A stretch of DNA of 64,000 bases from Sphingopyxis microcysteis. GTDB lineage: Bacteria > Pseudomonadota > Alphaproteobacteria > Sphingomonadales > Sphingomonadaceae. A program made the position numbers and the translations under genes. The notes beneath the pieces were generated by a model. It saw only the letters and a program-made list of their open reading frames with translations. It was not told the DNA's origin and ran no database searches. The stretch's first letter is position 1; each line of letters starts with the position of its first letter. The stretch is from NCBI RefSeq assembly GCF_012274265.1, contig NZ_JAANYY010000004.1, positions 248,001-312,000 on the forward strand, given 5' to 3'. This document shows, in pieces, positions 1-64,000 of the stretch.

Positions 1-1
1 G

Positions 2-112
2 GGCGCGCTGGGCGCGAGCTATGGCAATTGCCAGGGCTGGTCGCAAATGCTGTGCGCGCTCAAGGCTTGGCTCGAGCATGGCATCAACCTGCGCGAGGGC
101 ATGTATCGCTGA
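2..112 (+). CDS. C-terminal end of an unidentified protein (5' truncated)
   Basis: An open frame enters from the left edge and stops with TGA at 110-112. The last 36 residues are seen, ending in LEHGINLREGMYR. I do not recognise the family from this tail. Codon use is host-like (G/C in third positions). No terminator follows before the next gene on the same strand, so the two could be co-transcribed. Confidence 0.5.
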   Translation, partial: GALGASYGNCQGWSQMLCALKAWLEHGINLREGMYR

Positions 113-217
113 ACATCGCGGCGATCCGGCGGCGAGATACCCGGTACATCTTTGCGGTGGCGCGGACGCACCGGCGCGGCGATGATATTTGCCTTTGATG
201 CAAGGAAGGGCAATCGA

Positions 218-1039
218 GTGAAGCGTGTCATGCTGACGGCCGCGGGCCTGTTACTGAGCGCCGGTACCGCGCAGGCCGCGACCTGCGACGACACTTTTGT
301 CAAAAAGGGCAATCCGGTGACCGGTCTGCGCTTTGTTGCGACCACTACCGTGCCGAACATGAGCATGCGGAGCGCGATCGGACAGCTCAACGGCATCGTC
401 GCGGCAAAAGGCTATGCGATCCTGGCGGTCGAGCCCGACGGCGGCGCGATGCTGGTCGAACCGCCGCCCACCGGCAAGTCGCGCCCGTTCCCGATCGAGA
501 TTGCCGCTGACGGCGCGGGGACGGTGCGCATGGAGGCAAAGCTGCGCGCCGGAATGGGCATCCCCGATGCCGCGGCCAAGGCCGAAATGTGCGGCATCCT
601 GGCCCAGCTCAAAGGCGGCAAGGCGGGCGAAGCGCTCGCGGCGAAGGGGCTGGGCGCAACCAGTGCGCCCGGCGCTCCGGTTCGCATGAGCGTGCTGCGT
701 TTCTCGCAAGACATCACCGGGCAGGCGGACAAGAATAACGCCGCGGTGCAGAAACGCTATGAGGGGCGGCAGTTCACCCTTTATGGGCCGGTGTCCTATG
801 TGGGACCGGCGCGTGGCAGCTATCGCGTCGAATGGAAATTGCTGTCCAGCGTGCTGACCGACATTGTCCCGGGCCGCGCGTCGGCGGGTTTTTCGGTCAA
901 CTGCATCCTCGCCCCGGGGCAAAGTGTTTATGCGCTTCAGCTGAAACCCAACAAGCATGTCGAGCTGACGGGCACCTTCGACGAGCTCGATTATGGGCTG
1001 TCGTCGGTGTGGTTGAAGGATTGCCGGCCGGTGAAGTAA
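218..1039 (+). CDS. secreted protein with OB-fold-like C-terminal region
   Basis: A 273-aa protein of unknown function. The chosen start is GTG 218 because GGAAGGG lies about 8 bases upstream and the product then opens with a clean Sec signal peptide (VKRVMLTAAGLLLSAGTAQA, cut before ATC). An ATG at 182 in the same frame is possible but has no good ribosome site. The C-terminal third (around RQFTLYGPVSYVG to VELTGTFDEL) resembles the tRNA_anti-like OB-fold pattern seen in exported proteins; this is a pattern impression only. A terminator-like hairpin follows. Confidence 0.6.
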   Translation: MKRVMLTAAGLLLSAGTAQAATCDDTFVKKGNPVTGLRFVATTTVPNMSMRSAIGQLNGIVAAKGYAILAVEPDGGAMLVEPPPTGKSRPFPIEIAADGAGTVRMEAKLRAGMGIPDAAAKAEMCGILAQLKGGKAGEALAAKGLGATSAPGAPVRMSVLRFSQDITGQADKNNAAVQKRYEGRQFTLYGPVSYVGPARGSYRVEWKLLSSVLTDIVPGRASAGFSVNCILAPGQSVYALQLKPNKHVELTGTFDELDYGLSSVWLKDCRPVK

Positions 1040-1061
1040 ACGGATCGGAGCGGCGCGCCTA

Positions 1062-1090
1062 CCTCTTCCTCTGAAGAGGAGGGGCTTTTT
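1062..1090 (+). terminator. probable rho-independent terminator
   Basis: Perfect 7-bp stem CCTCTTC (1062-1068) with GAAGAGG (1073-1079) around a CTCT loop, then AGGGGC and five T residues at 1086-1090. It lies 22 bases after the stop of the secreted-protein gene. The gap between stem and T-run makes it imperfect. Confidence 0.5.
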
Positions 1091-1127
1091 GGCCTTTGGC
1101 GTCATGCAAGGCGCAGCTCTCAATTTC

Positions 1128-1205
1128 CGTCATCCCGGCGAAGGCCGGGATCTCTCCCTCCCGTACCAACGCACCGGCGAGATCCCGGCCTTCGCCGGGA
1201 TGACG
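1128..1205. repeat. extragenic palindrome, family A (CGTCATCCCGGC...), copy 1
   Basis: Two arms, CGTCATCCCGGCGAAGGCC at 1128 and its reverse complement ending at 1205, are separated by a variable centre. The same unit recurs at 11897, 12313, 22059, 23493 and 26200. It lies between convergent genes, and the transcript could form a long hairpin that acts as a bidirectional terminator. Confidence 0.9.
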
Positions 1206-1273
1206 ATTGTGATGAGATCGGGCTTCGCTCGCCAGCGTTCGTACAGAAGGCCGTCGTGTTGGCAGCGACCGCT

Positions 1274-2755
1274 TTACCGAAAAGGCGGCTCGTTGAACGC
1301 GCGCAATTTGCGGCTGTGGAGCTTGGCGCCCTCGTCGCGCATCGTTTCGCACGCGCGGATGCCGATCTGGAGATGCGCGGCGATCGCTTCTTCGTAGAAG
1401 CGGTTGGCCTGTCCGGGCAGCTTGAGTTCGCCGTGCAGCGGCTTGTCGCTGACGCAGAGCAGAGTGCCATAGGGCACGCGGAAGCGGTAGCCCTGCGCGG
1501 CGATCGTCGCCGATTCCATGTCGATACCGATCGCGCGCGACTGCGAGAAACGCAGCGCGCTGTCGGTGTAGCGCAGCTCCCAATTGCGGTCGTCGGTGGT
1601 GACTACGGTGCCGGTACGCATGCGTTTCTTGAGATCGGCGCCGCTGGTGCCCGAAACACTCTCGGCCGCGGTCGCGAGCGCGACCTGCACTTCGGCGATC
1701 GGCGGGATCGGGATTTCGGGCGGCAACACGCCGTCGAGGATATGATCATCGCGCAGATACGCGTGCGCGAGAACATAGTCACCAATACGCTGGCTGGGGC
1801 GGAGGCCGCCGCAATGGCCGATCATCAGCCACGCCTCGGGGCGGAGCACCGCCAGATGATCGCAGATCGTTTTCGCGTTCGACGGCCCGACGCCGATGTT
1901 GACGAGCGTGATGCCGCCACCATCGGGGGCGATGAGGTGATATGCGGGCATCTGGTGCCGCCGCCACGCGCTGTCGGCGACCAGCGCGCTGGCGTTGACG
2001 CCGGGCTGATCGACATACAGCCCCGCCGCGCCCGCGAGCGCGGTGTAGCGACCCTGCCCGACCTGCGACCCCGCCCAAGCGACGAACTCGTCGACATAGC
2101 GGTGATAGTTGGTGAACAGGATATAGCGCTGGAAATGCTCGGGCGCGGTGCCGGTGTAGTGGCGGAGGCGTGCGAGGCTGAAGTCGGTGCGCAGCGCGTC
2201 GAACAGCGCCAGCGGCTGCGACTTGGCCGGATCGGCGCCGAACAGGCCGTCGGCTAGCTCGTCGCCGATGTCGGCAAGCTCGGTGGTGGGGAAGTGGCGC
2301 GCGAGTTCGAGCGGCGTGACCCCGCCCATGTCCGACCCGTCGCTGGCGTCGAGCACATAGGGAAAGGGGATCTGCTGCCCGGTGCGCGTGACTTCCAGCG
2401 TGATGTCATAATGGCGCGCGAGCAGGCCGAGCTGGTCGCGCAGATAGTCGGCGAAGAGGTCGGGGCGCGTTACCGTGGTGACGAACTCGCCTGCGCGCTC
2501 GAACTGGCCAAAAGCCAGATTATGCCCCTTCTGCCCCTCGCGCTGTTCGCCGGTGGTGGTCAGGCGGATTGCGGGATAGTCGAACAGCCCGGTCGCGGCG
2601 GCGTCGGCGGGCGGCAGCGTGCGATCGCGGACATAGGCGGCGATGGCGGATTTAAGATTGGTGACCGAAGTGCGGAACCGGTCCTGCAGTTCGGCGATGA
2701 TGCCGTCGACGAGGGCGGTGGGATCGGTGGTTTCGTGCGATGCGTTGGACGTCAT
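1274..2755 (-). CDS. amn: AMP nucleosidase
   Basis: Hydrolyses AMP to adenine and ribose 5-phosphate, a cytoplasmic step of purine salvage and AMP control (EC 3.2.2.4). The 493-aa product from ATG 2755 matches the usual length (about 480-490). The N-terminal regulatory domain is followed by the nucleoside-phosphorylase fold, with segments such as MIGHCGGLRPSQRIGDYVLAHAYLRDDH and AIGIDMESATIAAQGYRFRVPYGTLLCVSDKPLHGELKLPGQ typical of Amn. A TTG at 2815 would add 20 unlikely residues. It stands alone between a family A repeat and a longer palindrome. Confidence 0.93.
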   Translation of the reverse strand: MTSNASHETTDPTALVDGIIAELQDRFRTSVTNLKSAIAAYVRDRTLPPADAAATGLFDYPAIRLTTTGEQREGQKGHNLAFGQFERAGEFVTTVTRPDLFADYLRDQLGLLARHYDITLEVTRTGQQIPFPYVLDASDGSDMGGVTPLELARHFPTTELADIGDELADGLFGADPAKSQPLALFDALRTDFSLARLRHYTGTAPEHFQRYILFTNYHRYVDEFVAWAGSQVGQGRYTALAGAAGLYVDQPGVNASALVADSAWRRHQMPAYHLIAPDGGGITLVNIGVGPSNAKTICDHLAVLRPEAWLMIGHCGGLRPSQRIGDYVLAHAYLRDDHILDGVLPPEIPIPPIAEVQVALATAAESVSGTSGADLKKRMRTGTVVTTDDRNWELRYTDSALRFSQSRAIGIDMESATIAAQGYRFRVPYGTLLCVSDKPLHGELKLPGQANRFYEEAIAAHLQIGIRACETMRDEGAKLHSRKLRAFNEPPFR

Positions 2756-2816
2756 CGCGACGCTGTTGCACGAAATTGTGACAAAAGGGAAGGGGGTGGG
2801 GTGATGCGTAATCAAG

Positions 2817-2924
2817 CCGTTCGTGCTGAGGAGGGACTGAGCGCGGGCGAAGGCCCGTCTCGAAGCACCTGGGTCCTTCGAGACGCCGCTTCGACTGCGC
2901 TCAGCGGCTCCTCAGGACGAACGG
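2817..2924. repeat. extragenic inverted repeat, family E
   Basis: CCGTTCGTGCTGAGGAG at the left is matched by CTCCTCAGGACGAACGG at the right, with further pairing inside (CTCGAAGCACCTGGGTCCTTCGAG). It fills the gap between the amn start and the peroxiredoxin stop, both on the minus strand. It belongs to the class of mobile-looking intergenic palindromes common in sphingomonads. Confidence 0.8.
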
Positions 2925-2930
2925 ACTTTG

Positions 2931-3413
2931 TTACAGCTGTTCGAGCATATGATCCGCGCTCGACACCTTGAATTCGCCCGGCGCCTCGACGTTAAGCTGT
3001 TCGACGACGCCGTCGTTGACGATCATCGAAAAACGCTGGCCGCGCTTGCCCATGCCGAACGCCTTGCCGTCCATGGTCAGGCCAACGGCTTCGGCGAAAT
3101 CGCCATTGCCGTCGGACAGCATGGTGACCGCATCGCCGGCTCCGGCACTCTTGCCCCACGCGCCCATCACGAACGCGTCGTTGACCGCGGTGCAGACGAT
3201 TTCATCGACGCCCTTTTCCTTCAGTTCGTCGGCCTTGTCGACGAAGCCGGGCAGATGCTTGGCCGAGCAGGTCGGGGTGAAGGCACCCGGAACCGAAAAC
3301 AGCGCGACCTTGCGGCCCTTGAAATAATCGGCGGTGCTGACCTGTTCGGGGCCGTTTTCGGTGACCTTTACAAAGGTGGCGTCGGGCAGCTTGTCGCCGG
3401 GCTGGATCGTCAT
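2931..3413 (-). CDS. peroxiredoxin (Prx5/AhpE-type redoxin)
   Basis: A 160-aa thiol peroxidase of the redoxin family that reduces hydroperoxides in the cytoplasm using thioredoxin or glutaredoxin. The peroxidatic motif PGAFTPTCSAKHLPGF is intact, and the catalytic arginine and C-terminal region (RGQRFSMIVNDGVVEQLNVE) are typical of the Prx5 subgroup. ATG 3413 gives the usual MTIQPGDKLPDATF start. The ATG three codons upstream (3422) is equally well placed behind AAGGA, so the true N terminus may be three residues longer. Confidence 0.9.
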   Translation of the reverse strand: MTIQPGDKLPDATFVKVTENGPEQVSTADYFKGRKVALFSVPGAFTPTCSAKHLPGFVDKADELKEKGVDEIVCTAVNDAFVMGAWGKSAGAGDAVTMLSDGNGDFAEAVGLTMDGKAFGMGKRGQRFSMIVNDGVVEQLNVEAPGEFKVSSADHMLEQL

Positions 3414-3554
3414 GGTCGGCATCCTTTTCCTTGAGGGGATTTCTGGTGGGCGAGACATTGGGTCGGGCAGCGCGGGAGTCAAGGTTGGTGAGCGAGAGGG
3501 CGGCGGATTTTGGCGACTGCCGGTTGTGAGCGGTAGCGGATATAGCGAAGAGCC

Positions 3555-3680
3555 AGCCCCTCCCCTTCAGGGGAGGGGCAACGAAGACTTGGCAGCTTGC
3601 TGCCTAGTCGTAGTGGGGTGGGGGCCAGCGGCCATGGACAAGGCCGCTGGCCCCCACCCGCTGCGACTAACGAACAAGTT
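3555..3680. repeat. extragenic repeat family B, left half (split by transposon)
   Basis: AGCCCCTCCCCTTCAGGGG followed by GCAGCTTGCTGCCTAGTCG and a GGGGTGGGG/CCCCACCC palindrome, as in the intact copies at 39011 and 27621. The missing right end (GTAAGTCTCGCTGCCCTCCCCTGAAGGGG...) is found at 7551-7584, on the far side of the transposon. The ancestral repeat was therefore interrupted by the insertion. Confidence 0.88.
3673..3680 (+). repeat. 8-bp target-site duplication, left copy
   Basis: AACAAGTT directly before the left end; identical bases lie at 7543-7550 directly after the right end. Joining the flanks through a single copy restores a family B repeat with the centre ACGAACAAGTTCGT. Confidence 0.85.
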
Positions 3681-3710
3681 CGGCATTATGTAGCAAACGC
3701 ACCAAGCTGC
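3679..3710 (+). repeat. left terminal inverted repeat of the transposon
   Basis: 32 bases that are the exact reverse complement of 7513-7544. The outer two bases (TT) overlap the target duplication. The perfect identity of the two ends argues that the element is intact. Confidence 0.92.
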
Positions 3711-3747
3711 TAGTGGGATTATCCGGCGCTTTGCGGGATAAGGCGGG

Positions 3748-4179
3748 ATGCACGAAAATGTTGTATCCGGCCTAGTGAGGCGGCGGCGTGAACTGACGCT
3801 AGAGGCTGACACGGTTCGCGCCCAGTATGAAGCCTTGCTTGCCGATGTTGCTGCGCTGGACCGCGCTATCCTGATATTCAGGCCGGAAGTGGACCTAGCC
3901 GATATTCCGCCGCTGAAATTCACCCGCAAGGCGCATTGGGCAAACAGGGGTGAGGTAACGCGCGCCATCATCGACACGCTGCGAACGGCTGGCGAGCCGC
4001 TACCGACCCCTGAATTGGTCACGCGGGTGCAAGAGGCGCGCTCGCTGCCAACCGATAGACAAAGCCTTAGGACTGCAACGACGCGCGCTAGGAAGGCGCT
4101 GGCGCGGCTACGCGATCAAGGGGTGATCGCCAGCCGCGAGACAGGCGGGCAGTATCTGGAGTGGGAGTTGGCGAGGTAA
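3748..4179 (+). CDS. transposon passenger: coiled-coil / winged-helix-like protein
   Basis: A 143-aa protein of unknown function, the first gene inside the left end. Residues about 5-45 are heptad-like and charged (VRRRRELTLEADTVRAQYEALLADVAALDRAI), suggesting a coiled coil. Residues about 65-140 look like a winged helix (RGEVTRAIIDTLRTAGEPLPTPELV, then TTRARKALARLRDQGVIASRETGGQYLEWEL). It could bind the element ends, regulate transposition, or act with the ParA-like ATPase that follows 73 bases later. The start ATG 3748 is the first in frame after the inverted repeat. Composition is closer to the host than that of the next gene. Confidence 0.6.
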   Translation: MHENVVSGLVRRRRELTLEADTVRAQYEALLADVAALDRAILIFRPEVDLADIPPLKFTRKAHWANRGEVTRAIIDTLRTAGEPLPTPELVTRVQEARSLPTDRQSLRTATTRARKALARLRDQGVIASRETGGQYLEWELAR

Positions 4180-4252
4180 GCGTTCGAAGTTATTTGTATC
4201 ATCAAAACCACGTGGCTATGCGGAGGCTTCACAACCGAGGGACTTTAAGAAA

Positions 4253-5263
4253 ATGCGGTACGCGATCTGGAATAACAAAGGCGGCGTCGGAAAGACCTTT
4301 GTGTCGTTTATCACAGCTTGCGAGTATGCGCGTCAGCATCCCGACAAGATGGTAATCATCGTCGATATGTGTCCGCAGGCGAACGTGAGCGAGGTTGTTC
4401 TGGGCGGTAATGGGAAAGGCTCTGCCCAACTGGACAAGCTTTTGGGTAACACGCCGCGAACCACCGTTGGTGGATATTTCGATGAACGCATTTCGTCTCC
4501 ACACAAGACCACTGGAAACGAAACGAGCTATCTGATCCCGGCGAGTAAGATTAACAGCAACCTCGACAGCAATGTCTATCTCATCGCTGGCGACCCTTCA
4601 CTTGAGATTCAGGCCGAAGCCATCAACCAGATTGCGGGCCAGACTCTGCCAAGCGATTCGTGGGCAAACGTGCACAAGTGGCTCCACGATCTGCTCAATG
4701 CGTTAGCTCGTAAGCATGAAAACGCCGTTTTCTTCATAGACTGCAACCCTAGCTTTTCTGCTTACACCGAACTTGCTGTTGTAGCCGCCAACAGGATCAT
4801 TGTACCCTGTACTGCGGACGGATCATCCGCTCGCGCGATAAGCAATATTGGGCAGTTGATCTATGGCATCGATGTGCCGTCCGCATACGCATCTGTCAGC
4901 TTTTCGAAGCGGGCATCAAACAGCAACTTAGCGTTACCGACGATCCACGCAATCCCGCTGAACCGGAGCACTCAGTACGAGCAAAAGGCATCTAAGGCCT
5001 TTTCGGCTATGTACAGTGAAATTAAAAAGCGGACCGATGGCCTAATGTCAAAGAAACAGGACGCTTTCAGCGCCAAAAAATCAGAACTGTTTCTCGATAT
5101 TCCCGACGCACATAGCGTTAGCGTGGTTACATCGCACCTTGGTTTGCCGCTTCACAAGATCAAGCTGGGCAAATACGATATTCACGACAAGGATACGCAA
5201 GTTCCTAAATCTTCCTTGGAGCGTTACAAGGAGGCGTTCGAAAAGCTTGTGCAGCGCTTGTAA
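4253..5263 (+). CDS. transposon passenger: ParA/MinD-like AAA ATPase
   Basis: A 336-aa P-loop ATPase of the ParA/SIMIBI type. The deviant Walker A KGGVGKT is at residues 9-15 with the signature lysine K9. Walker A' VIIVDMCPQAN follows at about 34-44, and a Walker B-like FFIDCNPSFS at about 160-169. Family members move or position DNA or protein cargo through ATP-dependent dimerisation. No ParB gene or parS cluster is visible nearby, so plasmid partition is unlikely. A role in transposition, target choice or element maintenance is inferred from its position. Its stop abuts the stop of the convergent transposase with no spacer. Composition is markedly AT-richer than the flanking chromosome. Confidence 0.82.
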   Translation: MRYAIWNNKGGVGKTFVSFITACEYARQHPDKMVIIVDMCPQANVSEVVLGGNGKGSAQLDKLLGNTPRTTVGGYFDERISSPHKTTGNETSYLIPASKINSNLDSNVYLIAGDPSLEIQAEAINQIAGQTLPSDSWANVHKWLHDLLNALARKHENAVFFIDCNPSFSAYTELAVVAANRIIVPCTADGSSARAISNIGQLIYGIDVPSAYASVSFSKRASNSNLALPTIHAIPLNRSTQYEQKASKAFSAMYSEIKKRTDGLMSKKQDAFSAKKSELFLDIPDAHSVSVVTSHLGLPLHKIKLGKYDIHDKDTQVPKSSLERYKEAFEKLVQRL

Positions 5264-6235
5264 TCAGCGCTGCCAATAGCCCTTCCAATCGCGGCTGGCA
5301 CGCGAAGCCATCGCAGCCGCCGTCACCATCGCAGCCTGATCGCCGTTCGAGACGCGGCGGTTATCTTCGCGCCACGATGCTTCGCGGGCATAGGCGCCGA
5401 TGTACGGGCCAGCGATATGATGGTGCGTACCGACTTCCATCCGGCGAAGGCGGCTGAAATAGCTTTCGGCCTGATTGGTGCAAACGCCCTTGTCGAAATA
5501 CTGGACCGAGTGATTGACGCGCTCGGTCATCCAACCGGCGTGAAGGGCATCCCAGCCCGTGCCTTCGTCGGCGTGGAGAACTGCCAGATTGGCAACATGA
5601 TCGCGAACGTAGGGAACGGCGTCGCCTTCGTTGGCGACAACAAAGGGAAGCGACTTGCCGCCGCGCTCGCGCATCACGACGACGCACTGACGCTTGCCCG
5701 AACGGTTGAACGCAAGGCGACGGTCCTTGCGGTCGTCCTTGAGGTTTTCCGGCTTCACGTAGCCACCAAAATACGCACCGTCGATTTCGACGATGCCGTC
5801 AAGCTGGCGACCCATTTGTTCGCGGGCCATTGCTTCGCGCAGCTTGTGGGTCAGCACGAAGGCGGTCTTGTACTGCACGTCCAGATCGCGGCTCAATTGC
5901 AGCGCGGCAACGCCCTTGGCGCCGTTGACGAAGATCGCAATGGCGGCGAGCAGATCGACGAACGAAAGCTTGCGGCTGGCAAAGATCGTGCCGCTGGTGA
6001 CGCTGAACTGGTGATGACAAGCGACGCACTTGAACTTGCGGCGCGTGGCAATGTCATAGGTTTCGACACAGCCGCAACGCGGGCAGACCGCTTCGCCGTC
6101 CGTTTCGGGCCAGCGCATTTCGCAAAACACCTTGTACGCGGCATCCTCGCCCATCGTGAACACCGTCTTGAGCGACAGCGTGCGCGCCTTTGCCGAGAGG
6201 AGAAAATGTTGGCCTTTGCGTTCCATTGTCATCAT
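5264..6235 (-). CDS. IS1595-family transposase
   Basis: A 323-aa DDE-type transposase. The N-terminal zinc ribbon has C51-x2-C54 and C70-x2-C73 (CPRC...CVAC), followed by a helix-turn-helix-like stretch (AALQLSRDLDVQYKTAFVLTHKLR). The catalytic core begins at EIDGAYFGG (D152), continues with HADEGTGWDAL (D223) and ends with TNQAESYFSRLRR (N254/E257), matching the DDE_Tnp_IS1595 pattern. The frame is intact, so the enzyme should be active. Start ATG 6235 was chosen; M4 (6226) is an alternative. It is transcribed divergently from the DUF6471-like gene, across a palindrome-rich 89-bp region. Confidence 0.93.
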   Translation of the reverse strand: MMTMERKGQHFLLSAKARTLSLKTVFTMGEDAAYKVFCEMRWPETDGEAVCPRCGCVETYDIATRRKFKCVACHHQFSVTSGTIFASRKLSFVDLLAAIAIFVNGAKGVAALQLSRDLDVQYKTAFVLTHKLREAMAREQMGRQLDGIVEIDGAYFGGYVKPENLKDDRKDRRLAFNRSGKRQCVVVMRERGGKSLPFVVANEGDAVPYVRDHVANLAVLHADEGTGWDALHAGWMTERVNHSVQYFDKGVCTNQAESYFSRLRRMEVGTHHHIAGPYIGAYAREASWREDNRRVSNGDQAAMVTAAAMASRASRDWKGYWQR

Positions 6236-6311
6236 ATCCGGTGATGTTAAGCACTGGATATGATGGTTTACACCACCATTGTCAATGGTCTATATCATCA
6301 TTTTTGATGAT
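6231..6311. promoter_or_regulatory. three inverted repeats between divergent transposase and DUF6471-like genes
   Basis: Perfect inverted repeats: ATCATATCC (6231-6239) with GGATATGAT (6256-6264), which covers the transposase start; ACCATTG-T-CAATGGT (6275-6289); and ATCATCA-TTTT-TGATGAT (6294-6311). The last ends just before the AAAGGA ribosome site of the small gene. The arrangement looks like an operator cluster controlling both directions. Confidence 0.6.
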
Positions 6312-6324
6312 AAAGGATGCGGAT

Positions 6325-6564
6325 ATGGCCAAGGCCGACCCTGCCACCGTTGAATACGAGACTCGCGCCAAAAATCTTCTTAAAGGGGAGTTGAAACGGC
6401 GGGGGATTACCTATGCACAGCTTGCGGATAAGCTGGCGTCGGTTGGCGTCACAGAGAACGAGCGTAACCTCAATAACAAGATTAGCCGGGGCGGCTTTTC
6501 AGCAGCGTTCATGCTGCAATGCTTAGAAGCGATTGGCTCAAAGTCTTTGCAATTAGCGGACTAG
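6325..6564 (+). CDS. transposon passenger: DUF6471-like small HTH protein
   Basis: A 79-aa, highly charged helical protein. Residues about 12-55 (ETRAKNLLKGELKRRGITYAQLADKLASVGV then NERNLNNKISRG) look like a helix-turn-helix of the kind seen in small repressors, and I match it to DUF6471. ATG 6325 is preceded by AAAGGA at 6312-6317; ATG 6307 in frame would add six residues. It could repress the divergent transposase promoter. Its last 46 bases overlap the start of the next gene in another frame. Confidence 0.7.
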   Translation: MAKADPATVEYETRAKNLLKGELKRRGITYAQLADKLASVGVTENERNLNNKISRGGFSAAFMLQCLEAIGSKSLQLAD

Positions 6565-7466
6565 CGATACTCACGCCTATTTTCTGGTTCGACTTTTCGC
6601 CGCGACCGCCGGATTTACCGACCTATAAGGCTAGCCAAGGCCCAGAACGCGATTATCGCGCTGGCGGCTCCAGATGCTCCCCAGAGGCTCTTGCGCGGCT
6701 CGGAGGGGCTGAGGCTCTTGCCGAGAAAGATCGCTGCGCCGAGGCAGCCGAAGAGCATCGCCTCAAGAGCGATGATCTGGTGCAGCAAACTAGGGCGGCG
6801 GACGCTGCCCGTGCTGGCGCGATCCTCGGCTACGACGTTGCCATGATGACGCTCGTTGGCGTGCTCTTGGGGCTGTTTACGGTCATCGCCGCTGGCCTCG
6901 CCGCCTACTATGCACGGCGAGCCTATCTCGAGGCCGAAAAGTCGCTGAAACATCAAGAGCGAGCGACGCGCCTCCAGTTGCAGCCATTTCTCTACTGGAA
7001 ATCGACATCCTGCGAGGCTGAGCAGCTTGCGGATGGCAAATGCTTTGTGGAGATACGGATCGATGTTCAAAATGCTGGACAAACACCCGCTCTGAATGTG
7101 CGCTGGAATGCTCAAATGTGCATCCGTGACGCAGGGGATCGGACCGTTAGGCCGATTCTGGGAGAGCCTGATGGAAGCTTGATAATACCGCCTCAGTCCA
7201 GTCGGCAAAGCGTCTTTGGCATTGTAATCCCCCAGTCCTACTGGGACGACGTCTTGAATTACAAAAAGGACATTTGCGTTGCGAGTCACATTATATTCGA
7301 TTCCCGGTGGGCCAAGGGAAAAACTTTGATTGAGTATCGGTGCTCCAGAGGAAACGCTATAGCCCAAGGTATGTTCTTCTACGACGAAGAGATCTCGGAT
7401 GTGGTTCAGCCGTCGTTCGACTTCGACGCTCCCAACGATAGCGGTCAAGGCGAGCCCGACGGTTAA
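6519..7466 (+). CDS. transposon passenger: two-TM protein of unknown function
   Basis: A 315-aa protein. TM1 is at about residues 8-24 (VFAISGLAILTPIFWF), followed by a roughly 80-residue charged segment with two cysteines. TM2 is at about 108-130 (AMMTLVGVLLGLFTVIAAGLAAYYA), then a basic helix and a soluble C-terminal domain (LQPFLYWKS, VQNAGQTPALNV). The start overlaps the DUF6471-like gene by 46 bases, which implies translational coupling. It is the last gene before the right end. I know no function; bacterial proteins of this architecture are usually uncharacterised accessory genes. Confidence 0.65.
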   Translation: MLRSDWLKVFAISGLAILTPIFWFDFSPRPPDLPTYKASQGPERDYRAGGSRCSPEALARLGGAEALAEKDRCAEAAEEHRLKSDDLVQQTRAADAARAGAILGYDVAMMTLVGVLLGLFTVIAAGLAAYYARRAYLEAEKSLKHQERATRLQLQPFLYWKSTSCEAEQLADGKCFVEIRIDVQNAGQTPALNVRWNAQMCIRDAGDRTVRPILGEPDGSLIIPPQSSRQSVFGIVIPQSYWDDVLNYKKDICVASHIIFDSRWAKGKTLIEYRCSRGNAIAQGMFFYDEEISDVVQPSFDFDAPNDSGQGEPDG

Positions 7467-7512
7467 AATCGAACGATTAATCACGCTCTACGCCCCTTGT
7501 CGGAGCGACAAT

Positions 7513-7544
7513 GCAGCTTGGTGCGTTTGCTACATAATGCCGAA
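7513..7544 (-). repeat. right terminal inverted repeat of the transposon
   Basis: Exact reverse complement of 3679-3710 over 32 bp. It is followed by the second AACAAGTT (7543-7550) and then by the resumed family B extragenic repeat. Confidence 0.92.
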
Positions 7545-7550
7545 CAAGTT

Positions 7551-7584
7551 CGTAAGTCTCGCTGCCCTCCCCTGAAGGGGAGGG
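7551..7584. repeat. extragenic repeat family B, right half
   Basis: CGTAAGTCTCGCTGCC then CCCTCCCCTGAAGGGGAGGG completes the repeat begun at 3555. Compare the intact copy at 39011, where GCCAAGTCTCGCTGCC occupies this position. Confidence 0.85.
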
Positions 7585-7678
7585 CGTGTCTTTTCCGCTA
7601 CGTCCGCTCCCCACCCCAAACCAGACAACAAAACCAAAGATGCTGGACCACCCGGTCCCGCCGCGCCATGATGGGGCG

Positions 7679-8242
7679 ATGGACACAGACCCCATTTGGT
7701 TCACCGGCCAGCTGCTGCTTGCGCTGCCCGGCATCGGCGATCCCCGTTTCGAACATTCGGTGATTGCGATGATCAGCCATGACGACGAGGGCGCGATGGG
7801 GATCGGCATTTCCGATCCGATTTCGGGGATGACCGTCGGCGCGGTGCTCGATCAGCTGGACATCGCGCACGACGATCCGCTCGACCAGCCGGTGTTTCTG
7901 GGCGGCCCGGTCGAACCATCGCGCGGCTTTGTGCTGCACAGCCGGGATTGGGGCGGGCAGGAAGCGGTGCAGGTCAGCGATCGCTGGATGGTATCGAGTT
8001 CGCACGACATCTTGCGCGCGATCGGCGCGGGGCGCGGGCCTGCCCAATGGCTGGTCGCGCTGGGCTATGCCGGATGGTCGGCGGGGCAGTTGGAGGGCGA
8101 GATGGTGCGTCACGGTTGGCACGTCACCCCCGGCAGCGATGCGCTGTTGTTCGACACACCGCCCGCCGAGCGGTGGCAGGCGGCGTTTGCCGAAGCGGGC
8201 GTGGACGCTCGGTTGCTGACAACCGAAGGCGGCCGGGCATAG
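7679..8242 (+). CDS. YqgE/AlgH family protein
   Basis: A 187-aa protein of the YqgE/AlgH (DUF179) family, about the usual length. It carries the family features FTGQLLLALPGIGDPRFEHSVI, VFLGGPVE and LGYAGWSAGQLEGE. Its biochemical role is not settled; AlgH is linked to alginate regulation in pseudomonads. ATG 7679 was chosen because homologs start with a short leader before WFTGQLL; an in-frame ATG at 7640 is possible. It is the first host gene after the transposon. Confidence 0.88.
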   Translation: MDTDPIWFTGQLLLALPGIGDPRFEHSVIAMISHDDEGAMGIGISDPISGMTVGAVLDQLDIAHDDPLDQPVFLGGPVEPSRGFVLHSRDWGGQEAVQVSDRWMVSSSHDILRAIGAGRGPAQWLVALGYAGWSAGQLEGEMVRHGWHVTPGSDALLFDTPPAERWQAAFAEAGVDARLLTTEGGRA

Positions 8243-8293
8243 TCGTCATCGGCGCCGCGCCGAACGCGGCGCATGCACCCCAACCGCCGCGCT

Positions 8294-8569
8294 TCAATCG
8301 CGCCGCTGCATGATCCAGCTGAACGCCATCGCGTTGAAAATCGTGTAGAGCCCATAGAGCATCAGCGCGGTAAACCAGGCGCGGGTCGCAATCGCCATCG
8401 CGCCGACGAGCAGCAGGAATTCGAAGATATAGGTGATGTGCGGCCCCGCCTTGTCGGCGAGCGGCTTGACCATTTGCTGGATCAGCGGGTCGTCGCTTTC
8501 CATGAAGGCGCGGTGCATCGCGAAATTGGCGATACCGGCACAGAAAATAGCGATGAGGGCTATAACCAT
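8294..8569 (-). CDS. small integral membrane protein, unknown
   Basis: 91 aa with three likely TM segments: MVIALIAIFCAGIANFAMH, ITYIFEFLLLVGAMAIATRAW and FTALMLYGLYTIFNAMAFSW. A cytosolic or periplasmic loop lies between the first two. It is convergent with yqgE and divergent from the DUF481 gene. The function is unknown, but composition and codon use are those of a real gene. Confidence 0.6.
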   Translation of the reverse strand: MVIALIAIFCAGIANFAMHRAFMESDDPLIQQMVKPLADKAGPHITYIFEFLLLVGAMAIATRAWFTALMLYGLYTIFNAMAFSWIMQRRD

Positions 8570-8668
8570 AGGTTCGCAAATGGGGGAGGCGGGGTGGAAA
8601 TGCCAGCCTCTTTCGGGTTATAGCCGCGCCTCGCCCGCACTTTCGTTCCCCCAGGAAGGACGTCATCG

Positions 8669-9844
8669 GTGATCGCTCTCCCCCGTCCGGCCGTGCTTTG
8701 CCTGTCGTTCGCCCTCGCGGTGCCGCCCGCGTCCGCCGCGCAGGAACCGGCAAACCCGCCGCAGCCCAATCCCGCGCTCGCCGATCCGGTGCTGGCCAAC
8801 CCGATCCCGACCGCGCTGGTGCCGCTCGATCCGCCACTGCCCGATGCGGTCCGCGCGATGATCGACGCCGCCTTTGCCAGCGGCGAGACGCAGGCGGTCG
8901 AAGCGGTCGCGCGCTTTGCGCGGCAGACCCATCCCGCCAATGTCGGCGAAATCGACGCATTGCTCGCCTATTATCGCAGCGGCAATCCGCCGCCGCCCGA
9001 TCCGATCGGCCAAATATTGGCCGCCGCGATGGCGAGCGGTCGCGACGCCGATGTCGAGGCGGTCGGGCAGCTGGCGAAGAATACGCGGCCCGCCGATGCG
9101 GATGACATCGAGACGCGGCTGGCCGCCTATCGCGCCGAACGCCAGCGATTGAAGGACGAGGCGGCGGCGGCGGCGCGCGCCAAGCTGGCGGCGGCGCGTT
9201 TCTGGCAAAACTGGAAGGGCGAGGGGCAGATCGGTGCGTCGCAGAGCAGCGGCAACACCAAATCGGCGGGGCTGAGCGCCGGGATCGCGCTGGCGCGGCA
9301 GGGGATCGACTGGACCCACAAGCTGCGGGCGCAGGCCGATTATCAGCGCACCAACGGCCGCACCTCGGTCGAACGCTATGTTGCCGAGCTGGAACCGCAG
9401 CACCGGATCGACGACCGCAGCTTCGCCTTTGGTCTGGCGCGGTGGGAGCATGACCGGATCCTGGGTTATGACACGCGCTGGAACCTGTCGGGGGGATTGG
9501 GGTACAAGCTGCTCGACAAGCCGAAGCTGTCGCTCAGCCTGAAGGGCGGCCCGGCGTTCCGCCATACGCAGTTCGTCAAGGGCGGGAAGGACACCGAATT
9601 GACCGCGCTCGCGGGCGTTGATTTCGGCTGGCAGATTTCACCGACGCTGCGGCTGACCCAGGTGGCCTCGACGATAATCGGCGAAGCAAATAGTTCGACC
9701 AGCTCGCTGACCGCGCTCAACGCCAAGCTGACCGGCGCGCTGTCGGCGCGCGTCGCCTATTCGGCGCAGATCGACACCAGCCCGCCGCCGGGGATCGAAA
9801 GCGTCGACACCCAGACGCGCTTCACTTTGGTGTACGGCTTTTAA
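8669..9844 (+). CDS. DUF481 outer-membrane barrel protein with N-terminal repeats
   Basis: A 391-aa exported protein. GTG 8669 sits behind AGGAAGGA. The signal peptide LCLSFALAVPPASA is cut before AQEPA. Residues about 50-155 contain two tandem copies of a roughly 50-residue unit (PDAVRAMIDAAFASGETQAVEAVARFARQTHPANVGEIDALLAYY and PIGQILAAAMASGRDADVEAVGQLAKNTRPADADDIETRLAAY). A charged helix follows, then the DUF481 beta-barrel (GEGQIGASQSSGNTKSAGLSAGIAL to TQTRFTLVYGF, with an aromatic last residue as in outer-membrane proteins). The repeat domain is an extra part compared with YdiY-type proteins. Confidence 0.85.
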   Translation: MIALPRPAVLCLSFALAVPPASAAQEPANPPQPNPALADPVLANPIPTALVPLDPPLPDAVRAMIDAAFASGETQAVEAVARFARQTHPANVGEIDALLAYYRSGNPPPPDPIGQILAAAMASGRDADVEAVGQLAKNTRPADADDIETRLAAYRAERQRLKDEAAAAARAKLAAARFWQNWKGEGQIGASQSSGNTKSAGLSAGIALARQGIDWTHKLRAQADYQRTNGRTSVERYVAELEPQHRIDDRSFAFGLARWEHDRILGYDTRWNLSGGLGYKLLDKPKLSLSLKGGPAFRHTQFVKGGKDTELTALAGVDFGWQISPTLRLTQVASTIIGEANSSTSSLTALNAKLTGALSARVAYSAQIDTSPPPGIESVDTQTRFTLVYGF

Positions 9845-10299
9845 TCGAAGGCTTCGGCGCCGCCGATTTCGCGTCCTTCCGCGAGCAGTCCGGTACCGGG
9901 GACATGGTTGAATTCGATGCGGATGCCGTCGGGATCCTCGAACAGTATCGAATAATAGCCGGGCGCCCACGGCTCTTCCTGCGGAGCGTGAACGATCTGG
10001 ATGTCGGTCCGGTCTTTCAGAAACGCATGGAGGCGATCGACCGCAGCACGGTCGCGCATCCGGAAACAGGCGTGATGCAGCCCCGGCGCACCCTGGTCGA
10101 AGCGCTTGCCGACATTGTCGGGGCTCGGCGTGCGGATGCCGATCGCGGTGCGGCCGCCGACGCCATAGAGCATCGCATCGCTGTCGAGCACGCGCTTGAG
10201 CCCCAGATAGCCGATCATGTCGCGCCAGAATGCGGTCGAGCGCGCGAAGTCGCCCGCGGTCAGGATGACATGCGCGACCCCGTTGAGGTCGCCGCTCAT
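9841..10299 (-). CDS. VOC family (glyoxalase/dioxygenase-like) protein
   Basis: A 152-aa vicinal-oxygen-chelate fold protein with one pair of beta-alpha-beta-beta-beta modules: VAHVILTAGDFARSTAFWRDMIGYLG at the N terminus, LHHACFRMRDRAAVDRLHAFL in the middle and YSILFEDPDGIRIEFNHVPG at the end. Possible metal ligands are the histidine of VAHVIL and the glutamate of RIEFNH. The substrate is unknown. Its ATG overlaps the stop of the upstream peptidase gene by ATGA, so the two form an operon. Confidence 0.85.
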   Translation of the reverse strand: MSGDLNGVAHVILTAGDFARSTAFWRDMIGYLGLKRVLDSDAMLYGVGGRTAIGIRTPSPDNVGKRFDQGAPGLHHACFRMRDRAAVDRLHAFLKDRTDIQIVHAPQEEPWAPGYYSILFEDPDGIRIEFNHVPGTGLLAEGREIGGAEAFD

Positions 10300-11831
10300 T
10301 TGATCGCGGCGAGCGTGTAGAGAAATTCGGCAAAGCCCATCGTCGCGTCAACGAGCCCGGCTACCTTCGGATTGGTCGAATCGATCAGATAATATTCGTC
10401 GGGGGCGTGCGCACCCGACCCGTGGCCGGTGCCGAAATGGCCCGCCGGGATCGACACCGGCGGCGCGGTGAACGTCGCGCCGGGCCAGCTGCCCGCGAGC
10501 CGCGCGTTGAGGTTGGTCGCGACGCCCATCTGTTTGTAGGTTGCGAGCGCGGTGCGGATCAGGCGGCTGTCCTCGGCGACCTCGGTCGGATCATAACCGC
10601 CCGACACATTGACCTCGACATCCTTGAAACCATGTTTGTCGAGATGCGCGCGCAGTTTCTGTGTCGCTTCGGCGCGCGTCTGGTTGGGGACGAGGCGCAG
10701 GTCGAGCTTGGCAACCGCGCGACCGGGCAGGATCGTCTTGCCGCCGGGGCCGGTATAGCCCGCGACGAGCCCCTCGATATTGACCGTCGGTTCCTGCGCG
10801 AGGCGGATCAGCGCGTCGTCATAGGCGAGATTGTCGATCCAGTGGGTGACGCCGAGCGCCGCCTTTTGCTGCGCCTCGTCGCCTGCCTTCGCGGCTTCGC
10901 GGATCAGGCTCTTTTCGCGGTCGGTGAGCGGGCGGACATTTTCGAACCAGCCTTCGATCGCGGGTTTGTTGCCATCGGGGGTGACGAGCGTCTGGAGCGC
11001 CTGCACCAGCCGCCAGGCGGGCGAGTCGACCATCGCCTTGAGGCTGGAATGAACGTCGCCCTTCGGCCCGCGGCCCCATTTTTCGCCGCTGGCGACGAGC
11101 TCAAGCTCGATGATCCCCTTTGAGCCGAGGTTGACCGTGACGTTGCCGTTCTGCCCCTGCGAAGCGAAAGGGATGAAGATGCCGTCGCATTTGCGGAGCG
11201 CAGCGAGGATGTTGGGTTTGGTCGCGATCTGGCGGAAATGCGGCGATCCGATTTCCTCTTCGCCCTCGCACACGAGGACGATGTTCACCGGCAGCTTGGC
11301 CTTGGCAGCGCGGATCGCGTGGAGCGCGGCAAGGAAGGCCGCCTCGGGTCCCTTCTGGTTCACCGCGCCGCGGCCCATGATCGCTTTCCCGAAACCGGGG
11401 CGCTCGACCATGCGCCCTTCGAGCGGCGGGGAGGACCATTCGGCGGGGTCATATTGTTTGACGTCATACATGAAATAAATGCCGAGCGTGCGCGGGGCGC
11501 CGACGTCGATCGTGCCGAACACACCGGGATGGCCGTCGGTGGGCACAATCTCGACATTGCTGAACCCCGCGTCGCGTGCGAGCTCGGCCATATAGGCGGC
11601 GCCTTCGGCCATGTTGCGGTTTTCGGCGGCGATCGAGGGGAGCGCGATCCAGTCGCGGATGCGCTTGATCGAGGCGTCCTTGCCGGCCTCGGCGGCCTTG
11701 CGGATCGCGGCGCTCTGGCTGCTCGCGGCGAGCGCGGGGAAGGGCGCCATGACCGCAGCGCCCGCGCCGAGCATGGCAGCGCCGCGAATCAGGTCGCGGC
11801 GGTTCGGTCGGTCGGCGTTGCGGAAATCCAT
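10296..11831 (-). CDS. Tat-exported M20/M25/M40-type peptidase, metal site altered
   Basis: 511 aa. A Tat-type leader (NRRDLIRGAAMLGAGAAVMAPFPALA) indicates export of the folded protein. The M20 fold is evident: EGEEEIGS at 189-196 with the catalytic acid pair, a dimerisation lid, and GAHAPDEYY with H475. However, the usual first zinc ligand motif G-H-x-D-V is M121-Y-D-V, and the bridging-aspartate motif S-D-D-K-G is V-N158-Q159-K-G. At least two of the five classical metal ligands are therefore replaced. It may bind one metal, or be a non-peptidase relative. It is the first gene of an operon with the VOC gene. Confidence 0.82.
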   Translation of the reverse strand: MDFRNADRPNRRDLIRGAAMLGAGAAVMAPFPALAASSQSAAIRKAAEAGKDASIKRIRDWIALPSIAAENRNMAEGAAYMAELARDAGFSNVEIVPTDGHPGVFGTIDVGAPRTLGIYFMYDVKQYDPAEWSSPPLEGRMVERPGFGKAIMGRGAVNQKGPEAAFLAALHAIRAAKAKLPVNIVLVCEGEEEIGSPHFRQIATKPNILAALRKCDGIFIPFASQGQNGNVTVNLGSKGIIELELVASGEKWGRGPKGDVHSSLKAMVDSPAWRLVQALQTLVTPDGNKPAIEGWFENVRPLTDREKSLIREAAKAGDEAQQKAALGVTHWIDNLAYDDALIRLAQEPTVNIEGLVAGYTGPGGKTILPGRAVAKLDLRLVPNQTRAEATQKLRAHLDKHGFKDVEVNVSGGYDPTEVAEDSRLIRTALATYKQMGVATNLNARLAGSWPGATFTAPPVSIPAGHFGTGHGSGAHAPDEYYLIDSTNPKVAGLVDATMGFAEFLYTLAAIK

Positions 11832-11896
11832 GGCTTGTCCCCCTGCGGTGATAACGGTGGGGAGTGTTCTTTAAATCGAACGACATGGCAAGGAGG

Positions 11897-11987
11897 CACC
11901 GGCGAGATCCCGGCCTTCGCCGGGATGACGGGTCAAACTTACGCCATTTCCCATCGTCACCTCGGCGAAGGCCGGGGTCTCGCCGGT
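11897..11987. repeat. extragenic palindrome, family A, copy 2
   Basis: Arms GGCGAGATCCCGGCCTTCGC and GCGAAGGCCGGGGTCTCGCC, in inverted order relative to copy 1, lie between the peptidase start and the GIY-YIG stop. Confidence 0.88.
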
Positions 11988-12001
11988 AAAGTCGTGAGCC
12001 G

Positions 12002-12292
12002 TCAGTTCAGAATCGTCTCGAACAGGTCGTTCCACTCCGGATTGCTCTCGGTGATCAACCGCCGCTTCCAGTCGCGATGCCATTGTTTGAGCGCCTTCTC
12101 GCGCGCGATGGCATCCGCCATTGTGGCGTGAAACTCGACATAAACGAGCTTCCAGATGTTGTAGCGTCGGCAATGCGCCGACCCTTCTCCGGCGCGATGC
12201 TGCATCATGCGCGCGGCGATGTCGCTCGTCACGCCGATGTAGAACAGCAGGTTGCCGCGATTGGTCAGGATATAGACGCAGGGTTGGCGCAT
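12002..12292 (-). CDS. GIY-YIG nuclease superfamily protein (YhbQ/UPF0213-like)
   Basis: A 96-aa single-domain GIY-YIG protein. YILTNRGNLLFYIGVTSDIAARMMQHR contains the two motif strands, with a degenerate first element (YIL instead of GIY) and the arginine of the family. REKALKQWHRDWKRRLITESNPEWNDLF ends it, as in stand-alone UPF0213-type proteins. These are proposed DNA nucleases of unclear role. The gene is sandwiched between two family A palindromes, each within 20 bases of the gene, an arrangement that could reflect a functional link. Confidence 0.88.
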   Translation of the reverse strand: MRQPCVYILTNRGNLLFYIGVTSDIAARMMQHRAGEGSAHCRRYNIWKLVYVEFHATMADAIAREKALKQWHRDWKRRLITESNPEWNDLFETILN

Positions 12293-12312
12293 TGCGCGAC
12301 CCTACCCCACAT

Positions 12313-12396
12313 CGTCATCCCGGCGCAGCCCGGGATCTCGCCGTTTCGGAGATTTCGGATCGAGAGGGCGAGACCCCGGCCTGCGCCGGGGTGACG
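12313..12396. repeat. extragenic palindrome, family A, copy 3
   Basis: CGTCATCCCGGCGCAGCCC and, as the other arm, CCTGCGCCGGGGTGACG surround a variable centre. It lies just upstream of the GIY-YIG start. Confidence 0.88.
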
Positions 12397-12467
12397 GAGA
12401 GGGGAAGGTGAGGCCGCGACCTTGAATGCGGTGTAACAGTCTGGCTATCCGGCTTTTATCGCACATA

Positions 12468-12498
12468 GAGATGATCCCTTGGTTTGCGGGATCATCTC
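12468..12498. other. perfect 11-bp inverted repeat
   Basis: GAGATGATCCC (12468-12478) and GGGATCATCTC (12488-12498) with a 9-base loop. Together with the smaller inverted repeat TTGTAAG/CTTACAA (12536-12542, 12550-12556), it lies downstream of the fumarase stop. It may serve as the 3' end structure of that transcript. No strong T-run is present. Confidence 0.5.
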
Positions 12499-12564
12499 AA
12501 TAGCGACACATTTTTCGGCGCTCAAAATTACAACCTTGTAAGATCCGGCCTTACAAAGGCAGCC

Positions 12565-14088
12565 TCACACCCCCGCCAGCAACCCCTCATCCCTGATCCG
12601 CTGCTGCCACAGCTTCGGCGCGTTGACGTGGACGTTCTGGCCTTCGCTATCGACCGCGACGGTGACGGGGAAGTCGCTGACCTCGAATTCGTAGATCGCC
12701 TCCATGCCGAGGTCGGCGAAGCCCACCACCTTGCTGCCCTTGATCGCGCGCGCGACGAGATAGGCCGCGCCGCCGACCGCCATCAGATAGGCGCTCTTGT
12801 GCTTGGCGATCGATTGGGTTGCGGCGGGGCCGCGTTCGGCCTTGCCGACGCAGGCGAGCAGGCCCTGCTCGAGCATCATGTCCATGAACTTGTCCATGCG
12901 CGTCGCGGTCGTCGGACCCGCGGGGCCGACGATTTCCTCGCCCACCGGATCGACCGGGCCGACGTAATAGATGACGCGGCCCTTGAATTCGACGGGGAGC
13001 GGCTCGCCCTTCGCGAGCATGTCGGCGATGCGCTTGTGCGCGGCGTCGCGACCGGTGAGCATCTTGCCATTGAGCAGCAGGCGGTCGCCCTGTTTCCAGC
13101 TCGCGACGACTTCGGGGGTCAGATTGTCGAGATCGACGCGGATCGCCGCCTTGTCGGGTGCCCAGTCGATTTGCGGATAATCGGCGAGCACCGGCGGTTC
13201 GAGGAAAGCGGGGCCGCTGCCGTCGAGCGTCACATGCGCATGACGCGTCGCGGCGCAATTGGGGATCATTGCGACGGGCTTTGACGCTGCATGGGTCGGC
13301 CAGTCGGCGATCTTGACGTCGAGTACGGTGGCGAGACCACCGAGGCCTTGCGCACCGATGCCCAGCGCGTTGACCTTTTCATAGAGCTCGATGCGCAATT
13401 CCTCGGTCGGATTGCTCGGACCGCGCGCGAGCAGTTCGGTCATGTCGATCGGGTCCATCAGCGATTGCTTGGCGAGCAGCATCGCCTTTTCGGCGGTGCC
13501 GCCGATGCCGATGCCGAGCATGCCGGGCGGGCACCAGCCGGCGCCCATCTGCGGGACCATTTCGAGCACCCAGTCGACGATCGAGTCCGACGGGTTCATC
13601 ATCTTGAACTTCGACTTGTTCTCGCTGCCGCCGCCCTTTGCGGCGACGTCGATCACGACCTTGGCGCCGGGCACCATTTCGACGTTGAGCACCGAGGGCG
13701 TATTGTCCTTGGTGTTCACACGGCTGAACGCCGGGTCGGCGAGGATCGAGGCGCGGAGCTTGTTCTCGGGATGGAGATACGCCTTGCGGACGCCTTCATC
13801 GACAACCTGTTGCAGGCTGCGCGGGCTGTCGAGGCGGCAGTCCATGCCCCATTTGATGAACACGGTGACGATGCCGGTGTCCTGGCAGATCGGGCGATGC
13901 CCCTCGGCGCACATGCGGCTGTTCGACAGGATCTGCGCCATCGCGTCCTTCGCGGCGGGCGACACCTCGCGCTCGTACGCGGCTCCCAGTGCGCGGATAT
14001 AGTCCATCGGATGGAAATAGCTGATATACTGGAGCGCGTCGGCGATGGTCTCGATCAGGTCGTCTTCGCGGATGATGACGCTATTCAT
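12565..14088 (-). CDS. fumarate hydratase, class I (4Fe-4S)
   Basis: 507 aa, the single-chain class I fumarase of the TCA cycle (fumarate to L-malate), usual length for FumA/FumB-type enzymes. The N-terminal alpha part includes RMCAEGHRPICQDTGIVTVFIKWG and NVEMVPGAKVVIDVAAKGGGSENKSKF. The beta part begins near LNLTPEVVASWKQGDRLLLNGKMLTGRDAAHKR and contains YYVGPVDPVGEEIVGPAGPTTATRMDKF. Candidate cluster cysteines lie in RPICQD, GAGWCPPG and PNCAATRHAHV. ATG 14088 starts the product. It is a stand-alone gene with hairpins downstream. Confidence 0.94.
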   Translation of the reverse strand: MNSVIIREDDLIETIADALQYISYFHPMDYIRALGAAYEREVSPAAKDAMAQILSNSRMCAEGHRPICQDTGIVTVFIKWGMDCRLDSPRSLQQVVDEGVRKAYLHPENKLRASILADPAFSRVNTKDNTPSVLNVEMVPGAKVVIDVAAKGGGSENKSKFKMMNPSDSIVDWVLEMVPQMGAGWCPPGMLGIGIGGTAEKAMLLAKQSLMDPIDMTELLARGPSNPTEELRIELYEKVNALGIGAQGLGGLATVLDVKIADWPTHAASKPVAMIPNCAATRHAHVTLDGSGPAFLEPPVLADYPQIDWAPDKAAIRVDLDNLTPEVVASWKQGDRLLLNGKMLTGRDAAHKRIADMLAKGEPLPVEFKGRVIYYVGPVDPVGEEIVGPAGPTTATRMDKFMDMMLEQGLLACVGKAERGPAATQSIAKHKSAYLMAVGGAAYLVARAIKGSKVVGFADLGMEAIYEFEVSDFPVTVAVDSEGQNVHVNAPKLWQQRIRDEGLLAGV

Positions 14089-14160
14089 GGGTGCAGCCTT
14101 TCGCCCTGTTCGCGGGATTCGGGGGTTTCCCTAGACCCGCAGGCCCGGAGTGGAAAGGGG

Positions 14161-14931
14161 TCAGGCGTGGTCCAAATCGACGAGCGGGCGTTTGCCGACC
14201 AGCGCGCGCCAGCTTCCCACCGCAGCGAGCGCGAGCAGCAGGATCCAGCCGCCCGCTACCGAGGGGATCAACGCCCATGCAAAGGCGGCGGGGGCGATGA
14301 TCGCCATCACCGTCGGGATCGCGGCGAGGATCGCGACGGTACCGAGCAGCGCCCACCAGCGGCCGAGCTGGGTCGCCGCGGCACCGATCGCGACATTGGT
14401 CGCTGCCAGCAGCAGGAATTTCGCCGCCACCGGATAGGGGAGGCTGGCCATGGCGGGCGAATAATCGCCCGCGGTAAAGGCGGCCTGGATGTCGAACAGC
14501 AGCCAGTTTTCATACGCATCGCACAGCGCTGCGGCGACGGGGAGCGCCGCCGCAGCAAGCAGCGGGCGGACGCGCAGTTCGCGCCACAGCGCAAGGCAGC
14601 CGCTGGTGAGGAAGCCGGCGTAGAGCAGCATGTAGAGATAATCCTGCTCGTTCCCCGCGCGCATCGCGGCGAGGGGGGTTACCTGCTGCGGGTCGGTGAA
14701 AAAGCCGAAGATCGCCTCGAGATCGGCCTGGCTCCCGGCAAATTCGAACGCCAGCACCGGCGCGCCATAGCCGGGGGCGATGTCGTGGCCGCTTTGCGGA
14801 AAGACCTGCGTCAGGTGGAGGCCGAACAGCAGCACCGCGATGCCGAACGCCAGCGTCCACAGCCACGCGCGCGTCGGTGCGGGCGGGCGCTCGCGCTGTG
14901 CCTCGATCCAGTGCTGAAGCCCCCCGACCAT
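14161..14931 (-). CDS. multi-pass membrane protein, unknown
   Basis: 256 aa with about five or six hydrophobic segments (LWTLAFGIAVLLFGLHL, YLYMLLYAGFLTSGCLALW, LLAAAALPVAAALCDAYENWLLF, AKFLLLAATNVAIGAAATQL, LLGTVAILAAIPTVMAIIAPAAFAWALI). I do not recognise a named family. It lies 34 bases after the zur stop on the same strand and could be in the zur/merC transcription unit, which would make a metal-related role possible but unproven. Confidence 0.6.
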   Translation of the reverse strand: MVGGLQHWIEAQRERPPAPTRAWLWTLAFGIAVLLFGLHLTQVFPQSGHDIAPGYGAPVLAFEFAGSQADLEAIFGFFTDPQQVTPLAAMRAGNEQDYLYMLLYAGFLTSGCLALWRELRVRPLLAAAALPVAAALCDAYENWLLFDIQAAFTAGDYSPAMASLPYPVAAKFLLLAATNVAIGAAATQLGRWWALLGTVAILAAIPTVMAIIAPAAFAWALIPSVAGGWILLLALAAVGSWRALVGKRPLVDLDHA

Positions 14932-14965
14932 CGCTCAGATGTCCGGCGGAGCGCGGCGGCTCACC

Positions 14966-15430
14966 TTATTGGCACTCGGCGCATTTGCCGCGCACTTCGA
15001 TCACCGGGCGCTCGGCGGCGAAGCCGGTGGCGTTGGCGGCGGCGCGAACCCCGGTCGAAAGCTTGTCGTCATCGACATGCACCGCGGTGCCGCATTCGTC
15101 GCAGATCAGGAAGATGCAGTCGTGCAGGCAGCCGGGATGGCTGTTCGCGACAAAGGCGTTGGCGCTCTCGACGCGGCGGACGAGGTTGTTCACGACGAAC
15201 AGGTCGAGGATGCGATAGACGCTGTTCGGCGCGACGCGCTTGCCGCGTTTCTGCGAGACGATATCGGCGATTTCATAGGCGCTGGCGGGCTTGCCGATCG
15301 CGGCGACGGCTTCGAAAATCTGCGCGCGCATGTCGGTCCATGCTTCGCCCGCGCCCTCGAGCGCGGTCTGCGCCGCTTTGGCGAGCGAGGCGCCGCTAGC
15401 CTCGACGTGCGGATGATCATGCTTGCCCAT
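14966..15430 (-). CDS. zur: Fur-family transcriptional repressor (Zur-type)
   Basis: A 154-aa Fur-family regulator. The winged-helix part (YEIADIVSQKRGKRVAPNSVYRILDLFVVNNLVRRV) is followed by the metal and dimer domain with H-rich HPGCLHDCIFLICDECGTAVHVDD and a terminal CAEC, giving the C-x2-C...C-x2-C structural zinc site. Sequence and neighbours fit Zur (zinc uptake regulator) rather than iron Fur. ATG 15430 is preceded by AAGGAA; an upstream in-frame extension to 15523 has no homology. The gene follows the MerC-domain gene on the same strand. Confidence 0.85.
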   Translation of the reverse strand: MGKHDHPHVEASGASLAKAAQTALEGAGEAWTDMRAQIFEAVAAIGKPASAYEIADIVSQKRGKRVAPNSVYRILDLFVVNNLVRRVESANAFVANSHPGCLHDCIFLICDECGTAVHVDDDKLSTGVRAAANATGFAAERPVIEVRGKCAECQ

Positions 15431-15553
15431 GGGCGCTTCCTTGTGCTGCGCGCTGGTTCGCGCCAACTCGTCGAAAGAATGTAGGCTGTTTGAGGGGTGT
15501 CCGCAAGTTGCGGACCGGTCCATTCCGGCGCCAGGGTCGCGGGCGTTGCGCTA

Positions 15554-15988
15554 TTAGTGTCGCGCGCGGCGGTTGAGGTCGTGGCCCAGCGCGACGACGG
15601 CGACGCCGATCATCGTCGCGAGCACTTCGCTGCCGTCGTGCGGCCGCGACAGCGCGCCCGCCATCATGCCGAGCCCGAAGCTGCCGACCGCGAACGGCAT
15701 CATATAGCCGTGGCTGAGCACGCCCGAGACGAGGGTGATCAGCGCAAAGCCGATCGCGATGATCAGCCCGATTTCGTGGAACAGATGATTGTCGAGAAAT
15801 ACCCCGCCGACCGACGCGACCGAGGCGAAGAAAATCGTCGTCGCGAGGCAATGGACGAGGCACAGCCCCGACAGGCCCATCGCGAGCTGGTCGCCCGAAA
15901 GCGAGGTCAACGGTCGTGCGCCGCGCGCAGCCCGAACCATCGCGCCGAGGCGCGACTGGACAGGGGCAGGGCTGGCGACTTGGGTCAC
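15554..15988 (-). CDS. MerC-domain membrane protein
   Basis: 144 aa from GTG 15988 (GGAG just upstream). The four TM segments of the MerC family are present, with the metal-binding motif LCLVHCLATTIFF at the start of TM1. A histidine-bearing loop (DNHLFHEIG) and the C-terminal GHDLNRRARH follow. MerC moves mercury in mer operons. In this setting, beside zur and with no mer genes, transport of zinc or another soft metal is more likely (inference). A TTG at 16039 would add 17 residues lacking homology. Confidence 0.82.
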   Translation of the reverse strand: MTQVASPAPVQSRLGAMVRAARGARPLTSLSGDQLAMGLSGLCLVHCLATTIFFASVASVGGVFLDNHLFHEIGLIIAIGFALITLVSGVLSHGYMMPFAVGSFGLGMMAGALSRPHDGSEVLATMIGVAVVALGHDLNRRARH

Positions 15989-16015
15989 CCGATTCTCCGT
16001 TGGGGCAATTGCGAT

Positions 16016-16040
16016 GCCGGATATGGCATAACATGACAAA
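16016..16040 (-). promoter_or_regulatory. possible Zur-type operator upstream of merC-like gene
   Basis: ATATGGCATAACATGACA overlaps the promoter region of the MerC-domain gene. It contains ATAACAT, one half of the Zur box known in proteobacteria (GTTATAnTATAAC core), with a degenerate second half. Weak match only. Confidence 0.3.
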
Positions 16041-16074
16041 GGTTACAATGTCACATCGTCCTTATCGCGCATTT

Positions 16075-16527
16075 TTAGGGCGGTGACGTCGACGGCGAGG
16101 TCGGGGCGAGCCGCTCGGCAAAGAGCTGGCGACTGGGGATCAGGTCGGTCAGCGCGTAGCGGTCGAGACGCGCAAGGAAATCGCCGACCGCCAGCGACAG
16201 CGCGCCTTGCAGTCCGCAAACCCCCGCGACCGGGCAGCCATTGGATCCTGCATCGAAACATTCGACAAAGCCGTCGAGCGTTTCGATGTCGCGGACGACC
16301 GATCCGACGTTGATTTCTTCGGCCGGGCGCGCGAGCGAGAGCCCGCCGCCGCGTCCGCGCCGGGCGACCACATAGCCAAGCTCGGCCAGTCGGCCCGCGA
16401 CCTTCATCAGATGGTGCCGCGAAATGCCATAGGCGTCGGCAATATCGTCCACCGCCAGCTGACCGCCATGGGTGGCCAGCATCATCAGGGTGCGAAGCGC
16501 ATAGTCGGTTTGAAGGTTGAGCCGCAT
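16075..16527 (-). CDS. Rrf2-family regulator (NsrR-like, Fe-S)
   Basis: A 150-aa Rrf2-type repressor. MRLNLQTDYALRTLMMLATHGG is the canonical start, with a winged HTH at about residues 25-55 (VDDIADAYGISRHHLMKVAGRLAELGYV) and a wing RGRGGGLSLARP. Three cysteines at 90, 98 and 104 (ECFDAGSNGCPVAGVCGL) can ligate an Fe-S cluster, as in NsrR. It is divergent from a truncated haemoglobin operon, the classic arrangement of a nitric-oxide sensor. The C terminus is Pro/Ser-rich. NsrR identity is inferred; IscR lacks this context. Confidence 0.87.
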   Translation of the reverse strand: MRLNLQTDYALRTLMMLATHGGQLAVDDIADAYGISRHHLMKVAGRLAELGYVVARRGRGGGLSLARPAEEINVGSVVRDIETLDGFVECFDAGSNGCPVAGVCGLQGALSLAVGDFLARLDRYALTDLIPSRQLFAERLAPTSPSTSPP

Positions 16528-16611
16528 ATAAGGTGCATATGAGATATTGCTTTAAAAGGCAAAGCGCTTTAAAGGGTATTTCATATACCACTTAGCACCG
16601 GAACGATCCCG
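16528..16611. promoter_or_regulatory. divergent promoter region of the NO-response module
   Basis: 84 bases between the Rrf2 start and the haemoglobin start. They contain AAGGTGCATATGAGATATTGC (first half like the NsrR half-site AAGATGCAT), a perfect palindrome AAAGCGCTTT (16561-16570), and GGTAT-TTCAT-ATACC (16575-16589). Any of these could be the operator. Confidence 0.5.
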
Positions 16612-17079
16612 ATGACGACCAGTCCCCATGCCACCGCGGCGCGCCAGTCGAAACGCGAAGCCGCCGAGGCGTTGCAAATCGACCCCGGCTTCATCCGGCA
16701 GATGGTCGAAGAATTTTACGCGACGATCCGTAGCGACGCCCGGCTGGGGCCGATCTTTGCCGCGCGCATTGCCGATTGGGACGAACATCTCGATCGCATG
16801 ACCGCCTTTTGGTCGTCGGTGCTCCACGAAAGCGGCGGGTTTCGGGGCAATCCGATGGCCAAGCATATCGCGATCCCGGGTGTCGAGCGCGATGACTTCC
16901 TCCACTGGCTCGCGCTGTTCGGCGCGACGCTCGACCGGCTCGAACGCGACCCGCGCGCGACGCAGCTGATCGCCGCGCGGGCGCGGATGATCGCCGACAG
17001 CCTGCTGACCGGAATTCGCATCCACCGCGACGGTCGCACCGACGCTGACGCTCTGAAAGGACTGGAAGATGCTGGATGA
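16612..17079 (+). CDS. group III truncated haemoglobin
   Basis: A 155-aa trHb group III protein that binds haem and O2 or NO in the cytoplasm. PGFIRQMVEEFYATIRSDARLGPIFAARI is the start of the fold. FWSSVLHESGGFRGNPMAKHIAIPGVERDDFLHWLALF contains the proximal histidine region. Its position opposite an NsrR-like regulator and upstream of a DUF1971 gene points to NO handling. It overlaps the next gene by 11 bases. Confidence 0.9.
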   Translation: MTTSPHATAARQSKREAAEALQIDPGFIRQMVEEFYATIRSDARLGPIFAARIADWDEHLDRMTAFWSSVLHESGGFRGNPMAKHIAIPGVERDDFLHWLALFGATLDRLERDPRATQLIAARARMIADSLLTGIRIHRDGRTDADALKGLEDAG

Positions 17080-17512
17080 AATGAACCTCTATGCCATGAC
17101 CGACCCGCCGGGACGGAGCGCGCCCGACCCGCATGCGTATCGACCGGTATCGATCCCGGCTCATCCGGCGCATAATGCGTTGCAGGTTCCCGCGGCGATC
17201 TGGCGGGTGATGTTCGGCTGTTACGGCATCTTCCTCGGCGGGCTGCTCTATGCCACCGGTCGCGATGGCGAGGCGCTGTTCATGATCGCGATCAGCATCG
17301 GCTACACCATCCTCTATTTCGGATTGAGCGGGGTGTTGATCGGCCTCGACGGCCATGCCGCGCGGCCTGACCAGATCGCTGTGCGCGGCGACCTCGATAC
17401 GTGGACCGGCCCGATGTCGCCGGGCGCGGTCGCGGGGCAGATCCTGACCATTCCGGTCTGTCTTGCCCTGTTCGGGGTCATCATTGCGGTGATCCGGGCG
17501 ACGGTGGGATGA
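17069..17512 (+). CDS. membrane protein in NO-type operon, unknown
   Basis: 147 aa. After a 45-residue Pro-rich N-terminal part come three or four TM helices: AIWRVMFGCYGIFLGGLLYATG, ALFMIAISIGYTILYFGLSGVLIGL and AGQILTIPVCLALFGVIIAVI. The start overlaps the haemoglobin gene and the stop overlaps the DUF1971 start (ATGA), so the three are translationally coupled. The family is not recognised. Confidence 0.7.
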   Translation: MLDEMNLYAMTDPPGRSAPDPHAYRPVSIPAHPAHNALQVPAAIWRVMFGCYGIFLGGLLYATGRDGEALFMIAISIGYTILYFGLSGVLIGLDGHAARPDQIAVRGDLDTWTGPMSPGAVAGQILTIPVCLALFGVIIAVIRATVG

Positions 17513-17832
17513 CGGCCACGCGCTTGCCGGATGATTGCGAAGCCTATCGGCGGCTTGGCCCCTTTACTGCGGCGACGCTGCCGCTCGGTTTGCTCCGCGC
17601 GCACGCGCTGAAGCAGGGATGCTGGGGCGTGCTGGCGGTCGAGGCCGGTTCGGTCGGCTTTGTCTGGGAGGATGCGCCCGACGGGCCGATCCGTCTTGAC
17701 GCGGGTGACAGCATCGTGATTCCCCCTGAACGGCGCCACCACCTCGCCGTCGACAGCGAATTCATGCTGGCGATTGGGCTCTACCGCCAATCGATACGAT
17801 CGGCGGAGGAACCCTTCGTGGCTAGTTCTTAG
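17509..17832 (+). CDS. DUF1971 (YeaR/TehB-like) cupin-type protein
   Basis: A 107-aa small beta-sandwich protein of the DUF1971 family. It shows DCEAYRRLGPFTAATLPLGLLRAHALKQGCWGVLAVEAGSV and IPPERRHHLAVDSEFMLAIGLYR. In E. coli yeaR is an NO/nitrate-responsive (NsrR) gene, which fits the regulator and haemoglobin here. The biochemical role is unknown. The stop overlaps that of the convergent acyl-CoA ligase by four bases. Confidence 0.85.
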   Translation: MTATRLPDDCEAYRRLGPFTAATLPLGLLRAHALKQGCWGVLAVEAGSVGFVWEDAPDGPIRLDAGDSIVIPPERRHHLAVDSEFMLAIGLYRQSIRSAEEPFVASS

Positions 17833-19499
17833 CCGGCGCCCTCTTCGGCGCGCAGCGCCTTGCGGTCGAGCTTGCCGATCATCGTCTTGGGCAGGTTCAG
17901 GCGCACTTCGACCGCGATCACGCGCTCATGCTTGCCGAGCTGCGGGTTGAGCCAGGCGGCTAGTGCTTCGCCCGACACGTCATATCCTTCCTCGAGCGTG
18001 ACAAAGGCCTTGGGCGCTTCGCCGCGATAGGCGTCGGGAACGCCGAGTACGATCGCTTCCTTGACCGCGGGATGCTCGTAGAGATGCGCCTCGATCACGC
18101 TTGGATAGACTTTGAAGCCGCCGACTGCGATCATGTCCTTCAGCCGGTCGACGATGCGGATATAGCCGCCGTCCTCGACCACCGCGACGTCGCCGGTGCG
18201 CAGCCAGCCGTCGGCGGTGAAGCTGTCGAGATCGGCGTCTGGGCGATTCCAATAGCCCTGCATGATCTGCGGCCCCTTGACTGCGAGCTCGCCGGGCTCG
18301 CCGTCGGGTGCGTCCTTCGACGGGTCTTCCTTGTCGAGCAGGCGGATGTGCGTCGCGGGGAGCGGCTGGCCGATCGTGCCGGGGCGGACCGGGCCGTCAT
18401 AGGGGTTGGTCGCGACCACCCCCGAACTTTCGGTGAGGCCATAGCCCTCGACCAGCGAGGCGCCGGTCGCCGCGGTGAATTTTTCGCGTAGCTCGGCGGG
18501 CATCGGCGCGCCGCCCGAGATGCAGATGCGCAGCGAAGAGAAGTCGGTCTTGGCGAGGTCGGGATGGTCGAGCAGCGCCTGATACATCGTCGGCACCCCG
18601 GGGAGCGCCGTCGTCCGCGTCCGGGTGATCGCGGCGAGCGCCTGTCTGGCGTCGAAGCGCGGCAGCATGGTGATCGTGCCGCCGTTGAGGACAGTGCGGT
18701 TGAGTACGCAGGTGTTGGCAAAGACGTGAAAGAAGGGAAGGACGCCGAGGATGCGGTCGTCGGCCTGATGGTCTGGATCGATGGCATTCACCTGCCGCGC
18801 GTTGGCGGTCAGATTCTGGTGCGTCAGCTTCGCGCCCTTGGGCGTACCGGTGGTGCCGCCGGTATATTGGATCAGCGCGATGTCGCGCTCGGGATCGATC
18901 GCGACCGGATCGGGGCGACCGCCGTTGGCGATCAGCGCCGAAAATCGGACGATGCGCGGATCGGTGGGCAGGGGCGCGATCTCGGCGCGCTTGAACAATC
19001 GGTAGAGCGCGGACTTCGCGGCGGAGAGGCCGCCCGCGACCGAGCCGACGACGAGCCGCTGGAGGCTCGACCCGTCGAGGACTTTCAACGCGGTCGGCAG
19101 CAGCGCCGCGGCGCTGACGGTGAACAGCGTATCGGTCCCCGAATCCTCGACCTGATCCTCGAGCTCGCGCGCCGTGTACAGCGGCGAGAAATTGACCACC
19201 GTCGCGCCGATTGCCAGCGCGCCATAATAGGCTGCGACATAGTGCGGCACATTGGGCAGGAACAGCCCGACCCGGCTGCCCTTGCCGATCCCCAGTTGTT
19301 GCAGCCCGCGCGCGACCCGCGCGGCACCGCGGGCGACCTCGGCATAGCTGAAGCGGCGACCCATGAAGTCGAGCATGGCGGCATCCCCGCGCCGCGCCAC
19401 GCTGGCGGCGAGCATTTCGGGAAGCGAAAGCGGCGCGAATGTCTGATCCCAGGCCGTCGGATGCTGATAGTCGGTCGACCAGGAATATTCGCTAGGCAT
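17829..19499 (-). CDS. long-chain fatty acid--CoA ligase (AMP-binding enzyme)
   Basis: 556 aa, ANL superfamily. It activates a fatty (or other) acid through an acyl-adenylate to the CoA thioester. The P-loop-like motif YTGGTTGTPKGAKLTH is at about residue 210. GYGLTESSGV, GWLRTGDVAVVEDGGYIRIVDRLKDMI and the C-terminal lysine (PKTMIGKLDRKALR) are present. ATG 19499 gives the usual N terminus MPSEYSWSTDY; ATG 19520 is possible. A palindrome CTGACACTAGGGTCAG (19534-19549) upstream may be a TetR-type operator. Confidence 0.92.
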   Translation of the reverse strand: MPSEYSWSTDYQHPTAWDQTFAPLSLPEMLAASVARRGDAAMLDFMGRRFSYAEVARGAARVARGLQQLGIGKGSRVGLFLPNVPHYVAAYYGALAIGATVVNFSPLYTARELEDQVEDSGTDTLFTVSAAALLPTALKVLDGSSLQRLVVGSVAGGLSAAKSALYRLFKRAEIAPLPTDPRIVRFSALIANGGRPDPVAIDPERDIALIQYTGGTTGTPKGAKLTHQNLTANARQVNAIDPDHQADDRILGVLPFFHVFANTCVLNRTVLNGGTITMLPRFDARQALAAITRTRTTALPGVPTMYQALLDHPDLAKTDFSSLRICISGGAPMPAELREKFTAATGASLVEGYGLTESSGVVATNPYDGPVRPGTIGQPLPATHIRLLDKEDPSKDAPDGEPGELAVKGPQIMQGYWNRPDADLDSFTADGWLRTGDVAVVEDGGYIRIVDRLKDMIAVGGFKVYPSVIEAHLYEHPAVKEAIVLGVPDAYRGEAPKAFVTLEEGYDVSGEALAAWLNPQLGKHERVIAVEVRLNLPKTMIGKLDRKALRAEEGAG

Positions 19500-19533
19500 C
19501 GCCGGTAAAAATCCTCTCATCCTGTTGGCATTC

Positions 19534-19549
19534 CTGACACTAGGGTCAG
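19534..19549. promoter_or_regulatory. palindrome upstream of acyl-CoA ligase
   Basis: CTGAC-A-CTAG-G-GTCAG, 16 bp with a single mismatched pair, 35 bases before the ligase start. The size and shape suit a TetR-family operator, the regulators that commonly control fatty-acid activation. No cognate gene is adjacent. Confidence 0.4.
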
Positions 19550-19633
19550 TAAGCCGACATCGCAACCGGGCGTGCTTGCGGCGCGCGGTCGGCGCCGCTA
19601 GGCAGGGCCATCTTTCTCGCCAGGGGTTTTGCC

Positions 19634-20188
19634 ATGTTGCAGCTGTCGTCGCGCATTGCCGTATCACTCGCCATCCTTGCCGGTGCCGCGGCGCTGCCTG
19701 CGGCCGCGAAGGACAAGGCGCCGCCGCCGCGCCCGGCGCAGATCCAGGAACTTTACGCCTGCCGTGACATCGCCGATGCAGCGGCGCGGCTGGCCTGTTT
19801 CGACCGCGAGGTCGGCGAACTGTCGGCTGCCGATACGGCGCGCGAGATCACCTTTGCCGACCGCGCGACGATGAAAAAGGCGCGGCGTGGGCTGTTCGGC
19901 TTTTCGCTGCCCAATCTTGGTAGCCTGTTCGGCGGCGATGATGACGACGATAGAGACGAAGACAAGATCACCGCGATCGACACGACGATCGAATCGGTGT
20001 CGATGGATCGATCGGGCAAATATCGGCTGACGGTCGAGGGCGGCGCGGTGTGGGTGCAGATCGACGGCGTCGGATCGGTCCGCGAACCGCGCGTCGGCGA
20101 CAAGATCAACATCAAGGCGGCGGCGATGGGCAGCTATTTTGCCAAGATCGAGGGACAGCGGCCGTTCCGCATGCGCCGCGAACGCTGA
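19634..20188 (+). CDS. secreted protein with Asp-rich stretch, unknown
   Basis: 184 aa. The signal peptide MLQLSSRIAVSLAILAGAAALPAAA is cut before KDK. A motif CRDIADAAARLACFDREVGEL, seen at the start of many exported proteins (including VasI-like ones), is followed by an acidic run GGDDDDDRDEDK at about 98-109. A small beta domain (IESVSMDRSGKYRLTVEGGAVWVQIDGVGSV...GSYFAKIEGQRPFRMRR) closes the protein. No enzyme motif is seen. Confidence 0.7.
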   Translation: MLQLSSRIAVSLAILAGAAALPAAAKDKAPPPRPAQIQELYACRDIADAAARLACFDREVGELSAADTAREITFADRATMKKARRGLFGFSLPNLGSLFGGDDDDDRDEDKITAIDTTIESVSMDRSGKYRLTVEGGAVWVQIDGVGSVREPRVGDKINIKAAAMGSYFAKIEGQRPFRMRRER

Positions 20189-20224
20189 CGCCGATCGCCC
20201 ATAGCTGCGATTGGCCGGGCGCCG

Positions 20225-22045
20225 ATGCCGGATAGTGCTGCCATCCCCACGCCGGGTGTCGGCGCGTCGCCGTTCGTGCTGCTCGACGATGCCCGGACGC
20301 GCGGCGCCGCGCCGGCGCGGCTGTTCACCAATCCGGTCGATCTATTGACCGCCGAAAAGCCGCATGACGTCCCGGCGCTGCTGGGCGCGATCGAGCGCGC
20401 GACGGCGCGGGGTCTCTATGCCGCCGGTTATCTGACGTATGAAGCCGGGCAGGGGCTCAGCACCGCGTGGCGGGGACCGCAGGTTGAGGGCGCGAGCGAC
20501 GGGCCGCTCGGCTGGTTCGGATTGTTCGAGACGGTCGAACGGATCGATGCCGATGAAGTGCCGGGGCGGCTGCCTGATCCCGCCAGCGCCTGGATCGGCG
20601 CGATGGCGCCGCGGGTGGCGCGCGCCGACTATATCGCGGCGGTCGAAGCGGTGCTCGCCTATATCGCCGCGGGCGACATTTATCAGGCGAACCTGACCTT
20701 TCGCGCCGACGTGCCGGTGCTGGGCAATCCACTGGCGATCCATGCGCGGCTGCGGCAGACGGCGCGCGCGGGCTATGGCGGGGTGATCTGGACCGGCGAC
20801 CGTGCGATCGTGTCGCATTCGCCCGAGCTGTTCTTCGCGCTGCGCGACGGCCAGGTGATGGCGCGGCCGATGAAGGGCACCGCGGCAAGGCTGCCCGATG
20901 CCGATGCCGACGCGGCGGCGGCGCGCACGCTGGCCGAGGATCCCAAGCAACGCGCCGAAAACCTGATGATCGTCGATCTGATCCGCAACGATCTGTCGCG
21001 CGTCGCGGTGCCGGGTTCGGTGGCGGTCCCCGACCTGTTTCGCGTCGAAAGCTTTCCGACGATCCACCAGCTGGTGTCCGACGTCAGCGCGCGCCTTCCC
21101 GAAGGCATTGGCGCGGTCGATGTGCTGCGTGCCGCCTTTCCGTGCGGGTCGATCACCGGCGCCCCCAAGGTCCGGGCGATGGAGATCATCGACGAATTGG
21201 AGGTGGGTGCACGCGGGCTGTACACCGGGTCGATCGGCTTTATCGAACCGGGCGGCGACGCGGCGTTCAATGTGGCGATCCGCACGCTGGTGTTTCCCCG
21301 CGCCAATGGCTTGCCAGAAGGCGCAAATCGCGCCACGCTGGGATTGGGTTCGGGAATTGTTGCCGACAGCGGGCCGGCTGACGAATGGCGTGAATGTCTG
21401 GCAAAGGGGGAGTTTGTGGGGGCAGCGGGGGCGCATTTCGACCTGATCGAAACCATGTTCTTTGATCCCGTCGAAGGGGTTCAGCGGCTGGAAGGGCATT
21501 TGGCGCGGATGAAGGCGAGCGCCGAAACGCTGGGCTTCCGGTTCGACCGGCACGGCGCGCGCAACAGCCTGCAATCGGCGACCTTTCGCTTGCGCAGCGC
21601 GGCGCGGGTGCGGATGCGGCTGGCGCCGTCGGGCGCGCTGGCGGTCGAGGTGTCGCCGCTGCCGCGACTGGCCGAACTGCCGGTGCCGGTGGCAGTGTGC
21701 CCGGCGCCACTGGCGGCTGACGATTTCCGCCTGAATCACAAAACCAGCCAGCGTGCCGCCTATGACGATGCACGCAAGGAAAGCGGCGCCGTCGAGGTCG
21801 TGTTTGTCGACGAACCGGGTTTTGTCACCGAGGGCAGCTGGAGCAATATCTTTGTCGAACGCGACGGCCAGCTGCTGACCCCGCCGCTGGCATTGGGGCT
21901 GCTTCCCGGCGTGCTGCGCGCCGAGCTGATCGACAAGGGGCGCGCGGTCGAATCGCATCTGCGACTGGCCGATCTGGCGAACGGCTTCTTTATCGGCAAT
22001 TCGCTGCGCGGGCTCATCCCGGCGCGGCTGGTCGACTCGACCTGA
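20225..22045 (+). CDS. pabB: aminodeoxychorismate synthase I fused to aminodeoxychorismate lyase
   Basis: 606-aa bifunctional enzyme of p-aminobenzoate (folate) synthesis. Residues about 1-400 are PabB (chorismate-binding; SHSPELFFALRDGQVMARPMKGTAAR, FPCGSITGAPKVRAMEIIDELE). Residues about 410-606 are a class IV PLP aminotransferase-fold PabC domain (LNHKTSQRAAYDDARKESGAVEVVFVDEPGFVTEGSWSNIFVE with the active-site Lys in NHKTS, then LPGVLRAELI). This fusion is common in alphaproteobacteria. The glutamine amidotransferase partner is not in the window. ATG 20225 is 37 bases after the preceding stop, so a shared transcript is possible. Confidence 0.92.
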   Translation: MPDSAAIPTPGVGASPFVLLDDARTRGAAPARLFTNPVDLLTAEKPHDVPALLGAIERATARGLYAAGYLTYEAGQGLSTAWRGPQVEGASDGPLGWFGLFETVERIDADEVPGRLPDPASAWIGAMAPRVARADYIAAVEAVLAYIAAGDIYQANLTFRADVPVLGNPLAIHARLRQTARAGYGGVIWTGDRAIVSHSPELFFALRDGQVMARPMKGTAARLPDADADAAAARTLAEDPKQRAENLMIVDLIRNDLSRVAVPGSVAVPDLFRVESFPTIHQLVSDVSARLPEGIGAVDVLRAAFPCGSITGAPKVRAMEIIDELEVGARGLYTGSIGFIEPGGDAAFNVAIRTLVFPRANGLPEGANRATLGLGSGIVADSGPADEWRECLAKGEFVGAAGAHFDLIETMFFDPVEGVQRLEGHLARMKASAETLGFRFDRHGARNSLQSATFRLRSAARVRMRLAPSGALAVEVSPLPRLAELPVPVAVCPAPLAADDFRLNHKTSQRAAYDDARKESGAVEVVFVDEPGFVTEGSWSNIFVERDGQLLTPPLALGLLPGVLRAELIDKGRAVESHLRLADLANGFFIGNSLRGLIPARLVDST

Positions 22046-22058
22046 CGTTTCCATTTGC

Positions 22059-22136
22059 CGTCACCCCGGCGCAGGCCGGGGTCTCGCCGGTGCGTCAGGT
22101 AGCTAGGGCGAGATCCCGGCCTTCGCCGGGATGACC
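22059..22136. repeat. extragenic palindrome, family A, copy 4
   Basis: CGTCACCCCGGCGCAGGCCG and the opposite arm ATCCCGGCCTTCGCCGGGAT surround a short centre. It lies in the 223-base gap between pabBC and the aminotransferase. The rest of that gap (22137-22250) shows no other structure. Confidence 0.88.
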
Positions 22137-22268
22137 GCATCTTGAGTAGTGCATAGGTAAATTATCAACCAGCGCGCTTGCGAATTCGGGGCGGAGGCTT
22201 TAGGCGCGGCCCCGCGCAATTTCCTGTCAAATCGCCGCCTGTCCGCGCAAGCCACGGAAAGAAGTCTG

Positions 22269-23480
22269 ATGTCGCTGAAGCCGCATATCTCCGCTGCCCT
22301 CAACCGTATCCAGCCCTCGGCGACGCTCGCGATGACCGCGCGCGTGTCGGCGCTGAAAGCCGCGGGCGTCGATGTGATTGGCCTCAGCGCGGGCGAACCC
22401 GATTTCGATACCCCCGATTTCGTCAAGGAAGCCGCGATCGAGGCAATCCGTAATGGCCAGACCAAATATACTTTGGTCGATGGCACGGTGGCGCTGAAGG
22501 AAGCGATCCGCGGCAAGTTCCGCCGCGACAACGGGCTCGATTTCGGGCTCGACCAGATTTCGGTCAACGTCGGCGGCAAGCACACACTGTTCAACGCGCT
22601 GGTCGCGACCGTCGACAAGGGCGACGAGGTCATCATCCCCGCGCCCTATTGGGTGAGCTATCCCGATATTGTCGCTTTCGCGGGCGGCAAGCCCGTGGTC
22701 ATCGAGGGCAGCGCGGCGCAGAATTACAAGATCACCCCGGCGCAGCTCGACGCCGCCATCACCCCGAAAACGCGTTGGGTGATGCTCAATTCGCCGTCGA
22801 ACCCGTCGGGCGCCGCCTATTCGGGTGAGGAACTCGACGCGCTGGGCGAAGTCATCCGCCGCCACCCGCATGTGATGGTGATGACCGACGATATGTACGA
22901 GCATGTCTGGTACGCCGATTTCGAATTTTCGACCTTTGCCCAGCGTTGCCCCGACCTGATCGACCGCATCCTGACCGTGAACGGCTGTTCGAAAGCCTAT
23001 GCGATGACCGGCTGGCGCATCGGTTACGCGGGCGGTCCGGCCTGGCTGATCAAGGCGATGGGTAAATTGCAGTCGCAATCGACGTCGAACCCCTGTTCGA
23101 TCGCGCAGGCCGCCGCCGCCGCCGCACTCGGCGGGCCGCAGCAGTTCCTCGACGACCGCAATGCGGCGTTCAAGAAACGCCGCGACATGGTGGTCGCGAT
23201 GCTCAACGACGCGCCGGGCCTCAATTGCCCGACCCCCGACGGCGCCTTTTACGTCTATCCCGACGCCAGCGGCTGCATCGGCAAGACGACGCCCGACGGC
23301 AAGCTGATCGACAGCGACGAAGCGCTGATCGACTATTTCCTCGACAGCGCCAAGGTCGCGGCGGTGCATGGCGCCGCCTTTGGCCTGTCGCCCGCGTTCC
23401 GCGTCTCCTATGCGACGTCGGAAGCGGTGCTCAAGGAAGCGTGCGTGCGGATCCAGCAGGCGTGCGCCGCGCTGCGCTGA
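22269..23480 (+). CDS. aspC: PLP-dependent aspartate aminotransferase
   Basis: 403 aa, fold-type I aminotransferase class I (Ib subgroup), interconverting aspartate/2-oxoglutarate and oxaloacetate/glutamate. It shows GLSAGEPDFDTPDFVKEAA, SVNVGGKHTLFNAL, SPSNPSGAAYS and the PLP lysine in NGCSKAYAMTGWRIGYAGGP (K near residue 240). It ends AFRVSYATSEAVLKEACVRIQ with the carboxylate-binding Arg. Substrate preference within the family cannot be fixed from sequence alone. Confidence 0.9.
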   Translation: MSLKPHISAALNRIQPSATLAMTARVSALKAAGVDVIGLSAGEPDFDTPDFVKEAAIEAIRNGQTKYTLVDGTVALKEAIRGKFRRDNGLDFGLDQISVNVGGKHTLFNALVATVDKGDEVIIPAPYWVSYPDIVAFAGGKPVVIEGSAAQNYKITPAQLDAAITPKTRWVMLNSPSNPSGAAYSGEELDALGEVIRRHPHVMVMTDDMYEHVWYADFEFSTFAQRCPDLIDRILTVNGCSKAYAMTGWRIGYAGGPAWLIKAMGKLQSQSTSNPCSIAQAAAAAALGGPQQFLDDRNAAFKKRRDMVVAMLNDAPGLNCPTPDGAFYVYPDASGCIGKTTPDGKLIDSDEALIDYFLDSAKVAAVHGAAFGLSPAFRVSYATSEAVLKEACVRIQQACAALR

Positions 23481-23492
23481 CGCTACCCTTTT

Positions 23493-23577
23493 CGTCATCC
23501 CGGCGAAGGCCGGGATCTCGACATCTGCGGTAATAGTGGGCCGTTAGGGCGAGACCCCGGCCTTCGCCGGGGTGACG
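23493..23577. repeat. extragenic palindrome, family A, copy 5
   Basis: CGTCATCCCGGCGAAGGCCG and the opposite arm ACCCCGGCCTTCGCCGGGGT. In the remaining 220 bases up to the next small gene I see only AT-rich promoter-like patches and no RNA gene. Confidence 0.9.
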
Positions 23578-23799
23578 GTGATAGAATGTGGACGCATTTA
23601 TGTACCGACCGGTCTTGTAATGCCGGTGGCGGAGCCTATCTGCACCTGAACGGCGGTTAAGCACCCGGTTCACCGGATAGTAAGCCATCCTGTTTAGGGT
23701 GACGGACATCACTGCACGGCTGGTCGGGGCGCGCCATATCGTCGGTGTAACCAAAGCGGCGTTGGCCGCGAACGCTATAAATGAAAAAAGAGGCTCCCC

Positions 23800-23907
23800 A
23801 TGCTCAACCTTTTCCGCTCCGACTGGTTTTTGTCGATGCTCGCCGGCTTTGCGATCGGCGCCACCTACATCGTGCTGAATCAGCCTGCGTTGCCCATCCC
23901 GGCATGA
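23800..23907 (+). CDS. 35-aa membrane peptide overlapping msrA
   Basis: ATG 23800 follows GAGGCTCCCC. The product MLNLFRSDWFLSMLAGFAIG continues into ATYIVLNQPALPIPA and stops at 23905-23907. One TM helix (residues 9-27) has a single tryptophan at the membrane edge. Its TGA overlaps the ATG of msrA (ATGA), so it is translationally coupled to an exported repair enzyme. It may help localise that enzyme, or simply be a leader for its translation. Confidence 0.6.
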   Translation: MLNLFRSDWFLSMLAGFAIGATYIVLNQPALPIPA

Positions 23908-24593
23908 AGCAAGCGGGCGGCGTACCCTTCCATCGGATCGTTGCGGCGCTTGCAGCGGGCGCGCTCGTCGCCCAATGCGCCCCGGCGCAGGCCGAAAGCG
24001 TCGTCAAACTACCCGCCGCTGTCGTCGACCCTGCGGTCAAGGGCAAGCGTGCCACCGCCGTGCTGGCGGGCGGCTGTTTCTGGGGCGTCGAGGGCGTGTT
24101 TGCCAACGTCAAAGGCGTGATCTCGGTCGAATCGGGCTATCATGGCGGCAGTGCCGCGACCGCGAAATATGAACTGACCCACGACGGCAAGTCGGGCCAT
24201 GCCGAAGCGGTGCGGATCGTCTACGATCCAACGCAGGTCAGCTATGGCAGCTTGCTGCGCGTGCTATTTTCGGTGATCGCCGACCCGACCTTGAAGAACC
24301 GTCAGGGGCCTGACGTGGGATCGCAATATCGTGCCGCGATCGTCCCGCTCGATGCGACCCAGCGCCAGGTCGCGACCGCTTATCTGGCGCAGATCGGCAA
24401 GGGCAAATATTTTGCGCGGCCGATCGTGGTCCCGGTCGAAAGCTACAAGCGTTTCTATCGCGCCGAGCCCAATCATCAGGATTTCATGCGCCGCAACCCG
24501 TCGAACGGCTATATCATGCGCTGGGATGCGCCCAAGCTGGCGGCGTTCAAGCGGTTGTTTCCGGCCATGGTGCGCGCCACCCCCGCGCCCTGA
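23904..24593 (+). CDS. msrA: peptide-methionine (S)-S-oxide reductase, exported, single-Cys
   Basis: 229 aa. The N-terminal signal peptide (MKQAGGVPFHRIVAALAAGALVAQCAPAQA) sends the enzyme to the periplasm. The MsrA core follows: AVLAGGCFWGVEGVF with the catalytic Cys, GYHGGSAATAKYELTHDGKSGHAEAVRIVYDP, GPDVGSQYRAAI and PNHQDFMRRNPSNGYI. No cysteine follows the catalytic one, so reduction must use an external thiol (1-Cys type). The start overlaps the 35-aa gene. In the longer open frame upstream, the added residues are out-of-frame reading of that small gene. Confidence 0.9.
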   Translation: MKQAGGVPFHRIVAALAAGALVAQCAPAQAESVVKLPAAVVDPAVKGKRATAVLAGGCFWGVEGVFANVKGVISVESGYHGGSAATAKYELTHDGKSGHAEAVRIVYDPTQVSYGSLLRVLFSVIADPTLKNRQGPDVGSQYRAAIVPLDATQRQVATAYLAQIGKGKYFARPIVVPVESYKRFYRAEPNHQDFMRRNPSNGYIMRWDAPKLAAFKRLFPAMVRATPAP

Positions 24594-24720
24594 CGTCCCC
24601 GTGGTTCCGCCACTCGTCGCGCGGGAGGAATCATTCGTCGCAAACGACTAGCCCCCCTTGCCCGCCTGCGAGACCAGTTGGTTCGGGGATTTTGTACAAG
24701 TCGCAGGTTGCGGGGTTTTC

Positions 24721-25878
24721 ATGAAGTTTGCGTTCTCGGGTCGGCCGCTTCTCGCCATGACGATGAGCGCCGCGGTGCTCGCCGGTTGCGTCAGCAGCGC
24801 GGCGGTGGTCCCGACGCCGCGGACCCAGGCCGCCACACCGCGCCCGGCGGCCACGCCGCGACCGGCGGGATCGGTAACCGTGCCGATCGGCCAGCCGGTG
24901 CGATCGACGATGCCGCGCCCCGCGGGTCCGCTCGATCCCGGCTTTCGCCGTCCGCCCGCAGGGCTTGCCGAACGTATCAATTTCCTGTGGCGCGGCTTTC
25001 CGGGCAAGACCGGGATCGCGGTCCAGCGCATCGACGGCGAATGGGCGATTGCCGAGCGCGGTGGCGAGCTGTTCCCCCAGCAGAGCGTATCGAAATTGTG
25101 GGTGGCGCTGACCGCGCTCGATGCCGTCGATCAGGGCCGGGTGCGGCTCGACCAGCAGGTGCGGATCGGCCCCGAGGATCTGACGCTGTTTTACCAGCCG
25201 CTCGCGGCGCGTGTCCGCGCCCAGGGTTCGGTCACTATGACGCTTCGACAGCTCATTGAAACCGCGATCACCCAAAGCGACAATACCGCGAACGACAGCG
25301 TGCTGCGCACGGTCGGCGGTCCGGGTGCGGTGCGCGCCTATATGGCGAAGAAGGATCTGGGCGCGATCCGCTTCGGCCCCGGTGAACGCTTGCTGCAAAG
25401 CGGGATTGCCGGGATGGGCTGGCAGCAAAGCTATTCGGTCGGGCGCAATTTCGAAACCGCGCGCGGCGCGCTGGCGCCGGCGACGCGCCGTGCGGCGATG
25501 GACAATTATCTCGCCAATCCGATCGACGGGGCAAGCCCGACGGCGATCGCCAGTGCGCTCACCCGGCTGGCGCGCGGGACGTTGCTCTCGCCCGAATCGA
25601 CCGAATATCTTCTGGATGTGATGAGCCGTACGAAGAGCGGGCCGAAGCGGCTCAAGGCCGGGCTGCCACCGGGCTGGAAATTCATGCACAAGACGGGAAC
25701 GGGCCAGAATCTGGGTGGCATGACCGCGGGCTACAACGATATCGGCATCGCCACCGCGCCCGACGGCACCCGCTATGCCATCGTCGTCATGATGGGGACC
25801 ACCACGTCGCCGATCCCGGCGCGCATGGCGTTGATGCAGGCGGTGTCGAGCGCGGTCGCCGAATTTCATGGAAGATAA
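24721..25878 (+). CDS. serine hydrolase lipoprotein of class A beta-lactamase fold
   Basis: 385 aa. The lipobox VLAGC puts the acylated Cys at residue 23. A Pro/Thr-rich linker with a repeated ATPRPA unit follows (about 30-80), then a serine beta-lactamase/DD-peptidase domain. The active-site Ser is in S122-V-S-K125, SDN is in ITQSDNTANDSVL, and KTG is in FMHKTGTGQNLGGM. I do not see the E-x-x-L-N omega-loop motif of true class A lactamases, so the natural substrate may be cell-wall peptides rather than antibiotics. The lipid anchor suggests outer-membrane localisation facing the periplasm. Confidence 0.83.
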   Translation: MKFAFSGRPLLAMTMSAAVLAGCVSSAAVVPTPRTQAATPRPAATPRPAGSVTVPIGQPVRSTMPRPAGPLDPGFRRPPAGLAERINFLWRGFPGKTGIAVQRIDGEWAIAERGGELFPQQSVSKLWVALTALDAVDQGRVRLDQQVRIGPEDLTLFYQPLAARVRAQGSVTMTLRQLIETAITQSDNTANDSVLRTVGGPGAVRAYMAKKDLGAIRFGPGERLLQSGIAGMGWQQSYSVGRNFETARGALAPATRRAAMDNYLANPIDGASPTAIASALTRLARGTLLSPESTEYLLDVMSRTKSGPKRLKAGLPPGWKFMHKTGTGQNLGGMTAGYNDIGIATAPDGTRYAIVVMMGTTTSPIPARMALMQAVSSAVAEFHGR

Positions 25879-25884
25879 TCGCTG

Positions 25885-26190
25885 ATGCGCCTTGCTGTTC
25901 TATCGCTGTCGCTGTTTGCCTTGGCGGCTTGCGCCACGCCCGAAGCGCGGCTGCGTACCGGGCTGGTCAACGCCGGGCTGTCGCAGCCGATCGCGTCATG
26001 CATGGCCGAACGCATGGTCGACCGGCTGTCGCTGCTCCAGCTGCGCCGCCTCGGTTCGCTGTCGACGTTGAAGGACAAAAGGATGAGCGATTTGTCGCTG
26101 AACCAGTTCCTCCACAAGGTTCGTGCGCTGAAAGACCCGGAGATTTTGACGGTGACCACCAGCTCGGCGGCGCTCTGCGCTTTTCGCTAA
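25885..26190 (+). CDS. small lipoprotein, unknown
   Basis: 101 aa. The signal MRLAVLSLSLFALAAC has a lipobox with Cys16. The mature part is mostly helical with conserved-looking NAGLSQPIASCMAERMVDRLSLLQLRRLGSL. It begins 7 bases after the beta-lactamase-fold gene and probably shares its transcript. The pattern is common in sphingomonads, but no function is known to me. Confidence 0.7.
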   Translation: MRLAVLSLSLFALAACATPEARLRTGLVNAGLSQPIASCMAERMVDRLSLLQLRRLGSLSTLKDKRMSDLSLNQFLHKVRALKDPEILTVTTSSAALCAFR

Positions 26191-26199
26191 AACCGCTGT

Positions 26200-26277
26200 C
26201 GTCATCCGGGCGGCGGTCGGGATCTCGACCTCGCGATAGGGCGCAACGATGAGATCCCGGTCTTCGCCGGGATGACG
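26200..26277. repeat. extragenic palindrome, family A, copy 6
   Basis: CGTCATCCGGGCGGCGGTCG and the opposite arm GAGATCCCGGTCTTCGCCGG, ending GATGACG. It is more diverged than the other copies. Confidence 0.82.
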
Positions 26278-26405
26278 AAGGGATAAGCTTGCTCGCCGCG
26301 GCGGATAGAATCTCTTGCCGCCCCGGGACTAGCCTTGCCCGCCGACTTGTGCTTAGGCGGCGCCAATTCTCCCCGCCCCAAGACTCGAAAGGCCCGGCAG
26401 ACCTC

Positions 26406-27614
26406 ATGAACATCCACGAATATCAGGCGAAAGAACTGCTCGCGAAATTTGGCGTCGCCGTGCCCAAGGGCATCGCCGCGATGAGCGTCGAGGAAGCCGT
26501 CGCGGCGGCGAAGCAGCTGCCCGGGCCGCTCTATGTCGTGAAATCGCAGATCCACGCCGGTGGCCGCGGCAAGGGCAAGTTCAAGGAACTTGGCCCCGAT
26601 GCAAAGGGCGGCGTCCGGCTGGCCAAGTCGATCGAAGAGGTCGAAGCGCACGCCAAGGATATGCTGGGCAACACGCTGGTGACGATCCAGACCGGCGAGG
26701 CCGGCAAGCAGGTCAACCGCCTCTACATCACCGACGGCGCCGACATTAAGCAGGAATTTTACCTCGCGCTCCTCGTCGACCGCGCGACCAGCCGCATTGC
26801 GGTCGTCGCCTCGACCGAGGGCGGGATGGACATCGAAACCGTCGCGCATGACACGCCCGACAAGATCCACACGATCACGATCGATCCCGCGACCGGTCTG
26901 ATGCCGCACCACGGCCGCAGCGTCGCCGCGGCGCTCGGCCTGTCGGGCGATCTGGCGAAGCAGGCGGCGAAGGTTCTGGCGGGGCTCTACGCCGCGTTCC
27001 TTGGCACCGATGCCGAACAGATCGAAATCAACCCGCTCGCGGTTTGCGAAGGCGCCAATGGCGACGAGTTGCTGGTGCTCGACGCCAAGGTCGGTTTCGA
27101 CGGCAATGCGATGTTCCGTCACAAGGACATTGCCGAGCTGCGCGACCTGACCGAAGAAGACCCCGCCGAGGTCGAGGCGTCGGAATATGACCTCGCCTAT
27201 ATCAAGCTCGACGGCAACATCGGCTGCATGGTGAACGGCGCAGGGTTGGCGATGGCGACGATGGACATCATCAAGCTGAACGGCGAATTCCCTGCCAACT
27301 TCCTTGACGTCGGCGGCGGCGCTTCGAAGGAAAAGGTCACCGCAGCGTTCAAGATCATCCTGAAGGATCCCGCGGTGAAGGGCATCCTCGTCAACATCTT
27401 TGGCGGCATCATGAAGTGCGACATCATCGCCGACGGCATCGTCGCGGCGGCGAAGGAAGTGAATCTGTCGGTGCCTTTGGTCGTCCGCCTCGAAGGCACC
27501 AACGTCCAGCAGGGCAAGGACATCCTCGCCAATTCGGGCCTGCCGATCGTCGCGGCAAACGATCTGGGCGACGCGGCAAAGAAGATTGTCGCCGAGGTTC
27601 GCGCGGTCGCGTGA
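26406..27614 (+). CDS. sucC: succinate--CoA ligase, beta subunit
   Basis: 402 aa, ATP-grasp subunit of succinyl-CoA synthetase in the TCA cycle. [22 protein letters not shown] is the canonical start. [19 protein letters not shown] forms the nucleotide site, [10 protein letters not shown] the metal site, and [22 protein letters not shown] with [15 protein letters not shown] the C-terminal ligase domain. The alpha subunit gene (sucD) is not next to it; a repeat and then etfBA follow. ATG 26406 is favoured by homology. Confidence 0.95.
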
Positions 27615-27620
27615 TAAAGC

Positions 27621-27802
27621 GCACCCTCTCCCCCCGGGAGAGGGATGCGAAGACTTGGCGGCTTGCCGCCTAGTCGAAGCTGGGTGAGGGGTATGCGAGC
27701 CGAAGGCTCGCGCGGCGCCAAGGCGCCGCCCACCCTCATCCAAGTTCGCCTAATCGCCTGCGGCGATAAGGCTCCCTATCCTTCTCCCATCAAGGGAGAA
27801 GG
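27621..27802. repeat. extragenic repeat family B, long copy
   Basis: Arms CACCCTCTCCCCCCGGGAGAG and CCTTCTCCCATCAAGGGAGA enclose GACTTGGCGGCTTGCCGCCTAG, GCGCGGCGCCAAGGCGCCGC and GCCTGCGGCGATAAGGC hairpins. It fills the gap between sucC and the etfB promoter and probably ends the sucC transcript. Confidence 0.85.
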
Positions 27803-27817
27803 TATGCCGGGACTAGG

Positions 27818-27833
27818 TTGACGTTTACGTAAG
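27818..27833. promoter_or_regulatory. LiuR-like (MerR-type) operator candidate before etfB
   Basis: TTGACGTTTACGTAAG is an imperfect palindrome (TTGACGT / ACGTAAG) 50 bases before etfB. ACGT-rich palindromes of this size are the known sites of LiuR-type MerR regulators of acyl-CoA and branched-chain amino-acid breakdown, whose regulons often include etfBA. The core GTTTACGTAA (27823-27832) recurs at 31128. Confidence 0.5.
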
Positions 27834-27882
27834 CGCGAATTATGGCGCAGTGCACAAATTTGCTGAGAGGAGCTTTGAGCCC

Positions 27883-28632
27883 ATGAAAATCCTCGTCCCC
27901 GTGAAGCGGGTGCTCGATTACAACGTGAAGCCGCGGGTGAAGGCCGACGGCACGGGCGTTGACCTTGCGAACGTCAAAATGTCGATGAACCCGTTCGACG
28001 AGATCGGGGTCGAAGAGGCGATCCGCCTCAAGGAAAAGGGGGTTGCGACCGAGATCGTCGCCGTGTCCGTCGGCCCGGCGAAGGCGCAGGAAACGCTGCG
28101 CACCGCGCTCGCAATGGGCGCCGACCGCGCGATCCTGGTGCAGACCGATGACGAAGTCGAACCGCTGGCGCTCGCGAAGATCTTCAAGGCGATTGCCGAT
28201 GCCGAAGCGCCGGGTCTCGTGATCCTCGGCAAGCAGGCGATCGACGGCGACAACAACCAGACCGGCCAGATGCTCGCAGCCCTCACCGGCTGGGCGCAGG
28301 GTACCTTTGCCAGCGCGGTCAATGTCGAGGGCGATCATGTCAGCGTGACGCGCGAAGTCGACGGCGGTCTCGAGACGGTGAAGCTCAAGCTCCCCGCAAT
28401 CGTCACCACCGACCTGCGTTTGAACGAGCCGCGCTACGCCTCGCTGCCGAACATCATGAAGGCAAAGTCGAAGCCGCTCGATACCAAGACCCCGGCCGAT
28501 TACGGCGTCGATACCGCGCCGCGCGTCAAGACGGTCAAGGTTTCGGAACCGCCCGTCCGCTCGGCGGGTGTCAAGGTCGCCGATGTCGATGATCTGGTCG
28601 CCAAGCTGAAGGCGATCGGCGTCCACAGCTGA
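27883..28632 (+). CDS. etfB: electron transfer flavoprotein, beta subunit
   Basis: 249 aa, AMP-binding subunit of ETF, which passes electrons from acyl-CoA dehydrogenases to ETF-quinone oxidoreductase. [61 protein letters not shown] and [26 protein letters not shown] are diagnostic. GAGAGGAG precedes ATG 27883. etfA follows after a 117-base gap that holds a palindrome. Confidence 0.95.
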
Positions 28633-28644
28633 TTGATTTCGACC

Positions 28645-28728
28645 CCCGTTCGTGTCGAGCGAAGTCGAGACACCCATCGTGAGAGCGTCAAGCCGAGGGG
28701 CATCTCGACTTCGCTCGATGCGAACGGG
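28645..28728. repeat. extragenic palindrome, family D
   Basis: CCCGTTCGTGTCGAGCGAAG on the left pairs with CTTCGCTCGATGCGAACGGG on the right. It lies between etfB and etfA, so the intercistronic mRNA can form a stable hairpin, perhaps setting the ratio of the two subunits. Confidence 0.85.
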
Positions 28729-28749
28729 AAGGGATGAAGGAACAAGATT

Positions 28750-29679
28750 ATGAAAACTCTGGTTTGGGTCGAACATGATGGTTCGTCGGTCAAGGACGCC
28801 ACGCTTGCGGTCGTGACCGCTGCATCGAAGCTGGGCGAGGTTCATCTGCTCGTCGCCGGTTCGGGCGTCGATGCGGTGGCCAAGGAAGCCGCGCAGATCG
28901 CCGGTGTGGGCAAGGTCCACGTCGCCGACAACGCCGCCTTCGGTCATAATCTGCCCGAAAATGTCGCGCCGCTGATTGCCGAGCTGATGGCCTCGCACGA
29001 TGCGTTCCTCGCGCCCGCGACGACCACCGGCAAGAATATTGCGCCGCGCGTTGCCGCGCTGCTCGACGTGATGCAGATTTCGGAAATCCTGTCGGTCGAG
29101 GGTCCGAAGACCTTCACCCGCCCGATCTACGCCGGCAACGCGATTGCGACTGTCGAATCGTCTGATGCGAAGCTGGTCCTGACCGTGCGCGGCACCGCGT
29201 TCGACAAGGCCGCGACCTCGGGCGGTTCGGGTACGGTCGAAGCCGTGGGTGCGGGCAGCGATGCCGGCATCTCGAGCTTCGTCGGCGCCGAAATCGCCAA
29301 GCAGGACCGCCCCGAACTCACTTCGGCGAAGATCATCGTGTCGGGTGGCCGTGCGCTCGGTTCGAGCGAAAAGTACGAAGAAGTCATCGTGCCGCTCGCC
29401 GACAAGCTCGGCGCCGCGCTCGGTGCCTCGCGCGCCGCGGTCGACGCGGGCTACGTCCCCAACGACTATCAGGTCGGCCAGACGGGCAAGATCGTCGCGC
29501 CGCAGGTCTATTTCGCGATCGGCATCTCGGGCGCGATCCAGCATCTTGCCGGGATGAAGGATTCGAAGACCATCGTCGCGATCAACAAGGACGAGGACGC
29601 CCCGATCTTCCAAGTCGCCGACTTCGGCCTCGTCGCCGATCTGTTCAGCGCCGTCCCCGAACTGACCGGCAAGATCTAA
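28750..29679 (+). CDS. etfA: electron transfer flavoprotein, alpha subunit
   Basis: 309 aa, FAD-binding subunit of ETF. The N-terminal adenine-nucleotide-hydrolase-like domain ([29 protein letters not shown]) is followed by the FAD domain: [73 protein letters not shown]. Length is typical. It works with EtfB just upstream and probably serves the acyl-CoA dehydrogenase encoded at 32595. Confidence 0.95.
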
Positions 29680-29692
29680 AACGGCCCTGCCG

Positions 29693-31045
29693 ATGGCCGG
29701 CGACCATCCCGGAGTGCCTGGACTCGGCGACGCCCCGTTTAATGCAGGGGGTCGCCGGTCCACGCGCGCCGCGCCGGGCGGTTTCGACGACGAAGATCCG
29801 TCCGCCGAGGACGAAACCCACGGCCGGTCGCTGACGCTGGCCAGCGTCGCGCGCGATGCACGGCTCGACAAGAAATTCCTGCTGCTCATCACGCTATCGT
29901 CGGCGATCGCCACGCTGGGCCTGCTGCAAAGCTCGGCGGCGGTGGTGATCGGGGCGATGCTGGTGTCGCCGCTGCTCGGCCCAATCATGGGCGTCGGCTT
30001 CGGGCTGGCGACGCTCGAAACCAATCTGATCAAACGGTCGCTGGTGACGATGGCCGCGGGCATGGCGGTCGCGATCATCGTCGCGATGCTGATCATCTGG
30101 ATGTCGCCGATCCAGGACGTCACGTCCGAACTGCGCGCGCGGACGCAGCCAACCCTGCTCGACCTCGGCGTCGCGGTCGTCGGCGGTATTGCGGGCGTCT
30201 ATGCGATCATGCGCAAGCTGTCGGGGGTGATGGTCGGGGTCGCGATCGCGACCGCGCTGGTGCCGCCGCTGTCGACCGTCGGTTTCGGGCTGGCCACCGG
30301 CCGCTTCGACTTTGCGCTGGGCGCCGCGCTGCTGTTCCTGACCAACACGCTGGCGATCGCCTTTGCCGCCACCGCCGTGGCGCGGCTCAACCGTTTCGGG
30401 CCGTCGCTGACCCCGCAACATACCGCGATGCAGGTGATCGGGATCATCGTCACGCTGGGCATATTGTCGATCCCGCTGGCGCTGTCGCTGAACAATATCG
30501 CCCGCGAACTGCGCGCGCGCACGACGGTGCAGGCGAAGCTGGATGGCCTGCTGGGCGACGGCGACCGGATCGATACGCTGACCGTGCGGGTCGACAATGA
30601 CGATATCGCGGTCGATGGGGTCGTGCTGGTCGATCAATATGCCGCGCGCCTGAATCAACGGCTGGCCAGTAACGTCCGCAGCGAGCTCGACCGCGATGTG
30701 CGCGTCAATATCGTCCAGCTGCGCCAGCAGACCAATGCCGCGGTGCAGTTTGAAGAGCGACTCAACCAGCGGATTGCAACGCTGGAACAGCGCGAGGCCG
30801 ACAGCCGCAATATCCTGTCCGGGCTGACCGTTGGCGAACTGGTCCGCCGCGACCGGGTGCTGATCGACGCGCAGGCGCGCCGCGTCGTCGTCCAGCGCGA
30901 TCGCGAGGCGGAGGGCGAACAAGTTGCCGCCGCGATCGATCGGATCATCGCGTCGGTGCAGGCGGATTTTCCGCAATGGCTGATCCAGAATGGCGCCCTG
31001 ACGGCGGCCGAGAGTCCGCCAGCCGCGGAGGCGGTAGCCGAGTAG
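29693..31045 (+). CDS. DUF389 (TIGR00341-type) membrane protein
   Basis: 450 aa. A cytosolic, acidic N-terminal stretch of about 50 residues precedes the DUF389 membrane core with around six TM helices: KKFLLLITLSSAIATLGLLQSSAAVVIGAMLVSPLLGPIMGVGFGLA, VTMAAGMAVAIIVAMLIIWM, LGVAVVGGIAGVYAIM, GVMVGVAIATALVPPLSTVGFGLA and MQVIGIIVTLGILSIPLALSL. A long periplasmic or cytosolic helical tail to residue 450 follows. The function is unknown. It begins 13 bases after etfA and may be read through from it. Confidence 0.87.
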   Translation: MAGDHPGVPGLGDAPFNAGGRRSTRAAPGGFDDEDPSAEDETHGRSLTLASVARDARLDKKFLLLITLSSAIATLGLLQSSAAVVIGAMLVSPLLGPIMGVGFGLATLETNLIKRSLVTMAAGMAVAIIVAMLIIWMSPIQDVTSELRARTQPTLLDLGVAVVGGIAGVYAIMRKLSGVMVGVAIATALVPPLSTVGFGLATGRFDFALGAALLFLTNTLAIAFAATAVARLNRFGPSLTPQHTAMQVIGIIVTLGILSIPLALSLNNIARELRARTTVQAKLDGLLGDGDRIDTLTVRVDNDDIAVDGVVLVDQYAARLNQRLASNVRSELDRDVRVNIVQLRQQTNAAVQFEERLNQRIATLEQREADSRNILSGLTVGELVRRDRVLIDAQARRVVVQRDREAEGEQVAAAIDRIIASVQADFPQWLIQNGALTAAESPPAAEAVAE

Positions 31046-31127
31046 CGCCGCGCGGGCGCGCTGTTCGCGCCAGGGCCGCCATCGTCTTTGGGCCGAAGCC
31101 GATCCTTGGCACAAATGGCAGCTTGCC

Positions 31128-31139
31128 GTTTACGTAAAC
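31128..31139. promoter_or_regulatory. perfect palindrome GTTTACGTAAAC before acyl-CoA module
   Basis: A 12-bp perfect palindrome 18 bases before the phosphotransferase start. It shares GTTTACGTAA with the candidate operator before etfB (27823-27832). Common control of the two acyl-CoA oxidation units is inferred. Confidence 0.5.
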
Positions 31140-31157
31140 TGTAAGCACTATTGCCCG

Positions 31158-32501
31158 ATGATCGACCTGAGTCACGCGCTGTCGGGCTTCATGCGCCGCA
31201 TTGCCGGTCCCGGTGAATTGGCCGGCCTCGTTCGCCTGTCGGGCGGGGCGAATATGGAAAGCTGGGCGTTCGAGTGGGCGGGCGGCGCTTATGTGCTGCG
31301 GCGCGCGCCGTCGGCGGATTATATGGCGGGGCGCCCCTATGGCCATGCCGACGAGGCGGCGCTGGTGATCGCCGCCCATGCGGCAGGGGTGAAGGCGCCC
31401 GAGGTTGTCGGCGTGTTGTCCGAGGGTGACGGCATGGGCACCGGCTATGTCATGCGGCGGGTAATCGCCGAGGTGAGCCCGGCAAAGATATTGGCGAACC
31501 CGCCGCCGTCGCTATTGGCCGATCTTGGGCGCGAGCTGGCGCGCATTCATGCCATTCCTGCCGAGACCATTCCCGCTGCGATCCCGCTGATGGACACCGC
31601 CGCAGCGCTCGCCGAGCTGAAAGCGCGCTTTGCTGACTATGGTGGCGACCGGCCGGTGATCGCGCTCGCGATCAAATGGTGCGAGGATCATCTGCCGCCG
31701 CCCGCCGACCCGGTGCTGGTGCATGGCGATTACCGGATGGGCAATGTCATGGTTGACGCGGACGGGCTGGCCGTCGTGCTCGACTGGGAACTCGCGCATC
31801 GCGGCGATGCGCATGAGGATCTGGCGTTTGGGTGCATGACGGTGTGGCGGTTTGGGCGGATCGATCAGGCGGCGTTCGGGGTCGGCAGCCTCGACGATTA
31901 TTTCGCGGCCTATGAAGCAGCGGGCGGGGCGCGGGTCGATCGCAACCGCTTCCATTTCTGGCTCGTCTATCGCACCCTGTGGTGGGCGCTCGGCTGCTTG
32001 CAGATGGGGCAGGCTTGGCGCAGTGGCGCCGATCCGACGGTCGAGCGTGTCGTCGTCGGGCGGCGCACTGCCGAACAGGAGCTGGACCTGCTGCTGTTGC
32101 TGGAAACCGAGGCGCCCGCGGCGGAGCGCACTCGCGCCTTGCCGCCTGCGCCGCCGCCAGCCGCAGCGCCGACCGGCGAGCCGGCCAATCGCGAGATGGT
32201 GCAGGCGGTGCGCGACTGGCTGGCCGAGGAGATCAAACCGGCGGCAGAGGGGCATGCCAAGTTTCAGGTCGCGGTCGCGATGAATGCGCTGGGGATCGTG
32301 ATGCGCGATCTGGACGCGGGCGTGCGCGCGGAGGACAGGGCGCTCGCTGATCGCTTGCTCGGCGGCGCGGTGACGCTCGCCGAACCGGGCCTGCTTGCCC
32401 GACTGCGCCGCGCGGTGCTCGATAAATGCGCGGTCGACAGTCCCAAATATGCTGCGCTCGCGCGGGCCAAAACGCTGTGGGCAGTTGATCTAGCCCCGTA
32501 G
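31158..32501 (+). CDS. phosphotransferase (ACAD10/11-like) fused to DUF6285
   Basis: 447 aa. Residues about 15-310 form an APH-type kinase fold: RLSGGANMESWAFEW, the catalytic VLVHGDYRMGNVMVD and the metal-binding VVLDWELAHRGDAHEDLAFG. An Ala/Pro-rich linker (AAERTRALPPAPPPAAAPTG) leads to a C-terminal helical DUF6285 domain (residues about 340-440). These kinases accompany acyl-CoA dehydrogenases and are linked to hydroxy-acyl-CoA breakdown in ACAD10/11. Here the partner dehydrogenase follows directly. DUF6285 is often a separate gene; here it is joined. Confidence 0.85.
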   Translation: MIDLSHALSGFMRRIAGPGELAGLVRLSGGANMESWAFEWAGGAYVLRRAPSADYMAGRPYGHADEAALVIAAHAAGVKAPEVVGVLSEGDGMGTGYVMRRVIAEVSPAKILANPPPSLLADLGRELARIHAIPAETIPAAIPLMDTAAALAELKARFADYGGDRPVIALAIKWCEDHLPPPADPVLVHGDYRMGNVMVDADGLAVVLDWELAHRGDAHEDLAFGCMTVWRFGRIDQAAFGVGSLDDYFAAYEAAGGARVDRNRFHFWLVYRTLWWALGCLQMGQAWRSGADPTVERVVVGRRTAEQELDLLLLLETEAPAAERTRALPPAPPPAAAPTGEPANREMVQAVRDWLAEEIKPAAEGHAKFQVAVAMNALGIVMRDLDAGVRAEDRALADRLLGGAVTLAEPGLLARLRRAVLDKCAVDSPKYAALARAKTLWAVDLAP

Positions 32502-32562
32502 CCCTGAGCCTGTCGAAGGGCGCTTATCGGATGGGCGCCCTTCGACAAGCTCAGGGCTACGG
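32496..32562. repeat. extragenic palindrome, family C, copy 1
   Basis: CCGTAGCCCTGAGCCTGTCG and its near-perfect inverse ending in AGGGCTACGG at 32562, around a 12-base centre. It is the widespread CTGAGCCTGTCGAAGG type of palindrome. It separates the phosphotransferase from the dehydrogenase and starts within the last codons of the former. Confidence 0.9.
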
Positions 32563-32594
32563 TGCATTCTTGGAATCGAACAGAGAGGATCGTC

Positions 32595-33884
32595 ATGGAC
32601 TTCGCTATACCGACCGACCTGCAGGCCTATCTGGACGAACTCGATGCCTTCATCGAGGCCGAGATCAAGCCGCTGGAAGACGCCGACGATAATATCCGCT
32701 TCTTCGATCATCGCCGCGAGCATAGCCGCACCGACTGGGACAATCAGGGGCTGCCCCGCCACGAGTGGGAACAGCTTCTCCGCGCCGCGACGCGCAAGGC
32801 CGATGCGGCGGGGCATTGGCGCTTTTCGGCGCCGAAGAAATATGGCGGCAAGGACGGGTCGAACCTGTGGATGGCGGTGATCCGCGAGCATTTCGCGGCG
32901 AAGGGGCTGGGCCTCCACAACGATCTGCAGAACGAGCACAGCATCGTCGGCAATTTCCCGTTTGTGGAGATGTTCGAGCAGTTCGCGACGAGCGAGGAGC
33001 AGAAGCAGGAGTTCATCCTCGGCGGGTTCGAGGGCAAGCGCCGCACCGCGTTCGGGTTGACCGAGCCCGACCATGGCAGCGACGCGACGCATATGGAAAC
33101 GCGTGCCGTCCGCGAAAACCGTGACGGGGTCGAGGGCTGGCGGATCAATGGACGCAAGATGTGGATCACCGGGATGCACGTCGCGACGCACTGCGCAACC
33201 TTTTGCCGTACCGAGGGTCAGGATGGCGATGCCAAGGGCATCACCTGCCTACTCGTGCCGACGGGCACCGAGGGCATGACGGTCGACGAATATATGTGGA
33301 CCTTCAACATGCCGACCGACCATCCGCGGATGACGTTCACTGAGGTGTGGGTGCCTGACAGCGCACGGCTCGGCCCGGTCGGCGGCGCCCTGTCGATCGC
33401 GCAGAGCTTCGTCCACCAGAACCGCATCCGGCAGGCGGCGTCATCGCTGGGCGCGGCGGTGTTCTGTATCGAGGAAAGCGTCAAATATGCGCGGGCGCGC
33501 AAGCCCTTCGGCGAAGCGCTGGCGAAGAACCAGGCGATCCAGTTCCCGCTCGTCGAGCTGGCGACGCAGGCCGAGATGCTGCGGCTGCTGATCCGCAAGA
33601 CCGCGTGGGACATGGACAACACCCCGCACAAGGAGATCGAGCACACGCTGTCGGACAAGGTCAGCATGTGCAATTACTGGGCGAACCGGCTGTGCTGCGA
33701 AGCCGCCGACCGCGCGATGCAGGTGCATGGCGGCATCGGCTATTCGCGCCACAAGCCGTTCGAGCATATCTACCGCCACCACCGGCGGTATCGGATCACC
33801 GAGGGGGCGGAGGAGATCCAGATGCGCAAGGTCGCGGCGTATCTGTTCGGCTATCTGGGGCCGCGGCGGGGGACGTTGGGGTAA
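32595..33884 (+). CDS. acyl-CoA dehydrogenase
   Basis: 429 aa, FAD-dependent acyl-CoA dehydrogenase of the ACAD10/11-like group. The N-terminal helical domain is followed by the flavin and substrate region AFGLTEPDHGSDATHMETRAV and WRINGRKMWITGMHVATHC. The C-terminal domain shows YARARKPFGEALAKNQAIQFPLVELATQAEMLRLL and MQVHGGIGYSRHKPFEHIYRHHRRYRITEGAEEIQ. ATG 32595 lies behind AGAGAGGA. It delivers electrons to EtfAB. The substrate is not identifiable from sequence. Confidence 0.93.
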   Translation: MDFAIPTDLQAYLDELDAFIEAEIKPLEDADDNIRFFDHRREHSRTDWDNQGLPRHEWEQLLRAATRKADAAGHWRFSAPKKYGGKDGSNLWMAVIREHFAAKGLGLHNDLQNEHSIVGNFPFVEMFEQFATSEEQKQEFILGGFEGKRRTAFGLTEPDHGSDATHMETRAVRENRDGVEGWRINGRKMWITGMHVATHCATFCRTEGQDGDAKGITCLLVPTGTEGMTVDEYMWTFNMPTDHPRMTFTEVWVPDSARLGPVGGALSIAQSFVHQNRIRQAASSLGAAVFCIEESVKYARARKPFGEALAKNQAIQFPLVELATQAEMLRLLIRKTAWDMDNTPHKEIEHTLSDKVSMCNYWANRLCCEAADRAMQVHGGIGYSRHKPFEHIYRHHRRYRITEGAEEIQMRKVAAYLFGYLGPRRGTLG

Positions 33885-33888
33885 GGAA

Positions 33889-34026
33889 AATCCTCCCTGT
33901 GGCGAAGCCATGGGGAGGGGAACCGTCGCCGTAGGCGATGGTGGTGGGGCGGCGACGGTTGCGCCAAAGCCCCTCCGTCAGCCCTTCGGGCTGCCACCTC
34001 CCCATCGCTGCGCGACAGGGAGGATT
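33889..34026. repeat. extragenic repeat family B variant
   Basis: AATCCTCCCTGTGGCGAAGC on the left and GCTGCGCGACAGGGAGGATT on the right enclose CCCCTCC/GGGGAGG and CCGTCGCC/GGCGACGG pairs. It lies between convergent genes and could terminate both. Confidence 0.82.
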
Positions 34027-34035
34027 GTTTTCGCT

Positions 34036-34347
34036 TTACCGCTTCCGCACAAACTCCGCGCGCAGCACCAGTCCCTTGATCCCTTCATGGCGGCAGTCGA
34101 TTTCCTGTGCATCGCCGGTCAGGCGGATCGATTTGATCACCGTGCCGACCTTCAGCGTCTGCCCCGCGCCTTTGACGGCCAGATCCTTGAAGAGGACGAC
34201 CGAATCCCCGTCGCTCAGCAGATTGCCGACCGCGTCGCGGACCTCCGGCCCCGCGGCGTTCGCGGCATCGCGCGCCGCGACGTCGGCGGCGGACAACCAT
34301 TCGCCGCTCGCCTCGTCATAGACATAATCATCGTCGTCGCTGGTCAT
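34036..34347 (-). CDS. PhnA-like (YjdM-type) protein without zinc ribbon
   Basis: 103 aa. The C-terminal two thirds match the PhnA/YjdM domain: VRDAVGNLLSDGDSVVLFKDLAVKGAGQTLKVGTVIKSIRLTGDAQEIDCRHEGIKGLVLRAEFVRKR. The N-terminal zinc-ribbon cysteines of long PhnA proteins are absent and replaced by an acidic start (MTSDDDDYVYDEASGEWL). Despite the old name alkylphosphonate protein, the role is unclear. It lies 4 bases after the methyltransferase-like gene on the same strand. Confidence 0.82.
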   Translation of the reverse strand: MTSDDDDYVYDEASGEWLSAADVAARDAANAAGPEVRDAVGNLLSDGDSVVLFKDLAVKGAGQTLKVGTVIKSIRLTGDAQEIDCRHEGIKGLVLRAEFVRKR

Positions 34348-34351
34348 TCCA

Positions 34352-35101
34352 TCATCCCGGTTTGCGGAAGCGCAGCGCGAACTGGTCGGTCTTGCCGCGG
34401 ATCGCGGGGTTGAACACATTCATCGTGCGCGGATCGTCGGCGAGGCGATAGAGATCGCTTTCGGCCTCGAGTTTGAAGCCGGCCTTGGTCAGCGTGGCGA
34501 TCACCGCGGCCTTGTCGATGCGGTGCAGGCTGTCGGCCTGCGTCGTGCCGGTCCCGTCGGCGGCGCTGTGATCGACGATGACCAGCGTCCCGCCGGGTTT
34601 CAGCGCTGCAAACAGCGCCGCGCTCGCCTTGTCGCCGGTGCCTTCGGGAAAGGGTTTCAGATACAGGTCGTGGAAATTCTGCACCGTGATGATGGTGTCG
34701 AGCGGTGCGGCAAAAGCGGGCGCCGCGAACGGTCCCGCGACCGCATCGACATTGGCGTAGGCGGCATCGACTGCGGCCTGATCGTCGCCATATTGTTTGC
34801 GGAAGGCGATGAACTCGGCGGGCTGAAAGGCATGGACCTTGCCCGCGGGACCGACCGCGGCGGCGAGCAGGCGGGTGACATAGCCGCCGCCCATGACAAA
34901 ATCGCCAACCTGTTCGCCGGGCGCGATCTCGGCAAAGGCGAGCAACTCGGCGGGTTTGCGCGCGGCGTCGCGTTCGCGGTCGGCGGCGGGGCGCGCGGGA
35001 TCGGCGAGCGCGGCGGCATAGTCGGGGGCGGCGGCCTCCTGCGCGGCAACCGGCGGTGCTGCCATTGCGACGAGCAGGGCGAGGGTAAGCGGACGGATCA
35101 T
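34352..35101 (-). CDS. exported class I SAM-methyltransferase-like protein
   Basis: 249 aa. The signal peptide MIRPLTLALLVAMAAPPVAAQ is cut near AQEAA. The Rossmann methyltransferase-like fold follows: ELLAFAEIAPGEQVGDFVMGGGYVTRLLAAAVGPAGKVHAFQPAEFIAFR, and FAALKPGGTLVIVDHSAADGTG. Motif I is V-M-G-G-G-Y instead of E-x-G-x-G-x, as in other exported members. Because SAM is not known in the periplasm, its true activity is uncertain. It is co-transcribed with the PhnA-like gene. Confidence 0.8.
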   Translation of the reverse strand: MIRPLTLALLVAMAAPPVAAQEAAAPDYAAALADPARPAADRERDAARKPAELLAFAEIAPGEQVGDFVMGGGYVTRLLAAAVGPAGKVHAFQPAEFIAFRKQYGDDQAAVDAAYANVDAVAGPFAAPAFAAPLDTIITVQNFHDLYLKPFPEGTGDKASAALFAALKPGGTLVIVDHSAADGTGTTQADSLHRIDKAAVIATLTKAGFKLEAESDLYRLADDPRTMNVFNPAIRGKTDQFALRFRKPG

Positions 35102-35226
35102 GGCATCGACTCCCTTAGTGTATGGCACCGCTATAACAGCATCGCGCGTCCGTCGCCGGTTTATTTGCATCTCGCAATTTTGATGATAGGTTTCTTCGTG
35201 AAACTAAAAAATTCAGGAGAGCGGAC

Positions 35227-36966
35227 ATGCATGATCTGGTGATTCGCGGCGGCACCGTCGTCGATGGTTCGGGCGGTAAGCCCTTTGTCGCCGACGTCGC
35301 AATCGACGGCGACCGCATCGTCGCGGTGGGTGACAGCCTTGGCGTGGGCCGCGAAGAAATCGACGCCAGCGGCAAGATCGTCACCCCCGGCTTTGTCGAC
35401 GTCCACACCCATTATGACGGGCAGGCGACGTGGGATGCCGAAATGGCGCCGTCGAGCTGGCACGGCGTCACCACCGTCGTTATGGGCAATTGCGGCGTCG
35501 GCTTTGCGCCTGCCAAGCCCGACCGCCACGACTGGCTGATTTCGCTGATGGAGGGGGTCGAGGACATTCCCGGCACCGCGCTCGCCGAAGGCATGTCGTG
35601 GGACTGGGAGACCTTCCCCGAATATATGGACGCGCTCGAAAAACTGCCGCGCACCGTCGATGTCGCGTGCCACGTGCCGCACGGCGCGGTGCGCGCCTAT
35701 GTGCTCGGCGACCGTGAAAAGCCCGGTGCGATCCCGACCGACGAAGACATCGCCGAAATGTCGCGCATTGTCGAGGAAGGCGTGCGCGCGGGCGCGCTCG
35801 GCTTTTCGACCAGCCGCACCGTGCTGCACAAGTCGATCGACGGCGAGCTCGTCCCCGGCACCACCGCGACGGCTGAGGAGCTGATTGCGATCGGCCGCGC
35901 GATGGGGCGCGTCGGTTATGGCGTGTTCGAAATGGCGAGCGACCTCAAGCGCGAATGGAACGAATTTCAGTGGATGGGCGATTTGAGCCGCGAAACCGGG
36001 CTGCCGGTGACCTTCGCCGCGTTGCAATCGATCGCCAAGGAATTGCCGCTCGAGGAGCAGATCGAGGAAATGCGACGCCAGAATGCGACCGGCGCGAACA
36101 TCGTCGCGCAGATCGCGCTGCGCGGCAATGGCGTCATCATGGCGTGGCAGGGGACGGTGCACCCCTTCCGCTTCAAGCCCGCGTGGAACGAGATCATCGA
36201 TCTGCCGTGGGAGCAGCAACTCGCGAAGCTGAAAGACCCGGCGTTCAAGGCGCGGATGATCGGCGAGGAGAATGTCTGGCCCGAAAGCGACATCCTCGAC
36301 TTCCTGCAGATCGTCGCGCTCGGCTGGCCGGTGCAGTTCGAAATGGACCCCGATTTCAACTACGAGCCGAAGATGGACGAAAGCATCGCGGCGCGCGCCG
36401 CGGCGGCGGGGGTCTCGCCCGACGAATATGCCTATGATTTGCTGATGAAGGACGAGGGCAAGGGCTTCATCTATTTCCCGATTTTGAACTACCGCGACGG
36501 TAACCTCAATTTCCTCGAGGATTTGCAGGCCGCCGACGACACGGTGAACAGCCTGTCCGACGGCGGCGCGCATTGCGGGACGATCTGCGACGCGGCGTCG
36601 CCGACCTTCATGCTCCAGCATTGGGTGCGCGACCGCGCGGGCCACCGCATCGCGCTCGAACATGCGATCAAGCGCCAGTGCCGTGATACGGCCTTGCTCT
36701 ATGGGTTGGAGGACCGCGGCGTGCTCGCGCCGGGCTATCTCGCCGACCTCAATGTCATCGACATGGACAAGCTGAAGCTCGGCAAGCCCTGGCTCGCCTT
36801 CGACCTGCCCGCGGGCGGCAAGCGTCTGCTGCAAAAGGCCGACGGCTATGTTGCGACGGTAAAGTCGGGTCAGGTGACCTTCCGTGACGGCGCCATGCAG
36901 GGGCCGACCCCCGGCGGCGTGATCCGCGGTCCGCAACGCGTCGAGATGGCGATGGCGGCCGAATAA
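35227..36966 (+). CDS. N-acyl-D-amino-acid deacylase / D-aminoacylase-type amidohydrolase
   Basis: 579 aa, amidohydrolase superfamily (urease-like TIM barrel with a small beta domain). [31 protein letters not shown] is typical. The metal motif H-x-H is in [14 protein letters not shown] and the D-aminoacylase hallmark in [21 protein letters not shown] (metal-bridging Cys). [26 protein letters not shown] carries the late Asp. It hydrolyses N-acyl-D-amino acids or similar amides; the exact substrate is unknown. AGGAG sits close before ATG 35227. Confidence 0.9.
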
Positions 36967-36982
36967 GGCGGGTCGTCCTTCA

Positions 36983-37082
36983 CCGTAGCCCTGAGCCTGT
37001 CGAAGGGCGCTTCACCGAGGAGCGTCCCCTTCGGCTGCCTTGCAGGCGCTCAGGACAGGCTTCGACAGGCTCAGGGCTACGG
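36983..37082. repeat. extragenic palindrome, family C, copy 2
   Basis: CCGTAGCCCTGAGCCTGTCG and the inverse ending in CTCAGGGCTACGG, with a longer centre than the copy at 32496. It lies between the amidohydrolase and the oxidoreductase. Confidence 0.9.
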
Positions 37083-37117
37083 TATTGAATGCATCCCATC
37101 CTGTACGGAGACACCCG

Positions 37118-38125
37118 ATGAAAGCCATCCAGCTTCGCGCCCCCGCCTCGCTCGACAATCTGACGCTGGTCGATCTCGCCGACCCCGGGGATCCGGGGGC
37201 GGGCGAGATTCGCGTGCGGCTGGCCGCGTCGTCGCTCAACTTCCACGATTATGCCGTGGTGATGGGGATGATCCCCGCTGCCGACGGGCGCATCCCGATG
37301 TCCGACGGCGCCGGGACGGTCGAAGCGGTGGGCGAGGGGGTAACGCAGTTCAAACCCGGCGATACCGTGGTGTCGATCTTCTTTCCCGACTGGATCGACG
37401 GCGCGCCGCCCGCGACGGCGTTCCGCGGCGTACCCGGCGATGGGATCGACGGCTACGCGCGCGAGCTTGTGGTGACGCCGCAGCATTGGTTCACGCGCGT
37501 GCCGACCGGCTATAATGCTGCCGAGGCGGCGACGCTGACCTGCGCCGGGCTGACTGCGTGGCGCGCCTTGTTCGTCGATGGCGTGACGCAGCCGGGATCG
37601 ACGGTGCTGGTGCAAGGCAGCGGCGGGGTGTCGGTGTTCGCGCTGCAATTCGCCAAGGCCGCGGGCGCGCGGGTGATCGCGACCAGCTCATCCGATGCGA
37701 AGCTCGAACGGCTGAAGGCGCTCGGCGCCGACGAGACGATCAATTACAAGGAGGTGCCCGCGTGGGGCGCCAGGGCGCTGGAACTGACCGGCGGTGCGGG
37801 GGTCGATACCGTGGTCGAAATCGGGGGCGCGGGCACGCTCGACCAGTCGATGATGGCGACACGCGTCGGCGGCCATGTCGCGCTGATCGGCGTGCTCGCG
37901 GGCTTTGCCGGGCCGGTGCAGACTGCGTTGCTGATGGCGAAGAATCTGCGCGTTCAGGGGCTGACCGTCGGCAGCCGCGCGCAACAGCTCGACATGATCG
38001 CGGGGATCGAGGCGAACGGTATCCGCCCGGTGATCAGCGACAATTTCCCGCTGGCAAAACTCGCCGACGCGTTCCGGCATCAGGCGGCCAATGCGCATTT
38101 CGGGAAGATTGTCATCGACATCTAG
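37118..38125 (+). CDS. NADPH:quinone oxidoreductase-like MDR family enzyme
   Basis: 335 aa, medium-chain dehydrogenase/reductase without structural or catalytic zinc cysteines. The N-terminal GroES-like domain (ASSLNFHDYAVVMGMIPAADGRIPMSDGAGTVEAVGEGV) precedes the Rossmann NAD(P) site VLVQGSGGVSVFALQFAKAAGARVIATSSSDAKLERLKALGADETINY. It probably reduces quinones or enones with NADPH. ATG 37118 begins MKAIQLRAP. Confidence 0.88.
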   Translation: MKAIQLRAPASLDNLTLVDLADPGDPGAGEIRVRLAASSLNFHDYAVVMGMIPAADGRIPMSDGAGTVEAVGEGVTQFKPGDTVVSIFFPDWIDGAPPATAFRGVPGDGIDGYARELVVTPQHWFTRVPTGYNAAEAATLTCAGLTAWRALFVDGVTQPGSTVLVQGSGGVSVFALQFAKAAGARVIATSSSDAKLERLKALGADETINYKEVPAWGARALELTGGAGVDTVVEIGGAGTLDQSMMATRVGGHVALIGVLAGFAGPVQTALLMAKNLRVQGLTVGSRAQQLDMIAGIEANGIRPVISDNFPLAKLADAFRHQAANAHFGKIVIDI

Positions 38126-38129
38126 GCTT

Positions 38130-38204
38130 CGTCATTGCGAGCGCAGCGAAGCAATCCAGAGCCTGCGTAGACCGCTCTGGATTGCTTCGCTGCGCTCGCT
38201 GACG
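38130..38204. repeat. extragenic palindrome, family F (CGTCATTGCGAGCGCAGCG)
   Basis: CGTCATTGCGAGCGCAGCGA and its inverse CGCTGCGCTCGCTGACG, with AGCAATCCAGAG/CTCTGGATTGCT between. This is a very common proteobacterial extragenic unit. It lies between convergent genes and may terminate both transcripts. Confidence 0.9.
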
Positions 38205-38221
38205 ACTGCTGGTGGGAGCCT

Positions 38222-38986
38222 TTAAACCCCGCTGCCGTGTCCCGCGTCGCCGTGGCGGATGCTGTCGCGTTTCACACCATATTCGGCGCCCCAGCGGTCG
38301 GTCATCTGGGCGCGGATCGCCCAGAGTTCGGGGAAGAAGCGGTGCCGCGCGCCGGCGTCGAGCAGGTCGACGGCGCGGCCGCTGATCGCTTTCGAGCCCA
38401 TGCCGATCGAGCGGTGGACGAGATAGATGTGGTGGGCGCGGAATTTCTGGAACAGTTCGTCGAATTCGATCAGAGCCTCGGCAACGACATAGGCTTCGTC
38501 ATGGGCGTAGCCGGTGTCGTAGATGTCGGTGAGCGTCCGTCCTTGCGGCTCCAGATAGAGCGAGCGATAGCTGTCCCATAGCCCCGCGGGCAAGGTGAGC
38601 AGCATCTGGAAGCCGGGGCTTTCCTGCCCCGACCCGTTGCCGAGCTGGAGCCGGATCGCCTGATAGTCATAGGGGCTCATCGTTTCGATCAGCGCCAGCT
38701 GGTCGGTCATCATCCGGAGCAGCATATGGACGCGCCCGAACAGGGTGATCGCGCGCATGATCTGGCCGTCGCGCAGATGCTGGTCGACTTCGGCGAGAGT
38801 GAAGGCGGCAAGCTTCATCCACAATTCCTCGACCTGGTGGACGATCTGGAATTGCAGCTCGTCGGGGGTGACGAGGTCGGCGAGCGGTTTCTGGCAGGCG
38901 AGCAGGCGGTCGACCGATAGGTAAACGCCATAGTCCTTGAGGACCGGGGCTTCGAGGCGGGTGTGAATGTCGGTTTTGTCGAGCAT
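38222..38986 (-). CDS. kynA: tryptophan 2,3-dioxygenase
   Basis: 254 aa, haem enzyme that opens the indole ring of L-tryptophan to N-formylkynurenine. VYLSVDRLLACQKPLADLVTPDELQFQIVHQVEELWMKL, TMSPYDYQAIRLQLGNGSGQESPGFQMLL and FRAHHIYLVHRSIG with the proximal His are diagnostic. No other kynurenine-pathway gene is next to it. The length is slightly short of the 270-280 usual for bacteria, and the N terminus looks complete. Confidence 0.92.
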   Translation of the reverse strand: MLDKTDIHTRLEAPVLKDYGVYLSVDRLLACQKPLADLVTPDELQFQIVHQVEELWMKLAAFTLAEVDQHLRDGQIMRAITLFGRVHMLLRMMTDQLALIETMSPYDYQAIRLQLGNGSGQESPGFQMLLTLPAGLWDSYRSLYLEPQGRTLTDIYDTGYAHDEAYVVAEALIEFDELFQKFRAHHIYLVHRSIGMGSKAISGRAVDLLDAGARHRFFPELWAIRAQMTDRWGAEYGVKRDSIRHGDAGHGSGV

Positions 38987-39010
38987 GGGGGTGTCCCTTG
39001 GGAATTGCTT

Positions 39011-39141
39011 AGCCCCTCCCCTTCAGGGGAGGGGTTGGGGTGGGGTTGCGCGGCGTCAAGCAAGGCCGATGGACCCCACCCCGCTGCGACTAGGCAGCAA
39101 GCTGCCAAGTCTCGCTGCCCCTCCCCTGAAGGGGAGGGGCT
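39011..39141. repeat. extragenic repeat family B, intact copy
   Basis: AGCCCCTCCCCTTCAGGGG to CCCTCCCCTGAAGGGGAGGG, with GGTTGGGGTGGGG/CCCCACCCC and GGCAGCAAGCTGCC inside. It shows what the repeat at 3555/7584 looked like before the transposon split it. Confidence 0.9.
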
Positions 39142-39232
39142 TGGCCTGTCCCTCACCCCCGCGGATACACCCCCGCCGGAGGACGCCGCGGCGATCCCGA
39201 CTGGCCGAGCCAGAGCAGGGTCGCGGCGCGCT

Positions 39233-40588
39233 TCATTTGGTGAGCAGGTCCGACGGCAGCGTCGGTTCGCTGACCAGCTTTGCCATGCGGCGCCACATTT
39301 CGTCGCGGCTTGGCCGACCGCGTTCGACATGCGCGCGGACCATCGCCTCGCCGAGGCCGTAGTTGATCACATAGCTGCGATACTGGTCGGTAAAGCTGAC
39401 CGATTGTTCGGCGCGCTTTTGCGACACGAGCAGATATTTCTGGGTGAAGGCGACGGCGGTGGGGCGGTCGATGACGCCGTCGAGATATTGCTGTGCGATG
39501 GTCAGCCGCGCACCGCCCAACGCCTCGATCGCTTTCAGCAGCTGCCAATAGCGGTCGTCGGCCGGCACCGCGATTTCGGCGAGCGGCATCAGCACGTCGC
39601 GTTCGGTTTCGGCCTTGCTGGCTTCAGGAAAGGCAAGGTCGATGCCATAATTGGCGGTCCCCTCGGCAATCAGGCTTTGCGGACTGTAGAGCGGATAGAC
39701 GCTGAACTCGGTCCAGCCGCGCTCTTTCACCAGCTTTTCCTCCAGCTTCATGTTGAGGAGGTGATGGCCAGGATAGCCTTCGTGGCAACCGAGATCGAGC
39801 GCGCGCGACAGCCGGATCGGCAGGTCGGTGTTGACCTGAATCAGGCTGTGATAGGCGCCCTGGTAATAATTATAGCCGCTCCAGCTTTTGCCGGTGACGA
39901 ATTCCAGCCGGAAGCTTTCGCCGTCGGGCATCGGGATATGCGGGAGGCTGCGGCCGCGGCAGCGCGCGATCGCGACGTCGAACACCTTTTGCAGCCGGTC
40001 CTTGGGGATGGTGAAGCGGTCGAGATAGGCCTCGACCCGCTCCGCCAGCGCGCCGTCGCCGGGGACGAGCGCCTCGACCGCGGCGAGGTGCCGGTCGTAG
40101 TTGGCGAGGGGTTTCAGTTGCGGGCGGACGCCGAACAGCCGCTCGGCCTCGTCGGCGAAGGCGAAGCGCGTGCCCTGCATCATCATCAGCCGCGTTTCGG
40201 CGGCGCGCAACTGCGCGCGCAGAAAGGTGGCGCGGCGGCGATCGACCGGGTCGGACAGGCGGCGCGCGATGGTGGCAAGCCGAGCGGTCAGCTCGCGCGT
40301 TGCAGCCAATAGCGCCGCCTTGTCGCGCGGCGCCGCCTCCGCCGCGGCCTTGAGTTCGGGCGGTCCGTAATAGGCGTCGATATAGCCCGCTTCGTGGGTG
40401 CCGATCTCGAGAGTCAGCTTGAGGTAGGTCGCGGCGATGTCGTTCAGCGCCTGCGCCGAGGCCGGGGCGCGGCGCACGTCGATCGCGGCGACGTCTGTCG
40501 TGTCGCGCGGCCCCGCGGTCTGGCTGGTTGCGCAACCCGCCAGCAGCGTGGCGGCGACCAGCGCCAATGACATCGATTTGGGCATCAT
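39233..40588 (-). CDS. DUF885 family lipoprotein (possible metallopeptidase)
   Basis: 451 aa. The signal MMPKSMSLALVAATLLAGC has a lipobox at Cys19. DUF885 proteins are related to zinc carboxypeptidase-like enzymes. The motif H-E-G-Y-P-G-H-H (LGCHEGYPGHHLLNMKLEEKLV) supplies the probable zinc ligands, and FSVYPLYSPQSLIAEGTANYGIDLAFP carries a glutamate in the usual place. It sits in the envelope, substrate unknown. The start overlaps the nhaA stop (ATGA), so it is second in an operon with nhaA. Confidence 0.87.
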   Translation of the reverse strand: MMPKSMSLALVAATLLAGCATSQTAGPRDTTDVAAIDVRRAPASAQALNDIAATYLKLTLEIGTHEAGYIDAYYGPPELKAAAEAAPRDKAALLAATRELTARLATIARRLSDPVDRRRATFLRAQLRAAETRLMMMQGTRFAFADEAERLFGVRPQLKPLANYDRHLAAVEALVPGDGALAERVEAYLDRFTIPKDRLQKVFDVAIARCRGRSLPHIPMPDGESFRLEFVTGKSWSGYNYYQGAYHSLIQVNTDLPIRLSRALDLGCHEGYPGHHLLNMKLEEKLVKERGWTEFSVYPLYSPQSLIAEGTANYGIDLAFPEASKAETERDVLMPLAEIAVPADDRYWQLLKAIEALGGARLTIAQQYLDGVIDRPTAVAFTQKYLLVSQKRAEQSVSFTDQYRSYVINYGLGEAMVRAHVERGRPSRDEMWRRMAKLVSEPTLPSDLLTK

Positions 40589-41871
40589 GCGCGCACCGGC
40601 TCCCTGTCTTCGGAGGTGTCATCGACATCGCCGTCGGCGGCGATCTCGGCATTGGTTTCGGTTTCGACCGCGTCATGATCGGGATGTAGCGGCGCAAGGC
40701 GGAGGACGGCAAAACCGACCAGCGCCGCGGCGAGCGATCCCATCAGGACGCCGATCTTGGCTTCTTCGATCAGCAGCGCATTGCCGGGGAAGGCGAGGCC
40801 ACCGATGAACAGGCTCATCGTAAAGCCGATCCCGCACAGCATCGCAACGCCATAAATCTGGAGCCATGTTGCGCCGCGCAGCTTGCCTGCGATACCGCAT
40901 TTGACTGCGAGCCAGACGCTGCCGAAAATCCCGATCTGTTTGCCGAAGAACAGGCCCGCGGCGATGCCGAGCGGCAGCGGCGCAAAAATCTGTTCGGCGG
41001 TCAGCCCGCCGATGTCGACCCCCGCGTTGGCAAAGCCGAACAGCGGCACGATCGCAAAGGCGACCCAGGGGTGGAGGGCGTGTTCGAGCCGGTGGAGCGG
41101 CGAGGTCTGGCTGTCGGGCGTGCCCGGCGTGCGCTCGAACGGGATCGCCATCGCCGCGAGCACCCCGGCGATCGTGGCGTGGACGCCCGACAGCAGCATC
41201 GCATACCAGAGGAGGAGGAACATCAAGAGGTAGAGCGGCAGGCTTTTGACTCCCCGCCGGTTCATGACGAACATCGCGCCCAGGATCGCGGCGGCGGCGG
41301 CGAGCGCAAGCAGGTTGATCTTGGCGGTATAGAATAGCGCGATGATCGCGACCGCGCCCATGTCGTCGACGATCGCGACGGTCACCAGGAACAGTTTGAG
41401 CGAGGTCGGCGCGCGCTTGCCGAGCAGCGCGAGGATGCCCATCGCAAAGGCGATGTCGGTCGCGGCGGGGATCGCCCAGCCTTGTGCAAGGCCGGGGGTC
41501 GATCCGGCGAAGATCAGGTACAGCAGCGCCGGGACGGCCATTCCCGCCGCCGCTGCGATAAAGGGCAGGCGCCGCCGGTCCCAACTGGCGAGGCGCCCAT
41601 CGACGAACTCGCGCTTGATTTCGAGCCCGACGAGCAGGAAAAACACCGCCATCAAGCCGTCATTGATCCATAGGTGAACGGTCATCGGGCCGAGCTTGTC
41701 GGTGAGCACCGGACCCGTCACCGCGTGGATCGCATGGTGATAGGCATCGCCCAAGGCGGAATTGGCGACAATCATCGCCAAAATGGCGGCGAAAATCAGC
41801 AGCATTCCGCCCGCGCTTTCGCTCGCAAGGAAGTTGCGTAGCGCGGAAGGCGGCGGTTTTCTGCCGTTCAT
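40585..41871 (-). CDS. nhaA: Na+/H+ antiporter NhaA
   Basis: 428 aa, 12-TM sodium/proton antiporter of the inner membrane for pH and sodium homeostasis. FLASESAGGMLLIFAAILAMIVANSALGDAYHHAIH, HLWINDGLMAVFFLLVGLEIKREFVDGRLASWDRRRLPFIAAAAGMAVPALLYL, the double Asp of IVDDMGAVAIIALFY and FGFANAGVD are family signatures. An acidic cytoplasmic tail (residues about 400-428) is longer than in E. coli. The first gene of a two-gene operon with the DUF885 lipoprotein. Confidence 0.94.
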   Translation of the reverse strand: MNGRKPPPSALRNFLASESAGGMLLIFAAILAMIVANSALGDAYHHAIHAVTGPVLTDKLGPMTVHLWINDGLMAVFFLLVGLEIKREFVDGRLASWDRRRLPFIAAAAGMAVPALLYLIFAGSTPGLAQGWAIPAATDIAFAMGILALLGKRAPTSLKLFLVTVAIVDDMGAVAIIALFYTAKINLLALAAAAAILGAMFVMNRRGVKSLPLYLLMFLLLWYAMLLSGVHATIAGVLAAMAIPFERTPGTPDSQTSPLHRLEHALHPWVAFAIVPLFGFANAGVDIGGLTAEQIFAPLPLGIAAGLFFGKQIGIFGSVWLAVKCGIAGKLRGATWLQIYGVAMLCGIGFTMSLFIGGLAFPGNALLIEEAKIGVLMGSLAAALVGFAVLRLAPLHPDHDAVETETNAEIAADGDVDDTSEDREPVRA

Positions 41872-41920
41872 CGGTCGATCGTTCCTTTGGTTGCCCCGGG
41901 GATTGCCGGTGTCCTAGCTC

Positions 41921-43429
41921 GTGGCGCGCATCTTTACAAATTCACCCCGGGATTTAGCACTGCGGGGTGGGTGGCGTGACGCCACGGTGGCACGAGGCAG
42001 GTGGGTGGCGCTATCGTCCGCATGGCTGGAATGGCTGGTGTTGGGGGCCAGCCACGAACTGATGCTGTTCGCTTCGGTGGGCATCCTGCTGATCGGCCTC
42101 GACGACCTGTTTTTCGACGCACTGTGGCTGGCGACGCGCGGCGAGCGTCGCGGGGGTGCGGCGGCCAAGCCGCGGCTCGACGGGACCATCGCCGTCTTCA
42201 TTCCCGCTTGGGACGAGCATCGCATCCTTGCGGCGATGCTGCGCCGCTCGCTGGCGGCATGGCAGGACGAGGACGTCCGCATCTACATCGGCTGTTATCC
42301 GAATGATGCCGCGACGCTGTTTGCGATCTCGCCGCTGGTTGCCGCCGATCGCCGGTTAAGGCTGGTCGTCAATGAGCGCGACGGGCCGACGACCAAGGGC
42401 GACAATCTCAACCGGTTGTGGGCCGCGCTGGGCGAGGATGAGCGCGCCGAGGGGATGCGCTTTGCGGCGATCGTCCTTCACGATGCCGAGGATCATGTCC
42501 ATCCGGGCGAGATCGCGCTGTATCGGCGCTATCTGGTCGATCATGCGATGGTGCAAATTCCGGTGGTGCCGATCATCGCGCGCGGCGCGCGGTGGATCGG
42601 CGGCCATTATGGCGATGAATTTGCCGAGGCGCATGGCAAGGAAATGGTCGTGCGGTCGCGGCTGGGGATGCCGCTGCCCTCGGCCGGGGTCGGTTGCGCG
42701 CTGACGCGGCATACGCTGGCGCTGCTGGCGATCGAGCGTGGTGGCGATCCGTTCCGCTGCAACAGCCTGACCGAAGATTATGAGCTGGGCATGGTGATCG
42801 GCGCCTATGGGCTCAGCGCGCGCTTCGTCGACGAGGCGGGGGCGACCGGTGAGCGCGTCGTGTCGCGCGGCGCCTTTCCGGATCGCGCCGATGCCGCCGT
42901 GCGGCAAAAGGCGCGCTGGATCGCCGGGATTGCATTGGCGGGATGGGATCATCTCGGCTGGCCCGGGTCGCGGCGCGGCGCGGTGGCGGAACCGCCGGGC
43001 CGCACCTGGCTGGCCCGCTGGATGTTGTGGCGCGATCGCCGGGCGCCGCTGGCCGCGCTGGTCGTGCTGGCCGCCTACGTCGGGTTGCTGCTGACCGCGC
43101 TTGGCTGGGCGGGACGCGCTATTCTGGGTTGGGATGCGACGATCGTTGGCGATACGATACAGATGCTGCTGGCACTGAACGCGATGCTGCTCGTCTGGCG
43201 GCTTGGTATGCGCAGCCTGTTCGCTGGGCGGTGCTATGGCTGGCGCGAGGCGGCTTGGGCGGTCCCGCGCGCCTTTGTCGCCAACATCATGGCGATCCTC
43301 GCGGCGCGGCGCGCGCTGGTGATTTACGGGCGGATGCTGCGGTCGGGCGAGGTCGTCTGGGACAAGACCGAACATCGGGAAAGCGACATGGCGGTCGAGG
43401 TCGTCCCTGCGCCGGTGGCGGCGCGGTGA
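41921..43429 (+). CDS. membrane glycosyltransferase (GT2, NfrB N-domain-like)
   Basis: Up to 502 aa. A TM region near residues 38-72 (WLVLGASHELMLFASVGILLIGLDDLFF) is followed by a GT-A domain: FIPAWDEHRILAAMLRRSLA, GPTTKGDNLNRLWAAL, acid motif LHDAEDHVHPGEI, TEDYELGM and the R-x-x-RW-like RQKARWIAGIAL. Two or three C-terminal TM helices (LVVLAAYVGLLLTALGWAG, DTIQMLLALNAMLLVWRLG) close it. Domain order matches NfrB-type polymerising transferases. GTG 41921 is the longest start and has no ribosome site; GTG near 42005, behind AGGCAGG, is a good alternative. The next gene overlaps by four bases. Confidence 0.8.
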   Translation: MARIFTNSPRDLALRGGWRDATVARGRWVALSSAWLEWLVLGASHELMLFASVGILLIGLDDLFFDALWLATRGERRGGAAAKPRLDGTIAVFIPAWDEHRILAAMLRRSLAAWQDEDVRIYIGCYPNDAATLFAISPLVAADRRLRLVVNERDGPTTKGDNLNRLWAALGEDERAEGMRFAAIVLHDAEDHVHPGEIALYRRYLVDHAMVQIPVVPIIARGARWIGGHYGDEFAEAHGKEMVVRSRLGMPLPSAGVGCALTRHTLALLAIERGGDPFRCNSLTEDYELGMVIGAYGLSARFVDEAGATGERVVSRGAFPDRADAAVRQKARWIAGIALAGWDHLGWPGSRRGAVAEPPGRTWLARWMLWRDRRAPLAALVVLAAYVGLLLTALGWAGRAILGWDATIVGDTIQMLLALNAMLLVWRLGMRSLFAGRCYGWREAAWAVPRAFVANIMAILAARRALVIYGRMLRSGEVVWDKTEHRESDMAVEVVPAPVAAR

Positions 43430-44562
43430 GCGAGCGGGGCTTCGCCATCGGACGCGATGCGCGGCCGCTGCGCTTCTTGTTGCTGTGCGTCGGCGGCTGG
43501 ACGGTGTTGCGGGTGGCGGCGCATTGGGCTCCGGATCCGCCGCCGCCGGACGCCATGGCGCCACCTTGGTCGGCGCCCACCCCCTTTGCCGCGGCCGACT
43601 GGTCACTGGCGCCGCCCGTACCGGCCCCCAGGGCCGTGGCGCCGCGACCATCGCGAATGGCATCGCTGCCCCCTATTCGTGTGGCGGATAGGGGCGGGAC
43701 AAGCGATGCCGCGATCAGAGACGCCGATGCGGTGGGGACGGGCGGTGCCGACCGTCATGCCCTTCGCGCCGCGTTGCTGACGCGGCTGCTCCCGCCCTCC
43801 ACAGGCGGTACCGCACGGTCGGCGTTGCGGCGCGGCGCGGGGGACTGGTTCCCGGCCGCGGCTCCCGCCGCGGCGCCGCCCGGGCAGGGCAAACCCTTCT
43901 GGATGCGGCGGCAGATGGCGGGTTGGTCGCTCGGCGGCTGGCTTTATGTGCGCGACGATGCGCGGGCGGTTCCCGGCGGCATCGCGGCGCGAAGCCAGCT
44001 TGGCGGCAGCCAGGCCGGATTGCGGGTCGCATATGGATTTGGCGATACGGGTCGTACGCGCGCCTATGGCCGCGCAACGATTGCGGTGCGCCGCCCCGCG
44101 CAGCGCGAGGTCGCCTTCGGCCTGGCGTTGGCACCGCTGGCGCATTGGCCGGTCGACGTCGCGATCGAACATCGCCTTGGCGTGGGACGCGAAGGGCGCA
44201 GCGCGCTTGCGGCGATGGTCAGCGGTGGGGTTGGCGATGTCGCACTGCCGCACGGATTTCGGCTGGAAGCTTATGGACAGGCGGGTGTGGTCGGGGCGCG
44301 GCGGCGCGACGGCTTTGCCGATGGCGCGATCGTGATCGACCGGCGCCTCGGACCCGATGAAGCGTCGCCGCTTAGGCTTGGTGCGTTAGCGGCGGGGGCC
44401 GTCCAACCGGGGGCGGGGCGCGTCGATGTCGGGCCGCGATTGACGCTGCGCCTGCCGCACGTCGGCGAAGGCAGCCGGATTGCGCTCGATTGGCGCCAGC
44501 GCGTCGCGGGCGATGCGGCACCCGAAAGCGGCGTGGCGCTGACGCTCGCGAGCGACTTCTGA
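43426..44562 (+). CDS. envelope protein paired with glycosyltransferase (NfrA C-domain-like?)
   Basis: 378 aa from GTG 43426, which shares GTGA with the preceding stop. One N-terminal TM (FLLLCVGGWTVLRVAAHW) is followed by a roughly 110-residue Pro/Ala-rich region. A domain of alternating amphipathic strands follows (WSLGGWLYVRDDARAVPGGIAARSQLGGSQAGLRVAYGF...LRLPHVGEGSRIALDWRQRV), ending in ASDF as outer-membrane barrels do. The strand pattern and the coupling to an NfrB-like transferase suggest an NfrA-like exopolysaccharide export partner; this is inference. The longer open frame upstream is a shadow of the transferase gene. Confidence 0.65.
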   Translation: MSERGFAIGRDARPLRFLLLCVGGWTVLRVAAHWAPDPPPPDAMAPPWSAPTPFAAADWSLAPPVPAPRAVAPRPSRMASLPPIRVADRGGTSDAAIRDADAVGTGGADRHALRAALLTRLLPPSTGGTARSALRRGAGDWFPAAAPAAAPPGQGKPFWMRRQMAGWSLGGWLYVRDDARAVPGGIAARSQLGGSQAGLRVAYGFGDTGRTRAYGRATIAVRRPAQREVAFGLALAPLAHWPVDVAIEHRLGVGREGRSALAAMVSGGVGDVALPHGFRLEAYGQAGVVGARRRDGFADGAIVIDRRLGPDEASPLRLGALAAGAVQPGAGRVDVGPRLTLRLPHVGEGSRIALDWRQRVAGDAAPESGVALTLASDF

Positions 44563-44666
44563 ACCGCCGCAAAAATAGCGGCCAGCCGATTCCCCGTTCT
44601 GCAAAAATGGTCTAGGGTCGTGGGACTCGGCGCAGTTTTTCGCCGCAGACGCATGTTTCGAGGCCC

Positions 44667-45575
44667 ATGGACCTTTACCTTCCCGTCGCCAATCTGTCGG
44701 TCAATGCGCTGGTCATCGTGCTGCTGGGCGGCGGGGTGGGGTTCCTGTCGGGCATGTTCGGGGTCGGCGGCGGGTTTCTGACCACACCGCTGCTGATCTT
44801 TTACGGCATTCCGCCGACGGTTGCCGCGGCGTCGGCCGCGACGCAGGTGACCGGGGCGAGCGTGTCGGGGGTGATGGCGCATCTCGAGCGAGACGGCGTC
44901 GATCTGCGCATGGGCGCGGTGCTGGTCGCGGGCGGCCTGCTCGGGTCGCTGATCGGCGCCGGCCTGTTCGAACTGCTGACCGCCTGGGGCCAGATCGATA
45001 CGGTGATCTCGATCCTCTACGTCGCGCTGCTCGGCACCGTCGGGACCTTCATGGGGCGCGAGGCGTGGGGGAGCTTTCGCGCCGCGCAGGCGGGATTGCC
45101 CGCCCCGGCGCGCAAGCGGCGTCACCATCCGATGGTCGCCAACCTGCCGCTGCGCTGGCGCTTCTATCGATCTGGCCTGTACATCTCGCCGCTGGCGCCG
45201 CTGCTGCTGGGCATGGTCGGCGGCGTGCTGACGATGTTGCTGGGGGTTGGCGGCGGGTTCATCATGGTCCCTGCGATGCTATACCTGCTTGGAATGGGGA
45301 CGCAGGTTGTCGTCGGTACGTCGCTGTTCCAGATCCTGTTCGTGACGATTGCGACGACGATGGTACACGCGCTGACCACGGGCGCGGTCGATATCGTGCT
45401 GGCGGCGTTGCTGCTGCTCGGCAGCGTTGTGGGGGCGCAATTCGGCGCGCGGTTCGCGCAAAAGGCGCGCCCGGAATATCTGCGGCTGGCGCTTGCGGCG
45501 ATCGTGCTGCTGGTGGCGCTGCAAATGGCGGCCGGGTTGTTCATCCGCCCCGACGAAATTTACTCGGTCCAATGA
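44667..45575 (+). CDS. TauE/SafE-family sulfite/organosulfonate exporter
   Basis: 302 aa, eight-TM anion permease of the TauE/SafE family (inner membrane). It shows the duplicated glycine-rich motif: GVGFLSGMFGVGGGFLTTPLLIFYGIPPTVAAASAATQVTGASVSG and GGVLTMLLGVGGGFIMVPAMLYLLGMGTQVVVGTSLFQILFVTIATTMVHA. It is coupled to a TIGR02186 gene by ATGA overlap, a conserved pairing in alphaproteobacteria. The transported anion is not proven. Confidence 0.9.
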   Translation: MDLYLPVANLSVNALVIVLLGGGVGFLSGMFGVGGGFLTTPLLIFYGIPPTVAAASAATQVTGASVSGVMAHLERDGVDLRMGAVLVAGGLLGSLIGAGLFELLTAWGQIDTVISILYVALLGTVGTFMGREAWGSFRAAQAGLPAPARKRRHHPMVANLPLRWRFYRSGLYISPLAPLLLGMVGGVLTMLLGVGGGFIMVPAMLYLLGMGTQVVVGTSLFQILFVTIATTMVHALTTGAVDIVLAALLLLGSVVGAQFGARFAQKARPEYLRLALAAIVLLVALQMAAGLFIRPDEIYSVQ

Positions 45576-46345
45576 CGCGCTTCGCGGCCTTGATCCTGTG
45601 GCTGGCGGCGCTGTCGCTGCCGGTCGGCGCCGCCGAGGCCGCCGATCCGCGGCTGGTTCCCGATGTGTCGAGCCGTGCGATCGACATCCAGTACAGCTTC
45701 ACCGGCGAGGAATTGCTGCTGTTCGGCGCGATCCTCTATCCTGGCCAGCGCCTGCCCGACGACCGCGCCGACATCGTCGTGGTGCTGAAGGGGCCAGTGC
45801 GCCCGATCGTGCTGCGCGAAAAGCGTCGGGTGGCCGGGATCTGGGTCAATGCCAGCAGCATCCGCCTGCGCACCTCGCCCGGCTTTTATGCGATCGGATC
45901 GTCGCGGCCGATCGACAAGCTGGTCGACGAGCGCACCGCGGCGATTTTTGAACTGGGGCTTGCCAATCTGTCGATGTCGCCGACCGAATTTTCCGAAGCG
46001 ACCAAGCTCGAGCGGTTCGAGGCGGGCCTGACCGACCTCTATCGCCGCCTCGGGCTATTCTATGAAAATCCGGCGGCGGTCGAGATTACCGAAGGGGTGC
46101 TGTACCGCGCGCGCATCCCGGTGCCCGCGCGGGTACCGGTCGGCACCTATCGCGCCGAAACCTTTCTGATCAGCCGCGGGCGCGTGCTGGCGGTCGCATC
46201 GCGCGACGTCCAGATCCGCAAGGCCGGGTTCGAACGCTTCGTCGCGCTGGCGGCGGAACGGCATGGTTTTCTTTACGGGCTGACCGCGGTGATCCTGTCG
46301 CTGCTGCTCGGCTATGCCGCGTCGGCGATATTTCGCCGCCGCTGA
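45572..46345 (+). CDS. TIGR02186 family exported membrane-anchored protein
   Basis: 257 aa. A signal peptide (MTRFAALILWLAALSLPVGAAEA) leads into a periplasmic beta-rich domain (VPDVSSRAIDIQYSFTGEELLLFGAILYPGQRLPDDRADIVVVLKGPVRPIVLREKRRVAGIWVN). One TM anchor (LYGLTAVILSLLLGYAASAIF) and a basic tail end it. This is the TIGR02186 family, which accompanies TauE-like permeases, so it is probably an accessory subunit. ATG 45572 overlaps the permease stop. Confidence 0.87.
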   Translation: MTRFAALILWLAALSLPVGAAEAADPRLVPDVSSRAIDIQYSFTGEELLLFGAILYPGQRLPDDRADIVVVLKGPVRPIVLREKRRVAGIWVNASSIRLRTSPGFYAIGSSRPIDKLVDERTAAIFELGLANLSMSPTEFSEATKLERFEAGLTDLYRRLGLFYENPAAVEITEGVLYRARIPVPARVPVGTYRAETFLISRGRVLAVASRDVQIRKAGFERFVALAAERHGFLYGLTAVILSLLLGYAASAIFRRR

Positions 46346-46416
46346 GCAGCCTTTAGCCAATATTTACCCTGACCTGCGATACCGATTGTCGGGACCATTT
46401 CAGGCGGGGCATTTTG

Positions 46417-48129
46417 ATGGATATGCAGGGTGGCGGATTTCCCGCCGGAGATTCGACGGCGGCGCAGCATGTTCGGCTGGCTGGTGGTGGCGCCGCGGCG
46501 TCGGTGGCACCGGTGATCAACCATCATCGCGACGACCTGATGATCGGCGAGGTGATCGATATTTCGGGTTCGGCCTCGCGCATCCTGCTCGACGCGGTGA
46601 CGATCGGCAAATTGTCGACGTCGAGCGACGCGGCGGTCGCGATGGCGGGCCAGGTCGGCGCGCAGGTCAAGGTCCGCGTGGGCAACATCTGGCTGATCGC
46701 GAGTATCCGCGACCAGCAACTGCATGAGCGCGGCGAAGGGCTGATCGTCGCAACCATCGACTTTCTGGGCGAAGGCGAAGAGGAAAAGATCACCGGCCGG
46801 ATTTCCAATTTCCGTCGCGGCGTCACTCGCTATCCGATCCCGGGCAGCCAGGTGTTTGCAGCGACCAGCGCCGACCTCAAACAGATTTATGCCGCCGACG
46901 AGCGCGCGCATGTCGAAATCGGCACCGTCTATCCGACCAAGGATATTCGCGGGTCGCTCTATGTCGATGCGATGCTGGGCAAGCATTTTGCGCTGCTGGG
47001 GTCGACCGGTACGGGTAAATCGACCAGCGCCGCGCTGATCCTGCACAAGATTTGCGAACTCGCACCGCAGGGCCATATCGTGATGATCGATCCGCACGGC
47101 GAATATTCGGCGGCTTTCAAGGGCACCGGGGCGCTGTTCGACGTCGACAATCTGGCGATGCCCTATTGGCTGATGAATTTCGAAGAACATTGCGAAGTCT
47201 TCGTCACCGCCGAGGGGCGCGACCGACAGGCCGACTGCGACGTGCTGTCGCGCTGTCTGCTGCAGGCGCGCACCAAGAACCGGCTGGCCGAAGGGATGAC
47301 CAAGATCACGGTCGATTCGCCGATCCCCTATCTGCTTTCCGACCTGCTGAGCATCCTGACCAACGAGATGGGCAAGCTCGACAAGGCGACGTCGAGTGCC
47401 CCGTTCATGCGGATCAAGGGCAAGATCGAGGAAATGCGCGCCGACCCGCGCTATAATTTCATGTTTTCGGGCATGCTCGTCGCCGACACGATGGCGAATT
47501 TCCTTGGCAAGATTTTCCGCCTGCCGTCGGACGGTCGCCCGATTTCGATCATCGACGTGTCGGGGGTGCCGTCGGACATCACCGGGGTGGTCGTCGCGGT
47601 GCTGTCGCGCCTGACCTTCGACTATGCGATCTGGTCGCGCGGCGAACCGCAGCGCCCGATCCTGCTCGTCTGCGAAGAAGCGCATCGCTACATCCCGTCG
47701 AAGGACGTCGGCGGCGGGCAGGCGGTGCGCAAGATCCTCGAGCGGATCGCCAAGGAGGGCCGTAAATATGGCGTCTCGCTGGGCCTGATCACCCAGCGTC
47801 CGTCGGACCTTGCCGAAGGCGTGCTGTCGCAGTGCGGCACGATCATCTCGATGCGCCTCAACAACGAACGCGACCAGCATTTCGTGAAGGCGGCGATGCC
47901 CGAAGGCGCGCGCGGCTTCATCGATTCGATCCCGGCGCTCCGCAACCGCGAGTGCATCGTGTGCGGCGAGGGCGTGTCGATCCCGATCCGCGTCTATCTC
48001 GATACGCTGGAAGAGGAAAAGCGCCCCGCGTCGAGCGATCCGCTGTTTTCAAAGCTGTGGCGCGAAACCGGCGGCGAGGCGGAAATCCTGGAGCGTGTGG
48101 TCAAGCGCTGGCGCAGCCAGGGGCGTTGA
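46417..48129 (+). CDS. HerA-like hexameric ATPase/helicase (DUF87)
   Basis: 570 aa. The N-terminal HAS-barrel-like region (HRDDLMIGEVIDISGSASRILLDAVTIGKLS...AQVKVRVGNIWLIASIRD) precedes the RecA-like HerA core. Walker A is in KHFALLGSTGTGKSTSAALI, Walker B in HIVMIDPHGEYSAAF, then LLVCEEAHRYIPSK and an arginine-finger region LERIAKEGRKYGVSLGLITQRPSDLAEGVLSQCGTIISMRL. HerA proteins translocate DNA with NurA nuclease in archaea; no nurA or other partner is adjacent here. ATG 46417 is preceded by an in-frame TTG. Confidence 0.87.
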   Translation: MDMQGGGFPAGDSTAAQHVRLAGGGAAASVAPVINHHRDDLMIGEVIDISGSASRILLDAVTIGKLSTSSDAAVAMAGQVGAQVKVRVGNIWLIASIRDQQLHERGEGLIVATIDFLGEGEEEKITGRISNFRRGVTRYPIPGSQVFAATSADLKQIYAADERAHVEIGTVYPTKDIRGSLYVDAMLGKHFALLGSTGTGKSTSAALILHKICELAPQGHIVMIDPHGEYSAAFKGTGALFDVDNLAMPYWLMNFEEHCEVFVTAEGRDRQADCDVLSRCLLQARTKNRLAEGMTKITVDSPIPYLLSDLLSILTNEMGKLDKATSSAPFMRIKGKIEEMRADPRYNFMFSGMLVADTMANFLGKIFRLPSDGRPISIIDVSGVPSDITGVVVAVLSRLTFDYAIWSRGEPQRPILLVCEEAHRYIPSKDVGGGQAVRKILERIAKEGRKYGVSLGLITQRPSDLAEGVLSQCGTIISMRLNNERDQHFVKAAMPEGARGFIDSIPALRNRECIVCGEGVSIPIRVYLDTLEEEKRPASSDPLFSKLWRETGGEAEILERVVKRWRSQGR

Positions 48130-48160
48130 TCGCCGCCGCCGGGTTCGTTAAACCCGCGGT

Positions 48161-48922
48161 ATGGCGTGTCGGTTGGTTCCTGGTGCCGCGGTCGCTTTCC
48201 TGGCCATGGCGTTGTCGTCGCCCGCATCTGCGGCCGATGCGCGGGGTATTCCTGACGCCGTGGCCGAAAAATACCAGCTGAGCGACCCTTGGTACGCCCA
48301 ATATTCGGAGGTGCGCGGCATCCCTGTCGTCGGGTCGGCGGCGGTCGATGACCGGACGCTGCGGCTGGCGCGGCGCACCGTGGCGCGCGTGCTGGCGACG
48401 GTGCCGCGCGATACAGTCCGGCGGTTGCGTCAGGCGAATTTCCACATTGCGATCATCGCCCGCGGCGAGATGATCAGCGCTGTTCCGGGCGCCCGCGATC
48501 GCTTGGGCCCGGACGCCGACAGTCGGTATTGGGGCGGCTTTGGCGCCACGCGGCACTGGCCGCTGTGCGTCGCGACCGAAGCCAATCTGGCCGACCGTGC
48601 CGGTGACGAGAATATTCTGGTGTACAGCCTCGCTACCTCTATCGCTGAGCTGGCGTTACGGCCCGGCAAGGACTCCTTCACGGCTGCGCTCGACAAGGCC
48701 TATGCCCATGCGGCAACAAATCGCCGGTGGGCGAACACCTATGCCGCGACCAGCACGACCAGCTATTGGGCCGAGGGCGTCCAATCCTATTTCAACGCCA
48801 ACCGCGAGGGCCGCCGCGGCGGCGATGGCATCCACGGGCGCATCAACACCCGCCGCGAACTACGCGCTTATGATCCGCTTCTCTATCGCCTGATCGCCGA
48901 CGAATTCGGCGCGGGGCGCTAG
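48161..48922 (+). CDS. secreted protein with WAEGVQSYF motif, unknown
   Basis: 253 aa. A signal peptide (MACRLVPGAAVAFLAMALSSPASAA) precedes a helical domain. The C-terminal segment SYWAEGVQSYFNANREGRRGGDGIHGRINTRRELRAYDPLLYRLIADEFG is a conserved block I associate with exported hydrolase-like proteins that elsewhere carry an upstream H-E-x-x-H. In this protein the expected region reads LVYSLATSIAELAL, without HExxH, so it may be catalytically silent. It starts 31 bases after the HerA gene. Confidence 0.65.
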   Translation: MACRLVPGAAVAFLAMALSSPASAADARGIPDAVAEKYQLSDPWYAQYSEVRGIPVVGSAAVDDRTLRLARRTVARVLATVPRDTVRRLRQANFHIAIIARGEMISAVPGARDRLGPDADSRYWGGFGATRHWPLCVATEANLADRAGDENILVYSLATSIAELALRPGKDSFTAALDKAYAHAATNRRWANTYAATSTTSYWAEGVQSYFNANREGRRGGDGIHGRINTRRELRAYDPLLYRLIADEFGAGR

Positions 48923-49305
48923 CCCTTCGGCGGTTCCCACAGTTCGATCGGATTGCCCTCGGGATCATGGACGCGCGCGAAGCGGCCGACGGCGGGGTCG
49001 TCCCATTCGGGCTTGGTGATAATCTCTTCGCCCGCGTCGCGAAACGGCGCGAGCACCGCGTCGAGATCGTCGACGCGCAGGTTCAGCATATGCTGTTTGT
49101 CGGCGGCGAAATAGTCGGTGTCGCCTTTGAACGCGCTGAACACCAGCGGGCCGGCGGTGACGTTCCACACCCATTCGTTGACCGGCACGCTGTCGTCGGC
49201 GCTGCAGCCGCCGCCGATGCCCAGCCGTTCCTTGTACCACGCGTTCAGTGCGTCGGGATCGCGCGCCCGGAAAAACAGCCCGCCAATGCCTTTGACATGT
49301 CCCAT
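48919..49305 (-). CDS. VOC family protein
   Basis: A 128-aa glyoxalase/dioxygenase-fold protein: MGHVKGIGGLFFRARDPDALNAWYKERLGI, then DYFAADKQHMLNLRVDDLDAVLAPFRDAGEEIITKPEWDDPAVGRFARVHDPEGNPIELWEPP. The C-terminal Glu is a usual metal ligand. Similar small proteins are annotated as glyoxalase-like, substrate unknown. It is convergent with the previous gene, sharing four bases at the stops. Confidence 0.87.
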   Translation of the reverse strand: MGHVKGIGGLFFRARDPDALNAWYKERLGIGGGCSADDSVPVNEWVWNVTAGPLVFSAFKGDTDYFAADKQHMLNLRVDDLDAVLAPFRDAGEEIITKPEWDDPAVGRFARVHDPEGNPIELWEPPKG

Positions 49306-49347
49306 ATCCGCCTCCTTGCTGTCCGCAAGGAAGCTAGGCCGATTGGG

Positions 49348-50496
49348 TCAGCGTTTCCACTCCCCGCTGCCACGAAATTCTTCGCGGATCTGCCCCGACT
49401 GGTTGAGCCGCGGATCGGCGTAGGTCGGCGGTGCGGGGGTGGCGACCTGCGGCGGCGCGGTCGGTGCGGCGGGCGCCAGCGTTCCGGGCAGCGGCGCGGC
49501 GGCGACATCGGGTAGCGGTGCGGCGGGGCCGACAAGCAGCGGCGCCGGACCGGCGCCGGGGGCGATGCCCTGGCCCTTCAGGATCGCAAGTTGCTGCGCG
49601 AGCGGCAGATAGGGGCCGGGGACGGGTTCGCGGCCCGGATAGGGCGCGCGGAACGCGTCGGGCATCCCCCAACGGCCGCGCCAGCGGTGAAAGATATGCG
49701 CGCCGACGATGTTGGTCATCACCAGGCTCTTGCCCCAGCGCGGCCAGATCGCCTGCGTGTGATAATGGGTGGCGAGGCCGACTTTCGGGAACACATAGCC
49801 GCCTAGCGCCGCCGAGGCGATGCGGCTGGCGCGCAGCCAGTTGGGTTTGCTGGGCGTCCGGGCCATCGCGCCGTCGCAGCTGAAGGTGAACTGGCACACC
49901 CCGGCGCGCTGCGAGCCTTGGAAGACGACACCGCAGACGGTGTTGGGGAAGCTTGGGTGGCGAACGCGGTTGATGACCGTCTGGGCGACGCCGCGCATCC
50001 CGTCGTCGGTTTCCGATGCGGCCTCGTAATAAATGGCGGCGGTCAGGCAATAATGCGCGCGCTCGCGGTCGAGCGCGGTCAGCCCGCGAAAGACATAGGG
50101 TTTGGCGGGCGGCCCGGCAAAAGCTTCATCGCGCAGCAGCGCGGGATCGGTCGGCGGCAGCGCGGCGGCGTCACCATAGCCGATGCTGGCCGGATCGGGC
50201 AGCGTCGGGTCAATCTTGAGCGCCGCCTCATAATCCTCGGCATTCATGATCGCCCAGCGCGCGGGGTCATAGGCGCGGAAATCGAGCGGCACCGAGACGC
50301 TGTACGGCCCGAACACCGCGGGCGGGCGCAGCTGGCCGCTCGACAACAGGAAGGCGAGGCAGGCGACCGTCACGACCGCGATGATCGCCGCCCAGAAGCC
50401 GCGCCCCGGCCCCACCGGCTTTTCCGGTACCGGGTCGCGCCACGTCGAGCGGGCGGTCAAGGTCAGTTCGGGCTTCATGCGTGTTTCAAATTCCAT
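49348..50496 (-). CDS. SleB-type cell wall hydrolase
   Basis: 382 aa, inner-membrane-anchored. After about 30 cytoplasmic residues comes one TM (FWAAIIAVVTVACLAFLLSSG). The Hydrolase_2/SleB domain follows: HYCLTAAIYYEAASETDDGMRGVAQTVINRVRHPSFPNTVCGVVFQGSQRAGVCQFTFSCDG, with the catalytic Glu in YYEAASE, then ATHYHTQAIWPRWGKSLVMTNIVGAHIFHRW. A Pro/Ala-rich low-complexity tail (about 290-382) follows. It cleaves peptidoglycan, probably as a lytic transglycosylase-type enzyme. ATG 50496 or 50478 are both possible starts. Confidence 0.88.
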   Translation of the reverse strand: MEFETRMKPELTLTARSTWRDPVPEKPVGPGRGFWAAIIAVVTVACLAFLLSSGQLRPPAVFGPYSVSVPLDFRAYDPARWAIMNAEDYEAALKIDPTLPDPASIGYGDAAALPPTDPALLRDEAFAGPPAKPYVFRGLTALDRERAHYCLTAAIYYEAASETDDGMRGVAQTVINRVRHPSFPNTVCGVVFQGSQRAGVCQFTFSCDGAMARTPSKPNWLRASRIASAALGGYVFPKVGLATHYHTQAIWPRWGKSLVMTNIVGAHIFHRWRGRWGMPDAFRAPYPGREPVPGPYLPLAQQLAILKGQGIAPGAGPAPLLVGPAAPLPDVAAAPLPGTLAPAAPTAPPQVATPAPPTYADPRLNQSGQIREEFRGSGEWKR

Positions 50497-50684
50497 CGGC
50501 GCGCCCCGCAATGATTCGCGCGGTGCGCCGCCGATCCGCCTTATACGCGCAAACGCCAACAAAATGTTGCAGCGCATGCGGAATGTCCCGCAGCGGTACG
50601 GGAGGCGGTTTCAAGACGCGATCCGGATCGGTGCGCGGGCGGGGCGTTAGCGACCTGTTGACGCCGTTCGGGTAAGGCCGCGGC

Positions 50685-51191
50685 ATGACCGACGTCGACA
50701 TCCCATGCTATCGGCGTAGCGCCCGCACCGACTGGCGCATGTGGTTGCTGCTGGCAGTTGGGTCGGTGTTTCTATGGGCAGGGTCGGTCATCGATCCCGC
50801 CGACAATTGCAGCGAGGATGGCCGTGAGTGCGCGCCGTGGCTGGTGCCGCTGGCGCAGGGGTTCGGGGCGCTGATCGCGCTGGGTGCCGGACTGAACATG
50901 CTTGCCAATCCGAACCGCGGCAGTTTCATCGACCCCGCGACCGGCGACCTGATCTGGTGGAAAGGCCGGATCGGCAGCAGCGGCGGCGACGAGGGGCGCA
51001 TCCATCCGTCGCAGATCAGCCGATTGCGGATCGTGCGGCAGGAGGACAGCGATGATGCGGTGCATCTGTACGACCAGTCCGGCGAGCGGCTGTTCTGGTT
51101 CGACGAGGAGGTGATCCCGTGGCCCTATTACCGCTGGGCGGCGCGGTTGGCGGCACGGTGGCCGCACATCGTGGTCGAACAAGAGGGCTGA
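50685..51191 (+). CDS. two-TM membrane protein, unknown
   Basis: 168 aa. Two TM helices (MWLLLAVGSVFLWAGSVI and LVPLAQGFGALIALGAGLNMLA) with a Cys-containing loop between them (DNCSEDGRECAPW), then a cytosolic beta-rich domain (GDLIWWKGRIGSSGGDEGRIHPSQISRLRIVRQEDSDDAVHLYDQSGERLFWFDEEVIPWPYYRWAARLAA) resembling a PH-like or bacterial photosynthetic-assembly type fold. The function is unknown. Confidence 0.6.
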   Translation: MTDVDIPCYRRSARTDWRMWLLLAVGSVFLWAGSVIDPADNCSEDGRECAPWLVPLAQGFGALIALGAGLNMLANPNRGSFIDPATGDLIWWKGRIGSSGGDEGRIHPSQISRLRIVRQEDSDDAVHLYDQSGERLFWFDEEVIPWPYYRWAARLAARWPHIVVEQEG

Positions 51192-51264
51192 CGCCCTCGA
51201 TCGCGGCGCGAAGACTGCCGCGATGACCCGGCCCGGCACCCCAGGGCACCGGACCGGAGATCAT

Positions 51265-51471
51265 TCAGGCCGACTGGAGGTTGACGGCCGAGGTCTTGCC
51301 GCGCTGGTCGGTTTCCAGTTCGTACGAAACGCGCTGGTCCTTGTTCAGCGTCGACATGCCGGCGCGTTCGACGGCGGTGATGTGGACGAAGCTGTCGCCC
51401 GAGCCGTCCTCATTGGCGATGAAGCCATAGCCTTTGTCGGTGTTGAAGAATTTTACGGTGCCGATGGGCAT
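51265..51471 (-). CDS. cold-shock domain protein (CspA family)
   Basis: A 68-aa single cold-shock domain, an RNA/ssDNA chaperone. RNP1-like KGYGFIANEDG and RNP2-like DSFVHITAV are both present. The usual length and the terminal QRVSYELETDQRGKTSAVNLQ leave no doubt. The long upstream region suggests the extended 5' leader usual for csp mRNAs. Confidence 0.95.
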   Translation of the reverse strand: MPIGTVKFFNTDKGYGFIANEDGSGDSFVHITAVERAGMSTLNKDQRVSYELETDQRGKTSAVNLQSA

Positions 51472-51625
51472 GGGTGTTTCCTTTCACGAAAACAGGGAAT
51501 CAACCGGCAAAAGCACCGGAGGAGCTGGTAGCGCGTGAAGGGAAGTATCAGCCTGAGGCATCAAATTTCCGTCGCAGGCGACGTTAGCTCGATTACATCA
51601 CCGGTATTTTGACGAAAAGTCAAGT
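51472..51625 (-). promoter_or_regulatory. cold-shock gene leader and promoter region
   Basis: Part of a 412-base gene-free stretch. It contains a tight hairpin CGTCGC-AG-GCGACG (51570-51583), an inverted repeat TTGAC-GAAAA-GTCAA (51609-51623), and AT-rich bases beyond. A structured 5' UTR of this kind is the known thermosensor of csp mRNAs. The transcription start cannot be set from sequence. I see nothing gene-like from 51626 to 51860. Confidence 0.45.
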
Positions 51626-51866
51626 TTTTACGCAAAACATGAGCTTTTTGGGGGCTGTCCATCGCGCAATATCAGCGAACAATTTTTTCATGGGATATGT
51701 ATTTCGGCAAGGGCGGGCTTCGCTGGTCGGCCCAAGGCGTGCACCTCCTTCCCGCCAGCCTGAAGTTGTACCGGTTGCTTCCAAAATCCTGCGCGCGCGT
51801 CATGAAGCGGTAGCGGGTCGCCGGATTTGGGCGCCGTAGCTCTGCGAATTTGTTCGGCATCAATGT

Positions 51867-51879
51867 GGGGGGGGGGGGG
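51867..51879 (+). repeat. 13-base G homopolymer before a start codon
   Basis: Thirteen consecutive G residues followed by CAGT and the ATG at 51884. An upstream ATG at 51863 is in frame only when the run has 13 (or 10, 16) residues. The run also occupies the ribosome-site position of the downstream ATG. Confidence 0.85.
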
Positions 51880-51883
51880 CAGT

Positions 51884-52414
51884 ATGAACGAGGAACGCAC
51901 GCTCGAGCGAAAATTCTGGCGTTTCTGGCTGGGCGGATTGCTCATCCTTGCCGCCATGGTCGTGATGAATAGCTGGTTCGTGAACGACGTGTCGCCGTGG
52001 GGAATCAGGGATCATCAGTCGGCCGGTAGCGCGGCGCGGGTCGATGCCATCCAGGCGGCATGGCAGGCGGCGGGGGTGATGGATCTCGCGCGGTGGGCGA
52101 TCGCGCTCGATCTTGTCTATATCGCGGTCTATTCGTTCGGCGCCTATTGCGGCGGACGAATGTTCCGGGCCGCGGGCGCGCCGGTGCTGCGGCGGCTGGG
52201 CTGGATGATCATGGCGGCGGCGATCGTCGTTTTCGTCGGCGACTATATCGAGACCATCTGCCAGTTCATCCAGGCGCTGCGCTTTGCCGGCGACGACCGG
52301 CTGGCAGAAATCGCCGCCGCAGCGCAGCCGATCAAGTCGACGGCGTTCCTGATCAGCCTGCTGGGCATATCGGTCGCGCTGTTCATCCGGCGGCGGGCGC
52401 AGCGTTCGGCATAG
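51884..52414 (+). CDS. four-TM membrane protein, unknown
   Basis: 176 aa. TM helices: FWLGGLLILAAMVVMNSWFV, LARWAIALDLVYIAVYSFGAYCGG, VLRRLGWMIMAAAIVVFVGDYIETI and IKSTAFLISLLGISVALFIRR. A short periplasmic loop has no cysteines. The family is not recognised. The start is ATG 51884; an ATG at 51863 would translate through the G13 tract (MWGGGGS before MNEERT). The G tract makes expression a candidate for slippage. Confidence 0.7.
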   Translation: MNEERTLERKFWRFWLGGLLILAAMVVMNSWFVNDVSPWGIRDHQSAGSAARVDAIQAAWQAAGVMDLARWAIALDLVYIAVYSFGAYCGGRMFRAAGAPVLRRLGWMIMAAAIVVFVGDYIETICQFIQALRFAGDDRLAEIAAAAQPIKSTAFLISLLGISVALFIRRRAQRSA

Positions 52415-52588
52415 GCTGGATTCGCGACACGCCTGTTTCCGCTTCTGTCATTCCCCCTTGCCGACTCACGCTGCCAAGCCTATATGCAGCGCACTTCTTG
52501 ACATGGTTAGCCAGTTGGGACGTCGGGGCCGCGGGCCGCGGCGGCTGTACCCACATGCTTTCCGGTCATCCGAAACGGAAAGACAGAC

Positions 52589-53134
52589 TTGGCCGACCTC
52601 GACGTCCTGAATGCGATCATTGCCCCCGAAGCCGAAGCGATGGGCCTCGCGCTCGTGCGCGTTGCCTTTTTCGGGGGTGAAAGCGATCCGACGTTGCAGG
52701 TGATGGCCGAACGCCCCGAGACGCGCCAGCTGACGATCGACGATTGCGCCGACCTGTCGCGCCGCATCTCGGACCGGCTCGACGCGCTGGAGGAAGCGGG
52801 CAAGGACCCGATCGAGCAGGCGTATCGGCTGGAAGTGTCGTCGCCGGGCATCGACCGGCCGCTGACCCGCCGCGCCGACTTCGCCGACTGGGCGGGGCAT
52901 GAGGCGAAGGTGTCGCTGAAGGAAAAGCGCGACGGGCGCCAGCGCTTCAACGGCGAGCTGGTCGGCATCGACGGCGATACCGTCACGATTTTGGATAAAG
53001 AGGGTGTGGAGCACAAGCTGCCGTTCGATGCGATCGACACGGCGAAGCTGGTGCTGACCGACAAATTGATTGCCGCAACCGTCCCGCTTTCAGCCGAAGG
53101 CGCCGACGAACTGGAAGAAGAAGGACAGGACTGA
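52589..53134 (+). CDS. rimP: ribosome maturation factor RimP
   Basis: 181 aa, needed for 30S subunit maturation. TTG 52589 (GGAAAG just upstream) starts MADLDVLNAIIAPEAEAMGLALVRVAFFGGESDPTLQVMAERPE. YRLEVSSPGIDRPLTRRADFADWAGHEAKVSLKE is the hallmark. The C-terminal SH3-like domain ends in an acidic tail. It is first in the rimP-nusA-infB operon; its stop overlaps the nusA start by one base (TGATGG). Confidence 0.94.
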   Translation: MADLDVLNAIIAPEAEAMGLALVRVAFFGGESDPTLQVMAERPETRQLTIDDCADLSRRISDRLDALEEAGKDPIEQAYRLEVSSPGIDRPLTRRADFADWAGHEAKVSLKEKRDGRQRFNGELVGIDGDTVTILDKEGVEHKLPFDAIDTAKLVLTDKLIAATVPLSAEGADELEEEGQD

Positions 53135-54759
53135 TGGCCACTGCCATTTCCGCCAACAAGGCCGAGCTGCTCGCGATTGCCAACAGCGTCGCCAGCGAGA
53201 AGATGATCGACAAGGGCATCGTCATCGAGGCGATCGAGGAAGCGATCCAGCGCGCCGCGCGTGCGCGCTACGGTGCCGAGAACGACATTCGTGCGAAACT
53301 CGATGCGCAGACCGGCGACCTGCGCCTGTGGCGCGTCGTCGAGGTCGTCGAGGCGGTCGAAGATTATTTCAAGCAGGTCGATCTGGCCGCGGCGCAGAAA
53401 TTGCAGAAGGACGCCAAGATCGGCGACTTCATCGTCGACCCGCTGCCCGCGGTCGACCTCGGCCGTATCGACGCGCAGTCGGCGAAGCAGGTGATTTTCC
53501 AGAAGGTCCGCGAAGCCGACCGGGCGCGCCAGTATGAAGAATTCAAGGATCGCGCCGGCGAGCTGATCACCGGGGTCGTGAAGTCGGTCGAATTCGGCCA
53601 CATCGTCGTCAACCTCGGCCGCGCCGAAGGCGTGATCCGCCGCGACCAGCAGATCCCGCGCGAATTGATGCGCGTCGGCGACCGCGTCCGCGCGCTGATC
53701 CTGTCGGTGCGCAGCGAAATGCGCGGGCCGCAGATTTTCCTGTCGCGCGCGCACCCCGATTTCATGAAGAAGCTGTTCGCGCAGGAAGTTCCCGAAATTT
53801 ACGACGGGATCATCGAGATCAAGGCCGCTGCCCGCGACCCGGGTTCGCGCGCGAAGATCGGCGTCATCAGCTATGACGGTTCGATCGACCCCGTCGGCGC
53901 CTGCGTCGGCATGAAGGGCAGCCGCGTTCAGGCGGTCGTGCAGGAAATGCAGGGCGAAAAGATCGACATCATCCCCTGGTCGGAAGACACCGCGACCTTC
54001 GTCGTCAACGCGCTCCAGCCCGCAACGGTCCAGCGCGTCGTCATCGACGAAGATGACAGCCGTATCGAAGTCGTCGTTCCCGACGACCAGCTGAGCCTGG
54101 CGATCGGTCGCCGCGGCCAGAATGTCCGTCTGGCCAGCCAGCTGACCGGCAGCCAGATCGACATCATGACCGAAGCCGACGCGAGCGAGAAGCGCCAGCG
54201 CGAATTCGTCGAGCGTTCGACGATGTTCCAGGAAGAGCTGGACGTCGACGAAACGCTGGCGCAGCTGCTGGTCGCCGAAGGGTTCAGCGAGCTGGAAGAA
54301 GTCGCGTACGTGGGCATCGACGAGCTGGCGAGCATCGAAGGGTTCGACGACGAACTGGCGCAGGAACTGCAGAGCCGTGCGCTCGAAGGGCTGGAACGCC
54401 GTGAGGAAGCATCGCGCGCCGAACGCCGCGCGCTGGGCGTCGAGGACGATCTGGCCGAGATACCGCACCTGACCGAAGCGATGCTGGTCGTGCTGGGCAA
54501 GGCGGGGATCAAGACGCTCGACGATCTGGCCGACCTCGCCACCGACGAGCTGATCGCCAAGAAGCGCACCGACAACCGCCGCGGCCCGCCGCGCAGCGAG
54601 CGCGCCGAGGACAAGGGCGGCGTGCTGGGCGAATATGGCCTGTCGGAAGAGCAGGGCAACGAGATCATCATGGCGGCGCGTGCGCACTGGTTCGACGACG
54701 AACCGGCTGCGGAAGCGCCGCAAGCCGGGGAGGCCGCCGATGCGGACCCCGCGCAATGA
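53134..54759 (+). CDS. nusA: transcription termination/antitermination factor NusA
   Basis: 541 aa. The N-terminal RNAP-binding domain (SEKMIDKGIVIEAIEEAIQRAARARYG) is followed by S1 (ELITGVVKSVEFGHIVVNLGRAEGVIRRDQQIPRE), two KH domains (IGVISYDGSIDPVGACVGMKGSRVQAVVQEMQGEKIDIIPW, LSLAIGRRGQNVRLASQLTG) and C-terminal helix-hairpin-helix acidic repeats (residues about 360-500). It also acts in ribosome assembly, in line with the operon. Length is normal for alphaproteobacteria. Confidence 0.96.
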   Translation: MATAISANKAELLAIANSVASEKMIDKGIVIEAIEEAIQRAARARYGAENDIRAKLDAQTGDLRLWRVVEVVEAVEDYFKQVDLAAAQKLQKDAKIGDFIVDPLPAVDLGRIDAQSAKQVIFQKVREADRARQYEEFKDRAGELITGVVKSVEFGHIVVNLGRAEGVIRRDQQIPRELMRVGDRVRALILSVRSEMRGPQIFLSRAHPDFMKKLFAQEVPEIYDGIIEIKAAARDPGSRAKIGVISYDGSIDPVGACVGMKGSRVQAVVQEMQGEKIDIIPWSEDTATFVVNALQPATVQRVVIDEDDSRIEVVVPDDQLSLAIGRRGQNVRLASQLTGSQIDIMTEADASEKRQREFVERSTMFQEELDVDETLAQLLVAEGFSELEEVAYVGIDELASIEGFDDELAQELQSRALEGLERREEASRAERRALGVEDDLAEIPHLTEAMLVVLGKAGIKTLDDLADLATDELIAKKRTDNRRGPPRSERAEDKGGVLGEYGLSEEQGNEIIMAARAHWFDDEPAAEAPQAGEAADADPAQ

Positions 54760-55510
54760 TCAGCTGACCGAAACCGACCGCGCAAAGGGGCGCGGTAGCC
54801 ATGTGCCCGAGCGGCGCTGCGTCGTAACCGGCGAGGTTTCGTCGGCGGAGCAGCTCGTGCGCCTGGCGCTTGGCCCCGACGGCAGCATCGCGCCCGATGT
54901 CCATGGCAAGGCGCCGGGGCGCGGCGCGTGGATCGGCGTCGACCGGGCGACGCTGGAGGCCGCACAGGCGAAGGGCAAGCTGAAAGGCGGGCTGGCGCGC
55001 GCGCTGCACGACGGCAATTTCACCATCCCCGACGACCTGGGGGAGCGGATCGAGGCGCAGCTTCAGCGCGCGACGCTCGACCGGCTGGGGCTGGAATCGC
55101 GCGCGGGTACGCTGCTCAGCGGCAATGAAAAGATCGAGACCGCGGCGCGCAAGGGGCAGGTACGCCTGCTGCTTCACGCCAGCGACGCGGGCGAGGATGG
55201 GCGCAAGAAACTGGCGCAGGCGTGGCGCGTCGGCGAGGATGCCGAAGGGTCGGGGCGCGAAGGCCTTGTCTTGCCGGTGGACCGCGGCACCCTATCTATG
55301 GCATTGGGGCGCGAGAATGCGGTGCATCTGGCGCTAACCGATGCCCGCGCCGCGGACCGGGTGCTGGCGCATTTGAGCCGCTGGCAGTTTTTCACCGGAT
55401 GGAGTAGGGACGCGGCCAACCGCGATTCCGACCCGCATGTCGCGCCAGTTTCTGGCGAGCAAAAAATCGGGACGGCGCCGACAGGCTCCGCCGCTTCGGA
55501 CGCGTTTTGA
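54740..55510 (+). CDS. YlxR (DUF448) domain protein with L7Ae-like C-domain
   Basis: 256 aa from ATG 54740, overlapping nusA by 20 bases. The N-terminal YlxR/DUF448 domain (RGSHVPERRCVVTGEVSSAEQLVRLALGPDGSIAPDVHGKAPGRGAWIGVDRATLEAA) is an RNA-binding fold. The C-terminal half (ARKGQVRLLLHASDAGEDGRKKLAQAWRV...MALGRENAVHLALTDARAADRVL) looks like an L7Ae/L30e-type RNA-binding domain. This fused form is typical of alphaproteobacteria. It sits between nusA and infB, as ylxR does in most bacteria. Confidence 0.9.
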   Translation: MRTPRNDQLTETDRAKGRGSHVPERRCVVTGEVSSAEQLVRLALGPDGSIAPDVHGKAPGRGAWIGVDRATLEAAQAKGKLKGGLARALHDGNFTIPDDLGERIEAQLQRATLDRLGLESRAGTLLSGNEKIETAARKGQVRLLLHASDAGEDGRKKLAQAWRVGEDAEGSGREGLVLPVDRGTLSMALGRENAVHLALTDARAADRVLAHLSRWQFFTGWSRDAANRDSDPHVAPVSGEQKIGTAPTGSAASDAF

Positions 55511-55527
55511 AGGAATGATGAGTTTCG

Positions 55528-58050
<2,523 letters not shown>

Positions 58051-58086
58051 CGGGCGTCCGCCGCGCGCGGATCAGGAGGCGCAGCT

Positions 58087-58644
58087 ATGCCGCGTTACGT
58101 CGCCCTGTTCGGCAGCATCAATGTCGGGGGCAACCGGTTGACGATGGCCGACCTGCGTTCGGCGTTCGAGGCCGAGGGCTTTTCGGACGTCGAAACGGTG
58201 GTGGCGAGCGGCAATGTCATCTTTTCCTATCCCGCGCGGCCGACGCGCGGGCTGGAGGAGAAGCTGACGTTGATGGTTGCCGACCGGTTCGACATGCGTT
58301 GTGCGGCGCTGGTGCGCAGCCGCGACGAGCTGGCCGCGGCGATCACCGACAATCCGTTCGCGGGAACCAATGAGGACAAATTCGTCCACACGATGTTCCT
58401 CGGTGGTCAGCCGACACCGGCGCAATTCGCCGCGCTGGCCGCGGACAAGTGGATCCGCCCGAACGAACGGATCGCGCCGGGCGACCGGGCGCTGTATATC
58501 GATTATGGCGATGGTGCCGGCGACAGCAAATTGACCGCGCGGATGATCGAACGGCGACTTGAGCATAAGGGCACCGCGCGCAACATGCGGTCGATCGCGC
58601 GGATCGTCGCGAAACTGGACGAACTGGAGAAGGGTGCGGCATGA
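58087..58644 (+). CDS. DUF1697 family protein
   Basis: A 185-aa compact alpha/beta protein of unknown function: [46 protein letters not shown] is the family start, followed by [18 protein letters not shown], then a terminal [28 protein letters not shown]. It is inserted between infB and rbfA and overlaps rbfA by four bases, so it is co-translated with translation factors. Whether that reflects function is unknown. Confidence 0.9.
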
Positions 58645-59051
58645 AGGCGGCAGAAACCAAGGGGCCATCGGTTCGCGTGCTGCGCGTCGGCGAACAGGTG
58701 CGCCACATCCTGTCGGAGATTATCGCGCGCGGCGATGTCCATGACGATGTGCTGGCGCGCCAGCCGGTGAGCATCACCGAAGTGCGCATGTCGCCCGACC
58801 TGCGCCACGCGACGGTGTTCGTCAAATCCTTGCTGGGGAAGGACGAGGAGGCGGTGCTGAAAGCGCTGCGCACCAACACCGCCTGGCTGCAAAAGAGCGT
58901 CGCCGAACGGATGGCGATGAAATATGCCGCAAAGCTGAAATTTTTGGCCGACGAAAGTTTCGACGAGGCGAGTCACATCGAAAAATTGCTGCGCGATCCG
59001 AAGGTTGCGCGCGACCTGGGGAGCGATCGGGCGGGCGACGAGGGCGAATAG
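58641..59051 (+). CDS. rbfA: 30S ribosome-binding factor RbfA
   Basis: A 136-aa KH-type 30S maturation and cold-adaptation factor. [108 protein letters not shown] matches throughout. It is the last gene of the operon; no clear terminator follows. Confidence 0.95.
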
Positions 59052-59074
59052 CGCCGCGCATATCGCGTGATGAG

Positions 59075-59091
59075 ATAACCATATAGGTTAT
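59075..59091. promoter_or_regulatory. operator-like palindrome upstream of phage/GTA cluster
   Basis: ATAACC-ATATA-GGTTAT is a perfect palindrome. With one mismatch, the arms extend to nine bases (59072-59094). It lies just before TTGACA (59097-59102), between rbfA and the first packaging gene, a natural position for a regulator of the cluster. Confidence 0.5.
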
Positions 59092-59147
59092 TTCACTTGA
59101 CATCGTCACGCTGATATGGCACAAGTGTCACATCATGAAGAATTGCG

Positions 59148-59196
59148 AGTCGGGCCGGTGGCCTTCCGTTTGGCGGGAGGCTGTTCCGGCCCGACT
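59148..59196 (+). other. long hairpin in leader of phage/GTA cluster
   Basis: AGTCGGGCCGG (59148-59158) pairs with CCGGCCCGACT (59186-59196), and GCCTTCC with GGGAGGC inside. It ends 22 bases before the first start codon, ahead of the AAAGGA-like ribosome site. It could be a terminator, an attenuator or an RNA switch. Confidence 0.6.
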
Positions 59197-59218
59197 GGCG
59201 TTTGGGAAAGGATGATCG

Positions 59219-59695
59219 ATGGCGCAGATCGGCAAGGCGGCGACCCGCGCAGCGCGCAGCGCGCGGCCGGGGGCGGCGCAGATGACGCAGTTTCTGGAAG
59301 CGCTGGCGGAGTCGTCGAATGTTGCGGCGTCGGCGCGCGCCGCGGGGGTAACGAGCAACGCAATGTACCGCGAGCGGCGACGCAATGAAGGGTTTGCGGC
59401 GCGCTGGCACGAGGCGCTGTGCGAAGGCTTTGCGCGGCTGGAGGCCGAATTGCTGTCGGAGGCGCTGGTCGCCCCGAGCGGCAATGTGAAGGAGGCGACG
59501 CTGAAATCGCGGGCGCAGAAATATCGGCTGGGGCTGGCCTTGCTGGCGGCGCACCGGGCGGCGGTACGCGGAGCGAAGCTGCCGGGCGGTGGCGCACCGA
59601 TGCGCGGGAGCGCGAAGGACCGGCTGCGCGCCAAGCTGGATGACATCCGCGCCAACGCCGCCGCCGAGTGCGGCGAACCGGGCGACGGTTTTTGA
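59219..59695 (+). CDS. small terminase-like protein (GTA gp1 position)
   Basis: 158 aa. The HTH-like segment LAESSNVAASARAAGVTSNAMYRERRRNEGFAARWHEAL is like small terminase subunits that bind DNA for packaging. The rest is helical and Arg/Ala-rich. It directly precedes the large terminase, and the two overlap by TTGA. In Rhodobacter GTA the gene in this place (g1) is the small terminase. Membership is inferred from fold pattern and order. Confidence 0.75.
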   Translation: MAQIGKAATRAARSARPGAAQMTQFLEALAESSNVAASARAAGVTSNAMYRERRRNEGFAARWHEALCEGFARLEAELLSEALVAPSGNVKEATLKSRAQKYRLGLALLAAHRAAVRGAKLPGGGAPMRGSAKDRLRAKLDDIRANAAAECGEPGDGF

Positions 59696-61011
59696 AGCGC
59701 CTGACCGACGTTCGCGACCTGCCGGACAAGGACTATGACGCCTGGTTCAAGCGGCTTCGCGATGACCGATATGAAAAGCTGCTGACCGACTGGTCGTGGT
59801 GGCGGCGCGACGACCAGCAACCTCCCGCGGGTGACTGGCATGTGTGGATGCTGCTGGCGGGACGCGGGTTCGGCAAGACGCGGACCGGCGCCGAATGGGT
59901 GCGCGCCTTTGCCGAAGCGACGCCGGGGGCGCGGATCGCGCTGGTCGCGGCATCGCTGCACGAGGCGCGGCAGGTGATGGTCGAGGGCGAGAGCGGCTTG
60001 CTGGCGATCGCGCCCGATGCGCGGCGGCCCGATTATGAAAGCAGCCTGCGGCGGCTGACCTGGCCCAATGGCGCGGTCGCGACGCTCTATTCGGCGGCCG
60101 AGCCCGACAGTTTGCGCGGGCCGGAACATGAAGCGGCGTGGTGCGACGAAATCGCCAAATGGCCGCAGGGCGAGGCGGCGTGGGACAATCTGATGCTGAC
60201 GATGCGGATCGGCGCGCGGCCGCGGGTGGTCGCGACGACGACCCCGCGCGGGGTGCCGCTGGTGCGGCGGCTGATCAAGGAAAAGGGCGTCGCGGTGACG
60301 CGCGGGACGACGGCGAGCAACCGGCTGAACCTGTCGCCGCGCTGGATCGCGACGATGGGGGCGATTTACGGCGGGACGCGGTTGGGGCGACAGGAACTGG
60401 ACGGCGAATTGCTGGAGGATGTGGAGGGGGCGCTGTGGACGCGGGAATTGATCGAGCGGTGCCGGGTCGATGCGGACAGCATCGGTAAACCGGTGCGGGT
60501 GGTGATCGGGGTCGATCCGCCGGCGAGTGCGCAGGGCGATGCGTGCGGGATCGTGGTCGCAGCGCTGCTGCGCGATGGCCGGGTCGCGGTGGTTGAGGAT
60601 GCCAGCGTCGAGAAACCGCCACCGCATGTATGGGCGCAGGCGGTCGCGGCGGCTACGGCGCGCTGGGGCGCCGACCGCGTGGTCGCCGAAAGTAACAACG
60701 GGGGCGAAATGGTCATGAACACGCTGCGGCAGGCCGACCTGACGCTGCCGGTGGCGCCGGTGCACGCGCGCGCAGGGAAGGTACGCCGCGCCGAGCCTGT
60801 GGCGATGGCCTATGAGTGCGGCAAGGTGGTTCACGCGGGAGTGTTCAGCGGCCTCGAGGACCAGCTTTGCGGGTTGCAGATCGGCGGTACTTATGTGGGA
60901 CCGGGACGCTCGCCCGATCGCGCCGATGCCTGCGTTTGGGCCGTGACGGAGGTATTGAAGCTATCCAATCAAGGAACAATTCCGCGCGTAAGGAGGTTTA
61001 CCAAACTGTAA
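59692..61011 (+). CDS. phage/GTA terminase large subunit
   Basis: About 439 aa from TTG 59692 (a GTG at 59668 is possible). The packaging ATPase Walker A is GRGFGKTRTGAEW near residue 57. Motifs ALVAASLHEARQVMVEGESG and DEIAKW (Walker B, WCDEIAKWP) follow, then an RNase H-like nuclease domain with VIGVDPPASAQGDACGIVV and the late Asp in SPDRADACVWAVTEVL. It fits the GTA/HK97 Terminase_6 type (GTA gp2). The C terminus PRVRRF is normal, so the low-GC DNA after it did not truncate the gene. Confidence 0.92.
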   Translation: MKRLTDVRDLPDKDYDAWFKRLRDDRYEKLLTDWSWWRRDDQQPPAGDWHVWMLLAGRGFGKTRTGAEWVRAFAEATPGARIALVAASLHEARQVMVEGESGLLAIAPDARRPDYESSLRRLTWPNGAVATLYSAAEPDSLRGPEHEAAWCDEIAKWPQGEAAWDNLMLTMRIGARPRVVATTTPRGVPLVRRLIKEKGVAVTRGTTASNRLNLSPRWIATMGAIYGGTRLGRQELDGELLEDVEGALWTRELIERCRVDADSIGKPVRVVIGVDPPASAQGDACGIVVAALLRDGRVAVVEDASVEKPPPHVWAQAVAAATARWGADRVVAESNNGGEMVMNTLRQADLTLPVAPVHARAGKVRRAEPVAMAYECGKVVHAGVFSGLEDQLCGLQIGGTYVGPGRSPDRADACVWAVTEVLKLSNQGTIPRVRRFTKL

Positions 61012-61070
61012 GAAGAATATTGCATTCCGGTGCGAGATTCGTAGATACAGCCTTTCGAGAGGGATGGGCC

Positions 61071-61262
61071 ATGCTTTCGCCAGAAATGAACGAGCGAGTG
61101 AACGCGCTTCGCCACCTGATGTCGGATGACAGCGGAAAGGGTGACTTCGTTTTTCCGACCTTGCTCAAAGAAGTACCGTCTATTACTTCTCCCAATACGG
61201 TTTATCGGGGGGTAGACAGCGAGTATGGCGAACTGGGAAGACGTCCTAAACGAGATCGCTGA
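61071..61262 (+). CDS. 63-aa protein upstream of serine protease
   Basis: ATG 61071 behind GAGAGGGATGG. The product (MLSPEMNERVNALRHLMSDD then SGKGDFVFPT...GRRPKRDR) has no TM segment. It begins helical and acidic and ends basic. It overlaps the protease start by 38 bases in another frame. Composition is AT-richer than the phage genes on either side. I do not recognise it; it could be an inhibitor, adaptor or substrate of the protease. Confidence 0.6.
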   Translation: MLSPEMNERVNALRHLMSDDSGKGDFVFPTLLKEVPSITSPNTVYRGVDSEYGELGRRPKRDR

Positions 61263-62124
61263 AGAGCAACGGCGTGCCCAACGATCATTCGATACGGTTC
61301 GAAGAAAATACCTAAAGCAGCTGTCTGACCACACTGGTCGCAACGCCATAGCCTATTATTCAGGGTGGCAATCCAATCCAAATGTCAGCGGCACGGAAAT
61401 TCGCGACGAAGATCGCGATGGTTTTATGCGCGCCCTCCATGGACTTGATACGTCCAAAGGGCTTGATCTCATACTTCATACTCCCGGCGGGAGTATTGCT
61501 GCCACGCAAGCTATAATTACGTATCTTAGGGAAAAGTTTGGCCGGAATATTCGAGCAATTGTTCCTCATACAGCGATGTCTGGAGGGACCATCATGGCAT
61601 GCGCGTGCAAAGAAATAATCATGGCGCGGCATTCCAGCATCGGTCCGATTGATCCACAGATACGGGGAATACCTGCGCAGGGAGTGCTCAAGGAGTTTGA
61701 GAGAGCATTCAAAGAAATTTCAGAAGATCCGAACAAGCAGGTGGTTTGGCATCCCATCCTGGCGCAGTATTCTCCTACCTTCCTTGGAACGTGCGAGAAT
61801 GCCGTCAATTGGTCGGAAGCGTTTGCTCGGCAGCAGCTGGCAGATAACATGTTCTATCGTCAGAAGAACTCGCAAAAGAAGATAGACCAAGTCATTAGTG
61901 CTTTGACCGCATTTGATGAGGTCAAACTTCATGAACGGCAAATCGGGTACCAAGAAGCTCGAAAAATCGGCTTGAAAATCAAACTATTGGAAAACCATCA
62001 AGGGCTTCAGGATGTCGTCTTGCCGCTTCATCATTGCTACGTGCACACTCTTTCTAACACGGGCGCTTTCAAGCTCATCGAGAACCATGATGGAGCGAGC
62101 TTCATCAAGATGATGCGTGAATGA
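61225..62124 (+). CDS. Clp-fold serine protease, SDH_sah family
   Basis: 299 aa, Clp/crotonase-fold serine proteinase of the SDH_sah (serine dehydrogenase proteinase) type. The oxyanion motif LILHTPGGSIAATQAII is at about residues 82-97. The putative nucleophile Ser119 is in VPHTAMSGGTIMACACKEIIMARHSSIGPIDPQI, with D143 a possible triad member. A coiled N terminus (WEDVLNEIAEEQRRAQRSFDTVRRKYLKQL) and a helical C terminus (FDEVKLHERQIGYQEARKIGLKIKLLE) are present. No signal peptide is seen. It is not the usual capsid protease, which is encoded further on. The low-GC composition marks it as transferred cargo in the packaging cluster. Confidence 0.85.
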   Translation: MANWEDVLNEIAEEQRRAQRSFDTVRRKYLKQLSDHTGRNAIAYYSGWQSNPNVSGTEIRDEDRDGFMRALHGLDTSKGLDLILHTPGGSIAATQAIITYLREKFGRNIRAIVPHTAMSGGTIMACACKEIIMARHSSIGPIDPQIRGIPAQGVLKEFERAFKEISEDPNKQVVWHPILAQYSPTFLGTCENAVNWSEAFARQQLADNMFYRQKNSQKKIDQVISALTAFDEVKLHERQIGYQEARKIGLKIKLLENHQGLQDVVLPLHHCYVHTLSNTGAFKLIENHDGASFIKMMRE

Positions 62125-62172
62125 GCGATGGCTAAGACGTAGGTCTCAGCCTCACTAAATCGGAGGATTCTC

Positions 62173-63291
62173 ATGAACTGGTTTGGCCGGAAGGCTGCGC
62201 AGTCCGCTGCGCGGCCTGCTTTGTCGCGGGTGTATGGGGCATATGGGGTGATGGGCGGTGCGCCCGCGCCCTTGTCGTTCGAGGCGCAGGTGCGCGAGGG
62301 GTATCTGTCCAATGCGATCGTGCAGCGGGCGGTGCGGCTGGTGGCCGAGGCGGCCGGAAGCGCGCCGATCGTTGCGAGCGATCCGGCGCTGGGGGCGCTG
62401 GTGGCGGCGACGTCGGGCGGGCAGGGGCTCGTTGAGACGCTCGCGTCGCAGCTGTTGCTCCACGGCAATGGCTATGTGCAGATCTTGACCGATGGCGCGG
62501 GGGCGGCGGCGGAGCTGTTTGCGCTGCGTCCCGAGCGGGTAACGGTCGAGGCGGATAGCCGCGGGTGGCCGGTCGCCTATCGGTACAAGGCGGGCGGGTC
62601 GGCGGTGGTGCTGCCCGCCGAGGATGGCGCGGGGCGGACGGCGGTGGTGCATGTGAAGGCGCTGCACCCGCTGGACGATCATTATGGCGCGGGGTGCCTG
62701 GGCGCGGCGGCGGGCGCGATTGCGGCGCATAATGCCGCGGCGAAATGGAATGCGGCGCTGCTTGAGAATGCGGCGCGGCCGTCGGGGGCGCTGGTGCATG
62801 ATCCGGGCGACAAGGGGATGCCGTTGTCGGCGGAGCAGGTCGAGCGGCTGCGCGAGGAGCTGAGCGAGAGTTTTGCGGGCGGGGCGAATGCGGGGCGGCC
62901 GTTGCTGCTGGAGGGCGGGCTCAAGTGGCAGGCGCTGTCGCTGACGCCTGCCGAGATGGATTTCCTGGCGCTCAAGGAGTCGAGCGCGCGCGAGATTGCG
63001 ATGGCGTTCGGGGTGCCGCCGATGCTGCTCGGGCTGCCCGGCGATGCGACCTACGCCAATTACCGCGAGGCCAATCGGGCGCTTTGGCGGCTGACGGTGC
63101 TGCCGCTCTGCGCGAAGATTTTGGGGGCGGTGGCGCAGGGGCTGCGCGGGTGGTTCGACAGGGCGGAGCTGCGGGTCGACCTGGATCAGGTGCCGGCGCT
63201 GGCGGAGGACCGGATGGCGCTGTGGCACGAGGTGTCGGCGGCGGACTGGTTGAGCGCGGACGAGAAGAAGGCGTTGTTGGGGGTGGCGTAG
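62173..63291 (+). CDS. phage/GTA portal protein (HK97 family)
   Basis: A 372-aa portal of the HK97/phage_portal family (GTA gp3). It shows LSNAIVQRAVRLVAEAAGSAPIV, LLLHGNGYVQIL, VVHVKALHPLDDHYGAGCLGAAAGAIAAHNAAAKWNAALLENAARPSGALVHDP and FLALKESSAREIAMAFGVPPMLLGLPGDATYANYREANRALWRLTVLPL. It is slightly shorter than phage versions, as in GTAs. CGGAGG sits before ATG 62173. GC is high again after the AT-rich cassette. Confidence 0.93.
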   Translation: MNWFGRKAAQSAARPALSRVYGAYGVMGGAPAPLSFEAQVREGYLSNAIVQRAVRLVAEAAGSAPIVASDPALGALVAATSGGQGLVETLASQLLLHGNGYVQILTDGAGAAAELFALRPERVTVEADSRGWPVAYRYKAGGSAVVLPAEDGAGRTAVVHVKALHPLDDHYGAGCLGAAAGAIAAHNAAAKWNAALLENAARPSGALVHDPGDKGMPLSAEQVERLREELSESFAGGANAGRPLLLEGGLKWQALSLTPAEMDFLALKESSAREIAMAFGVPPMLLGLPGDATYANYREANRALWRLTVLPLCAKILGAVAQGLRGWFDRAELRVDLDQVPALAEDRMALWHEVSAADWLSADEKKALLGVA

Positions 63292-63304
63292 CGTTTGCGG
63301 GCGA

Positions 63305-63381
63305 CGGCCCACCCCCACCCAGCTTCGCCTAGGCAGCAAGCTGCCAAGGCTGCGCAACCCTCCCCCATCCCAGGGGGAGGG
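63305..63381. repeat. extragenic repeat family B, copy inside the packaging cluster
   Basis: CCCACCCCCACCCAGCTTCG, GGCAGCAAGCTGCC and CCCTCCCCCATCCCAGGGGGAGGG. The repeat is shared with purely chromosomal intergenic regions and sits between portal and DUF6127 genes. Confidence 0.85.
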
Positions 63382-63401
63382 ATTTTTGTGAGGACATCGA
63401 C

Positions 63402-63710
63402 ATGGATGAGGAAGAGGCGCTGGCGCGGTTGATCGCGCTGGCGGGGACGAGTGCGCCCGATGCGGCCTTGCTGCGCGCGGTGGTCGAGGAGGCAAGCGAG
63501 CTGGGGGCGCGGCGGGCGCTGGCGCGGCTGGGGCTGGCCGATGCGGCGGCGCGCGACGACATGGCCGACCTGCGCCAGCTGCTCGGCGCGTGGCGCGACG
63601 CCAAGACGAGCGCGTGGAAGGCGGCGGTCGACTGGGCGGTGCGCGCGATGCTGGCAATGCTGGTCGTGGGGCTGGCGGTGAAGCTGGGGCTGCCGGGGCT
63701 GTTGCGGTGA
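63402..63710 (+). CDS. DUF6127 family membrane protein of GTA cluster
   Basis: 102 aa. A charged N-terminal helical part (ALARLIALAGTSAPDAALLRAVVEEASELGARRALARLGLADAAARDDMADLRQLLGAWRDAK) is followed by one TM helix (WAVRAMLAMLVVGLAVKLGLPGLL). DUF6127 genes lie between portal and prohead protease in sphingomonad and related GTA-like clusters (family knowledge). The function is unknown. Confidence 0.82.
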   Translation: MDEEEALARLIALAGTSAPDAALLRAVVEEASELGARRALARLGLADAAARDDMADLRQLLGAWRDAKTSAWKAAVDWAVRAMLAMLVVGLAVKLGLPGLLR

Positions 63711-63719
63711 GGGTGCACG

Positions 63720-63915
63720 CGGTGCTGGATAGAGGTTCACGCGGAGACGCGGAGGCGCGGAGGGAAGAAAGAGATTCGCGCAGAGGCGCAGAGAACGCAG
63801 AGGCGTTGGCGTGGAAATCGGCGGCGCAATCCGGTGTACACGTTGGGGAAATGAGGGCGGCTTTGCCGCCTTTTTCTTGCTCTCCGTCCTCTGCGTCTTG
63901 GCGCGAACAATCCGT
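63720..63915. repeat. CGCGGAGACGCGGAGGCGCGGAG-type repeat with inverted partner
   Basis: TTCACGCGGAGACGCGGAGG and GATTCGCGCAGAGGCGCAGA are direct relatives; CCTCTGCGTCTTGGCGCGAAC at about 63890-63910 is the inverse. The right arm lies inside the first codons of the prohead protease gene. Confidence 0.75.
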
Positions 63916-64000
63916 CGTCCGCTTTGCTGGCTATGCGGCGGTGTTCGATCGGGTCGATCGTGGGGGCGATGTCGTGCGGGCGGGGGCGTTTGCGGCGAGT
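63851..64000 (+). CDS. HK97-type prohead protease, N-terminal part (3' truncated)
   Basis: The 50 visible residues begin MRAALPPFSCSPSSASWREQ and run on into SVVRFAGYAAVFDRVDRGGDVVRAGAFAAS before the window ends. FAGYAAVFDRVDRGGDVVRAGAF is the start of the HK97-type prohead protease (U35, GTA gp4) that matures the capsid. The first 20 residues are encoded by repeat-like DNA and have no homology, so translation may begin elsewhere; GGGGA precedes the ATG used. Confidence 0.82.
   Translation, partial: MRAALPPFSCSPSSASWREQSVVRFAGYAAVFDRVDRGGDVVRAGAFAAS

Follow-up and report, generated by a model that had tools for sequence, protein, structure and literature searches.

An IS1595-family unit transposon in Sphingopyxis microcysteis, with a small predicted winged-helix protein as its likely target selector

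The window, the whole 64,000-nucleotide stretch of Sphingopyxis microcysteis DNA analysed here, contains one transposon of 3,862 bp (3681-7542). It has 30-bp perfect inverted ends and is flanked on both sides by the 8-bp duplication AACAAGTT. The features of the locus are as follows.

3665-3680, no strand: left half of the target palindrome, with the duplication AACAAGTT as its last 8 bp (3673-3680)
3681-3710, plus strand: left terminal inverted repeat, 30 bp
3748-4179, plus strand: orf1, 143 residues, predicted N-terminal helix (2-44) and winged helix (69-141); proposed target selector
4253-5263, plus strand: ParA-like ATPase, 336 residues (AAA_31, 1e-13); variable cargo
5264-6226, minus strand: DDE transposase of the IS1595 family, with a zinc ribbon; its start is 6226 or 6235
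6227-6324, no strand: gap between the divergent transposase and DUF6471 genes, with an inverted repeat at 6230-6265; putative regulatory role
6325-6564, plus strand: DUF6471 protein, 79 residues (PF20075, 1.2e-31), HTH-like by eye; proposed repressor
6519-7466, plus strand: membrane protein, 315 residues, overlapping the DUF6471 gene
7513-7542, minus strand: right terminal inverted repeat, 30 bp
7543-7558, no strand: other AACAAGTT copy (7543-7550) and right half of the target palindrome

A sequence-only reading of this DNA had described the 8-bp direct repeat correctly but had given the perfect inverted ends as 32 bp; they are 30 bp in length, and the direct repeat lies at 3673-3680 and 7543-7550. 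The ends can be matched over 46 nt at 93%, because the target is itself palindromic: the window copy interrupts an intergenic palindrome at its middle, and this palindrome is a repeat. The G+C content of the element is 55.7%, compared to 60-70% in windows wholly outside it, in agreement with the earlier remark that its composition is unlike that of the host. All four reading frames besides the transposase are open, as had also been noted, and the genome of S. microcysteis carries one full copy of the element.

An 8-bp target duplication is typical of the IS1595 family. The transposase matches PF12762 (DDE_Tnp_IS1595, 1.9e-36) and PF12760 (zinc ribbon, 2.9e-14) and scores 146.9 bits against NF033547 (cut-off 75), which bears out its earlier assignment as an IS1595-type DDE transposase with zinc ribbon. 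With this transposase, its terminal inverted repeats and its 8-bp duplication, the element belongs to the IS1595 family, and its variable cargo slot holds genes beyond those for transposition, as in the tIS forms of the family. It is thus a complete IS1595-family element of a distinct type, with extra genes, in a palindromic intergenic repeat, much as first read. The term compound transposon was rejected: there is a single transposase gene, the repeated ends are only 30 bp, and no pair of IS copies brackets the element. A known defence system as the core was rejected as well; PADLOC returned only two weak Cas12 matches, to the zinc ribbon of the transposase.

The structure model of orf1 has a mean pLDDT of 86.5, and the PDB matches listed for it are mostly winged-helix proteins, all weaker than E 0.001. 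A profile search gave no fitting Pfam family for orf1, and a sequence search against solved structures gave weak matches only. The model of the membrane protein is poor (mean pLDDT 58.6). We propose that the DUF6471 protein represses the divergent promoters of the transposase gene and its own. In the window copy, 7 of the 8 arm bases of the inverted repeat between the two genes are paired, a score that 31% of shuffles reach; among 41 copies of this gap, 11 score 8/8 (reached by 0.5-3% of shuffles) and 9 have no inverted repeat. Since this shuffle test is weak, the operator idea draws mainly on visible conservation.

To follow the element family, we searched a 24-nt end with at most 2 mismatches. 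It is present in 40 of 397 family genomes, the own genome included, whereas a reversed control pattern had no match in the same 397. The hosts of the relatives are sphingomonads and other Alphaproteobacteria. Elements were selected by their ends and the 8-bp duplication, and copies without a duplication were dropped, because the selection needed both a paired end and a duplication. Dropped were L066, L070, L071, L073, L074 (contig edge), L078, L080, L083, L085-L087, L111-L117, L119 and L120 from the first set, and L138-L140 and L220 from later sets. All 45 elements compared for their genes have the same ends and an orf1 at the same end; phmmer identified it in 43, and in L075 and L081 it was assigned from position and alignment. 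Of these 45, 42 gave a DUF6471 match and 30 a membrane protein, and the ParA-like ATPase occurs in the window copy only. The four genes that had been taken for passengers are therefore mostly core parts, ParA alone being private, and one variable cargo slot lies between orf1 and the transposase. The idea that the same five genes recur between the same ends elsewhere fails for the complete set and holds for the core genes. In a profile search that scored at most 42 candidates per genome, at least 12 genomes out of 94 from a single genus gave an orf1 match, 11 of them at known elements and one as a weak partial match.

The insertion sites of the relatives are strikingly recurrent. The comM/yifB gene is the target of 24 of the 61 elements, with 16 at one exact 8-bp site (comM-A) and 8 at another (comM-B). 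Genes for NfrB-like or related glycosyltransferases hold 16, tRNA 3' ends 3, and the palindromic repeat occupied by the window copy 3. These assignments come from a family scan of representative target-gene halves only, with other copies placed by tblastn and L088, L022 and L057 by eye. Fifteen aligned comM-A insertions share the identical 8 bp, with 10 facing one way and 5 the opposite way, and one more was found later; seven aligned comM-B insertions, likewise on identical 8 bp, are oriented 2 and 5, again with one later addition. The comM-B site lies in the Walker B codons, and the glycosyltransferase (GT-2) sites agree only to about one codon. An exact 8-bp duplication is present in 57 of the 61 elements, which were selected partly on that feature. 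As a side observation, L219, with a transposase 48% identical and an orf1 31% identical to tRNA-type orf1, has a flank that resembles the tRNA end of L105.

For the window copy, the expected uninterrupted repeat joined at a single AACAAGTT is present elsewhere in the same genome: 14 of the 15 further copies among the matches listed are of this kind, and the genome has 12 more copies of the repeat besides. The empty site sought at the same locus was not recovered. The closest relative (L184) lacks the element at the orthologous spot but carries a different repeat there, so the strict test failed.

The insertion site follows orf1 rather than the transposase. Identity of orf1 predicts a shared target with an AUC of 0.977 (55 elements, 1485 pairs, 162 same-target), where L097, L104, L108 and the three tRNA elements were kept as single classes and L063 and L088 were merged although their sites differ. 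For the transposase the AUC is 0.70 (53 elements), or 0.73 in another run. For the membrane protein it is 0.52 in the 27 copies that passed an ORF rule, on which orf1 gives 0.97; as this gene lies at the other end, the result argues against hitch-hiking of orf1 with the flanks, which was rejected on this control and on the occurrence of both orientations at comM. The nearest neighbour has the same target in 37 of 41 cases by orf1 and 14 of 41 by transposase; 1000 label shuffles gave a mean of 6.2 and maxima of 16 (orf1) and 15 (transposase). On quick trees with 8 classes, singles left out and tRNA elements merged, target labels change 8 times for orf1 (minimum 7) and 19 times for the transposase. 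Natural swaps show the same pattern. L019 and L020 have transposases 97% identical and orf1 proteins 34% identical, and they target the repeat and comM, respectively; further such pairs are L092/L093, L065/L094, L056/L057 and L088/L101. The orf1 of L022 resembles that of the window copy in its N-terminus but not in its C-terminus, and L022 lies in another palindrome. There are exceptions: 4 of 20 elements with comM-A-type orf1 (L097, L104, L108 and L218) lie elsewhere, and in three of those four genomes, the three that were checked, comM is uninterrupted over the Mg_chelatase profile. L104 and L103 share 97% identity in orf1, yet L103 lies in comM and L104 does not.

We also predicted the sites of new elements in two rounds. 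For the first, 20 further regions yielded 17 paired ones, 6 of them duplicates and 11 new. Over both rounds, the exact site was predicted blind from orf1 for 9 of the 11 new elements counted, or 10 of 12 with L216; from the transposase it was predicted for 2 of 12. The orf1 of L216, missed by the ORF rule, was found by tblastn once its site was known, so that L216 is not blind. In the first round 8 of 9 predictions were exact; in the second, one of the two blind predictions was, and L216 agreed in retrospect; L125 lies in the predicted gene at another site. Counted were new elements with an orf1 neighbour at least 45% identical in a multi-member class (9, then 3), a limit fixed only at write-up; L135, L137, L217 and L219 fall outside the count.

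The anatomy, the recurrent exact sites, the association of orf1 with the target and the prediction of new sites are all read from sequence. We infer from them that a DDE transposase of a single protein is served by orf1 as a modular selector of targets. The element is likely an IS1595-family unit transposon in which orf1 binds host sequence and aims the transposase, and in which exchange of orf1 re-aims the element. The core would consist of the identical inverted ends, orf1, the transposase, DUF6471 and often the membrane protein, with the cargo slot separate. As a small helix/winged-helix protein, orf1 may bind a specific host sequence and bring in the transposase, presumably by direct contact; the transposase would then insert the element at a set distance from the bound sequence, with a stagger of 8 bp. 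Recombination between elements would exchange orf1. The window orf1 would aim at the centre of the palindromic intergenic repeat, and those of relatives at the two comM sites, at sites in NfrB-like glycosyltransferase genes or at tRNA 3' ends.

Other explanations fit less well. That the transposase picks the target, with orf1 following by common descent, is improbable and was rejected: its identity is weakly predictive, and its 14 of 41 agreeing neighbours are near the shuffle maximum of 15, yet transposases 92-97% identical lie at different sites where orf1 differs, some only 66-70% identical have a site in common where their orf1 proteins are similar, and both the label changes on the trees and the new-site predictions favour orf1. 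Still less probable, and likewise rejected, is a single ancestral insertion at each site that was then passed on, with orf1 staying while recombination replaced the other genes. Although orf1 adjoins one flank and recombination between elements is evident, the same 8 bp are occupied in both orientations (e.g. L056 and L058, with near-identical orf1), which largely contradicts such vertical inheritance; the ends occur in only 40 of 397 family genomes, and no association with the target is seen for the membrane protein, which lies by the opposite flank.

The least probable account is an ordinary IS1595 element with random cargo, its clustering in comM reflecting survival of harmless insertions. 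The genes comM and nfrB-like are probably dispensable, and the window copy is intergenic, but survival alone can neither explain 16 insertions on the same 8 bp nor link the site to orf1. An element-encoded RNA guide, with orf1 merely associated, is about as doubtful as the inheritance of old insertions and was rejected too. Specific sites do differ between close relatives, as is reported of seekRNA-guided elements (PMC11187229). However, the element has an IS1595-type DDE transposase, and in 55 elements the best ungapped match to the own site (mean 10.1) was no better than that to other-class sites (10.0, p = 0.14), a search that would miss gapped or wobble pairing.

In Tn7-like systems, which consist of several proteins, a dedicated one is known to choose the target; one DDE transposase and a 143-residue partner seem to follow that principle here. 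We probably deal with a class of protein-aimed transposons, in which a one-protein IS1595 DDE transposase is re-aimed by swapping one small winged-helix protein. Natural versions of this protein would exist for the repeat-palindrome centre, two conserved comM spots, several NfrB-like glycosyltransferase spots and tRNA 3' ends, and comM targeting would have evolved independently of TnsF. The natural orf1 swaps point to residues 46-143 as those involved. The steering of a simple transposase becomes directly testable in this way, and a compact protein-aimed insertion system is suggested. An apparently unrelated element has converged on comM, Walker B codons included, and this bears on the idea of mobile elements attacking natural-transformation genes.

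IS1595 forms with passenger genes have been described as tIS (MTnSag1/tISSag10, tISCpe8; PMC5704250). They share with our element the IS1595-type DDE transposase, the terminal inverted repeats and the internal extra genes; what sets our element apart is its near-constant accessory set, its separate cargo slot and the exact gene targets that follow orf1; in the literature searched, we found no report of a target selector in the IS1595 family. The seekRNA-guided IS110/IS1111 elements are similar in that precise sites differ between close relatives (PMC11187229), but the transposase is of another type and no matching guide was found by ungapped search in 55 elements. TnsF of the Tn7-like Tn6022 needs a conserved 10-bp region in the comM Walker B codons (PMC10293859), and comM-B lies in these codons too. 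Tn6022/TnsF and Tsy resemble the element in a dedicated protein selector (here proposed), modular exchange and comM insertion. Different from them, the families matched by its five proteins include no TnsABC or TniQ, its orf1 is a predicted 143-residue winged-helix protein rather than a tyrosine recombinase relative, and the element family occurs in both orientations at comM. AbaR-type islands and other elements interrupt comM in Acinetobacter and so lower transformation (PMC11472951); the present family likewise interrupts comM, with different machinery and in sphingomonads and other Alphaproteobacteria.

The window copy is an IS1595-family element with five open ORFs, and it is the only full copy in its own genome. 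Its features are as follows.

3681-7542, IS1595-family element, 3,862 bp
Both element ends, terminal inverted repeats, 30 bp, perfect
3673-3680 and 7543-7550, target duplication AACAAGTT
3748-4179 (+), orf1, first of the five ORFs
ORF, ParA-like ATPase (AAA_31, 1e-13)
ORF, IS1595-type transposase
ORF, DUF6471 protein (1.2e-31)
ORF, membrane protein

Palindromic target sequence surrounds the duplication, and the inverted match therefore appears to extend past the element. No family match was found for the membrane protein, and PADLOC returned two weak zinc-ribbon matches and nothing else on the element. Elements identical to ones in Sphingopyxis records occur in four same-genus genomes (G030, G031, G026 and G047); the host is accordingly a Sphingopyxis or a very close relative.

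Matches to the 24-nt end with up to 2 mismatches are present in 40 of 397 family genomes, the host's included, and the reversed control gave 0. A transposase search of named genomes yielded 35 loci, hosted by sphingomonads, Sulfitobacter, Labrenzia, Hansschlegelia, Phenylobacterium and other alphaproteobacterial records. Delimitation by ends and duplication gave 54 elements, 45 of them distinct once duplicates were removed; the target duplication is exact in 43. Where the parts were detected, their order is orf1, cargo slot, transposase on the opposite strand, DUF6471 and membrane protein. All 45 elements have an orf1 in this place, and in most of them it begins 68-69 nt from the left end; phmmer detected 43 of these, and position plus alignment identified those of L075 and L081. 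DUF6471 and the membrane protein were detected in 42/45 and 30/45, respectively. In one genus, the orf1 profile matched 12 of 94 genomes; 11 of the matches lie at known elements and one is weak and partial. Promoter-like and inverted-repeat sequences in the transposase/DUF6471 gap (window 6227-6324) are visibly conserved over many copies; the inverted-repeat test of this gap had a weak outcome. Three elements, L022 (1.9 kb), L105 (1.8 kb) and L137 (1.3 kb), are shortened, with intact ends, exact duplications and a broken or undetected transposase; possibly, they were moved in trans. At L079, one genome carries two different family elements (1288-5350 and 5780-10063), ∼430 bp apart and both within glycosyltransferase-like sequence.

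Among the 45 elements, ParA is present in the window copy only. Ten cargo proteins from other copies were scanned; the matches were KilA-N, SocA/Panacea antitoxin domain (two proteins), IrrE-like peptidase, NYN domain, nucleotidyltransferase (DUF6036) and one weak GAF match under its cut-off, and three of the ten gave no family match. The cargo thus tends to be small regulatory and toxin-antitoxin-type genes.

Joining the flanks of the elements revealed recurrent targets. Across 61 elements, collected in successive rounds (45 + 11 + 5), the sites are distributed as follows.

comM site A: 16/61
comM site B: 8/61
Glycosyltransferase sites: 16/61 (13 in NfrB-like genes, 3 in a related gene)
Palindromic repeat, window type: 3/61
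Two other intergenic repeats: assigned by eye
tRNA 3' ends: 3/61 (L105, Arg; L082 and L135, Gln)
YadA-like gene: 2/61 (one by eye)
Other or unresolved targets: 11/61

When halves of representative interrupted genes were scanned, they matched YifB/ComM (TIGR00368) and NfrB-group glycosyltransferases (NF011307; weaker, NF008411 NfrB); L063 lies in a YadA-like adhesin and L104 in an MFS transporter gene. NfrB is a phage N4 adsorption factor. The 8 bp of comM-A are identical in 15 aligned sites (orientations 10 versus 5), and seven comM-B sites fall within the Walker B codons (2 versus 5). Among the five elements at glycosyltransferase site 1, the letters of the duplication vary while its distance to conserved downstream codons is constant, so that recognition probably acts on the neighbouring sequence. 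Insertions at site 2 coincide to about one codon. In G183 (C11, about 489866-503301; L149/L150), comM appears to lie in two pieces near Walker B, ∼12.8 kb apart, possibly split by another comM-targeting element.

The window element itself splits an intergenic palindromic repeat at its centre, and comM of its host is uninterrupted. The 12-mer CGAACAAGTTCG has 29 exact occurrences in the genome, two of which are the element's own borders (3665-3680 and 7543-7558); at up to 1 mismatch there are 65 matches, versus 13 for the reversed control. The same repeat is uninterrupted at 14 of 15 further copies listed, and the element occupies only one copy of this repeat family.

Which component follows the site was assessed in 41 elements with orf1, transposase and DUF6471 (820 pairs, 85 same-target). 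Sequence identity separated same-target pairs with an AUC of 0.98 for orf1, 0.73 for the transposase and 0.66 for DUF6471. With ten more elements added, the values were 0.977 for orf1 (55 elements) and 0.70 for the transposase (53); the membrane protein gave 0.52 (27 elements). Inside bins of similar transposase identity, the orf1 AUC was 0.875-1.0; by part, residues 46-143 gave 0.982 and residues 1-45 gave 0.917. The nearest neighbour had the same target in 37/41 cases by orf1 and 14/41 by transposase, against a mean of 6.2 in 1000 label shuffles (maxima 16 and 15). On quick trees, the eight multi-member target classes require 8 changes for orf1 and 19 for the transposase. Two cases give a clean contrast. 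The transposases of L019 and L020 are 97% identical but their orf1 proteins 34%, and one element is in the repeat, the other in comM. The L022 orf1 combines an N-terminus nearly that of the window copy with a different C-terminus, and its target is a different palindrome.

Sites of new elements were predicted from the nearest orf1; the counts cover elements for which this was at least 45% identical and in a multi-member class, the identity limit being set afterwards. Ends with up to 3 mismatches were found in 17/149 and 17/94 genomes of two further genera, and ends in 26/396 genomes of the order supplied a second source; a small third genus (3/14) was left out. The exact site was predicted for 8/9 elements in the first round, the ninth, L125, being in the predicted gene at a different site. 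In the second round, L215 was correct and L218 incorrect; L216 was also correct, but its orf1 was located only afterwards, so it was not blind. Overall, 9/11 blind predictions and 10/12 in all were right, whereas the nearest transposase predicted 1/9 and 1/3 in the two rounds.

Four elements with comM-A-type orf1 lie outside comM (L097, L104, L108 and L218). For L097, L104 and L108, the host's comM is uninterrupted across the Mg_chelatase profile and its site letters resemble those of occupied genes. L108 and L218, with a shortened transposase match and an imperfect duplication, look decayed. L097 (G139, 601-3950) is inside a MobF/TrwC conjugative relaxase gene, which, speculatively, might serve as a route for conjugative spread. 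The association between orf1 and site is strong, though not absolute.

In the orf1 model (mean pLDDT 86.5, pTM 0.54), a single long helix spans residues 2-44 and a winged helix residues 69-141. Most PDB matches listed by Foldseek are winged-helix proteins, chiefly regulators of the ArsR, Fur and MarR types, and none has an E of 0.001 or better; Pfam gave weak scattered matches only, several to HTH families. Most simply, the winged helix would bind the host site and the helix would contact the transposase. A guide RNA could instead choose the site; since, in ungapped matches, elements are no more complementary to their own sites than to foreign ones, this is unlikely. Beside orf1 as putative selector, DUF6471, encoded divergently from the transposase, is plausibly a repressor.

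The founding paper on IS1595-family elements is reportedly by Siguier and colleagues. Among the openly accessible papers that our searches listed, none appears to link IS1595 to a target selector, and none contains the word DUF6471. IS1595-family elements with passenger genes are termed tIS (PMC5704250), Tn6022 and Tsy combine protein target selectors with insertion in comM, TnsF requires a region in Walker B (PMC10293859), and PMC11472951 discusses how mobile elements inactivate comM and how this affects transformation. The class of transposons with a protein target selector is already known; within it, as far as could be searched, the window-type architecture is new.
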